NCBI GenBank assembly: GCA_018058545.1
Contig: JAGOZU010000023.1
Location: 1-39,668 of the forward strand
DNA length: 39,668 bases
DNA from: Promineifilum sp.
Lineage (GTDB): Bacteria > Chloroflexota > Anaerolineae > Promineifilales > Promineifilaceae
Direction of reading: 5' to 3'
The notes below the pieces were generated by a model. That model was not told the origin of the DNA. It ran no database searches and was given only the letters and a program-made list of their open reading frames with translations. Below are positions 1-39,668 of the stretch, one piece after another (positions within the stretch are counted from its first letter, which is position 1; every line of letters starts with the position of its first letter). The position numbers and the translations under genes were made by a program.

Positions 1-3000
1 GGTAATCGTCTCCCAATGGTGTCCGTTGCACGATGATCACCCAATGCTGTTCGATGTTGGAATCAAAGAGGCCGTTGTTGGGCTTGACGTCCACCTGGGC
101 CAGGACTAAATAGCCGGCCGCCAGCGCATTGTCGATCCGCACGATGGGGTTCTCTCCCGTCCATTGGGTATCCGGGATATTGGAATCCTCAAACGATCTC
201 AGGTTAACCCCCTGATTCAATCCTGTCAGTACCTTGGTCGGAGCGATGAACTGCACGTTCGAGCCGACGAAGCCGTTCTCGCCCTCCAATAGCAGCCGGG
301 TGTTGAGTTCCTGAGGATTGAGACGCACGCCCCAGGCCGTCAGAGTCATCGCCATGCAGGTCAGCAGGCAGCCCCAGGCCTCGATACGCTGCGCCCCGTG
401 GCCGACGTTCACCCCCGACCAGCGGCCGTCCAGTTGCGAATACCAGGCTGTCGGATCATTGATCAGCCGCCCCAGCGCCGATCCCTGGCCCGCCGGCGGT
501 TGGCCGTCGACGATCGGCACGCTGCCGGTGGTGAAGATTTTGGCCCACACGGGGTCGCCGAAGAACGCGCCATGATCGTCCTGCAAGCGCCACAGGCTGT
601 TAAACCCGGTCTTGCGGCCGTCGCGGGTCGGCGGCGCGGTCATCGGGATCGACAGGATGACCTCATCACCGGGGCGAGCATCCGGTACCATATGGGCCGT
701 CGCGCCTCGCGCCATTTGCACGTCACCCTGGATGAACACCAGCCGGAAGCCGCTGCCCCAATGCCGCGCGCCGGTATTGCGCACCAGCCATTGTTTGTGG
801 AAATCCGTTCCGGCCACGAAGATCGTCCCGTCGGGGACCGTCTGGTCGCGCACGAACGTCATCCCCGCGGCCCGCGCGCCGGTTCCCGATGTGGGCGCGG
901 CCGTCACGGTTATCTCGGCGAACAGGTGGCCGAAGGCGTTCCCTTCCGGATCTCTGATCTGCCAGCGGCTATGATAGACCCGGCCGAATTGAGCCGGCGC
1001 GGTCATGGTCAGCACGATCTCGGTCTCGCCCTTGGGCGGGAGCGGCATGGGTGAGGTCACCGCCGCGAGTTCGTACTCGGTGGCTGCCCCGAACGAATCG
1101 CTGGCGGCTCCATCCGGCACGTAGACCAATCGGTATCCCTCGCCCCAGGTCGTCGTTCCCGTGTTGCGAAAGCGCCAGGTATTGGTGAAGGTCGTGCCGG
1201 CGGGGACGGCGTTATGGTTGTCCAGTGTTGTCGCGAAAGAGACGTACTCGGCCCGAGACAGGTCGAGGGACTCCAACCCGGCGATCAGGCTCTCCAGCCC
1301 CTCCAATGGGATCTTGCTGCGCTCGCGCATATGGACGAAGGCGTCGAAGACGTGGGGTTTCGGCCGTCCGTCGGCCGTCAGGATGCCCGCGTTGCGCATC
1401 AGGTCTGTCCAGCCGAACCAGATGAGCACCGGCACGGCTTCCGCGAAATGATCGGCCACCTCGTCCACGACCTCGCGGATGTAAACCTCTATGTCGGCGT
1501 AGTGTTCCGGCCCGATCGGCGAGTCGCTGGCCACGCCTATTTCGGTGATCCATAATGGCAGGTCGGGGAACGCCCGGTTGAGCTTGTTGAGCGAATCCGA
1601 AAGTTTGCCGATCGATCCGTAGTTGAACAATATCTTCTTGACATAACGACCATAGGGATGGATCGCCAGCGCATCAACCGGCAGGCGGCCGTCCAGCGCG
1701 GCCTGAACATCACGAATGTAGCGGACGGCATTGTCCGGGCCGGTGTTCAGGCCGCCGATGACGACCGTCGCCCCCGGATGCGCCCGCCGTATGGCCGCCT
1801 GTGCCCGGTCCAGGACGATGGCGTAGTTCTCCGCGGCGATGCCGATGGCTGAATGATTGTCCGGGCCGCTATCCTGTTCGTTGAAGATCTGGTAGGCCAC
1901 CTTATCGCCGAACTCGGAGCAGACGGCCGCCACCCGGCCGCATGCCCGGGCAAATGTCTCGGCATACGCTTCCCAGCCGCCATTATCCCAGGGCGCATTA
2001 CCCCACTCCGTATCCTGATGGAGGATGATGAGCGAGCGAATGCCGGCGGCGGCATAGGTTTGGATGAGGCTGCGATATTTGCGTTGGTAGGCTTCCTCGG
2101 GGCTTAGCTTTAGCCGTGAGGCCCAGTACACCCAGCGTATCCACGTCAGCCCCGCCAGCATATCCACGTCCAGGCCATGTGCTTCGGGATTAATGTTCAT
2201 GCCGAACTCCACCGCGGGAGTGCCGGCCGGCTTTTGGCCTCCGCTATCGCCGGCGGGGGTGGAGCTGGTGACGCCGATCCGCAGCCAGCGGATTCCGCCA
2301 AATGGTTCGCCGTCGACGCTCTCCAGTTGCCAGTGAAACGCATAGGCCCCTGTCGGCAGGGGAGCGACCAGATCGAACTTGATCTCAACCGTCTCGCCGG
2401 GAGCGATGCTATCCCGGCCGGAGACCTGGGGGAGGGTGTAGACGGGTTGGGATCCCATCGGATCGCGCGGTGTGGCGCTGGTGTCGGCCACCGGGGCGTC
2501 CACATAGGCTACGTGGAAGTCGCCGCTCCATACTCGTCGGCCGGTATTGCGAATCGTCCAGATACCGTTGAATTGGCGGCCGGGTTGGAGTTGATTGAAA
2601 TCGCCGGCGGTGTTCCGGAAGCTCAGCACGTCATAGCTCAGGCTGCCGGGCCGGGCCACGACGACGGCGCGCAGCCAGCGAACCGGCCCGAAACGACTGC
2701 CGTCCGGCGCGGCAAGTTGCCAGCTGGTGGCCTGCGTGCCGGCTGATTCAGGGGCGGTGAAGGTCAGCGTCAGGGAAACCGATTCGCCCGGCCGCACGAC
2801 CTCCGTCGCGCCCAGATCATCGAACGACGATGAGGTCGCGCCCATTGCCGAGAGTGGAAAACCGGCCGTCTCCGGATGCCCTTCGGCGGCGTAGACCAAA
2901 CGGTAGCGTCGATCCCAGGTCGTCGGACCGTTGTTGCGAAAAGTCCATGTGGCGCGAAAGATAGCCCCGGCGGGTACGCGATCGAGATCGATGTCGGTGG

Positions 3001-3091
3001 CGAAACCGGCGAGATCAGCCGTGTCGCCCGTGGGAGCGGTGGGTGAAACGATGATGGGCGGGAGAATATCTGTCACCGGCTTGTCCTCCAT
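1..3091 (-). CDS. NBR1-type Ig / glycosidase-like / C39-like peptidase multidomain protein (3' end outside window)
   Basis: The frame stays open for 1030 codons from an ATG at 3091 (GAGG six bases upstream) to the window edge, so the C-terminus is missing. Domains seen in order: Ig-like domains of the NBR1 central-domain type at about residues 40-145 and 165-275 (pattern F..TW..RN.G..TW...Y.LVY); a TIM-barrel glycosidase-like domain at about 295-590 with candidate acid/base E405 (FNEQD) and nucleophile E517 (WITEIG) as in clan GH-A; two more Ig-like domains at about 620-730 and 745-855; then a Peptidase_C39_2-like domain from about 880 with YSQLDGRW, catalytic-type GC at C908 and HW at H1016. 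No signal peptide is visible in the first 30 residues, which is odd for a wall- or polysaccharide-acting protein. The fold assignments rest on motifs; substrate is unknown. Gene limits are secure except for the missing end. Confidence 0.85.
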   Translation of the reverse strand, partial: MEDKPVTDILPPIIVSPTAPTGDTADLAGFATDIDLDRVPAGAIFRATWTFRNNGPTTWDRRYRLVYAAEGHPETAGFPLSAMGATSSSFDDLGATEVVRPGESVSLTLTFTAPESAGTQATSWQLAAPDGSRFGPVRWLRAVVVARPGSLSYDVLSFRNTAGDFNQLQPGRQFNGIWTIRNTGRRVWSGDFHVAYVDAPVADTSATPRDPMGSQPVYTLPQVSGRDSIAPGETVEIKFDLVAPLPTGAYAFHWQLESVDGEPFGGIRWLRIGVTSSTPAGDSGGQKPAGTPAVEFGMNINPEAHGLDVDMLAGLTWIRWVYWASRLKLSPEEAYQRKYRSLIQTYAAAGIRSLIILHQDTEWGNAPWDNGGWEAYAETFARACGRVAAVCSEFGDKVAYQIFNEQDSGPDNHSAIGIAAENYAIVLDRAQAAIRRAHPGATVVIGGLNTGPDNAVRYIRDVQAALDGRLPVDALAIHPYGRYVKKILFNYGSIGKLSDSLNKLNRAFPDLPLWITEIGVASDSPIGPEHYADIEVYIREVVDEVADHFAEAVPVLIWFGWTDLMRNAGILTADGRPKPHVFDAFVHMRERSKIPLEGLESLIAGLESLDLSRAEYVSFATTLDNHNAVPAGTTFTNTWRFRNTGTTTWGEGYRLVYVPDGAASDSFGAATEYELAAVTSPMPLPPKGETEIVLTMTAPAQFGRVYHSRWQIRDPEGNAFGHLFAEITVTAAPTSGTGARAAGMTFVRDQTVPDGTIFVAGTDFHKQWLVRNTGARHWGSGFRLVFIQGDVQMARGATAHMVPDARPGDEVILSIPMTAPPTRDGRKTGFNSLWRLQDDHGAFFGDPVWAKIFTTGSVPIVDGQPPAGQGSALGRLINDPTAWYSQLDGRWSGVNVGHGAQRIEAWGCLLTCMAMTLTAWGVRLNPQELNTRLLLEGENGFVGSNVQFIAPTKVLTGLNQGVNLRSFEDSNIPDTQWTGENPIVRIDNALAAGYLVLAQVDVKPNNGLFDSNIEQHWVIIVQRTPLGDDY

Positions 3092-3167
3092 GTTGTCCTC
3101 GGTTTGAATGTGACGTGCGATTTATTCTTTGATGTCAACTCCGGTAATCGTTCGACATTTCCGAACT

Positions 3168-3195
3168 TTGAACCATGTGTTCCATGGGATATAAT
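3168..3195 (+). promoter_or_regulatory. Sigma-70-type promoter of the MBL-fold gene
   Basis: A perfect TATAAT (3190-3195) is preceded at 16 bp by TTGAAC (3168-3173). Predicted transcription starts near 3202, about 43 bases before the ATG at 3245. This also rules out in-frame start codons further upstream (3104, for example), which lie 5' of the promoter. Confidence 0.6.
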
Positions 3196-3244
3196 ACACC
3201 GTTTGCGGGCGGAAACACCGTCCGGCAACAGGAGCGTCTCATCA

Positions 3245-3877
3245 ATGGAAATTCATTGGTATGGCATGAGTTGTTTCCGCATCACGGAACGCAAGCACGC
3301 CACGATCGTCACCGACCCTTACACGACCGGTTTGGGTCTTGCGGAACTGAAACTCAAGGGCGATGTCGTGACCATCAGTCATGACGCCCCCGGCCATAAT
3401 TATAGCCCGGCCGTATCCGGTGTGGAACATGTCCTGAATGGCCCCGGCGAATATGAGATCGGCAGTGTTTTCATCACCGGCATCGCCACGCCCAGCCGGG
3501 ACAGGAAGTTCAACAACGTCATCTATGTGTTTGATTATGATGGGCTGACCGTGGCTCACCTTGGCGACATCGGCGATGTGCCTTCCCAGAAGCAGATCGA
3601 AGACCTGGAGCTGGTTAACGTGTTGCTCGTACCCGTCGGCGGCGGATCCAGCCTCAACGCGGCGCGGGCGGCCGAACTGGTATCAATGATCGAGCCTAAT
3701 ATCGTCATCCCCATGCATTATCACCTGCCGGGACTGAAAACCAAACTCGATCCGCTCGACAAGTTTCTCAAGGAGATGGGGGCGACTGACGTCAAGGAAG
3801 AAATCAGTTTCAAGGCCACCAGCGTGGAGGGTCTTCCCGAAGGGACCGAGGTCGTTATTCTGTCATCGAAAGAGTGA
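3245..3877 (+). CDS. Metallo-beta-lactamase-fold metal-dependent hydrolase
   Basis: The product is 210 aa and resembles UlaG/YtkL-type (UPF0173-like) MBL-fold hydrolases, which are usually this size and lack extra domains. Visible hallmarks are D24 in a TDPY segment, SHDAPGHN as a variant of the family's SH...DH metal loop, GPGEYEIG, HLGDIG and PMHYH near residue 160. The variant loop means metal binding is likely but should not be assumed. The start was chosen for its GGAG (3231-3234) and the promoter immediately upstream. It is followed after 32 bases by a small unknown gene on the same strand, probably co-transcribed. The physiological substrate cannot be deduced. Confidence 0.8.
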   Translation: MEIHWYGMSCFRITERKHATIVTDPYTTGLGLAELKLKGDVVTISHDAPGHNYSPAVSGVEHVLNGPGEYEIGSVFITGIATPSRDRKFNNVIYVFDYDGLTVAHLGDIGDVPSQKQIEDLELVNVLLVPVGGGSSLNAARAAELVSMIEPNIVIPMHYHLPGLKTKLDPLDKFLKEMGATDVKEEISFKATSVEGLPEGTEVVILSSKE

Positions 3878-3909
3878 ACCGACCGGCGCTTGCCGGTGTG
3901 GAGTAGGCT

Positions 3910-4212
3910 ATGTCTGCCAAGGTGATCATGCGGTGGAATGTTCGCTCCGAGTTGGAGTCGGAGTATTTCGAGTTTCTGGTTCACGAACTTATACCGGCCA
4001 TGAATAAACTGGGCATCAGTGATATTCAGGTTTGGTACACCGCCTATGGGGATTGTGAGCAGAAGATGGCCGAGGGGATCAGCGAATCGACCGAGAAGAT
4101 GCTGGAGATCATGCGAACTGCTGAGTGGCATGATCTGACCGGGAAGTTGCAGGGCTTTGTAGAGGATTTCAGCCAGAAGGTGATTCCGGCCACGAGAGGT
4201 TTCCAGATTTAG
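3910..4212 (+). CDS. Small conserved-looking protein of unknown function
   Basis: This is a 100-aa soluble protein with no signal peptide or membrane segment. The ATG has GGAG about nine bases upstream. Composition (VIMRWNVRSELESEYFEFLVHE at the N-terminus, then a WYTAYGD segment) suggests a small alpha/beta fold, perhaps a dimeric ferredoxin-like barrel; that is a guess from pattern only. It follows the MBL-fold gene closely and its last four bases overlap the convergent FmdB-type gene. I do not recognise a named family. Codon use and the good ribosome site support a real gene. Confidence 0.7.
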   Translation: MSAKVIMRWNVRSELESEYFEFLVHELIPAMNKLGISDIQVWYTAYGDCEQKMAEGISESTEKMLEIMRTAEWHDLTGKLQGFVEDFSQKVIPATRGFQI

Positions 4213-4517
4213 CTGCTCGCTGCGTCGGAGCTGCTTGCGGAGGCGCTGGATGATGGCGCTTCGGCGCTACCGGCCGTTTCCTTGCTTTCCTTGCCTTCCT
4301 TGCTCTTTGATGAAGAGCTGCCCCGGCCGTTCACGTTACTCGAGCGGTTATCGGTCACATAAAACCCGCTGCCTTTGAACACAACCCCGACGGTGCTGAC
4401 GACACGTCGCACCGGCCCGCCACAGACAGGGCACTCTGTGACCGGATCGTCCGTCATGCGCTGGCGAACCTGAAACTCGTGGTCGTGATCTTTACATCGA
4501 TACGTGTATAACGGCAT
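4209..4517 (-). CDS. FmdB-type zinc-ribbon protein with Ser-rich tail
   Basis: The product is 102 aa. It begins MPLYTYRC, the standard start of FmdB-family regulatory zinc ribbons, and has the second knuckle CPVCGG at about residues 34-39. The first knuckle is C8-x2-H11 rather than the usual CxxC, so one zinc ligand appears to be His. The last ~45 residues are a Ser/Lys/Glu/Ala low-complexity tail. I chose the ATG at 4517 rather than an upstream in-frame codon because MPLYTY is the family start and AGAGG lies nine bases upstream. Function of the family is poorly defined (putative regulator). It is transcribed divergently from nothing and sits downstream of the queA group, probably with its own promoter. 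Confidence 0.8.
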   Translation of the reverse strand: MPLYTYRCKDHDHEFQVRQRMTDDPVTECPVCGGPVRRVVSTVGVVFKGSGFYVTDNRSSNVNGRGSSSSKSKEGKESKETAGSAEAPSSSASASSSDAASS

Positions 4518-4561
4518 TTCCAAAAACCTCTGGCGTGATACATCGCGCACGCCAATCTTCG

Positions 4562-4590
4562 ATTGTACAAATTGATACAAGTTGGGGCAA
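4562..4590 (-). promoter_or_regulatory. Putative promoter of the FmdB-type gene
   Basis: On the minus strand TTGCCC (4590-4585) and TACAAT (4567-4562) are separated by 17 bp. This would start transcription about 38 bases before the ATG at 4517. The -35 lies inside the hairpin at 4581-4596. Confidence 0.4.
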
Positions 4591-4596
4591 CCCAAC
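4581..4596 (-). terminator. Putative terminator of the queA group
   Basis: GTTGGG and CCCAAC form a 6-bp stem around a four-base loop, 77 bases downstream of the queA stop. On the minus strand a T-rich stretch (TTGTATCAATTTG) follows. The stem is short, so termination is plausible but not certain. Confidence 0.35.
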
Positions 4597-4673
4597 AATC
4601 CGCATCATACCTCGGCCGCGTTAGTTTTGGGTTAACGCGCACTCGTTCGAGGCCACTCGCCAACTCGCCCGCC

Positions 4674-5786
4674 TTATTGATGTTCCAGGATGAGCATCGC
4701 ATCACCGAAGGAAAAGAAGCGATATTCTTCGCTCACGGCCGCGTGGTAGGCGCTTAGGATGGTCCCTCGCCCGGCAAAGGCGGAGACCATCATCAGCAGG
4801 CTGGATCGGGGCAGGTGAAAGTTGGTGATGAGCATGTCCACCGCCCGAAAACGGTAGCCGGGGTAGATGAACAGATCGGTCGAGCCCTCGAAGGCGGCCA
4901 CCGGCTTCCAGGGGCATAGATTGGTCGTTTCTCCAGCTGCGTCGCGCGCGCTGATGGTCTTGAGGCTGCCGGTGATCCCCGCCGAGCGCAGGGCGGCCGT
5001 CTCCAACACGCGGGCGGTCGTCGTCCCCACGGCCACGATGCGACCCCCGGCCAGGAACGCCTCGTTGATCCGGCGCGCCGCTTCCGGCGTCACTTGCGCC
5101 CACTCGCTATGGATGGCGTGCTCGGCCACTTCATCGGCCGTCACCGGTTTGAAGGTGTCAAGGCCGACGTTGAGGGTCACTGTCTCGAACAGCACGCCCA
5201 TGTCGCGCAGCCGGAACAGCAGATCGGGGGTGAAGTGCAGCCCGGCCGTCGGCGCGGCGGCCGAACCGATCTTGCGGGCATAGATGGTCTGATAGCGTTC
5301 AGGATCGTCGAGCGTCTCGTGAATATACGGCGGCAACGGCGGGTAACCCAATGATTCGATCCACGTCTCGACCGGCTCGCTGAACCGTATCACTCGCAAG
5401 GCTTCCGCGCCGACGCCGGTCACTTCGGCCGTGATCGCCGTCTGTGCCCCGGTGTGATCAAGCAGGTGGATGATCAGCCCCGTGCCGACCTTGCGGCCGC
5501 CAACCAGCGCGCGCCAGCCGCCGTCTTCATTCCGCTCCAGTAGCAGGATCTCGACCCGACCGCCGGTCGCCTTTTGTCCGAAGATGCGGGCCGGCATCAC
5601 GCGGGTGTCGTTGGCCACGAGGATGTCCCCCGGCCGCAGGTAATCGGGCAGGTCGTGGAAGGCGCGGTGGGCGATCTCGCCCGTGGCCGGATCGAGGACC
5701 AACAATCGGCTCGTGTCGCGTGGCTCCACCGGCCGTTGGGCGATGAGCCGCTCCGGCAGGTCGTAATCGAAGTCGCTAACCTTCAT
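4674..5786 (-). CDS. queA: S-adenosylmethionine:tRNA ribosyltransferase-isomerase
   Basis: QueA transfers and isomerises the ribosyl moiety of S-adenosylmethionine onto 7-aminomethyl-7-deazaguanine in tRNA, giving epoxyqueuosine at the wobble position of GUN anticodons. The protein is 370 aa, slightly longer than usual. Family hallmarks are visible: MKVSDFDYDLPERLIAQ at the start, LVLDPATGEI, VANDTRVMPARI, PTAGLHFT and the C-terminal EEYRFFSFGDAMLI. The ATG at 5786 is chosen although the frame stays open to 6278, because the upstream extension is the antisense-like reading of the kinase gene and lacks homology to QueA. The start lies inside the last 11 bases of the preceding kinase-MazG gene, indicating translational coupling. 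Confidence 0.96.
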   Translation of the reverse strand: MKVSDFDYDLPERLIAQRPVEPRDTSRLLVLDPATGEIAHRAFHDLPDYLRPGDILVANDTRVMPARIFGQKATGGRVEILLLERNEDGGWRALVGGRKVGTGLIIHLLDHTGAQTAITAEVTGVGAEALRVIRFSEPVETWIESLGYPPLPPYIHETLDDPERYQTIYARKIGSAAAPTAGLHFTPDLLFRLRDMGVLFETVTLNVGLDTFKPVTADEVAEHAIHSEWAQVTPEAARRINEAFLAGGRIVAVGTTTARVLETAALRSAGITGSLKTISARDAAGETTNLCPWKPVAAFEGSTDLFIYPGYRFRAVDMLITNFHLPRSSLLMMVSAFAGRGTILSAYHAAVSEEYRFFSFGDAMLILEHQ

Positions 5787-6816
5787 GAGCCTCGACCGGT
5801 TCGGCGGCCCCGCGTTCGGCCGGCCAGGTGCGGCCGATGTTGAGGCGCATTTTCTCCAGATAGGCCTGCTCCAGATCGATGCCGGTATAGTTGGCCAGCT
5901 TGAGGATGAAGGCCAGCAAGTCGGCCAACTCCCCACGCAGGGCGGGGCGGTTTTGGCGGATGGCTTCTTCCAGTGCATCGGATGGGCCGCGGCCGTTGAC
6001 CAGTTGCCGCTTGCTCTCGGACCAGATTTTGACCAGATCCGTCGCCAGTTCGCCCATCTCCTCGACCAGGAACAGATAGTTGAAGAACAGGTCGCCATCG
6101 AATCCCTTGGCGATGTCCAGCTCGCGATGGAACTGCTGGAAGGCGGCGAGACGACCCTGTTGCAGGCTTTGCAGTTGCGGGTCCAGTGTCGCCGCCGACC
6201 GCGGCGCGGCCGTCTCCAGGGCCTCGACGATCGATCGCGTGATCTGATCCAGATCGGCCGGCCGTGACAGAAAGTCAAGATCGTCGGTATGGATCGTCAA
6301 CACCGGGATATCCGACAGGCGTGAGAGCCAGGCGTCATAGGCCGACGCTACCTGACGAATATATTCCGGGTCCATGTCGCGCTCGTAAGGCCGGTCGCGC
6401 AGGGCGATCCGGCGCATCAGCACATCGTGGTCGGCTCGCAGGTAGACGATCAGATCGGGGCGAGGGATCTTCTCGCCCAGGGCGGCATGGACGCGGCCAT
6501 ACATGGCCAGCTCGTCATCCTTCAGGTTCAGCCAGGCGAACAACTCGTCCTTGGAAAAGGTGTAGTCGGAGATCAGATTGCCGCGCCTGAGGGCCGCCGG
6601 AATAGCCTGGTATTGCTGGTGATACCGGCTGAGCAGGAAGAATATCTGCGTCTGGAAGCCATAGCGCTCCCGATCCTGATAAAAATTGGAGAGGAAAGGA
6701 TTGTCCTCGAAGACTTCCAGCAAGTTGGTGGCGTCGAATCGAGGCTGGAGCAGGCGGGCGAGGGTCGTCTTGCCCACGCCGATCACGCCTTCGATGGCGA
6801 TATATTTATTGATCAT
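5776..6816 (-). CDS. Deoxynucleoside kinase fused to a MazG-like NTP pyrophosphohydrolase
   Basis: The product is 346 aa with two domains. Residues 1-200 are a deoxynucleoside kinase: P-loop GVGKTT (13-18), EDNPFL (37-42), DYTFSKDELFA (84-94), and the Arg-rich lid RIALRDRPYE (136-145). Such enzymes salvage deoxyadenosine, deoxyguanosine or deoxycytidine. Residues 225-325 are an all-alpha MazG-like domain with E252, E253, E256 and E296, D299 as the Mg-binding EExxE...ExxD set; these domains hydrolyse NTPs or dNTPs to monophosphates. The fusion would couple dNTP supply with pool cleaning (inference). Start ATG 6816 follows the upstream gene's stop by four bases, and the end overlaps queA. Specificity of either domain cannot be read from the sequence. 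Confidence 0.9.
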   Translation of the reverse strand: MINKYIAIEGVIGVGKTTLARLLQPRFDATNLLEVFEDNPFLSNFYQDRERYGFQTQIFFLLSRYHQQYQAIPAALRRGNLISDYTFSKDELFAWLNLKDDELAMYGRVHAALGEKIPRPDLIVYLRADHDVLMRRIALRDRPYERDMDPEYIRQVASAYDAWLSRLSDIPVLTIHTDDLDFLSRPADLDQITRSIVEALETAAPRSAATLDPQLQSLQQGRLAAFQQFHRELDIAKGFDGDLFFNYLFLVEEMGELATDLVKIWSESKRQLVNGRGPSDALEEAIRQNRPALRGELADLLAFILKLANYTGIDLEQAYLEKMRLNIGRTWPAERGAAEPVEAHEG

Positions 6817-6820
6817 ATCT

Positions 6821-7603
6821 CTAGCCGCTGTGGGCGAACTCTGCCCGCAGCATATCGATTTGAAATGGTTTGTCGGCGTCCATGGCCAATTCCGGCGGCC
6901 CATCGAGGATGATCTTCGCCGGCGCTTTCAGGATCCGCGATGCGGTAGCCTCAACATCGGAGATCGTCACCCGATGAAACAAAAACTTAATCATCATGCG
7001 CAACCCGACGACGCTGGCGACGCGCCATGGCTGTTTGCGCGCGCCGGTGACCCCCTCCAGCAACTCCCGGTTGCGCAAGGCCACGTCCGGCCGCGCCACG
7101 ACCATATCCCCGCCGGCCGCCTCGATGTCGCCCAGCCGGGAGTAGGTTCGTCTGGAATTCGGGAACCGGGCTTCCATTCGACTGCGCTGAACGAAATTGT
7201 AGTAGACACCCTTGTCCCACGGCCGGCAGGCCTCGATGAACGTATCGACAACCTGACCGGTAATGGTGGGAATGTCGCCCGAGCATCCCAGAATGATCTC
7301 CGTCCCCGGCCGATTCTCCAGGAACCAGGCGCACCCTGCCAACATGTTGGAGACCATGCCGCCCTGGTCGGGCAGGAAGGTCACCGGCCGCTGGAAACTC
7401 AGGCCATTTTCCACGATCACGTGCTCGTCAATGCCGACCACGAGGACATCTTCGACGTAGGTCGACGACTGTAGCGCGCCGATAACCCGCTCCAGCATCG
7501 TGTGGCCGCCCATGTCGATGAGCGCCTTGGGTTTGCCGTGGGAGTAGGCGTAGAGAGGGTTATCCGGGCCGACCGTCCCACCCGCGATGATTAAACAATG
7601 CAT
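6821..7603 (-). CDS. MobA-like nucleotidyltransferase (GT-A fold)
   Basis: This is a 260-aa protein with the nucleotidyltransferase start MHCLIIAGG, then GKPKALIDMGGHTMLERVIGAL around residues 23-44 and a central GCSGDIPTI, where the Asp is the likely metal ligand. That pattern is the NTP_transferase_3/MobA-like family, whose members activate sugars, cofactors or polyol phosphates with a nucleotide. The glycine loop after LIIAGG is unusual (GTVGPDNPLY instead of the common GxGxR). AGGAGG lies seven bases before the ATG, the strongest ribosome site in this stretch. The stop is four bases before the kinase-MazG gene, so both are likely co-translated. Substrate is unknown; a housekeeping MobA role in molybdopterin synthesis is possible but there is no Mo-cofactor neighbour. 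Confidence 0.8.
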   Translation of the reverse strand: MHCLIIAGGTVGPDNPLYAYSHGKPKALIDMGGHTMLERVIGALQSSTYVEDVLVVGIDEHVIVENGLSFQRPVTFLPDQGGMVSNMLAGCAWFLENRPGTEIILGCSGDIPTITGQVVDTFIEACRPWDKGVYYNFVQRSRMEARFPNSRRTYSRLGDIEAAGGDMVVARPDVALRNRELLEGVTGARKQPWRVASVVGLRMMIKFLFHRVTISDVEATASRILKAPAKIILDGPPELAMDADKPFQIDMLRAEFAHSG

Positions 7604-7692
7604 GACAAGACCTCCTGCCGATGAATGAGGCTAATTGTATCGGGTTTGATGGGCACGTAAAGAGGCCCTGGCCGGATGTCCCATCCCGTTTG

Positions 7693-9249
7693 TCAGGGGA
7701 CGAGCGCCGGCATGTAAGACTGCCTGGGGATGATCCCTGAAGCGGCCATCTTCCAGGCGGTCAGCGAATCGATCCGGCCCCAGCCGTAGTCATTGTTGGG
7801 GATGCTGGTTGCGTCATCGGTCCCGCAAAACGACGGACCCTTGACAGTGAGCCTGAGAGCCGTTTGCTTGATGATCGTCTCCAGATCATCAACCCGTCCT
7901 GCCAGATCGGGATCGGCCGAGATTAACAACGCCACCAACCCCGCGACATGGGGCGCAGCCATGCTGGTACCGCTGAGATATGAATATCCGGAGTTAGGGA
8001 CGCTGGAGTGAATGCCGACGCCGGGAGCCATGATATCGGGCTTTGTGCGGCCGCTGCCGTCGGCCGTGACAGGCCCTCGACTGCTGAATGACGCGCGCGA
8101 GTTGTCATTTTCTGTCGCTCCGACTGTGAAGGAGTCGCTGTAGATGGCGGCCGGTGTATCGACAGAGGCGCATCTGCTTCCGCTGTTGCCGGCCGAATGG
8201 ACGGTCATGATGCCGGCGGCGCGCACGGCCGCGACCACAGACTGCAGGACTCCCGAAGTGGTGCACCCTTCATCCGGCCCGCAAGACCACGAGTTGTTGA
8301 TCACATGCGGCGCCATGGCCGGGTCGCCGTCGGTGAAGGAATCGCCGCCGGTGGGGTAGGGGGCGATGAACCATTCGTAACACTCGGCGTAGGTCACGGG
8401 CGATCCGACGCCATCTTCCATGTTGCGACAGCCGATCCACCTGGCGCCAGGGGCCATGCCGATCCCCAGGCCGGGTTCCTTGCCGACCATCGTCCCCATC
8501 GTATGCGTGCCGTGGCCGTGGTCATCACAGGGTTGCGTGGCATCGAGGCCACAACGGTTCGACCCATTGCCGGACAGGTCATCGTGAATGGCGTCATGCC
8601 AGTTGTAATCATGGTCGGCCGTCGTGCCGTCCCAGCCGCGATACTGGTTGAGGAGAGCGGGATGCTGCCAATCATAGCCGGTGTCCTGCCCTCCGATGAC
8701 GGCGCCCTGGCCGGTGAAGCCCTTGTTCCACACCATCGGCGCGCGGACGATGGCGATGTTCCATTCGATGCCGGTTTGGCGCGGGGCAGATTGGTCGGCT
8801 ACCGGTTGCGGCAAATCCATCCGCCGCCATGTATTCGCATAGATGTGGTACACGTCGCCGCGGGAGGCCATTGCCTTGAGGATGCCCCGGTCGCCGCGAA
8901 CCCAGACCATGTTGTTGACCCAATAGGGGCGATACGTGGCCCCGTGTTGGTCGAGGATGGCCCGCAATGGGGCCTGGGTGCGGGCGGCCAGCTCCGTCAA
9001 GGTGTTGTAGACGTAGCGGCCGCGCTCGGTCTTGTCGCTGAATCGGCCGGCGGAACTCAGATCGGCTCGCTCGGTGAGCACGACCAGAAACTCGGTCGGG
9101 GCATTGTCGCGCGTCTCCGCCAGCAACGCCGCGTCGACCTTGGCCATCCAGTTGTCCGATGCTCGCGTGACGGATGAGGTGTGAACCATGACCAGAAGGG
9201 CCGCCATGACGGACAGGAACAGCATGAGACGCAGCATAATCCGTTTCAT
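7693..9249 (-). CDS. Secreted subtilisin-like (S8) serine protease
   Basis: The product is 518 aa. Residues 1-30 form a signal peptide (KR, then a hydrophobic stretch, then ASD). An inhibitor-I9-like prodomain spans about 35-140. The catalytic domain carries D189 (GGQDTG), H246 (GHGTHT), oxyanion N355 (SAGNSG) and S429 (GTSMAAPHVAG). The protein ends shortly after the domain with a short tail containing SYMPALVP, like linker motifs in the lamin-tail/PLD protein at 12165-14573. GGAG sits eight bases before the ATG. It starts 36 bases after the real stop of the CUAEP radical SAM gene, so co-transcription is likely. Expected location is the cell surface or medium. Confidence 0.93.
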   Translation of the reverse strand: MKRIMLRLMLFLSVMAALLVMVHTSSVTRASDNWMAKVDAALLAETRDNAPTEFLVVLTERADLSSAGRFSDKTERGRYVYNTLTELAARTQAPLRAILDQHGATYRPYWVNNMVWVRGDRGILKAMASRGDVYHIYANTWRRMDLPQPVADQSAPRQTGIEWNIAIVRAPMVWNKGFTGQGAVIGGQDTGYDWQHPALLNQYRGWDGTTADHDYNWHDAIHDDLSGNGSNRCGLDATQPCDDHGHGTHTMGTMVGKEPGLGIGMAPGARWIGCRNMEDGVGSPVTYAECYEWFIAPYPTGGDSFTDGDPAMAPHVINNSWSCGPDEGCTTSGVLQSVVAAVRAAGIMTVHSAGNSGSRCASVDTPAAIYSDSFTVGATENDNSRASFSSRGPVTADGSGRTKPDIMAPGVGIHSSVPNSGYSYLSGTSMAAPHVAGLVALLISADPDLAGRVDDLETIIKQTALRLTVKGPSFCGTDDATSIPNNDYGWGRIDSLTAWKMAASGIIPRQSYMPALVP

Positions 9250-9285
9250 CGATCGCTCCAGATTCCGGGCCGGGGCCTCGGTTTG

Positions 9286-10761
9286 CTATTCAAGCGTTAG
9301 CCGATCAAACTGATCGACCGTGGGTTCCGCTCAACAGAACCAGTCTTCGGTTAGCCGGGGCGGGGTTGGCCGGATGCGGCGCGCCCGAGGGCCGGCCAGT
9401 CGCGGATTCGGCATCGGACGATTGGCCATGCCGTAGGCCAGTCGCTCCACGGCGGTGAACGCCGTCGCCTGATCGCCCGCGGCCGCACTTTCGGCGATGA
9501 CGGTCACGCGCGCTTGCAGCTCGTCCATGCGCGGGTCGGGGTGTCGCCAGGCGTGAGAGAAGTTGGCCGGGTCGAGTTCGCCGAACCACCGGCCTGAGTC
9601 GCCTTCGAGCAGGGCGCTGTTGGGCGGAACCAGCAGCCGAATCGACAACTGCACGATGGGCACGTTGGGGATCATGCCCCGCTCGCGAATCCAGGCCAGC
9701 ATGTCGATGTAATCGTCGAGACTCGTCCAGGGTGTGAACGGCAGCCAGGTCGGCTGGACGGGCAGGCGAGCCGCCTCCAGGATGTCCAGCGCGCGCTCCA
9801 TATCGGCGCGGGTGTGGCCCTTGTTGAGCCGGTTCAATATCGGATCGGACACGCTCTCGAAGGCCGACACGACGAAGCTCGCGCCCAACGCGCGCAACTC
9901 GGGGATGACGGCCTCCCGCTCGATGATATGTTCGACCTTGGTCGTGAAGTCGAAAGTCAGCCGCGGGAATTCGGCGTGCAGCGCTCGGGCCACCTTCAGG
10001 GCATGCCCCGGCCCGTTGAGAAAGTCGGGATCGCCGAAGGTGATGTGCTCCGCCCCGACCGCGACCTGCTGGCGAATGTCGGCCATCACCGTCTCGAAGG
10101 GTATGATGAAGAATCGGCCGCCATAAACCGGCACAACCGGGCAATGCCGGCATTCATGCAGGCAGCCGCGGCTGGTCTCCACGTAACCCGACAGGCTGTA
10201 GTGTTCGTTTTCCAGGTAGCGCGCGTAGTGGTTCAGGCCTGGTAGTCCCGCGCGGTCGGGCAGGGGGAGGGCGACGCGCGCCAGGTGGGGCGAAGCGCGA
10301 CGGGTTCGCGTCGACACGCCGGGGATAGCCGGAATGTCGGTGTCGGGGAGTCCGGTAAATCTCCCGTCTCCGAGGGCTTTCACCAAATCCACCAGCGGCT
10401 CCTCGTACTCTCCGGCGATGACCGAATCGGCCGTCGTCCCCAGCAGGTAATCGGCGTTGAGCCAGGCATACAGGCCGTAGAAGCAGATATGGGCTGTCGG
10501 GTTGAGCGCGCGAACATCCTCGGCGGCGCGCACGCCTAACCGCAGGGCGGTGTGCATGGGCGCGGCGATGCCGATGAAACGCGCCCGGGCCACGGCCTCT
10601 TTGGGCAGCGTGTCCACCGACAGGTCGACCGGCCGCACGGCGAGGCCCGCCTCGCGCAAGGCGGCCGCGGGCCAGGCGAGGCTCAGCGGCTGGTGGCCCA
10701 TCTCGTAGCAGGCCAGGAGCAGGATATCGGCCGTCGCGGCCGCCGGATCGACCGCGCTCAT
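9286..10761 (-). CDS. B12-binding radical SAM selenoprotein, CUAEP-tail family
   Basis: The protein is 491 aa if the in-frame UGA at 9333-9331 is read as selenocysteine. The N-terminal ~150 residues look like a B12-binding domain. The radical SAM cluster motif is C200-x3-C204-x2-C207, with GDPDF and VVSAFES further on. The frame up to UGA ends LTEDWFC; reading through gives U-A-E-P and then ten more residues (TVDQFDRLTL plus Glu) to a UAG at 9288-9286. Cys-Sec-Ala-Glu-Pro at the C-terminus is the defining tail of the CUAEP/CCAEP radical SAM family, whose reaction is unknown. A bacterial SECIS-like hairpin follows the UGA. The start overlaps the yggX stop (ATGA), so both are translated from one transcript. 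An ordinary annotation would stop at 9331 and lose the tail. Confidence 0.92.
9299..9333 (-). promoter_or_regulatory. Recoded UGA (Sec) and bSECIS hairpin
   Basis: After the UGA (9333-9331) and 20 bases counted to the loop, the RNA can form a 9-bp stem: GGUCGAUCA (9319-9311) with UGAUCGGCU (9307-9299), including two G-U pairs, around the 3-base loop GUU (9310-9308). Bacterial SECIS elements lie within about 40 bases of the UGA and have a small apical loop with a G in the first two positions; both hold here. SelB binding is inferred. Confidence 0.8.
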
Positions 10762-11072
10762 TTTCGCGCCGGGCCGCCCTTGCCGCCGGATACGGGCGCT
10801 CCGGCCACGCCGGCCGAGGCTCCCTCATTGAACAAAAAGGCTTCCATCTGCTCGAATAGGAATTCCTGTGCCCGCGGGTCGGCCATGTTCAGCCCGTAAT
10901 GATTGATGATCAGTCGGGCCTGGGTCTGCCACTGGCTATAGGCGAACTTGGATATCTCGTTGTAGATGCGTTGCCCCAACGGGCCGGGAAATGGCGGCCG
11001 ATCAAGCGCCGGCAACTCAAATTCGAATTTGGCGCATTGCACCACCGTGATCGTTTTTGTTTCTCTCGTCAT
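10758..11072 (-). CDS. yggX: YggX-type Fe(II)-trafficking protein
   Basis: The product is 104 aa. It contains the YggX family core in order: a Cys near the N-terminus (VVQCAKF), RPPFPGPLGQRIYNEISK at about 25-42, AYSQWQTQARLIINHYGLN, and EQMEAFLF. YggX proteins take part in iron trafficking and protection of iron-sulfur clusters from oxidants. The C-terminus has a short Gly/Ala/Lys-rich extension not seen in the enterobacterial protein. The ATG at 11072 has only a weak ribosome site. It is the first gene of the transcript that continues, with a 4-base overlap, into the iron-sulfur radical SAM selenoprotein, a context that fits an Fe-S maintenance role. Confidence 0.9.
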   Translation of the reverse strand: MTRETKTITVVQCAKFEFELPALDRPPFPGPLGQRIYNEISKFAYSQWQTQARLIINHYGLNMADPRAQEFLFEQMEAFLFNEGASAGVAGAPVSGGKGGPARK

Positions 11073-11102
11073 TCTGTATCACCATCCTGAAACCTGTGGA
11101 TA

Positions 11103-11131
11103 ATGATAAGACGTTCGGGGCTTAATCGCAA
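11103..11131 (-). promoter_or_regulatory. Promoter of yggX-radical SAM operon
   Basis: TTGCGA (11131-11126) and TATCAT (11108-11103) are 17 bp apart on the minus strand. The predicted start is about 25 bases before the yggX ATG. Confidence 0.55.
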
Positions 11132-11209
11132 AACGACGCGCCGATTCTCAGGCAGATCGGGTGGTTCGCAAGAGGCTACCTCTTTTTCAATCCATCTACG
11201 AGCTTGAGG

Positions 11210-11215
11210 TATAAT
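11210..11215 (+). promoter_or_regulatory. -10 element of the formyltransferase-type gene
   Basis: A perfect TATAAT lies 33 bases before the ATG at 11249. No good -35 is visible at 16-18 bp. It places the transcription start near 11222 and so excludes the in-frame TTG at 11204 as a start. Confidence 0.45.
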
Positions 11216-11248
11216 GGCCATCATGTGGGCAGGGACGGGCAGCAGGAC

Positions 11249-12160
11249 ATGTTGAGGCTCCTCTTTTTCGGCTTGCCTGTGGGCGTGTCGGCCGCCATGC
11301 TGGCCGGTTTGCTCGATAGCGGGGTCGAGGTCGTCGCCGTCGTCGTGCCTGCCGCGTCGGTTCCCCACCTGACTCCCGATCCCGCGTCGCCGTTTGCCCG
11401 TCTCCAGCCGCGGTCGTCGCTTGACCTGCAACTGTCCGGGGCGTCACCGGCCGATACGTTGAGCGTCGCCTGGGCGGCCGGGCTGCCGGCGCTGGCCGTG
11501 CGTGATTTCGGGCATCCCGACACCCTGGCCGCGTTGTCGGCGCTGGCGGCCGATGTCGCCTGCGTGGCTTGCTTCACCCGGCGCATCCCGGCGACCGTCC
11601 TGTGTCTGCCGCGCCATGGCTTTCTCAACCTGCATCCCTCGTTGCTGCCCAACTATCGCGGCCCGGAGCCGCTTTTTTGGCAGCTGCGCGACGGCGCGCC
11701 GGCGGGAGTGACGGTGCACGTTATGGATGAAGGCCTGGATACCGGCGATATCGTCGCTCAGGCCGCGGTCGCCTTGCCCGACGGCATCTCCGGCCCGGAG
11801 GCCCAGCGGCAACTGATGCTGGCCGGGCTTGACCTGTTGCGCGGCGTCTTGGCCGACCTGTCGCGAGGGATCGTTGCCCGTCGACCGCAACCGCCCGGCG
11901 GCAGCTATCAGGGCTTTCCCGCCGCGAGCGACTTCGTCCTGTCGACGAATTGGCCTGCGCGGCAAGCCTTCAACTTCATGCGCGGCACGGCTGACTACCG
12001 CCTGCCTTATCGCCTCGATGTCGCCGGCCAGACCCTGTGGCTCGGCTCGGCTGAATCCTGGTCGCCCGAGGCCGATCCGCGGCCGCCCGTCCTGCGGGAA
12101 GGCGACTACCTCCTTATCCGTTTCAATCCCGGCCTGTTGCGCGCCCGCCTAAGTCGATGA
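11249..12160 (+). CDS. Formyltransferase-fold protein (methionyl-tRNA formyltransferase-like)
   Basis: The protein is 303 aa from the ATG at 11249. The N-terminal domain matches the formyl_trans_N family: catalytic N127 and H129 (LNLHPSLLPNYRG, 126-138) and D164 (EGLDTGDI). The C-terminal ~75 residues look like a reduced version of the Fmt C-terminal domain. The N-terminal nucleotide-binding part is divergent (FFGLPVG...). It may be Fmt itself, which formylates initiator Met-tRNA, or a paralogue acting on another amine such as a sugar nucleotide; the absence of def nearby leaves this open. The downstream secreted-protein gene starts four bases after its stop, so the two are probably co-transcribed. 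Confidence 0.75.
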   Translation: MLRLLFFGLPVGVSAAMLAGLLDSGVEVVAVVVPAASVPHLTPDPASPFARLQPRSSLDLQLSGASPADTLSVAWAAGLPALAVRDFGHPDTLAALSALAADVACVACFTRRIPATVLCLPRHGFLNLHPSLLPNYRGPEPLFWQLRDGAPAGVTVHVMDEGLDTGDIVAQAAVALPDGISGPEAQRQLMLAGLDLLRGVLADLSRGIVARRPQPPGGSYQGFPAASDFVLSTNWPARQAFNFMRGTADYRLPYRLDVAGQTLWLGSAESWSPEADPRPPVLREGDYLLIRFNPGLLRARLSR

Positions 12161-12164
12161 GGTC

Positions 12165-14573
12165 ATGAACATCGCCCGCCCACTCCGGTTACTGTTGGTG
12201 ATGGCCCTCGGCGTGACGGCCGTCCGGCTGTGGGGTGGCGCTCTGTCGGCCGCGTCGCCGGCCGTCGTGCTCATCGATAGCGTCCTCTATGACGGCTATG
12301 CGCTCAACGACGCCGACGAAGCGGTGCGATTGATCAATGTCGGGGATTCGGCCGTCGAGTTGGGCGGCTGGCGGCTGTCCGATGGGGCGTCATCGGCCGC
12401 CCTGCCGCCGGTGATTCTGGCCCCCGGTGCGATGGTATGGCTGACGGGCAATGCCGAGGCCTTTCGCGAGCAGTTCGGCCATAATGCCGATGTGACGCTG
12501 GGGTCGTGGCCCGGCTTCTCCAACGCGGGCGACGAGGTCCTGCTCCTGGATGCCGATGGTAAGCCGGTTGATGCACTCGTCTATCTGGGCGGCAACACCG
12601 GCCTGGCCGGCTGGCAAGGCGACGCCGTGGAACCCTATCGCGTGTCCGGCCTCTTTGCCGCCGAGGGGCAGGTGCTCTATCGCCAGCGGGATCAGGTGAC
12701 CGGCCGGATCGTGTCCGACACGGATTCCGCGGCCGACTGGGCACAAGAGACGAGCAGCGCCATCGACGGCCGCAAGGTGCGCTATCCCGGCTGGGAGACC
12801 GAGCGGTTCTTCTTCCCGGCGGTCATCACGGCCACGGCCACGCTGACGATCGCCGTCGCCCCCGATAACGCCTTTGTAACTCTGCGGCGCGAGGTGGACA
12901 ACACCGACACATCGATCCGGCTGTCGTCGCTGATGCTGGAGAACGTCGCCTTTGGCGAGGCTTTGGCCGCCGCCGCTCGTCGCGGCGTCGAGGTGACGAT
13001 CCTGCTGGAAGGCAGCCCGCCCGGCGGCATCACCGATCAGGAGAGGTTCGTCTGCGACCACATCGAGAAGGCCGGCGGGGCGTGCTGGTTCATGATCGCC
13101 GACTCGGACCATCGCATTCACGATCGCTATCGCTTCATGCACGCCAAATATATGGTCATCGATGACCGGGTCGCGGCGATCGGCAGCGAAAACTTCAGCC
13201 CCGACAGCCTGCCGGACGACGACAAGAGCGACGGGACGTGGGGGCGGCGCGGCGTGTTCCTGCTGACCGACGCGCCGGGGGTGGCCGCGCACCTGGCGGC
13301 CGTCTTTGCCGACGATCTGGACACGGCCCATAGCGACATCCACCGCTGGTCGGCGGCCGACTCGGTCTATGGCGCGCCACCGCCCGGCTTCGTCCCCGTC
13401 ACGACGACCGGCGGCGACGGCTATGCCGTGCGTTTCCCCGCCCCCCTGACGATTCCCGGCGTCCATGCGTTCGAGATCGTGCAATCCCCCGAGAACGCCC
13501 TGCGCGATGTCGACGGCTTGCTGGGGCTGATCGGCCACGCCGGGCAGGGGGATCGATTGCTCATCCAGCAGCTCTCCGAGCGGCCGTATTGGGGGACGAC
13601 GAGCAGCAACCCGATGGCCGATCCCAACCCGCGCCTGGAGGCCGCCATCACCGCCGCCCGCCGTGGCGCGACAGTGCGCCTGATGCTCGACAGCTACTTC
13701 GACGACCCCTCAAGCCCGGTCGGCAACGCGGCCACCTGTGCCTACGTCAACGGCATCGGCCGCGCGGAACGGTTGTCGCTGCGCTGCGAATTGGGCAATC
13801 CGACCGGCCTGGGCATCCACAACAAGATGGTGCTGGCCCGGATCGACGGCCGGGGATACGTCCACGTCGGCAGCATCAACGGCACGGAACTGTCCAACAA
13901 GGGCAACCGCGAGATGGCCCTGCAGGTGCAGTCGGATGAGGCCTATGCCTATCTGGCGGGGATGTTCCTGGGCGATGTGGAGCGCGTGGCCTACCTGCCG
14001 CTGGCGATGGCGAACTTTCGCGGGGCGGCGAATCACGTGCTCATCAGCGAGATCGTCTATGATACGACCGGCCCCGACGAGGCGGAGTTTGTGGAGCTGT
14101 ACAATCCCACGGGCTTGCCGGTCGATATGAACGGCTACGGGCTGAGCGACGCGGTGTATCAGACTGATTTTGAGGACATGCGCCTCTTCCCGCCGGGGGT
14201 CGTCATTCCGCCCTACGGGACGCTGGTGGTGACCATCTCGGCCGCGGCCTTTCGCGCGGAGTTCGGCGCGTCGCCCGACCTGGAGATCGTCGACAGCGAC
14301 CCGGCCGTGCCGGACATGATCGACGATCCGGCCTGGGGCGACCCGGAGGCGCTATTCCAGCTGGCCAACAGCGGCGACGAGGTTCTGCTGTGGCGGATCG
14401 GGTTGCTGGACGTCGTCACCTACGGCAACGGCTATCATTCGGCCGTGGTTGGCTGCCCGCTGCTCGCTCCCCCGGCCCGCAGCCTGCAGCGCGACCCGTA
14501 TTGGGACGACACCGACAACTGCCCCAGGGACTTTCGTGGGTGGCCGTTTCCGAGTCCGGGGCGGGTGCCGTAG
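12165..14573 (+). CDS. Secreted lamin-tail / phospholipase D-like protein
   Basis: The product is 802 aa with a signal peptide at residues 1-30. A lamin-tail (LTD) domain spans about 34-150. Two phospholipase D-type modules follow: HAK...D at H326, K328, D333 with GSENFS, and HNK...D at H552, K554, D561 with GSINGTELSN. The second motif has two extra residues before the Asp. A second LTD domain covers about 622-790. Short aromatic-Pro linkers, FFFPAV near 216 and AYLPLA near 609, sit at domain borders. PLD-fold enzymes cleave phosphodiester bonds in phospholipids or nucleic acid; LTD domains are probably adhesive. Substrate is unknown. The ATG follows the formyltransferase stop by four bases and has GAGG close by. 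Confidence 0.9.
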   Translation: MNIARPLRLLLVMALGVTAVRLWGGALSAASPAVVLIDSVLYDGYALNDADEAVRLINVGDSAVELGGWRLSDGASSAALPPVILAPGAMVWLTGNAEAFREQFGHNADVTLGSWPGFSNAGDEVLLLDADGKPVDALVYLGGNTGLAGWQGDAVEPYRVSGLFAAEGQVLYRQRDQVTGRIVSDTDSAADWAQETSSAIDGRKVRYPGWETERFFFPAVITATATLTIAVAPDNAFVTLRREVDNTDTSIRLSSLMLENVAFGEALAAAARRGVEVTILLEGSPPGGITDQERFVCDHIEKAGGACWFMIADSDHRIHDRYRFMHAKYMVIDDRVAAIGSENFSPDSLPDDDKSDGTWGRRGVFLLTDAPGVAAHLAAVFADDLDTAHSDIHRWSAADSVYGAPPPGFVPVTTTGGDGYAVRFPAPLTIPGVHAFEIVQSPENALRDVDGLLGLIGHAGQGDRLLIQQLSERPYWGTTSSNPMADPNPRLEAAITAARRGATVRLMLDSYFDDPSSPVGNAATCAYVNGIGRAERLSLRCELGNPTGLGIHNKMVLARIDGRGYVHVGSINGTELSNKGNREMALQVQSDEAYAYLAGMFLGDVERVAYLPLAMANFRGAANHVLISEIVYDTTGPDEAEFVELYNPTGLPVDMNGYGLSDAVYQTDFEDMRLFPPGVVIPPYGTLVVTISAAAFRAEFGASPDLEIVDSDPAVPDMIDDPAWGDPEALFQLANSGDEVLLWRIGLLDVVTYGNGYHSAVVGCPLLAPPARSLQRDPYWDDTDNCPRDFRGWPFPSPGRVP

Positions 14574-14617
14574 GGTGAGCCATTGCGGACAACGACGAAC
14601 CGCGATAAACAGGTTAT

Positions 14618-14738
14618 AGGCCACCCCCCTCCCGCCGGAATAAATTGAAATAATTGATTTAATTGAATAAATCGTCGAGCCTGAGAGATTAAATCAATTA
14701 GATCAATTTAATCAATATATTATTATGAGGGGGGGCCT
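14618..14738. repeat. AT-rich island with nested inverted repeats
   Basis: The outer arms are AGGCCACCCCCCTC (14618-14631) and GAGGGGGGGCCT (14727-14738), complementary with one base skipped. Inside, ATTGATTTAAT (14653-14663) is complementary to ATTAAATCAAT (14688-14698). A further related copy, ATCAATTTAATCAAT, follows at 14702-14716. The interior is strikingly AT-rich in a GC-rich chromosome. It lies between two plus-strand genes and could act as a terminator, a regulatory site for the NACHT gene, or be a remnant of a small mobile repeat. Confidence 0.6.
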
Positions 14739-14803
14739 GTAGCGCACGCTGACAGCTCGCCGCCCAAACACGGCCGTCGTTATTCGTTTTTCGCTTTGTG
14801 CTC

Positions 14804-14809
14804 TATAAT
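14804..14809 (+). promoter_or_regulatory. -10 element directly in front of the NACHT gene
   Basis: TATAAT ends six bases before the ATG at 14816, leaving no room for a ribosome site. If used, the mRNA would start at or next to the ATG (leaderless). No clear -35 is visible. Confidence 0.5.
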
Positions 14810-14815
14810 TTCTCC

Positions 14816-17782
14816 ATGAACGAGCCGGATCCTTCCAGTCCTGATCTCAACAAGTCCATATTCACCGCCCTGATCGATGCTTTTAAGGGGCTTCCGCCTA
14901 TCCTGAGCTATGGCGGCCTCATCACCGTTATTGTCGCTTTTATTCTCGTACTCACCGGCGTTTTTCAATGGACGCTTCTTATCTATCCTGCCCTGGTTCT
15001 GGTGGTCTTCCTGTTCTATACGCTCTATAAGGACAAACGCCACTATGATCTTGAGGGAAAGAAAGAGGACAACAGACATATAGAAGCGATGCATACCCCC
15101 CCGCCAGGTGCTGAAGAGAAACAGGAAGGCCAGCAAGCAACCCCACCTCCTCCACCCGAGGGGGATAAGGTTTCCGCTGATGAATGGCAACGTCGCTACA
15201 TGACTTATCTGGCCCGACTGAACAGCTATCCCCCCTATACGGCCCTCATAGACATCCGCGAGGCGGGGTTCAGGGAAACCAAGATCGCGCTGGAGCGGAT
15301 ATACACCAACCTGGACGTGCCCGCGGCCGACCATCTGCATCGGTTGCCCAAAAAGACCATGACCGATCTCGATGGGCCGGAGTTGGACGAGTTAGGCATG
15401 GAGCAGCGAGAATCGGTACTGAAAGCTATCAGTCGCCCGGAAAATAAACGACTGGTCATTCTGGGCGCGCCCGGCTCGGGTAAATCGACCTTGGTCAGTT
15501 ATCTCGCCCTTTGTCTGGCCGGGGACCATCTGAAGGATGAGAATATTAATCAGGCCTTATTGCAGGAAGGGGGTTGGAATCTGTCAAATCTTCACCTGAT
15601 ACCTGTCCCGGTGACCTTGAGGGCTTATGCCGCCGGGGGGCTTTCAAAGCAACAGGATCTGTGGGCGTATATCGAGACCGTCCTGGCCGGGGCTAATCTG
15701 GCCGGTTATGCGCCGCACCTGAAAAAACAGCTGTCGCAGGGCGGCCTGCTCCTCCTGGATGGGTTGGATGAGGTGGACAACGCGCCGAAGGTGCGCAAGG
15801 CATTGAAGGAGCAGATCGAGCAGTTCGCCGACACATTCCCGAATGTACGGATCATCGTCACCAGCCGCCCCTACGCCTATGGCGCCGGCTGGGAACTGAG
15901 CCGTTTCTCCGTCACTCGCCTGCTGGATTACAGACCGGAACAGATAAACGCTTTTATCGATCAATGGTACACGGCCACCGGCGAAGACCCCGCGCTTGGT
16001 CTTGGGCCCGACAAGGCCAATGCGTATGCAGATAGCCTGAAAGCCCAGCTCAACCCGAAATATCGAAGCACCCACAGCCTGCGCGAACTGGCAAGTAATC
16101 CTCTCCTGTTGACCATGATGGTCTACATCCATCGCGGCCGCGAAGGGGGTGAACTTCCTCATCGGCGTGAGGAACTGTATCGCCTGTGCATCAACCTGCT
16201 GCTTGAAATGTGGCAACGCTCCAAGAACATCGATCTGCTCCGTGAATTGAACATCGACAGGGAAAAACTGGAAAGGGCGTTGCAGGAAGTAGCCTTTGAA
16301 GCGCACTTGAAACAATCCGCCGGGAGCAAAACGGCCGATATCACCGGCGAAACGCTCGCCGGCAAACTGCACAAGTACCGGGGGCAGGACTCGACCGCCA
16401 AAACCGAGGATCTCATTGAATACGTGCGCAACCGGTCCGGACTGCTGCAACAGCATCATACCAAAGCTTCTGAAAACGACGACGATCTCTACCGCTTCCC
16501 CCATCGCACCTTTCAGGAATACCTGGCAGCTCTCTATCTGCTGCGTCACCGCTTCCCCAAAGAGTTGGCCGAACTGAGCCGCAACGAGACCGGCCGCTGG
16601 CGCGAAACCTTGCTACTGGCCGCCGCCAGCCAACGGAATGTTCCCTCCAATGGCTGGCTCCTGATCGATAAGCTCTGCCCTGAATCGCCACCCGCGCCGG
16701 ATCCCTCCAAGTCCGCAAGTAAAAATCCTTATGATATTTCAGGAGGATTCCTCGCCGGACGGGTGTTGATCGAAGCCGAACTGCTCAACCCGGATAACCA
16801 GTTGGACGGTGACGAAATCAGGAAAAAGGAACGGGTGCGTCAATGGCAAAAGTACATTGTCACTTGCGGCGAGATGTTGCCATCCGACCGCGCCGACGCC
16901 GGCGATCTCCTGGCCGAGCTGGGCGACGACCGGCCGGGGGTGCTCGCCTGCGACGCGATGCAACTGTGCTACGTGCCGCCCGGCGACTTCTGGATGGCCG
17001 ACAAGCAAGCGAGCCGCGAAGGGCACACGCTTTCATTCCTGGACAAGCCCTACTGGCTGGCCCAATATCCCGTCACCGTGGCTCAGTTCCGCGAATTTGT
17101 TCACAGCAACCCGGATTTTAAACCGGCCTTTGGTGACAGACCTCTTTCATCACCGGGTAACCGGCCGGTAGTCACCGTCAACTGGTATGACGCCCTGACC
17201 TTTTGCGAGTGGCTCAACCGGCGCTGGCAGGCGCATCTGCCGCCGGGCTACCGCGTCACCTTGCCCAACGAAGCGGAATGGGAGAAAGCGGCGCGGGGCG
17301 GCCTGGTTGTCCCGGTCGCTCCCCACGTCGAGACGGTTCATTCCCTCAAGGAAACGCTTGCCGCGCCACCGGCCACGATGCCCAACGAACCCCACCGGCG
17401 CGAATATCCCTGGGGCGACGAGCCGGAAAAGCCGGGAACGACCAGCGACGTGTACCGGTCCAATAACAAAGCGGCCGGGGTTGACCGCCCGACGGCTGTC
17501 GGCAGCTTTCCCAAGGGAGTCGGCCCGTCGGGCTGCCTGGATATGAGCGGCAACGTCTGGGAATGGACGCGCAGTTATTATGGCAAGGAAGGCCCCTATC
17601 GCCTGTCGGCCGAATACGAAACCGTCAGCCAGGGCAATCGGGACCGCATACTTATATGTGGCGGTGCGTATTATAGCGACTACACCGGCTGCTCCGCCCG
17701 CTACTGGATCGGCCCGCTCAGCCTCTTCTACGACGCCTACGGGTTTCGTGTGGCGGTGTCCCCATTTGTCTCTGAACTCTGA
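14816..17782 (+). CDS. Membrane-anchored NACHT NTPase with C-terminal FGE/C-lectin-fold domain (likely DGR target)
   Basis: The product is 988 aa. Two hydrophobic segments at about 33-50 and 52-70 anchor it, followed by a Pro/Glu-rich linker to about 120. The NACHT module has P-loop GAPGSGKST (217-225), Walker B LLLLDGLDEVD (311-321) and TSRPYAYG (349-356), then an alpha-helical region to about 680. Residues 709-985 are a formylglycine-generating-enzyme/sulfatase-modifying fold with NEAEWEKAARGG (818-829) and GNVWEWTRS (912-920). Instead of the enzyme's active-site Cys arrangement, the last segment (949-978) is rich in Tyr, Asp, Ser and Leu encoded by NNC codons, as in DGR variable repeats. 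NACHT proteins are STAND-type sensors; here the C-lectin-like end would bind a ligand and the NTPase signal (inference). The ATG is preferred over a GTG at 14798 upstream of the TATAAT. Confidence 0.92.
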   Translation: MNEPDPSSPDLNKSIFTALIDAFKGLPPILSYGGLITVIVAFILVLTGVFQWTLLIYPALVLVVFLFYTLYKDKRHYDLEGKKEDNRHIEAMHTPPPGAEEKQEGQQATPPPPPEGDKVSADEWQRRYMTYLARLNSYPPYTALIDIREAGFRETKIALERIYTNLDVPAADHLHRLPKKTMTDLDGPELDELGMEQRESVLKAISRPENKRLVILGAPGSGKSTLVSYLALCLAGDHLKDENINQALLQEGGWNLSNLHLIPVPVTLRAYAAGGLSKQQDLWAYIETVLAGANLAGYAPHLKKQLSQGGLLLLDGLDEVDNAPKVRKALKEQIEQFADTFPNVRIIVTSRPYAYGAGWELSRFSVTRLLDYRPEQINAFIDQWYTATGEDPALGLGPDKANAYADSLKAQLNPKYRSTHSLRELASNPLLLTMMVYIHRGREGGELPHRREELYRLCINLLLEMWQRSKNIDLLRELNIDREKLERALQEVAFEAHLKQSAGSKTADITGETLAGKLHKYRGQDSTAKTEDLIEYVRNRSGLLQQHHTKASENDDDLYRFPHRTFQEYLAALYLLRHRFPKELAELSRNETGRWRETLLLAAASQRNVPSNGWLLIDKLCPESPPAPDPSKSASKNPYDISGGFLAGRVLIEAELLNPDNQLDGDEIRKKERVRQWQKYIVTCGEMLPSDRADAGDLLAELGDDRPGVLACDAMQLCYVPPGDFWMADKQASREGHTLSFLDKPYWLAQYPVTVAQFREFVHSNPDFKPAFGDRPLSSPGNRPVVTVNWYDALTFCEWLNRRWQAHLPPGYRVTLPNEAEWEKAARGGLVVPVAPHVETVHSLKETLAAPPATMPNEPHRREYPWGDEPEKPGTTSDVYRSNNKAAGVDRPTAVGSFPKGVGPSGCLDMSGNVWEWTRSYYGKEGPYRLSAEYETVSQGNRDRILICGGAYYSDYTGCSARYWIGPLSLFYDAYGFRVAVSPFVSEL
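17660..17749 (+). other. Candidate DGR variable repeat (VR)
   Basis: These codons for residues 949-978 run GGC GGT GCG and then include TAT TAT AGC GAC TAC, later TAC TGG ATC GGC, and CTC AGC CTC TTC TAC GAC GCC TAC before GGGTTTCGT. Most putative variable positions are NNC, as expected when AAC codons of a template are mutated at adenines. Leu as CTC twice stands out because CTG is the usual Leu codon here. The invariant frame (GG at the start, GFRV at the end) matches C-lectin-fold DGR targets. Confidence 0.65.
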
Positions 17783-17827
17783 ACCCTCTGATCTCTGATC
17801 CCGATGATCGCCTGATCTCTGGGGGGC

Positions 17828-17847
17828 CTGGGGGGCTTGCCCCCCAG
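17828..17847. repeat. GC-rich hairpin between VR and reverse transcriptase
   Basis: CTGGGGGGC and GCCCCCCAG form a near-perfect palindrome around TT, 46 bases after the NACHT stop and 15 bases after the RT stop. No T-run follows on either strand, so an intrinsic terminator is not well supported. DGRs often carry a GC-rich hairpin or cruciform just downstream of VR that aids homing; this is a candidate. Confidence 0.45.
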
Positions 17848-17861
17848 CGGGCGGGAAATCT

Positions 17862-18647
17862 TCAGTTTTCGTCGGGCGGCTCTGCCCGTTCCGGCGGCGG
17901 TTGGGGCCGGGGAATGGGTTGGTCGCCGAGAATCTTCTTGCGCAGCCCGATCGTGTTGCCATAGCGAACGTGATTGACCCAGCCGCGCACCGAAGCCGTC
18001 ATGGTCTCCATTGAGATTTCCCCGCGACGATATTGATCCATCAGTCGTTTGAGTTTTCGCTGATACTGCACGCCCTTGCGTCGCTTCAGTCGGCGCCGGT
18101 CGGGGAAAATACGGAAGCCCAGAAAGGGGATGCCCTCCGTCACCGGGTGGGGCTGCGCGCCGGGGTGGATGGTCAGGCGATAGCGGGCCAGTTCTTCCTC
18201 CAGCGCCGCCTTCCAGGCCCACAGGGTCCTCTTGTCGTCGGCGAAGAGCAGGAAATCATCCACGTAGCGCACGTACCCCTTGCAACGCAGGCGGCGTTTG
18301 ACGAAATGATCGAACGGATTCAAATAGACGTTAGCCCAAAACTGGCTGGTCAGATTGCCGATGGGCAACCCTCGCGGACGCAGCGCGGCCAGCAGATCGT
18401 CGCCGGGGAAATAGACCATATCGTATGGCTCGCTCAGTACACCCTCGCCGCTCCGCAGGATTTCGTCAATCAACCATAGCGTCCGCTCGTCGGTGATCTT
18501 GCGCGTCAATTGCGCGCGCAAAACGGCGTGATCGAGGCTGGGGAAGAACTGGCGCGCATCGCAGGCCAGCACGTAGCGAAAGCGTCGCGCATATTCCTGG
18601 CAGCGGTTCCTGGCCCGGTGCGTGCCCTTGCCGGCAGTCTGCCTATT
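17862..18647 (-). pseudogene. 5'-truncated DGR-type reverse transcriptase
   Basis: The frame encodes the palm and thumb of a reverse transcriptase: GKGTHRAR, then CDARQFFPSLDH (motif A with catalytic Asp), GLPIGNLTSQFWANVYL (motif B in the DGR/unknown-group form), RYVDDFLLFADD (motif C), FLGFRI, and the C-terminal SVRGWVNHVRYGNT. The N-terminal fingers (motifs 0-2, roughly 60-90 residues) are missing: the frame is closed by TAG at 18650-18648, and similarity begins exactly where the toxin gene ends. In-frame starts exist only deep inside (GTG at 18572). It is convergent with the NACHT gene. Probably inactive unless the missing part is supplied elsewhere. Confidence 0.8.
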
Positions 18648-19050
18648 CTACCAACCAATTCTCAATCTGGATGCCGTCAATCAAACCAAAATGCTTGTCG
18701 GCGGTTAGAACAGTGAGGGCGTATTGCCTGGCAACGGCCGCAATCTGAGCATCCATCGGAGGGATCGGCCGCCCTTTTTCCTTTTGTTCGGCCTGGATGC
18801 GGCCGAACTCCTCAGCGGAGGATCGATCGAACGGGTAAATGCGTAACGCATCGAGAAGTCGAATCAGGTTTCGGCGATTGGCAGCCAGGCGGCGGCTGGC
18901 GTACACCGCATAATAAAGCTCCCCGACGACGGTTATCGAAACAGCGAATTGATCACCCCTCGCTTCCGACAGCTGCAATCGGTCAACAATCGCCGGGTCA
19001 TTGGCCATCAGCCGGGCGGCATGGTTTGTATCGAGAAGGAAGTTAGGCAT
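18643..19050 (-). CDS. vapC: PIN-domain toxin, VapC type
   Basis: The product is 135 aa, the usual size for VapC ribonucleases. The acidic metal-binding set is complete: D7 (FLLDTN), E44 (VVGELYYA), D100 (PPMDAQIAA) and D118 (TADKHF). VapC toxins cleave specific tRNAs or rRNA and are held inactive by the partner antitoxin. The start overlaps the antitoxin gene by eight bases, the typical coupled order. Its stop codon lies directly at the breakpoint of the truncated reverse transcriptase, which suggests the module arrived by recombination there. Confidence 0.9.
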   Translation of the reverse strand: MPNFLLDTNHAARLMANDPAIVDRLQLSEARGDQFAVSITVVGELYYAVYASRRLAANRRNLIRLLDALRIYPFDRSSAEEFGRIQAEQKEKGRPIPPMDAQIAAVARQYALTVLTADKHFGLIDGIQIENWLVE

Positions 19051-19291
19051 GGTCGATCGGGTCTAATTGGCGGAATGACTCCAGATCATCCAGCAACGTA
19101 TCCAGTTCGCCCGCATCGAACTCCAGCCCGCCGGTTTCATCGAGGGCTTGCATGATCGCGCCTGCCGATCCCCGTCGAAAGGGTTGCGCGTATTGCTGGT
19201 GCAGGAAAGCCGCAAAGTCGATGACCTCCCGGGTTTTATCTTCCGGCAATTCTGCCAGCAGCGCTTCGAGATTCATGGATGATTCCGTCAT
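19043..19291 (-). CDS. VapB-like antitoxin (DUF2281-like N-terminus)
   Basis: The product is 82 aa and acidic. Residues 7-32 (LEALLAELPEDKTREVIDFAAFLHQQ) resemble the DUF2281 type, a helical segment common in small antitoxins; the acidic C-terminal half (ELDTLLDDLESF) would wrap the PIN toxin. No classic AbrB or ribbon-helix-helix DNA-binding domain is obvious, so autorepression is uncertain. A GGAGGTGAGG stretch precedes the ATG at 19291. It is the first gene of a two-gene operon with its own promoter. Confidence 0.8.
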   Translation of the reverse strand: MTESSMNLEALLAELPEDKTREVIDFAAFLHQQYAQPFRRGSAGAIMQALDETGGLEFDAGELDTLLDDLESFRQLDPIDHA

Positions 19292-19322
19292 GACACCTCA
19301 CCTCCGACATGCTATCGGCTTA

Positions 19323-19328
19323 ATTATA
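19323..19328 (-). promoter_or_regulatory. -10 element of the toxin-antitoxin operon
   Basis: A perfect TATAAT on the minus strand ends 31 bases before the antitoxin ATG. No convincing -35 hexamer is seen at 16-18 bp. Confidence 0.5.
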
Positions 19329-19479
19329 CCTTGATCGGAGCGAACAGGGCGAATTGGATAGTTCTGCATGCGATGGAGGTTGCGCCGGTTGTCCCGCCCA
19401 TACGGGTTACCATGAAGGGTTGGGATTTTAGATGCGATTGCCCGGAGGAGTTCGTTGTCGCGAAGTGATGACAAACAAC
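19329..19479. other. Non-coding stretch between toxin-antitoxin promoter and nrdR terminator
   Basis: Together with its flanks this belongs to a 307-base gap between the antitoxin gene and nrdR. A 69-codon minus frame crosses it and runs through the terminator hairpin, so I regard it as chance. No tRNA or repeat array was recognised. Confidence 0.5.
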
Positions 19480-19504
19480 AAAGCCCTGCACTACGCAGGG
19501 CTTT
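19480..19504 (-). terminator. Terminator downstream of nrdR
   Basis: AAAGCCCTG and CAGGGCTTT form a perfect 9-bp stem with a 7-base loop. On the minus strand it is followed by the T-rich TTGTTGTTTGT. It lies 95 bases after the nrdR stop and likely ends nrdR and the long dcw transcript. A second small hairpin, GGACAC-CGAC-GTGTCC, sits at 19521-19536. Confidence 0.75.
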
Positions 19505-19598
19505 CAAGGGGTTAGAGACAGGACACCGACGTGTCCAAATTTACCGATACCAGACTAATTTTTTAACGCCAAACAATCCGCGCTAACCGGGCCGCTCC

Positions 19599-20054
19599 TT
19601 ACGGCTGCTCCGTCAACAGCCGGTCGATCTCGCCCCGGATGGACGTCAGATCGTCCAGCCGCAGATAGACGATCGCATAGCGCACATAGGCCACCAGGTC
19701 CAGCTCCTTCAGCTTGCCGATGACCATGTCGCCGACGATGCGGCTCTTCACCTCTTCCTGGCCCATGCGCTGCAACTCCGACTCGATCTCGCCGGCGATG
19801 CGCTCGATATCGGCGGCCGAGATGGGACGCTTGGCGCAAGCCACACGGATGCCGCCCAGCAGCTTCTCGCGCGAGAACTCCTCGCGCGAGCCGTCCTTCT
19901 TGATCAGCAGCGGCGTGGCCAGAATCGGCCGCTCGTAGGACGTATAGCGCTGGCCGCACGACGCGCACACCCGCCGGCGGCGCGTTCCGCCGCGTCGGTC
20001 GTGGCTCGTGTCGATGACGTGCGTCTTTTCGTGAAGACAATAGGGACACCGCAT
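19599..20054 (-). CDS. nrdR: Ribonucleotide reductase regulator NrdR
   Basis: The protein is 151 aa, the standard NrdR length. It has a zinc ribbon with C3, C6, C30 and C33 (MRCPYC ... CASCGQRYTSYE), followed by an ATP-cone domain from about 48 (VIKKDG-like LIKKDGSREEFSREKL). NrdR senses ATP/dATP and represses ribonucleotide reductase genes. The ATG at 20054 is chosen because MRCPYC is the family start and GGAGG precedes it. It lies downstream of ftsZ, separated by 143 bases that carry paired NrdR-box-like sites, which suggests autoregulation as well as possible read-through from the dcw operon. Confidence 0.96.
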   Translation of the reverse strand: MRCPYCLHEKTHVIDTSHDRRGGTRRRRVCASCGQRYTSYERPILATPLLIKKDGSREEFSREKLLGGIRVACAKRPISAADIERIAGEIESELQRMGQEEVKSRIVGDMVIGKLKELDLVAYVRYAIVYLRLDDLTSIRGEIDRLLTEQP

Positions 20055-20098
20055 GATCCTCGCCTCCGTGGTAATCTCATGCACAATGGGGCAACTAT

Positions 20099-20143
20099 GC
20101 CATATATTGTACGAGATGTCGTCGAAACACCCCAATATATGGC
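20099..20143. promoter_or_regulatory. Pair of inverted NrdR-box-like sites
   Basis: GCCATATATTG (20099-20109) and CAATATATGGC (20133-20143) are perfect inverted copies with centres about 34 bp apart, roughly three helical turns. The core C-x-ATATAT-x-G fits the known NrdR box core (CwAtATaTwG) with one mismatch per site. They lie 45-89 bases upstream of nrdR. Confidence 0.6.
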
Positions 20144-20197
20144 CGCCATTCCCATCATTCTACCACGGGAGCCGCCGGGAACAATGCCTGTTTTAAC

Positions 20198-21385
20198 CTA
20201 CTGCCGCTTCCGCAAAAAGGCCGGCACCTCCAGATCGTTGAACCGGTAGGCGTCCTGCGAGCGACCCTGCGGCTGGTTTTGCGGCCGCGCGTTGGGCGAA
20301 TTGGTCGCCGGCGCGTTGACCGGGACCGACTCGCGGGCGGGCGGCCGGTTGGGCATCATGCGCGCCGACGACGAACCCATCGCCGACGACATCTGGCGCA
20401 TCGGCGTGGTGTGCTCGAACCCGGTGGCGATGACCGTGACGCGCAGCTTGTTGGTCATCTTCTCGTCGATGACCGCGCCGAAGATCAGGTTGACGTCGGG
20501 ATGGGCCGTCTCGCGGATGATCGCCGCCGCCTGATTGATCTCGTACAGCGTCATGTCCGGGCCGCCGGTCACGTTGAACAGGATGCCGCGCGCGCCGTCG
20601 ATGGAGATGTCCAGCAGGCGGCTGGACAGCGCCGAGGTGGCGGCGTCGCGCGCGCGTTCGTCGCCCGTCGCCTCGCCCACGGCCATCAGGGCCGCGCCGC
20701 CCATCGACATGATCGTCTTGACGTCGGCGAAGTCCAGGTTGATGAGACCGGGCACGGTGATCAATTCGCTGATGCCCTGGATGCCCTGGCGCAGGATGTC
20801 GTCGGCCATCTTGAACGAGTCGAGCAGCGACACGCGCTTGTCGGCCGTTTCCAGCAGCCGGTCGTTCGGAATGACGATCAGCGTGTCGACATGCTCCTTG
20901 AGCTGCTCGATGCCCGCCTCGGCCGAGCGCGCCCGCTGCGAGCCTTCGAAGCTGAACGGCCGGGTGACGACGCCGATGGTCAGCGCCCCGGCTTCGCGCG
21001 CGGCACGGGCCACGATGGGCGTGCCGCCGGTGCCGGTGCCGCCACCCATGCCCGCGGTCACGAAGACCATGTCCGACCCTTGCAGCGACTGCCGCAGCTC
21101 CTCGATCGACTCCTCGGCCGCGCGCGCGCCCGTCTCCGGGTCGCCGCCCGAACCCAGCCCGCGCGTGGTCCGCTCGCCGATGGCGATGCGGATGGGGGCA
21201 TTGCTGCCCAACAGCGCTTGCTGGTCGGTGTTCACGGCCAGAAATTCAACCCCGGCGATGTTCTCGTTGATCATCCGGTTCACGGCATTGCTGCCGCCGC
21301 CGCCGACGCCGACGACCCGGATCAGGGCCGAGCCTTCGGTAGCCGGCATTCTCTGTGCATCTCTACCTCTATAGTCCGCGTTCAT
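20198..21385 (-). CDS. ftsZ: Cell division GTPase FtsZ
   Basis: FtsZ polymerises into the Z-ring at mid-cell. The 395-aa protein has [13 protein letters not shown] (26-38), the tubulin signature GGGTGTG (114-120), VIPNDRLL (171-178) and the T7 synergy loop [11 protein letters not shown] (216-226) with its catalytic Asp residues. A Pro/Asn/Gln-rich linker (about 335-375) leads to the conserved C-terminal peptide [10 protein letters not shown] that binds FtsA. AGAGGGG precedes the ATG. A 77-base gap separates it from ftsA, larger than other gaps in the operon. Confidence 0.98.
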
Positions 21386-21462
21386 ATCTCTTAACCCCTC
21401 TTACTTGAATAACTACCAATAAAACTGGTTTGACATCTGCCGGGCGCGCTGCTTGCTCGCCG

Positions 21463-22680
21463 CTAACCCGGCAGTAAGGTCCTGAGTAAACTGCTCATTC
21501 GCCGCCCCCACAGGCCGGTGGGCTGGCTCTGAGCGCGATATCGGTGGTGCTCCGTGCTGCCCCACCGCAGCAGGCCCATGCTGGTGGCGAAGGCCGGGCT
21601 GTGCAATGAATCAACCATCCCGACCAGATTCTTCGGCGTGGCCACGCGGGCGGGCACGTTGAGCACGCGCTCGGCCACATGGGTGATGCCGCGCAGCAGG
21701 GCGGAGCCGCCCGTGAGGACGATGCCCGCCGGGAGATATTCATCATAGCCCGATTGCTGGATGTCCTTGAGGATCAGGTGGAAGATCTCCTCTACGCGCG
21801 CCTCGATCACCCGGGCCAGGTCCTGCCGGCCGACCTGAATCTTCTCACCGCCGAACGGCTCGACCGTGAACACGAATTCCGGGTCGATATCCGACGGGCG
21901 GCAATCGCCGTACTGAATCTTGACCTTTTCGGCCACGTCATAGGGCGCGCGCAGGCCGATGGCGATGTCGTTGGTGATGTGATAGCCGCCGATGGGGATC
22001 ACCCGCGTATGCCACACCGTGCCCTGCTTGTAGAGAGCCAGATCCGTCGTGCCGCCGCCGATGTCGGCGATCAGCACGCCCATCTCGCGCTCGGCCGGTT
22101 CCAGAACGGCCTCGCCCGAGGCCAGGGCGTTCAACACCATCTCCTCCGAGCTGATTCCCACCTTGCCGGTGCAATGGCGCAGATTTTGTATCGCCGACGA
22201 TGCCGCCGTCACGATATGGGCCTCGACCTCCAGCCGGTAGCCGTGCATCCCCAACGGCTGGCGAATGCCCACGTGGTCGTCGATGGTGTAGTGCCGCGGG
22301 ATGATATGGACGATCTCACGGTTGGTGGGAATGGCGATGGCCTGAGCCGTCTCCAGGGCGCGGTCGATATCCAGCGCCGTGACGCCCGCGTCGTTGCGGC
22401 TGAGCGCCACCAGGCCGCGGTTGTTGGTCGAGCCGATATGCTCGCCGGCGACGCTGACCAGCGCTTGCGAGAGCTGGTAGCCGGAGGTCTGCTCGGCCGC
22501 CTCCACCGCCCCGGCCAGCGCGACCGAGGCCGATGGGACGTCGTTGATCATCCCCTTGTGCATCCCGGCCGAAGGCTGCATGCCCATGCCGATGATCCGC
22601 AACTCCCGGTTGCGCACCTCGCCCACCAGGGCACATATTTTTGTCGTACCGATGTCGATTCCAAAAACTATCTCTTCCAT
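21463..22680 (-). CDS. ftsA: Cell division protein FtsA
   Basis: This actin-fold protein tethers FtsZ to the membrane. The 405-aa sequence shows FGIDIGTTKICALVG (phosphate 1), ADIGGGTTDLALY (phosphate 2, about 205) and the adenosine motif TGGSALLRGI, with the FtsA-specific 1C subdomain between. The C-terminal WGRRMSSLLRTLLPG is the amphipathic membrane-targeting helix. It lies between ftsQ (19-base gap) and ftsZ in the conventional order. Confidence 0.98.
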   Translation of the reverse strand: MEEIVFGIDIGTTKICALVGEVRNRELRIIGMGMQPSAGMHKGMINDVPSASVALAGAVEAAEQTSGYQLSQALVSVAGEHIGSTNNRGLVALSRNDAGVTALDIDRALETAQAIAIPTNREIVHIIPRHYTIDDHVGIRQPLGMHGYRLEVEAHIVTAASSAIQNLRHCTGKVGISSEEMVLNALASGEAVLEPAEREMGVLIADIGGGTTDLALYKQGTVWHTRVIPIGGYHITNDIAIGLRAPYDVAEKVKIQYGDCRPSDIDPEFVFTVEPFGGEKIQVGRQDLARVIEARVEEIFHLILKDIQQSGYDEYLPAGIVLTGGSALLRGITHVAERVLNVPARVATPKNLVGMVDSLHSPAFATSMGLLRWGSTEHHRYRAQSQPTGLWGRRMSSLLRTLLPG

Positions 22681-22699
22681 AGCACCCTACACTCCCGGC

Positions 22700-23671
22700 C
22701 TACGGATTAAGCCGATAATAAGGCTTGTACTGATTGGCCACGCTGATATAAGCCGGATGCACGCCCTGGGCCAACAGTTCGGCTACGATCGTCTCGTAAA
22801 CCACCAACTTCTGATGCATGTCGCGCCCGGTGCCGAAGTAGGCCATCCAGCCGCGACCGTCCTGATAACCCAGCCCCTCGGCCGGCTTGTAATGCAGCTT
22901 GTCGATATTGGGTCGCAACTCCCGCAGCTGCAGCGCGCCGGCCAGCACCTCCCGGGGCACAAAAGCCGCCTGGCTGCCCGGGCCTTCCTCTTCGGCCGTG
23001 GTATCCTCGGCATCGGCGGCCGCCTCTTCCTCGGCCGCCTTTTTATCAGCGACCGTGACGACCGGCGCCTTGGCCACCGGTATATCGGAAATGATACTCA
23101 GCAGGCCGATGGTATCCGACCGCGCCTTGGACAGTTGCCCGTCGGCGTCGATCCAGTAGGACAGGTCGCCCTCTTGCCAAGTGGCCAGCGGCGGCTTCTC
23201 GCTGACGCGAATCAGCACATCGTTGGGCCAGTAGAGGGTGACGGTGGCCGTCACCACGCCCTGTACTTCGTGGATGTGGTCGGCCGCTTCCTGCGGGTCG
23301 GCCGCGAAAATGTGACGTCCGGCCAGACCGCTGGCGGCGACGACTTCGTTGATGTCGAGAGTGGACGCGCCCTCAACCGGGATGTAGTTGAGATAGAAAC
23401 GGTCGTCGCTGCCGATGATATACAGGGCGTAAGCCGCAAGGGCGACGATGGCCAGACTGACCCAGCGGGCGTTGAGCAATATCGCCGTCGCCCCGGCCAG
23501 CGGCCGCCGGATGCGTTGCGTGCTGTTGCGACGCTTGCGCTTGGCGGCCGTCTTGGGCATCGACAGATCGCCCATCGGGGCGGTCGTCGCCGACTGGACA
23601 CGGCGCATTTGTGGCTGTTTGCGCAGTTTTGGCTTGGAGTCGTCCTTACGCTCGCTCATGGGCGATTTCAT
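22700..23671 (-). CDS. ftsQ: Cell division protein FtsQ/DivIB
   Basis: The 323-aa bitopic protein has a long basic cytoplasmic tail (1-65), one membrane helix at about 67-88 (VSLAIVALAAYALYII), a POTRA domain from about 95 (YIPVEGASTLDINEVVAASGL) and the FtsQ beta domain ending PAYISVANQYKPYYRL. An acidic low-complexity insert (KKAAEEEAAADAED..., about residues 207-230) interrupts the beta domain. It acts in the divisome with FtsB/FtsL. The ATG at 23671 overlaps the ddl stop by four bases; a second ATG 15 bases inside is possible. Confidence 0.93.
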   Translation of the reverse strand: MKSPMSERKDDSKPKLRKQPQMRRVQSATTAPMGDLSMPKTAAKRKRRNSTQRIRRPLAGATAILLNARWVSLAIVALAAYALYIIGSDDRFYLNYIPVEGASTLDINEVVAASGLAGRHIFAADPQEAADHIHEVQGVVTATVTLYWPNDVLIRVSEKPPLATWQEGDLSYWIDADGQLSKARSDTIGLLSIISDIPVAKAPVVTVADKKAAEEEAAADAEDTTAEEEGPGSQAAFVPREVLAGALQLRELRPNIDKLHYKPAEGLGYQDGRGWMAYFGTGRDMHQKLVVYETIVAELLAQGVHPAYISVANQYKPYYRLNP

Positions 23672-24846
23672 CGCGTTACCCTTTCCTCGCCCGACTTCAG
23701 GGCGTTGATATCGATGGTTCTCTCCAGCTCGCCTTTTTCCCGGTGGCGTTCCAGCGCCAGGTCGATCAGCCGATCCAGCAATTCGCTGTAGCCGATGCCC
23801 GTCGCCTCCCACAGCTTCGGATACATGGAGATGTTCGTGAAGCCGGGGATCGTGTTGATCTCGTTCAGATAGATCCGGCCCGACTTTTCGTCCAGCAGCA
23901 GGTCGACACGACCCAACCCGGCGCAGTCGATGGCCTTGTAGGCCCGCACCGCCAACTCGCGGATGGTGTCGGACTGTTCGGCCGTCAGCTTGGCGGGGAT
24001 GATCAGTTCCGACTCATCGTCCGAATCCGGCTCGGCCATATACTTGGCCACGTAATCGTAGAACTCGCGCCGCGGCCGGATCTCGCCGACGACGCTGGCC
24101 ACCGGCTCGTCATTGCCCATGACCGACACTTCCAGCTCGCGGGCGTGGTCGATGCCTTGCTCGATGACCAGTCGCCGGTCGAATCGCGCCGCCTCATCCA
24201 GACCGGCGCGCAACTGGTCGCGGTCGTTGCATTTGCTGATGCCGACGCTGGAGCCGAGGTTGGCCGGTTTGGTGAAGACGGGGTAGGGGAAGGCCGCCTC
24301 GACCGCCGCGATGACCGCCTCCGGCTCGCGCTGCCATTGCCGGCGCATGCACAGCACCCAGGGCAAAATCGGGATGCCGCCGGCCGTCATCACTTGCTTG
24401 AAGATGGCCTTGTCCATGCCCACGGCTGAACCGACGACGCCCGCGCCGACATAGGGCACGCCCGCCAGCTCCAGCAAACCCTGCACAGTGCCGTCCTCGC
24501 CATAGGGGCCATGCAGAACGGGGAATACGACATCGAGCGCGGTGATGGCCGACAGGCTGGAGGGGGTCGCGCCCTCGCCGGCGTGGCTTACGGCCATGAG
24601 CGTCGCGTCGCCCGGTTCGGGCAGCAACGTGGCCGGTTGGGCCGCGGCCGTGCCCGCTGTCAGGGCGTCGGTGTCCCCGGCAAACCAGCGGCCGTCCTTG
24701 CCGATGCCGATGGGCACGACTTCGTAGCGGGTCGGGTCGAGCGCCTGCATCACCGAGCGCGCCGAACGAAGCGACACTTCGTGCTCGCCCGAGCGGCCGC
24801 CGAAGACGACCCCCACGCGGATCTTGCCCGCCTTTCTGTCTGCCAT
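23668..24846 (-). CDS. ddl: D-alanine--D-alanine ligase
   Basis: Ddl makes D-Ala-D-Ala for the pentapeptide stem using ATP. The 392-aa ATP-grasp protein has [16 protein letters not shown] near the start, [23 protein letters not shown]-type signature around 115-135, [13 protein letters not shown] (ATP loop), GRVDLLLDE and [20 protein letters not shown] near the C-terminus. A stretch of Ala/Thr/Gly-rich sequence at about 45-75 is longer than usual. I prefer ATG 24846 to a GTG at 24876 that would overlap murB. Confidence 0.96.
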
Positions 24847-24856
24847 ACCGTTCTGA

Positions 24857-25807
24857 CTATTCAAAGGACCAATCACCTACCAACTCGACTTCCAGTTCCA
24901 TCTCGATGCCGAACTGCTCGCGGACGCTGTTCCAGGCCTCGGCGATGAGCGACCGGACATCCTCGGCCGTCGCCTGCCCTCCGGTCATGAAGAAGTTGGC
25001 GTGCTTCTCAGAGATAGAAGCATCGCCGACCTGAAACCCTTTGAGACCGGCGGTATCGATCAGATATCCGGCGTAATAGTTTTCCGGGTTCTTGAACATC
25101 GATCCCGTGCTGGCCCCGCCGGGTTGCCGCTCCTTGCGATGGGCGTTGAACCCTTCGGCGCGGGCCGACAGGATGTTCACCGGCTCCGGCTTCAGGCGCA
25201 ATTCGGCCGACAGAACGACCCGGCGCGCCCGGCCCAAATTCGGATCGCGCTTCAGCACGCTGTCCCGGTAGCCGTACTTCATGTCTTCGCGGTTATAGAC
25301 GCGCAGGCCGAAGCCCGGCTCCCAGACGGTCGCGGCCAGGAATTGGCCGTCGATGTCGGAGCCGTGCGCCCCGGCATTGCCCACCACAGCCCCGCCGACG
25401 GTCCCTGGTATGCCCACGGCCCATTCCAGACCGCCCAGGCCCCGGCTGATACATTGGCGAGCCAGCGATGACAGGTTCATGCCGGATTCGACCGTGCAAA
25501 CGACGCCTGCGCCGCTATGACGGAAGCTCACCTTTCGCGCGCGGTTCATGATGACCAGTCCGCTGATGCCCGAGTCGGCGACGAGAATATTGGAGCCGCC
25601 GCCGAGCACGAAATAGGACACCCCGGCGTTATAGGCCATCTCCGCGGCCGTCAGGAGCTGATCGGCCGATGTGACGGTCAGGAACAGTTCGGCCGGGCCG
25701 CCGACGCGGGCGGTGGTGTGGCGCGACAATGATTCGTTCACCTGCAACTGGTTGCCGAATATCTGGCGCAACCGCTCAACCGTTTGGACAGTCGTCATGA
25801 GTTTCAT
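24857..25807 (-). CDS. murB: UDP-N-acetylenolpyruvoylglucosamine reductase
   Basis: MurB reduces the enolpyruvyl group with NADPH and FAD to give UDP-MurNAc. The 316-aa protein has the FAD-binding [11 protein letters not shown] (about 68-78), [18 protein letters not shown] (about 130-147), the catalytic Ser region [12 protein letters not shown] and the C-terminal SEKHANFFM. Eight bases separate it from murC. The next gene, ddl, starts ten bases after its stop. Confidence 0.97.
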
Positions 25808-25815
25808 GTGCCTGT

Positions 25816-27234
25816 TTATCTCTTGATCCCTTGTTGTTGTTGCAATCCTTCCAAAACCCAGCGTCCCACTTCGTCGCCGTCGCCCGCGCCTAAGGTCAGG
25901 ACGACGTCGTCGGGATGCAGGCGCTCCAGCAAATAGTCGGCCGCTTCGCGTCGCCCCGGAATGTGGATCGCGTGGGGATGCCCCATCTGATCCACGACGG
26001 CCGCCGTGTTGATGCCCGGATCAGCCGCCTCGCGGCTGCCGTAAATATCCAGGGCGATAACCCGATCGGCCAGAGCGAAGCTGCCGGCGAACTCCTTCAG
26101 CATGAGCCGCGTGCGGCTGAAGGTGTGCGGTTGCCACACCGCCCACAGCCGCCGACCCGGGTAGCGCTGGCGTGCGGCCGCCAGCGTGGCCTTAATCTCG
26201 GTCGGGTGGTGGGCATAATCGTCGATGACGGTCACGCCGCCCTCTTCCCCGACCACCTGGAACCGGCGTTGCACCCCGCCGAACCCGGCCAGCGCCCGGC
26301 AAGTCTGCCCGAAATCCAGTTCCAGGTCCAGCGAGACGATGATGGCGGCCAGGGCGTTGCGCACGTTGTGCAAACCCGGAAGCCGCAGGCGTGCCAGGCC
26401 TATGGTTTGGCTGTCGACCTCGACGATGAAATCGCTGCCACCCATCTGGTTGGGCCGGATGTCGAGCGCGCGCACGTCGGGTTGATCTTCCGTCGCTGAT
26501 TCATCCAGCCCATAGGTGGTGATCTCCATCCGGCCTGCGGAAATCTCCTGCAACAGTTCGGCCGCGCCGGGGTCGTCGATGCAAATAATCAGTCGCCCGC
26601 TTGACGGCAGCAGTTCGGCGAATCGGCGGAAGGCATCGCGATAGGCGGCGGCCGTCTTGAACAGGTCGGGATGGTCGTGCTCCACGTTAGTGATGATCGC
26701 CAGTTCCGGCCGCAAGCCGAGGAACATGTGATCGTATTCATCGGCCTCGATGACGAAGTACGGTCCCTCGCCGAAACGGCCGTTGCCGCCCAGTTCCGGC
26801 AAAGTGCCGCCCAGAATCACTGTCGGGTCCAGCCCTGCTTCGATCATCACATGGGCGATCATGCCTGTTGTGGTCGTCTTTCCGTGCGAGCCGGCGACGG
26901 CGATGCCGATGGTGCCGGTCATCAATTCGCCCAACAGGTCGGCGCGTTTCAGCACCGGTAGCCCCAGCGCCAAGGCCGCCGACCACTCCGGATTGGTGCC
27001 GGGCACGGCCGAGGAAATGACCACCAGGTCGGCCCCGTCGATGTGCTCGGCGGCGTGTCCCCGGTAGACCGTCACACCGACCGCTGCCAGCGCCGAGGTT
27101 TGCTCATTGCTTTGCATGTCGGAGCCGGATACCTGGAAGCCACGCCCCAACAGCACGCGCGCGATTGCCGACATGCCGGCTCCGCCGATGCCCACGATGT
27201 GGATGTGCATTCCAGGTGTGAGTCTTGTGCCCAC
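25816..27234 (-). CDS. murC: UDP-N-acetylmuramate--L-alanine ligase
   Basis: MurC adds L-Ala to UDP-MurNAc, the first Mur ligase step. Visible are the Rossmann start HIVGIGGAGMSAIARVL, P-loop GSHGKTTTTGM, EADEYDHMFL, VEHDHPD and DDYAHHPTEIKATL. I chose the GTG at 27234 because GGAGGAGG lies 6-7 bases before it. An in-frame ATG at 27258 would add eight residues with a weaker ribosome site. It follows the cvpA-like gene closely. Confidence 0.96.
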   Translation of the reverse strand: MGTRLTPGMHIHIVGIGGAGMSAIARVLLGRGFQVSGSDMQSNEQTSALAAVGVTVYRGHAAEHIDGADLVVISSAVPGTNPEWSAALALGLPVLKRADLLGELMTGTIGIAVAGSHGKTTTTGMIAHVMIEAGLDPTVILGGTLPELGGNGRFGEGPYFVIEADEYDHMFLGLRPELAIITNVEHDHPDLFKTAAAYRDAFRRFAELLPSSGRLIICIDDPGAAELLQEISAGRMEITTYGLDESATEDQPDVRALDIRPNQMGGSDFIVEVDSQTIGLARLRLPGLHNVRNALAAIIVSLDLELDFGQTCRALAGFGGVQRRFQVVGEEGGVTVIDDYAHHPTEIKATLAAARQRYPGRRLWAVWQPHTFSRTRLMLKEFAGSFALADRVIALDIYGSREAADPGINTAAVVDQMGHPHAIHIPGRREAADYLLERLHPDDVVLTLGAGDGDEVGRWVLEGLQQQQGIKR

Positions 27235-27264
27235 CTTTTCCTCCTCCAATGACAACATAAATGC

Positions 27265-27858
27265 CTACAACAGAACGACCAGAATGAACAGGAAAACAAC
27301 AGCCAACAGGAGCGGTAAAATAAGCGGCGATTGGGTCAGCATCGGGATCGGCAGATTATCGATGATGGCTGCCAATTCCGGCGCCGGCCGGGTAATATGA
27401 GCCGGGTTGAAAGGGTATTGCTCGGTTATGGCGAATCGAACCCATTTGCTGGGCCCTTCGGCATGATACTCCAGGAATGACCAAATCGACCCGACAACGA
27501 ACCAGCCGTTTAGCCCGCCAACCAGGAAGCCGAGCACGCGATCCTGCAAGTTATCCCGTCGCGATAGCCTGTCGCCAACCCGACTGCTGGCCAGCGTTGG
27601 ACCTTGATAGCCGAAAAAGGCGATCGTCAGCAGAATTGCCGACATGATATAGAATTGATAGCGTCGTACTTCGAGGGGGGGAATCACCTCAGGCTTCCAG
27701 CCGGCGAAATTGAAGGCCGTGCTTATGAACTGGTTAATCATGAACAAAGCCAGGATGCAGGAAGAAGTGGCGACGACTTCCTTGGTCCAACCGCGCATCA
27801 TGCCCACGAAGGCAAATAGCAATACCATGATCCAGAAGGCGACGACTAAACTTAACAT
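27265..27858 (-). CDS. CvpA-like integral membrane protein
   Basis: The product is 197 aa with about four membrane segments: roughly 1-22, 28-48, 70-90 and a C-terminal hydrophobic run (LPLLLAVVFLFILVVLL). Residues 100-125 (SRRDNLQDRVLGFLVGGLNGWFVVGS) look like the CvpA/colicin V production family core (D..lG...G...G). CvpA proteins are linked with envelope homeostasis, but their biochemical role is unclear. The gene starts inside the last seven bases of murG and ends 30 bases before murC, so it is a fixed member of this dcw operon, where it is not usually found. Confidence 0.7.
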   Translation of the reverse strand: MLSLVVAFWIMVLLFAFVGMMRGWTKEVVATSSCILALFMINQFISTAFNFAGWKPEVIPPLEVRRYQFYIMSAILLTIAFFGYQGPTLASSRVGDRLSRRDNLQDRVLGFLVGGLNGWFVVGSIWSFLEYHAEGPSKWVRFAITEQYPFNPAHITRPAPELAAIIDNLPIPMLTQSPLILPLLLAVVFLFILVVLL

Positions 27859-29003
27859 GGTGCCTCCTCATGTGCGAGGGACGAATTCTTCTGCGGCGAG
27901 GATGTGGATTCGGCCAGAATGACCTGTGCCAGATCGGCCGCGGCATTGGGTCTGTCAAGCGTCTTTGCCGCGGCGGCCATCCGGCTCAACCTTTCCGGAT
28001 TAAACAGCAACTCCCGGACGGTGGGCAGCAGCGACTCGGTCAGTGTCTCATCGACCAGTTGCACGGCCGCGCCACGCTCCGTCAAATAATCGGCGTTCAC
28101 TTTCTGGTAGCGCCAGGCGAAGGTCAGGGGCACCAGAATCGACGGCAAGCCAAAGGCCGGGCACTCGCCCATCATGCTGGCCCCGGCGCGCGCCAAAGTC
28201 AGGTCGGCCGCCCGGAATGCAGCCCCCATTTCCTCATGCAGGTAGGGGAACGGCCGATACCAGGCGTGCAACTCGGCCGGCAAGTTTGCGGCATTGGCCT
28301 TGACTTCCGGCCAGGTGAGCGTGCCGCTGACGTGGATGATCTGTGCCTCTTGCAGCAGGTCCGGCAGCGCCCCCATGAGCGCGCGGTTGATGTTGCGTGC
28401 GCCTCGGCTGCCGCCGAAGACAAACAGGGTCGGCCGCCCCGGCTTCAGATCGAAATGACCCAGCGCCTCGGCTTTGGACAACGATCCCGCGGCGCGAATG
28501 TCGGGGCGAACCGGATAGCCGGTGACGACCATCTTTTCCGCGGGCACGAACTGTCGCGAGCCGTCGGTCGTGCAGGCGATCCGGCGCGCCATCGGGATGG
28601 CCAGTCGGATGGAACTGCCCGGCTCAACGTCGGGCAGATAGATGACGATGGGCACCTTGTGGCGGCGTGCGGCAAGAGAGACCGGCGCGGCCACGTAGCC
28701 ACCGGTCATGAACATGACATTCGGCCGAAAACGACCGATGCTGTTCGATGCCGCCCGATAACCCTGCGCCAGTTTGGCGAGGTTTCGCGCGCGCGTGGCA
28801 ACGGGCACCCCGGCGATTGGCCCGCCGGCGATGGTCTCCAGTCGCAATCCCGCTCGCGTCACCAATGTCTCTTCCATCTCACCCTTTGTACCGATCCACA
28901 AAATATCGTTCTGTTCAACACCCAGCGCCTGTAGCTCTGTCGCCGCCGCCAGCGCCGGGTAAATGCCGCCGCCGGTTCCACCGGCGCAAATCAATACTCG
29001 CAT
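27852..29003 (-). CDS. murG: MurG-type N-acetylglucosaminyltransferase
   Basis: MurG transfers GlcNAc to lipid I to make lipid II at the inner face of the membrane. The 383-aa GT-B protein keeps the Gly-rich loop AGGTGGGIYPALA (7-19), FVFGGSRGARNIN and RAGASMMGECPAFGLPSILVPL. Departures from the norm: the first loop reads GGTGGG where nearly all MurG have GGTGGH, VTGYPVR replaces VTGNPVR, and WRYQKVNA replaces the usual DHQ..NA. The operon position leaves little doubt about the role. ATG 29003 is chosen over a TTG at 29027 that overlaps the ftsW stop. Confidence 0.93.
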   Translation of the reverse strand: MRVLICAGGTGGGIYPALAAATELQALGVEQNDILWIGTKGEMEETLVTRAGLRLETIAGGPIAGVPVATRARNLAKLAQGYRAASNSIGRFRPNVMFMTGGYVAAPVSLAARRHKVPIVIYLPDVEPGSSIRLAIPMARRIACTTDGSRQFVPAEKMVVTGYPVRPDIRAAGSLSKAEALGHFDLKPGRPTLFVFGGSRGARNINRALMGALPDLLQEAQIIHVSGTLTWPEVKANAANLPAELHAWYRPFPYLHEEMGAAFRAADLTLARAGASMMGECPAFGLPSILVPLTFAWRYQKVNADYLTERGAAVQLVDETLTESLLPTVRELLFNPERLSRMAAAAKTLDRPNAAADLAQVILAESTSSPQKNSSLAHEEAPC

Positions 29004-29023
29004 GGTCTGCCTGCCGGCCTGTC

Positions 29024-30202
29024 TCAACCTGCTCCGGGCTGCGGGCGGCTCACGCGACGGCCGTTAGCCGCATCGCGCGAGACGTTCAGCAATATCCCGA
29101 TGGCGGTCAAGGTCATCAGCATGGACGAACCGCCATAGCTGAGAAACGGCATCGGCACGCCTGTAAACGGCATGACGGCCGTATTTACGGCCACATGGAT
29201 CAAAGCCTGATAGGCGATCCACATCGTTGCACCTACGGCCAGCAAGGATCCATAGGTGTCGCGTGCCCGACTGGCTACGAGAAGTCCGCGCCAGGTCAAC
29301 AACCCAAACAGGATCATCACGCCGAGCATGCCTACCAACCCCAGCTCTTCACCGATGATGGCGAACATCCCGTCCGTGTGGGCCAGTGGCAGAGAGCCGA
29401 ATTTTTGGCCGCCCTGCCCAATTCCAACACCAAATATGCCGCCGTTGGCCAGAGCCGCGAGCGCATGCTTCACCTGATAGCTTGCCTCAAGAGGGTTGTT
29501 AATCCCATCCAGGTAGTCACTGACTCGTTGAGAGGCATGGGATAATGTGAGTATCATGACGAAGACCACAACCAGGGCCAGGGAGAGGGCGACCAAAACC
29601 TGCTTTAAATCGGCGCCTGCAACGAAAAAGAGCGTGAAACAGATGGCGGCGATCAGGATCGCCGCGCTAAGCGCCGGTTGAGCTACAATCAAGGCAAACA
29701 TCACGCCGGTAATGATGGAAAAGGGGACCAGTCCATAATTGAGCGTCTTGATGCGATCTCCTTTTGAATCCAGCCAATCGGCGACGTAGAGGATAGCCAC
29801 CAGCTTGGCCAGCTCCGACGGCTGATAGGATCCTCCGGAAAGCGTTCGCACCGCGCCATACTCGTCGACTTTTCCGAAAATGATCATTCCCAACAGAATC
29901 ACCCAAGTGAGCAGAAGAAGTATCACTGATACATGTCGATAGCGAAGGACATGGTAGTCAAACTGCATGAGAACAACAATGATGCCTAAACCCAGCAACA
30001 TTACAGTTATCTGACGAGTCACAAAGTAGATTGAGTTTTCTTCACGCAGGTATCCCAGGTCGAATGTTGTGCTATAGACCATCAGAAAGCCGATGACGAG
30101 CAGGGCGCCGACAATCAGCAGCAGCCAATAATCGAACGCAAATTTATTGCGGCCCGCCAGTATGGTATTCCCCCTTTTTTTGACGACGTTGATCGTTGCC
30201 AT
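29024..30202 (-). CDS. ftsW: SEDS peptidoglycan glycosyltransferase FtsW
   Basis: FtsW polymerises lipid II at the septum together with its cognate class B PBP (here FtsI). The 392-aa protein has about ten membrane helices, SYQPSELAKL at 125-134, the loop LPLAHTDGMFAIIGEELG with the conserved Asp at D277, and the C-terminal PFLSYGGSSM. The segment usually written QPDxG reads QPALSA (175-180), with Ala at the conserved Asp position. AAGGAG precedes the ATG. Gene order between murD and murG is conventional for FtsW rather than RodA. Confidence 0.95.
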   Translation of the reverse strand: MATINVVKKRGNTILAGRNKFAFDYWLLLIVGALLVIGFLMVYSTTFDLGYLREENSIYFVTRQITVMLLGLGIIVVLMQFDYHVLRYRHVSVILLLLTWVILLGMIIFGKVDEYGAVRTLSGGSYQPSELAKLVAILYVADWLDSKGDRIKTLNYGLVPFSIITGVMFALIVAQPALSAAILIAAICFTLFFVAGADLKQVLVALSLALVVVFVMILTLSHASQRVSDYLDGINNPLEASYQVKHALAALANGGIFGVGIGQGGQKFGSLPLAHTDGMFAIIGEELGLVGMLGVMILFGLLTWRGLLVASRARDTYGSLLAVGATMWIAYQALIHVAVNTAVMPFTGVPMPFLSYGGSSMLMTLTAIGILLNVSRDAANGRRVSRPQPGAG

Positions 30203-30217
30203 TTGAATCTCCTTGCC

Positions 30218-31609
30218 TTATTCCATCTCCCGAACCAGATGCCGGAAATGCTCGCCTCGCTCAACAAAATCGGAATAAGCATCGAAACTGGTGCCGCCGG
30301 GCGATAATAACACCACGTCGCCCGCGGCCGCTTCAGCCTGGGCCATGGCCACGGCCTCGGCCATTGTCTCGACCTGGGTGAATGGCGTGCCGTTCCCCAG
30401 GCGGATGGCCAGCAATGGGGCCAACTCGCCGAAGAGGACGACATGTTTCACCCGGCGGCCGACCTGTCGCGCCCATTCATCCCATATCATGTCCTTGTCG
30501 CGGCCGCCGGCCAGAAGGATGATCGGCTCGTCGAAGGCTGCCAGAGCCGCCAACGCCCGTTCGGGCGCGGTGGCAATGGAATCATTGATGTACTGAACGC
30601 CGTCGAATTTGCGGACCATCTCCAGCCGATGCGGCACGCCGTCGAAGAACCGGATGCCCTGGACAATAGCCTCGTGGGGTATACCGGCCGAGTCCGCCAG
30701 CGTGACCGCCGCCAGCACATTGAGCACATTGTGCGGCCCGATGAGATGGCTTTCGTTCACCCGACAAAGCGGCCGTGCATCGCTGCCGTCGCCTAGCCAG
30801 ATATGTCCGTCATGGATGAATGCGCCATCGGTGACCTCTTCGCGCGCGCTGAACAGCCGCAAACGGCCGCGCACCATGTGGACCATCTCCAGTGAACCCG
30901 GATCGTCGGCCGAGAGCACGGCGACATCGCCCGGTTTCTGGAAGCGCAGGATATTGCCCTTGGCCTCGATGTAGTGGGCCATCGACTTGTGCCGATCCAG
31001 ATGATTGGGCGTGATGTTCAGGATGGTGGCGATGGGCGGGCTGCATTGATTCCAAAGCTCCAGCTGGAAGCTCGACAGCTCCTGCACCACCAGATCGTCG
31101 GCCGATATCAGCGGCAGATCGGCGATCAACGGGCGACCGATGTTGCCGCCGACCCATGTCATGCGGTCGGATTTGTACCCCATTTGACCCACCAGCGCGG
31201 TAGTCGTTGTCTTGCCGGCCGAGCCGGTGATGCCTACGACCAGGGCAGGGGTGCGGTGCATGAACTCGATTGAGTCGTTTGTCAGCGGGATCCCGCGCCG
31301 GCGCGCTTCGACGACCAGGGGTGAGTCCGTCGCCACGCCACCGCTGAGGGCCAGCAGATCGCATTCATCGAGTAGCGAGAATGGATGACCGCCCAGCACA
31401 AAGCGCAGGCCAGGTTTTGTCGAATCGGCCGCCGGCAGGTCAGCCAGCGAGGCCAGGGTGTCCTGGAGCGCTTCGGCCGGACGCATGTCCGTCAGCGTCA
31501 CGCTCGCGCCCGCGCCCACGGCAAAGCGCGCCAGGGCCGTCCCTTGCCGGGCCATACCGAGTATGACGAGTCGCTTGCCGAATAACGGATCGCCGGATGA
31601 AGGTTCCAT
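30218..31609 (-). CDS. murD: UDP-N-acetylmuramoylalanine--D-glutamate ligase
   Basis: MurD adds D-Glu to UDP-MurNAc-L-Ala. The 463-aa protein has an N-terminal Rossmann start RLVILGMARQGTALARF, P-loop GITGSAGKTTTTAL, VQELSSFQLE, NITPNHLDRHKSM and NDSIATAPERALAAL. The conserved Lys usually carbamylated is in the EAKGNILRFQ region. The ATG at 31609 has AGGGA upstream; a longer in-frame extension to 31702 lies inside mraY and is rejected. Confidence 0.97.
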   Translation of the reverse strand: MEPSSGDPLFGKRLVILGMARQGTALARFAVGAGASVTLTDMRPAEALQDTLASLADLPAADSTKPGLRFVLGGHPFSLLDECDLLALSGGVATDSPLVVEARRRGIPLTNDSIEFMHRTPALVVGITGSAGKTTTTALVGQMGYKSDRMTWVGGNIGRPLIADLPLISADDLVVQELSSFQLELWNQCSPPIATILNITPNHLDRHKSMAHYIEAKGNILRFQKPGDVAVLSADDPGSLEMVHMVRGRLRLFSAREEVTDGAFIHDGHIWLGDGSDARPLCRVNESHLIGPHNVLNVLAAVTLADSAGIPHEAIVQGIRFFDGVPHRLEMVRKFDGVQYINDSIATAPERALAALAAFDEPIILLAGGRDKDMIWDEWARQVGRRVKHVVLFGELAPLLAIRLGNGTPFTQVETMAEAVAMAQAEAAAGDVVLLSPGGTSFDAYSDFVERGEHFRHLVREME

Positions 31610-31617
31610 AATGTTCC

Positions 31618-32604
31618 CTAGACCAATGCCAGCGCAATGCCGATCATCGCCGACAGCATGGCGATGAGCCACCAGCGCTGGACGATCTGAGTTTCGCTCC
31701 AACCGATTAATTCAAAATGGTGGTGGAGCGGAGCCATCTTGAACAGTCGTTTGCCGCCGGTGGCCCTGAAGTAGAGCACTTGCAGCGTTGTGGATAGTTC
31801 CGTGGCCACCGGAATAGCCAGGATAATCGGGAAAATCAACCATTGGTTGGTCATCAGGGCCATCACGCCCAACGCGGCGCCCAGCGCCTGCGAGCCTACA
31901 TCGCCCATGAACATCTGTGCCGGTTTTGCGTTGTACCAGAGAAATCCAAAGGTCGCTCCAATGATGATAAAGCTGAAGAGGACCAGGAATTGCTGATCTT
32001 GCAGGTAGGCGATGATGCCATAGGCGATGAAGGCGGTGGCGGTTATCAATCCGGCCAGTCCGTCCAGCCCGTCCGTCAGATTCACGGCGTTGGCGGACGC
32101 TGTGATGATGAAGACAGCTATCGGAATGTACAGGATGCCGATATCCAGCAGGACGCGGACCGTCGGCACGGCTACCCAGCCGTGCCGGTCATTCACCACC
32201 CAATACAACAGGATGGCGGCAATCAGGGAGATGGTGAGTTGTATCCAGATTTTTGTGCGTGCGCGCATGCCTTCGCCTGGTTTTAGGCGGATCCCCTGGT
32301 AGTCGTCGATACCTCCGAGGATAGAGTAGGCTACCATGACGCCCAGGGGAATAACCACGCTTTCGGCCGTTTCCAGCGCTTGCACCAGCTGCACAATATT
32401 CACCAACAAACTGACCACCAATGTCCAACCAATGATTAATATTCCTCCCATCCCCGGCGTACCCATTTTGGTGGCGTGGGTAGCCGGTCCGTCAATACGA
32501 ATTTGCTTGCCCAGACGGAGACGCCGCATGATTTCGATCAGCGGGCCTCCCCAGATAACCGCCATCAGGAAGGTGGCGCCGGCCAGCGTTAGAGCCAGTC
32601 CCAT
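31618..32604 (-). CDS. mraY: Phospho-N-acetylmuramoyl-pentapeptide-transferase
   Basis: MraY joins UDP-MurNAc-pentapeptide to undecaprenyl phosphate to give lipid I. The 328-aa protein has about ten membrane helices with the signature sites GPATHATKMGTPGMGGILI, GGIDDYQGIRLK, NAVNLTDGLDGLA, MGDVGSQALGA (normally GDTGSLALG) and PLHHHFELIGW. Its ATG overlaps the murF stop by one base (TAATG), so translation is coupled. Confidence 0.97.
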   Translation of the reverse strand: MGLALTLAGATFLMAVIWGGPLIEIMRRLRLGKQIRIDGPATHATKMGTPGMGGILIIGWTLVVSLLVNIVQLVQALETAESVVIPLGVMVAYSILGGIDDYQGIRLKPGEGMRARTKIWIQLTISLIAAILLYWVVNDRHGWVAVPTVRVLLDIGILYIPIAVFIITASANAVNLTDGLDGLAGLITATAFIAYGIIAYLQDQQFLVLFSFIIIGATFGFLWYNAKPAQMFMGDVGSQALGAALGVMALMTNQWLIFPIILAIPVATELSTTLQVLYFRATGGKRLFKMAPLHHHFELIGWSETQIVQRWWLIAMLSAMIGIALALV

Positions 32605-34040
32605 TAATCCAGCCTCCCCAGTGCGCTCACAATCCGATCCATTCTCATTCCCAGCGAACCTTTAATCAAAACTACGTCCCCGGATTGGATGAGTTCTTCC
32701 AGCACAGGCACGGCCTTTGGCGCATCGTCGACCATATGCACGCGGTCGGATGGTAATCCCACTTCAATCGCCTCAAGGCCGATCGTCCGGGCGCGAGAGC
32801 CTACCGTGATGAGCGTGTCGGCCACATCGGCCACTCGTCGTCCAACGACCCGGTGCGCCTGGTATTCGGCGTCACCCAGTTCCAGCATATCGCCCAGCAC
32901 GGCGATGCGACGGCCGTCCAGATCGGCCAGCAGGTTGAGCGCTGCCAGGGCCGAGTCGGGGCTGGAATTATAGGTGTCATCGATGAGCAGCGAGTCATGC
33001 GGGCCGGGGATGACCACCAGCCGCAACTGTGACGACATCGCGCCCATACCGGCGATGATCTCCTCCCATTGCAGCCCTTCGACCAATCCCACGGCGGCGG
33101 CGCGCAGGGCAGTGTGGACGCTGTGGCGGCCGATCAGCGGCACGCGCACGTTGAGGCTCTCACCTTCATAATGTAATCTGAAGCTAATACCATCCAACCC
33201 CATCGAATCGATGTCATCGGCCCAGAGGTCCGCGCCATGATCCAGACCGTAGGTGAAGAGGCGCGCTTTTGTATAATCGGCCATCCCCATCACTCGCGGA
33301 TCGTCCATGTTCAAAATGGCTACTCCGTCATCGGGCAGCGCCGCCACCAATTCGCGCTTGGCGGCGATGATGGCTTCCATCGAACCCAGGCGCTCCAGAT
33401 GGGCCGGGCCGATCATCGTCACGACTCCGACGGACGGGCGGGCGATATCACACAGCAGATCGATCTCGCCCAGGGCATACATGCCCATCTCAACCACCGC
33501 TCGCTCATGATCAGGGCGCAGGTTCATCAGCGTCAGCGGCAAGCCGATTTCATTGTTCTGATTGCCCTCGGACTTCAACGTCCGATATCGTTGCGAGAGC
33601 ACGGCGGCGGCAAGTTCCTTGGTCGATGTTTTGCCCACGCTGCCGGTGATGGCGATGAGGCGCGTACTGAACCGCGCCCGCCAGACGCGAGCGATCTGTT
33701 GCAAGGCGCTCATGGTACTATCGACGAGGATCACCACCGGGATAATCCCGACAAAGGAGATTCCGGTCGCGCCTGAGCGCGCATCGATCGTCGGCACATC
33801 GTTCATGGAGATGACATTGACAGGTCGTTCCACCAGGGCGACGATTGCCCCGCGGCTGAAGGCATCGGCGACGTAGTCATGACCATCGACCGATTCACCA
33901 CGGAAGGCGATAAAGACGCTGCCAGGAATCGCCTCGCGACTATCCACCACAAAAGTGGAAACGGCCGGGTCCTTGTCGGTCGGCCGATAATCCGTCAGTG
34001 CCTCTAAAATATGCCCTAGAGTAGGCCCGTACACTTGCAT
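32604..34040 (-). CDS. murF: UDP-MurNAc-tripeptide--D-Ala-D-Ala ligase
   Basis: MurF completes the pentapeptide by adding D-Ala-D-Ala. The 478-aa protein has VVDSREAIPGSVFIAFRGESVDGHDYV in the N-terminal domain, P-loop GSVGKTSTKEL, SEGNQNNEIGLPLTLM (diagnostic for MurF), IGPAHLERLGSMEAIIAAK and DDTYNSSPDSALAAL. It directly follows ftsI, where murE would normally sit between them. About 40 residues around 85-105 are an insert relative to the usual N-terminal domain. Confidence 0.97.
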   Translation of the reverse strand: MQVYGPTLGHILEALTDYRPTDKDPAVSTFVVDSREAIPGSVFIAFRGESVDGHDYVADAFSRGAIVALVERPVNVISMNDVPTIDARSGATGISFVGIIPVVILVDSTMSALQQIARVWRARFSTRLIAITGSVGKTSTKELAAAVLSQRYRTLKSEGNQNNEIGLPLTLMNLRPDHERAVVEMGMYALGEIDLLCDIARPSVGVVTMIGPAHLERLGSMEAIIAAKRELVAALPDDGVAILNMDDPRVMGMADYTKARLFTYGLDHGADLWADDIDSMGLDGISFRLHYEGESLNVRVPLIGRHSVHTALRAAAVGLVEGLQWEEIIAGMGAMSSQLRLVVIPGPHDSLLIDDTYNSSPDSALAALNLLADLDGRRIAVLGDMLELGDAEYQAHRVVGRRVADVADTLITVGSRARTIGLEAIEVGLPSDRVHMVDDAPKAVPVLEELIQSGDVVLIKGSLGMRMDRIVSALGRLD

Positions 34041-34049
34041 GGTCGTTCT

Positions 34050-35744
34050 TTAACCGCCGCCTCCGGTATGGTTACTCGCTTGCAAGCGAACCGCATCGGG
34101 AGGGATGTCGAGCAGGACAACCAGTTCCTTCACCAGGTCGGAGAAAACCGGCGCGGCCGTCATGGAGCCCCAAGGCGCGCTTTGCGGCCTGTCCAGCTTG
34201 ACGTAGACGATGATCTTCGGATCCTCTGTGGGCAGCCAGCCCACGAACGTACCGATAACGTCGTTTGGGTCGTAACCGCCAAATGGTGCGCGTATCTGGG
34301 CCGTGCCCGTCTTGCCGGCTATGGTGTAGCCATCGACGAGCGCTTCCTGGACTTCCTGATTCACGGCGATGGTCGCCATGGCTGTCATTTGGGCGGCCGT
34401 CGTCTCGCTGATGACTCGCACACCTTGCGGTTCATGCCATTCGATGCCATTCTGGTCGCGGATCTCCTGCACCAGATGAGGCTGCATCCGGACGCCATTA
34501 TTGGCCAGAACCGACACGGCCGAGATCATTTGCAGTGGTGTGACGGCCAGCGCCTGTCCATAGGCGTTGGTGGCGATGAATGTTTCATCCCAGCCATCTC
34601 CACCCGGCATGGGCATCAGGCCTGGGGTCTCGCTCATGATGTCGACATTGGTCGTGCGGCCAAAGCCGAATCGGGAGAGGTAATCGTAGAAGGTTGTCGG
34701 CCCCATCCAGGTGGCGATGGTGGCTGCGCCGACGTTTAGTGAGCGGGCCAGGAGCGTGGTCATATCCACCGTGCCGTGTGCTCCACGATCCCAGTTGTAG
34801 ATGACGCTGCCGGCGATTTCAAAGACCCCGGTATCGTTGTAGGTGGTTTCGGGGGTCACCGTCCCTGAATCGAGCGCTGCGGCCATCGTGATCAGCTTCA
34901 TGACCGATCCCGGTTCAAACTGGGCACTGACCAGCGGATTGAAAATCGCCTCTTTGGGCACATCATAGAAATTATTGGGCGAGTAGCATGGTTCGGCAGC
35001 CATCGCCAGGATCGCGCCTGTCTCGGGGTCCATGACGATGATGGATCCGCTTTCCGCGCCATGTTCGGCCAGGGCTTTCTTTAGGTGTTGCTCGACCAGA
35101 TACTGAACGTTGCGGTCGATAGTCAGAACCAGGTCGGCGCCTTCGCGCGCGATGACTGTCTTCTGCTCCGCGAGGGGCGAGACAAACACGGACTCGGTGA
35201 CGGCCTCGCCTGCCAGCTTTTCCTGGTAATAACCTTCGACGCCTGCAAGCCCCTTGTTATCATAGGTCACAAAACCGAGCACGTGGCACATCAGGCTATC
35301 CTGGGGATAGAAGCGACGGGGCAGGGGGTCCAGTTGCACCTCATCGCCGTACTCCAGCGCGCGGATCGCATCGGCCGTTTCGGCCGAGACATCCGGATCA
35401 AGGACGACGTACATAGCGGTTGATTCCATGTCATACAGCAATTGGCTGCGGGGAATCTGGAGGATCGGCGCGAGCGAATCGGCCAGTCCCTCCGGATCGC
35501 TAAGTAGGCTGGGTGACACAGCTACGCGATAGTTCCAGCGATCGACGGCCAGAATCGCCCCGTTTCGGTCGTAGATGATGCCGCGCTCCGGTTGATCGGT
35601 CACCGGTACTTTATCGATGATGATATCGAGGAGGTCCTCCCTTTGGAAGGCCTGAACAGTGAACAGGCGGCCGACGATGACCAGCCCGGCGAGGCCAAGA
35701 CCGATGGCGAGGAACCACATGCGTCTCAATTGGCTGCTATTCAT
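34050..35744 (-). CDS. ftsI: Class B penicillin-binding protein (septal transpeptidase FtsI/PBP2B)
   Basis: FtsI cross-links septal peptidoglycan. The 564-aa protein has an N-terminal membrane helix (about 9-28), a pedestal with ERGIIYDRNGAILAVD at 53-68, and a transpeptidase domain with S280-V-M-K283, S335-L-N337 and K478-T-G. No PASTA domains are present. I chose the ATG at 35744 because GGAGAGG precedes it; an in-frame GTG at 35756 would add four residues. The start overlaps the ftsL-like stop by eight bases. Confidence 0.96.
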   Translation of the reverse strand: MNSSQLRRMWFLAIGLGLAGLVIVGRLFTVQAFQREDLLDIIIDKVPVTDQPERGIIYDRNGAILAVDRWNYRVAVSPSLLSDPEGLADSLAPILQIPRSQLLYDMESTAMYVVLDPDVSAETADAIRALEYGDEVQLDPLPRRFYPQDSLMCHVLGFVTYDNKGLAGVEGYYQEKLAGEAVTESVFVSPLAEQKTVIAREGADLVLTIDRNVQYLVEQHLKKALAEHGAESGSIIVMDPETGAILAMAAEPCYSPNNFYDVPKEAIFNPLVSAQFEPGSVMKLITMAAALDSGTVTPETTYNDTGVFEIAGSVIYNWDRGAHGTVDMTTLLARSLNVGAATIATWMGPTTFYDYLSRFGFGRTTNVDIMSETPGLMPMPGGDGWDETFIATNAYGQALAVTPLQMISAVSVLANNGVRMQPHLVQEIRDQNGIEWHEPQGVRVISETTAAQMTAMATIAVNQEVQEALVDGYTIAGKTGTAQIRAPFGGYDPNDVIGTFVGWLPTEDPKIIVYVKLDRPQSAPWGSMTAAPVFSDLVKELVVLLDIPPDAVRLQASNHTGGGG

Positions 35745-36237
35745 TCGCCTCTCCACGGGTTAAGCCAATCCCCATATCTCTAATGGCCAGTATGAATGCC
35801 TCCCAAATCGTATCCGGCGGGGCGGGCAGAGGTTCGGGAACGGGGATCTCTTCAGTCTTCGTCGCGTCCTCCATCGGATAATTCGGAATGGTGACATAGT
35901 CGATTTCGGCCGGTGTGGCGAGAACAAAACCCAGTCGTTGTGCCTCGACATGTAACCTTTCCAGCGTTTGGGATTCGGCGATTTGACGTTCCAGATCGGC
36001 GTTTTCCAGCTTAAGCTCGTCCAGTTTGGCTTGCTCGCGCTGAACGCGACGGCCGATCGCCGCAATGGAGCTGGTTTGATTGAGATAGATCGCCCCCAGC
36101 AGGGCCGCGAGAATGATGACGACACCCCAGCCGGCAGCGGCCTGGGCTTGAGTGAGCAAGCCCAAACGTCGAGCCATTTCTCGCGCTTGTCGCGGGCGTG
36201 GTTTTTCTTCCGGTGCAGCCATCATCTTGTAAGCCAC
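35737..36237 (-). CDS. ftsL: FtsL/septum-initiator-like bitopic protein
   Basis: The product is 166 aa. A short basic N-terminus is followed by one membrane helix (about 36-54, GWGVVIILAALLGAIYL), a coiled coil (about 58-95, heptad-rich RRVQREQAKLDELKLENADLE) and a Pro-rich extension with a terminal helix. This layout and the place between rsmH and ftsI match FtsL, which bridges FtsB/FtsQ and FtsW/FtsI. Sequence identity in this family is always weak, so the call rests on topology and synteny. The GTG start at 36237 could also be replaced by ATG at 36225. Confidence 0.8.
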   Translation of the reverse strand: MAYKMMAAPEEKPRPRQAREMARRLGLLTQAQAAAGWGVVIILAALLGAIYLNQTSSIAAIGRRVQREQAKLDELKLENADLERQIAESQTLERLHVEAQRLGFVLATPAEIDYVTIPNYPMEDATKTEEIPVPEPLPAPPDTIWEAFILAIRDMGIGLTRGEANE

Positions 36238-36243
36238 GTTGTT

Positions 36244-37194
36244 CTACGAATCCACCTTCGACACAACCCGTAAACGGGCGCTCCTGCTTCGCGGGTTTGC
36301 CGCGATTTCCTCTGCGGTAGCCTTGACGGCCTTGCGCGTCACCAGTCGCACCGCGGCTCGTGCGCCGCATGTGCACACCGGCTGTTCCGGCGGGCAAATG
36401 CAATCGCGAGCCAGATTGCGGAAGAACTGCTTCACCAGCCTGTCCTCCAGCGAATGAAAACTAATCACCGCCAGGCGACCTCCCGGTCGGAGCAATTCGA
36501 TCGCGCCATGCAGGCCGCGCTCGACCTCCCCCAGTTCGTCGTTGACGGCAATCCGCAACGCCTGAAAGACTTTCGTCGCCGGGTGCCGCCCCGGTCGGCC
36601 GTGCCGTCCGGTTCCGCCGGCGATCAAGCCGGCCAGTTCGGTAGTCGTCCCGATGGGACGGTTGGCGACGATGAGTCGGGCGAAATGCCGGCTTTGCGTT
36701 TCTTCGCCATATCGCCAAAAAATATCGGCCAGTTCTTCCGCGCTTAAGTTGTTAATCAAATCGGCGGCCGATTCCCCTCGTCGAGGATCGAACCGCATGT
36801 CAAGCGGGGCTTCCTTTATAAAGGAAAAACCGCGTTCGGCGTTTTCCAGCTGACGGGATGAAAGTCCCAGGTCGAGCAGCACGCCATCGACTTCATGAAA
36901 GCCCAACGCCGGAGCGACGGTTGCCATGTCGCCATAGCTGCCCACCACCGGTTTGAAACGGCCGCCGAACGATGTGAGGCGCCGCCCGGCAAAGGCCAGG
37001 GCTTCTGGGTCGCGATCGAAACCGAGCAAGCGGCCGTCGGGCGCGATGGCATCCAGTATGGCCTGGGCATGACCGCCCGCGCCGAGCGTGCCGTCGATGA
37101 ACAAACCTCCGGGGCGTGGGTCCAGAAGGGCCATGGCTTCCCGTAAAAGGACGGGGGTGTGGCCATAATCGACCGGCTGTTCATCGATCTCCAT
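36244..37194 (-). CDS. rsmH: 16S rRNA (cytosine-1402-N4)-methyltransferase
   Basis: RsmH (MraW) methylates N4 of C1402 in the 16S rRNA P-site. The 316-aa protein has HTPVLLREAMALL near the start, the SAM loop DGTLGAGGHAQAIL (about 34-47), DLGLSSRQLENAERGFSF, PATKVFQALRIAVNDEL and VISFHSLEDRLVKQFF. GGAAGAG lies close to the ATG. It is the second gene of the dcw operon, 76 bases after mraZ, and ends six bases before the ftsL-like gene. Confidence 0.98.
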   Translation of the reverse strand: MEIDEQPVDYGHTPVLLREAMALLDPRPGGLFIDGTLGAGGHAQAILDAIAPDGRLLGFDRDPEALAFAGRRLTSFGGRFKPVVGSYGDMATVAPALGFHEVDGVLLDLGLSSRQLENAERGFSFIKEAPLDMRFDPRRGESAADLINNLSAEELADIFWRYGEETQSRHFARLIVANRPIGTTTELAGLIAGGTGRHGRPGRHPATKVFQALRIAVNDELGEVERGLHGAIELLRPGGRLAVISFHSLEDRLVKQFFRNLARDCICPPEQPVCTCGARAAVRLVTRKAVKATAEEIAANPRSRSARLRVVSKVDS

Positions 37195-37270
37195 TTCTCT
37201 TCCATCGAATAATCACCTGGGGGCAACCGGTGACCCGGCGGGCATGCCCCAAGAGGATCTATTGGGCGGG

Positions 37271-37690
37271 CTAGATGCCCAGATTCTCCCAATGTTGTTC
37301 GTCGTCTTCGGCCGCTTCGCGGACCGGTGTCCAGGCGTCGCTATTCCAGATTTCCATATGGTCCAGCATGCCGGTGATGACTACATCGGCTTCGATGCCC
37401 GCAAATTCGCGTAGATAGGGCGGCAGCAAAACGCGACCCTGACGATCCGGCACCAGGTCGACCGCGCCGGAGAAGACGCGACGCCGGAACTCGCGCGCGC
37501 TGGGGTCACCCCACGGCAGGTTTTTCACCCGAGCGGCCAGTTCTTCAAACCCCTCGAGCGAAAAGGCCATCAGGTTTCGATCGAGTCCGCGAGTGATCAC
37601 CATTCCGGCGGCCAAAAACGCTCGGTACTTGGCCGGGATGGTCAATCGACCCTTGTCGTCAATCGTGTGTCGATACTCGCCTAAAAACAT
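37271..37690 (-). CDS. mraZ: Transcriptional regulator MraZ
   Basis: MraZ is a ring-forming AbrB-fold DNA-binding protein that controls the dcw operon. The 139-aa protein shows two tandem SpoVT/AbrB-like halves: MFLGEYRHTIDDKGRLTIPAKYR at 1-23 and AVDLVPDRQGRVLLPPYLREFAG at about 76-98, both with the DxxGR(L/V)x(I/L)P core. No clear ribosome site is found before the ATG, although the start is the family's standard one. Its binding sites lie directly upstream, so autoregulation is expected. Confidence 0.97.
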   Translation of the reverse strand: MFLGEYRHTIDDKGRLTIPAKYRAFLAAGMVITRGLDRNLMAFSLEGFEELAARVKNLPWGDPSAREFRRRVFSGAVDLVPDRQGRVLLPPYLREFAGIEADVVITGMLDHMEIWNSDAWTPVREAAEDDEQHWENLGI

Positions 37691-37705
37691 AGCACTTTGG
37701 AATTA

Positions 37706-37717
37706 GAACAATTGTTC
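37706..37717. promoter_or_regulatory. GAAC-N4-GTTC palindrome in the dcw leader
   Basis: GAACAATTGTTC is a perfect 12-bp palindrome flanked by AATT on both sides, giving a 22-bp near-palindrome. It lies 16 bases before the mraZ ATG and just downstream of the predicted transcription start, a repressor position. The half-site form equals the LexA box of Bacillota and Actinobacteria; which protein binds here is not known. Confidence 0.5.
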
Positions 37718-37732
37718 GAATTACCCCATTTT

Positions 37733-37761
37733 AACCTAAAAAAGTAGGGATAATGTGTCAA
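37733..37761 (-). promoter_or_regulatory. Main promoter of the dcw operon
   Basis: A consensus -35 TTGACA (37761-37756) is followed after 17 bp by TAGGTT (37738-37733) as a weak -10. A TAAAAT slightly downstream is an alternative -10 with a less suitable 22-bp spacing. Transcription would start near 37726. Confidence 0.6.
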
Positions 37762-37766
37762 TTTGT

Positions 37767-37791
37767 CCCACATCGCCCCACTTTTTCCCAC
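37767..37791 (-). promoter_or_regulatory. Three MraZ boxes
   Basis: GTGGG occurs at 37791-37787, 37781-37777 and 37771-37767, each exactly 10 bp from the next and all on the coding strand. MraZ is known to bind such tandem (G)TGGG repeats upstream of its own gene. Here the array ends five bases before the -35 hexamer. Confidence 0.85.
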
Positions 37792-38105
37792 GACAGCCCA
37801 TAGTATAGCGCACAGGGTCGAATATGTGAAGAACCAATCTGGAATTTTAAGGTTCGAACGCCACAGGAGCCGGAACCCCTTTTGTTGTAGTATCCCGCAT
37901 GCGGATCGAATTGTCCAGACCCCTTAGGTAAAAATATTCAGGATCGGCATAATGACCCTTCCCTCGAAGAAGACGGTTTCAGGACAGGGTTATATATGGG
38001 AGGGGTAATCGGGGCTGAGGCTACAGGTAGGGTGCAGGGTTGAAAATTCGTATAGATGGAATGAAGGAAGGTCGAATCGGCCAGATGAAGGATGACAGGC
38101 GCTGT
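37792..38105. other. Intergenic stretch upstream of the MraZ boxes
   Basis: I see no gene here. GGTTC and GAACC at 37853-37879 could form a weak hairpin that is followed by AT-rich sequence on the minus strand, perhaps ending the transcript of the gene at 38106-38984. Several short G-rich direct motifs (around 38000-38040) have no evident meaning. Confidence 0.4.
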
Positions 38106-38984
38106 TCACCCCGCGGTCTTGCCGATCGTCCCCGCGCGCATGGCCGCCAGCAAGTCGCTAATGCGGCCGCGTCGATACAGGTACGACAGGAAGGCGCGAG
38201 TCCTGGCTTTTTTGTCCGTTCCTTCCAGTTGTTCCCAATCCACGTTGAGTCGCGTCGCCAGTTCTTCAAGCTGTTCGGCGTTGTAATGAGCCAGCAAATA
38301 ATGGCGAATGACGGTGTGCGGCGACTCCTCGGTCAGCTTGGCCAGGCGCGGCAGGTGCTTGGGCGGGGGCGGGGTCAGGATGCGCTCCACCGCCAGTCCG
38401 ACGATCGAAGCCTTGCCGTCGCGATCGGCCGTGTCCATTATCCGAATGATCAGCTCGTCTGTCGTCTGACCGGCGGTTGTCACGTCCAGCTCGTTCACTT
38501 CCAGGTCGAACATCAAATCGCTCAGGTCTTCGCGGCTGAAGCGGCCGCGAATTTCTTCAAAGAGCATTTGTCTGTCGTAGCCGGCTTGTTCGTAATCATC
38601 GACGTGACCGGGTGGCAGCGGCGGGGGTACCTTGGGGGTGAGAGTAGATGGCGATTTGGAGGCGGGGGGAACGTTCGCGCTGTGGGCGACAGGCGTTGCC
38701 GGCGCGAGTTGTCCCGCCGGCAGGAGCGTCCCACCGGGCAGCAACGGCCGAACCACGCCCCAAAACCAGGTCGCGGCCCCGGCCAGTAGCACGCCGCTAA
38801 TCACATAGAAGAAAAAGCCCAGGTCGGCCAGCAGCTCTTCCCTGTTAAACGTGCCCAAGAGGGTGTCGAGCAGAACGGCCGTGGTTACGGTCAGCAATCC
38901 AATCCCCCACACCACCGACGGCCGGCGGATGAACATGACCAGAAAAATCAGGACAACCAGTAGTTTCAGAATCACCAGTATCAT
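38106..38984 (-). CDS. Membrane protein with two tandem effector-associated (Death-like) domains
   Basis: From the ATG at 38984 the product is 292 aa. Three hydrophobic segments lie at about 2-19, 23-42 and 54-80. A Pro/Ala/Ser linker (80-130) leads to two helical repeats at about 135-203 and 222-283. Both follow the effector-associated domain pattern: helix, F/Y-(S/N)-x-E-(D/Q)-L-x-x-L, then a (D/N)-rich turn and a second helix, as in FSREDLSDLMFDLEVNE and YNAEQLEELATRLNVDWEQL. Such domains recruit NACHT, caspase-like or TIR effectors through like-like contacts. No effector domain is in this protein, so an adaptor or membrane receptor role is inferred. The frame is open to a TTG at 39110, which would add 42 residues. 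Confidence 0.75.
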   Translation of the reverse strand: MILVILKLLVVLIFLVMFIRRPSVVWGIGLLTVTTAVLLDTLLGTFNREELLADLGFFFYVISGVLLAGAATWFWGVVRPLLPGGTLLPAGQLAPATPVAHSANVPPASKSPSTLTPKVPPPLPPGHVDDYEQAGYDRQMLFEEIRGRFSREDLSDLMFDLEVNELDVTTAGQTTDELIIRIMDTADRDGKASIVGLAVERILTPPPPKHLPRLAKLTEESPHTVIRHYLLAHYNAEQLEELATRLNVDWEQLEGTDKKARTRAFLSYLYRRGRISDLLAAMRAGTIGKTAG

Positions 38985-39075
38985 CGGCGGCTGATTGTAT
39001 GCCTTTGCCCTTTCCCAGGCAACCGCCTGGTCAGGAAACTTTAATTCCCCTTGCGACCTTGGCGGCACTATCACG

Positions 39076-39081
39076 TATAAT
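39076..39081 (+). promoter_or_regulatory. -10 element of the DUF1232 gene
   Basis: TATAAT lies about 50 bases before the start. TTGCGA is found 19 bp upstream (39051-39056) as a possible -35. The same AT-rich stretch reads TATTAT on the minus strand, so it may serve the divergent gene too. Confidence 0.4.
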
Positions 39082-39131
39082 AATATGAAGAATGAATAAA
39101 ATTTCGGCAATGCCCTGCGTCAGCGGGCGGG

Positions 39132-39575
39132 TTGAGTGAAGTGGCACATAACGATGATTCCGTCACCGAGAAACTGAAAGACACCAGTTTTCTGCAAGAG
39201 GTCTGGCAGCAGATCCGGCTTGTTTTCTACCTCATCAAGGACAGGGAAGTTCCCATCTATCTGAAGGTTGTCCCGTTTATCGGCATTTTGTATGCCTTGT
39301 TTCCGCTCGATATCATCGCCGATGTCGTTCCGGTGCTGGGCCAGTTGGATGACATCACCTTGTTGCTCATTGGGGCCAAGGTGTTCATCGAGATGGCTCC
39401 GCCGCAGGTCGTCGCGCGCTATATGGCCCAGATGCGCGGAGAGGACACGGGTAAAATAGTCGAAGGGACGGCGACCGACGTTGACTTCGCGCCGGATATC
39501 AAGCTGATCGAAGGCGAGATCGTGGACGAGGTTTCAACGCTCAAATCGGCCGAGTCACAGACAAAGTCGCCCTAG
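39132..39575 (+). CDS. DUF1232 (YkvA-like) small membrane protein
   Basis: The product is 147 aa from TTG 39132; a GTG at 39141 (three codons later) is an equal candidate. Residues 37-85 carry the DUF1232 core: DREVPIYLKVVPFIGILYALFPLDIIADVVPVLGQLDD, with the typical PLD-I-x-D and GxLDD motifs, and two short hydrophobic helices. An acidic C-terminal tail of about 45 residues follows. The function of DUF1232 proteins is unknown; they are membrane-associated. It is transcribed divergently from the effector-associated-domain protein. Confidence 0.85.
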   Translation: MSEVAHNDDSVTEKLKDTSFLQEVWQQIRLVFYLIKDREVPIYLKVVPFIGILYALFPLDIIADVVPVLGQLDDITLLLIGAKVFIEMAPPQVVARYMAQMRGEDTGKIVEGTATDVDFAPDIKLIEGEIVDEVSTLKSAESQTKSP

Positions 39576-39668
39576 CTTGATCCTATGAGCCTCGCCACAG
39601 GAGCATGCGCGGCAACGCGCGAGTCTCCGTGATATTGAGCGCGAATACCGATGCAGTGTAGGCTAACG
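39576..39668. other. Downstream sequence to window edge
   Basis: No gene is seen. GCGCG-GCAA-CGCGC at 39607-39620 makes a small hairpin with a GNRA-type loop but no T-run follows. Confidence 0.35.

Follow-up and report, generated by a model that had tools for sequence, protein, structure and literature searches.

A CUAEP-tail radical SAM selenoprotein from a Chloroflexota genome and gene partners that suggest what its family might make

A reading frame in a 39,668-nucleotide stretch of a Promineifilum sp. genome (the window; contig JAGOZU010000023.1) raises two questions: whether an in-frame UGA close to its end is read as selenocysteine (Sec), and what the radical SAM enzyme so completed might make. 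The gene occupies 9286..10761 on the minus strand and begins with an ATG at 10761-10759, from which 476 residues can be read up to the UGA (9331..9333). The initial annotation had described a frame that apparently stops at this UGA after WFC and reads on to a UAG 42 bases later, and the sequence agrees: the codon is preceded by PPRLTEDWFC and followed by 14 codons encoding AEPTVDQFDRLTLE, and then by TAG at 9288-9286. That annotation also gave the span of the gene correctly but left out its strand. With the UGA read as Sec at residue 477, the product is a protein of 491 aa with the tail PPRLTEDWFC-U-AEPTVDQFDRLTLE. Its radical SAM domain (PF04055) scores above the cut-off and contains the cluster motif C200-x3-C204-x2-C207 (10141..10164, minus strand), the three cysteines of which are invariant in the 39 sequences aligned.

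The family to which this protein belongs is not in doubt. In a profile search against NCBIfam it matched NF040546, the “CUAEP/CCAEP-tail radical SAM (seleno)protein” model, with 691.1 bits against a cut-off of 500 bits, over residues 13-486 of 491 and profile positions 1-467 of 468; the kind of protein is therefore already known. The second-best family was ArsL (NF040542; 290.7 bits, cut-off 450 bits) and the third reached 37 bits, while the PADLOC defense models gave no match to the protein. The view that a Cys-Sec-Ala-Glu-Pro tail defines a radical SAM family is borne out by this score and by the tail itself, with WFC-UGA-AEP in the region 9342-9322 kept in relatives. Members such as WP_012643191.1 of Thermomicrobium roseum match over their full length and have the same tail and the same Sec/Cys position, with no essential difference. 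The description of the gene as a hidden selenoprotein is apt for automatic gene callers but not for the NCBI model, which itself says “(seleno)protein.” The UGA makes automatic annotation shorten such proteins, so that the functional tail is absent from databases. The T. roseum record already carries the CUAEP family name, but the CDS listed on plasmid NC_011961.1 (7935-9371) stops at the UGA while the tblastn match (8001-9389) runs through it; the stored protein thus lacks the very tail to which its name refers. No paper naming the family turned up in the literature collection searched for CUAEP, NF040546, and RCCLKC, and the earlier characterization of it as one of unknown reaction still stands.

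The first question turns on the host and on the relatives. It had been proposed that the host must possess Sec machinery, and a search of the window's genome (3.6 Mb, 185 contigs, 98% complete) recovered selA (540 bits), selB (342 bits), and selD (374 bits), each above its curated cut-off, along with a tRNA-Sec above the Rfam gathering score that ARAGORN also calls as tRNA-SeC with anticodon UCA. The selD gene (L011 1092-2024) is a selenoprotein gene itself, with a single in-frame UGA early in its sequence (SCAGUASK) and its own hairpin; thus, Sec decoding is required by the genome's own machinery. Co-occurrence with selA is by itself weak evidence, because the gene is present in 321 of 400 sampled Chloroflexota; it was found in 50 of 52 genomes with the UGA form (counted by eye). 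In the 119 relatives whose tail can be read, the Sec position holds UGA in 88 and a Cys codon (TGC/TGT) in 31, with nothing else seen, and none ends at the UGA without an AEP-type tail. Neither of the two observations that the initial annotation had named as refuting its reading was thus made. The codon is followed by AEP, or by SEP in two loci (L053 and L100), in the general pattern [PH][RHQG][LI][TS]Ex-W-[FY]-C-[U/C]-[AS]-EP. This conservation in every one of the 119 excludes a chance reading. A tree of 109 family members, computed with the tail left out, implies about 9 changes between Sec and Cys, at least 7-8 of which are forced by well supported branches. Such repeated exchange, as read from these sequences, is the textbook signature of a functional Sec residue and points to a reactive chalcogen at residue 477. 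The early branches, from Acidobacteria and Poribacteria, are of the Sec type, so that the Cys forms look secondary.

The bSECIS hairpin (9299..9319, minus strand; GGUCGAUCA-GUU-UGAUCGGCU) is just as first drawn, with a 9-bp stem and a GUU loop, starting 11 nt past the UGA. Its loop begins 20 nt past the UGA with an invariant G; in the hairpin of selD the loop starts equally far from that gene's own UGA and also begins with G. Folded as a single sequence of 61 nt it has an unremarkable energy (z -0.79), and the Rfam search of the window returned nothing at the gathering score; hence the element is convincing only by comparison and was judged in that way. In an alignment of 43 distinct UGA sequences, gapless from the UGA, with 500 shuffles as a control, the 6-bp core is paired in 87.6% of cases versus 68.1% in shuffles, cells changed on both sides of the core number 58 versus 19.6, and the covariation score is 0.564 versus 0.225. 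None of the 500 shuffles was as high by any of these measures, and the covariation score collapses when the partner is shifted by one base. Positions G24, C22, and G28, counted from the UGA, are invariant or nearly so, compensatory changes occur in four inner pairs, and RNAalifold recovers the identical helix unaided. Of the 80 distinct Sec sequences, 74 form 4 or more of the 5 core pairs, as against 8 of the 25 Cys sequences, and the hairpin energies average -9.7 and -4.4 kcal/mol, respectively; a relatedness-corrected test of this association comprised only 7 pairs (3.4 the same way, 1.0 the other) and was not significant (p 0.6). The comparison strongly supports a model in which SelB would bring Sec-tRNA to the UGA, directed by the hairpin that follows. 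That the UGA is instead a true stop, and the tail beyond it a chance reading, has a negligible likelihood: the isolated hairpin is ordinary for its base composition, but the UGA/Cys alternation throughout the relatives, the covarying hairpin, and the full set of Sec machinery all stand against it. At the level of sequence comparison, the gene is thus confirmed as encoding a CUAEP-family radical SAM enzyme with selenocysteine, from an Anaerolineae-type Chloroflexota genome.

The second question, what the enzyme might make, can be approached through its gene partners. Across 400 Chloroflexota genomes, an ATP-grasp gene is found in 96 of 98 genomes with CUAEP versus 32 of 302 others, with a Fisher p of ~1e-61 that, like our other co-occurrence p-values, ignores the kinship of the genomes; the two CUAEP genomes without it are 84% complete. 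It is also found in all 16 further CUAEP genomes checked, mostly from outside Chloroflexota (among them Poribacteria, an Acidobacterium, and a Deltaproteobacterium). In our survey of the neighborhoods of relatives, the ATP-grasp gene lies downstream of CUAEP in 19 loci. Often the two genes adjoin each other, in one of three ways that differ between families: the ATP-grasp gene is convergent with CUAEP in G108 and G293 (in the latter with a gap of 14 bases), co-directional and downstream in G118, G086, G134, and G073, and co-directional and upstream in G010, G023, and G125. These three arrangements offer support that does not depend on the kinship-blind p-value. In the window's own genome the partner sits on a separate contig (C134:19072-20280; L132:6013-7317), and it matches both ATP-grasp_4 (111 bits) and LAL_C2 (57 bits) above their cut-offs. 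The best solved relative of the partner is the L-amino acid ligase BL00235 (PDB 3vot; E 3.9e-37), with which it has full-length similarity and the LAL_C2 domain in common; the partner differs in being genetically tied to CUAEP. Gene linkage and co-occurrence thus support a common pathway for the CUAEP enzyme and an ATP-grasp protein of the L-amino acid ligase type.

Two further partners are seen beside the gene in the window. The start codon of the radical SAM gene lies in a 4-bp ATGA overlap with yggX (10758..11072, minus strand), encoding an Fe(2+)-trafficking/oxidative damage protection protein, and a divergently transcribed gene (11204..12160, plus strand) encodes a divergent Fmt-like formyltransferase in which N-x-HPSLLP, the formyltransferase catalytic motif, is intact. 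Among relatives, yggX is directly upstream of CUAEP in 37 loci and the Fmt-like gene is divergent from it in 35. The Fmt-like gene is present in 62 of 98 Chloroflexota genomes with CUAEP versus 4 of 302 others, and close, high-scoring YggX homologs are found in 47 genomes with CUAEP and in 2 others of 301 sampled. A block of ATP-grasp, yggX, and fmt stays intact even where it is far from CUAEP (L134, L135, L136, and L144). Linkage and co-occurrence support the assignment of the Fmt-like formyltransferase and YggX to the CUAEP pathway in most Chloroflexota. Four other neighbors were considered and left out of the core partners because each is limited to one group: gamma-glutamyltransferase to one Thermomicrobia clade, YbaK to one family, and DUF169 and SDR to Poribacteria. 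In the latter phylum (L090, L093-L099, L102, and L106), genes for a DUF169 protein and an SDR oxidoreductase come after CUAEP in the same orientation. Elsewhere in the window, the 802-aa product of 12165-14573 combines lamin-tail domains with a phospholipase-D-type nuclease domain and weakly resembles DrmC, and the 994-aa product of 14798-17782 has an FGE-sulfatase domain at its C terminus in addition to a NACHT/STAND-type NTPase region.

The nearest characterized relative, ArsL of arsinothricin biosynthesis, is reported to attach SAM's 3-amino-3-carboxypropyl group to As(III) (PMC8552651; reviewed in PMC12159101). CUAEP proteins have in common with it the core fold family, an adjacent Cys pair at the C terminus, and, in several clusters, an ATP-grasp gene nearby. 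When six CUAEP and four ArsL/RCCLKC proteins (32-36% identical between the two families) were aligned with MAFFT, the only cysteines invariant in all ten rows are the three of the cluster and C476-C477, which were aligned with the ArsL pair although the ArsL tail is ~40 residues shorter. The protein nonetheless falls outside the ArsL model: its score of 290.7 bits is below the cut-off, and it lacks the RCCLKC tail, of which only the CC pair is common to both. ArsL ends in KRCCLKC, whereas CUAEP proteins have WFC[U/C]AEP with ~40 more residues before the tail and Sec in most members. The genomic settings also differ: an ArsL would be expected beside arsenic genes (arsM, arsN1, and arsR), and in Pseudomonas amygdali arsL stands among arsQ, arsM, and arsN1, whereas CUAEP has no arsenic operon. 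A tblastn search with ArsM, ArsN1, ArsQ, and ArsR found matches in only 2 of ~90 CUAEP loci, one with a distant arsM (L066) and the other, from a groundwater Chloroflexi MAG (L071 4324-6986), the only one with arsM and arsR beside an fmt-yggX-CUAEP block. With arsenic genes so nearly absent, simple arsenic detoxification is disfavored, and a family of this breadth would more likely make a regular metabolite. On the ArsL side, the plasmid-borne RCCLKC-tail clusters of Priestia, Alicyclobacillus, and Pantoea (L117, L118, and L119) contain an ATP-grasp gene with ATP-grasp_4 domains, a hint of arsenic-containing dipeptides. The ATP-grasps of the two kinds of cluster are only 22-25% identical, so that the pairing could have arisen twice. 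A further comparison is offered by ArsS, which forms a carbon-arsenic bond (PMC12159101). The ArsS-type radical SAM selenoprotein (TIGR04167), which appears in reviews of selenoproteomes (PMC9312934 and PMC13188914), likewise shows Sec/Cys alternation but is not among the families matched by the 491-aa protein. As to the Cys-Sec pair, which the initial annotation had proposed as a possible redox or metal site, the analogy with ArsL points to a site that would bind a metalloid or other soft atom over one with a simple redox role.

Taken as a whole, a pathway of an ArsL-like CUAEP selenoenzyme, an ATP-grasp ligase, a formyltransferase, and YggX is our best explanation, which we hold tentatively and at somewhat short of even confidence. 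The enzyme would most likely act like ArsL: the C-terminal pair, Cys-Sec or Cys-Cys, would hold a soft, thiophilic atom such as arsenic, selenium, or sulfur, and cleavage of SAM would transfer its 3-amino-3-carboxypropyl group to that atom. The product would be a non-protein amino acid, which the ATP-grasp ligase would then couple to another amino acid to give a dipeptide; the formyltransferase would perhaps cap an amine, and YggX might guard the iron-sulfur cluster or help to supply it. The ArsL-like reaction is favored because ArsL scores 291 bits versus 37 bits for the next family, because of the shared CC pair, and because some ArsL-type clusters have an ATP-grasp. Against it stand the few arsenic genes, the score far below the ArsL cut-off, the limited identity, and a tail modeled at middling confidence. 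In its full form, with CUAEP, ATP-grasp, Fmt-like, and YggX proteins joining the aminocarboxypropyl group to a soft element on the Cys-Sec pair and carrying the resulting element-organic amino acid to a (formylated) dipeptide, this would be an undescribed pathway present in about a quarter of the sampled Chloroflexota genomes and in Poribacteria; that so specific a scheme is right throughout is unlikely.

The same partners might instead serve cobalamin-type or 5′-deoxyadenosyl radical chemistry (e.g., C-methylation or dehydration), with the Cys-Sec pair as a redox relay or radical quencher, an alternative that we consider possible if somewhat unlikely. The AlphaFold2 model (39 sequences; pLDDT 88, pTM 0.89) is consistent with it, in that the nearest solved folds are AprD4, MgmA, OxsB, TsrM, and CysS, with AprD4 and the cobalamin enzymes MgmA, OxsB, and TsrM at Z 24-27, and the N-terminal domain has a weak match to the B12-binding domain PF02310 (26.6 bits, below the cut-off of 32.1). 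Yet in sequence the protein stands far nearer to ArsL than to any of the cobalamin radical SAM families (291 versus 37 bits), and the CC pair is common to CUAEP and ArsL. The predicted fold, which matches cobalamin and non-ArsL radical SAM enzymes alike, leaves the reaction undecided.

Quite unlikely is a gene set that makes a small metal-chelating peptide or an iron cofactor, the radical SAM enzyme, ligase, and formyltransferase building the ligand and YggX handling the iron. In its favor, some known iron chelators carry N-formyl groups, yggX and CUAEP are translationally coupled in the window, and in most Chloroflexota loci yggX adjoins CUAEP or the ATP-grasp gene. However, YggX and Fmt are absent from the Poribacteria loci examined and from many Chloroflexota with CUAEP and ATP-grasp, and no genes for taking up or exporting siderophores were observed beside the loci. 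Very unlikely is a role of the C-terminal Sec/Cys as a sacrificial or relayed donor with which the enzyme inserts selenium or sulfur into a substrate: the adjacent Cys-Sec pair does lie on a flexible tail (pLDDT ~65 in blocks 461-480 and 43-68 over the last 40 residues) and MiaB and RimO are likewise near in fold, but a second cluster motif is absent and Cys repeatedly replaces Sec with the partners unchanged, where a selenium payload would mean a changed product.

While the CUAEP family was already covered and named as a (seleno)protein by the NCBI model, its gene partners give a first suggestion of what it might make. The family gains a testable context, with a near-constant ATP-grasp ligase, two more partners, and a characterized cousin, ArsL, that has a paired-chalcogen tail. 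If the ArsL-like reading of the CUAEP enzyme is true, many uncultured bacteria would use selenium in making an unusual amino acid or peptide.
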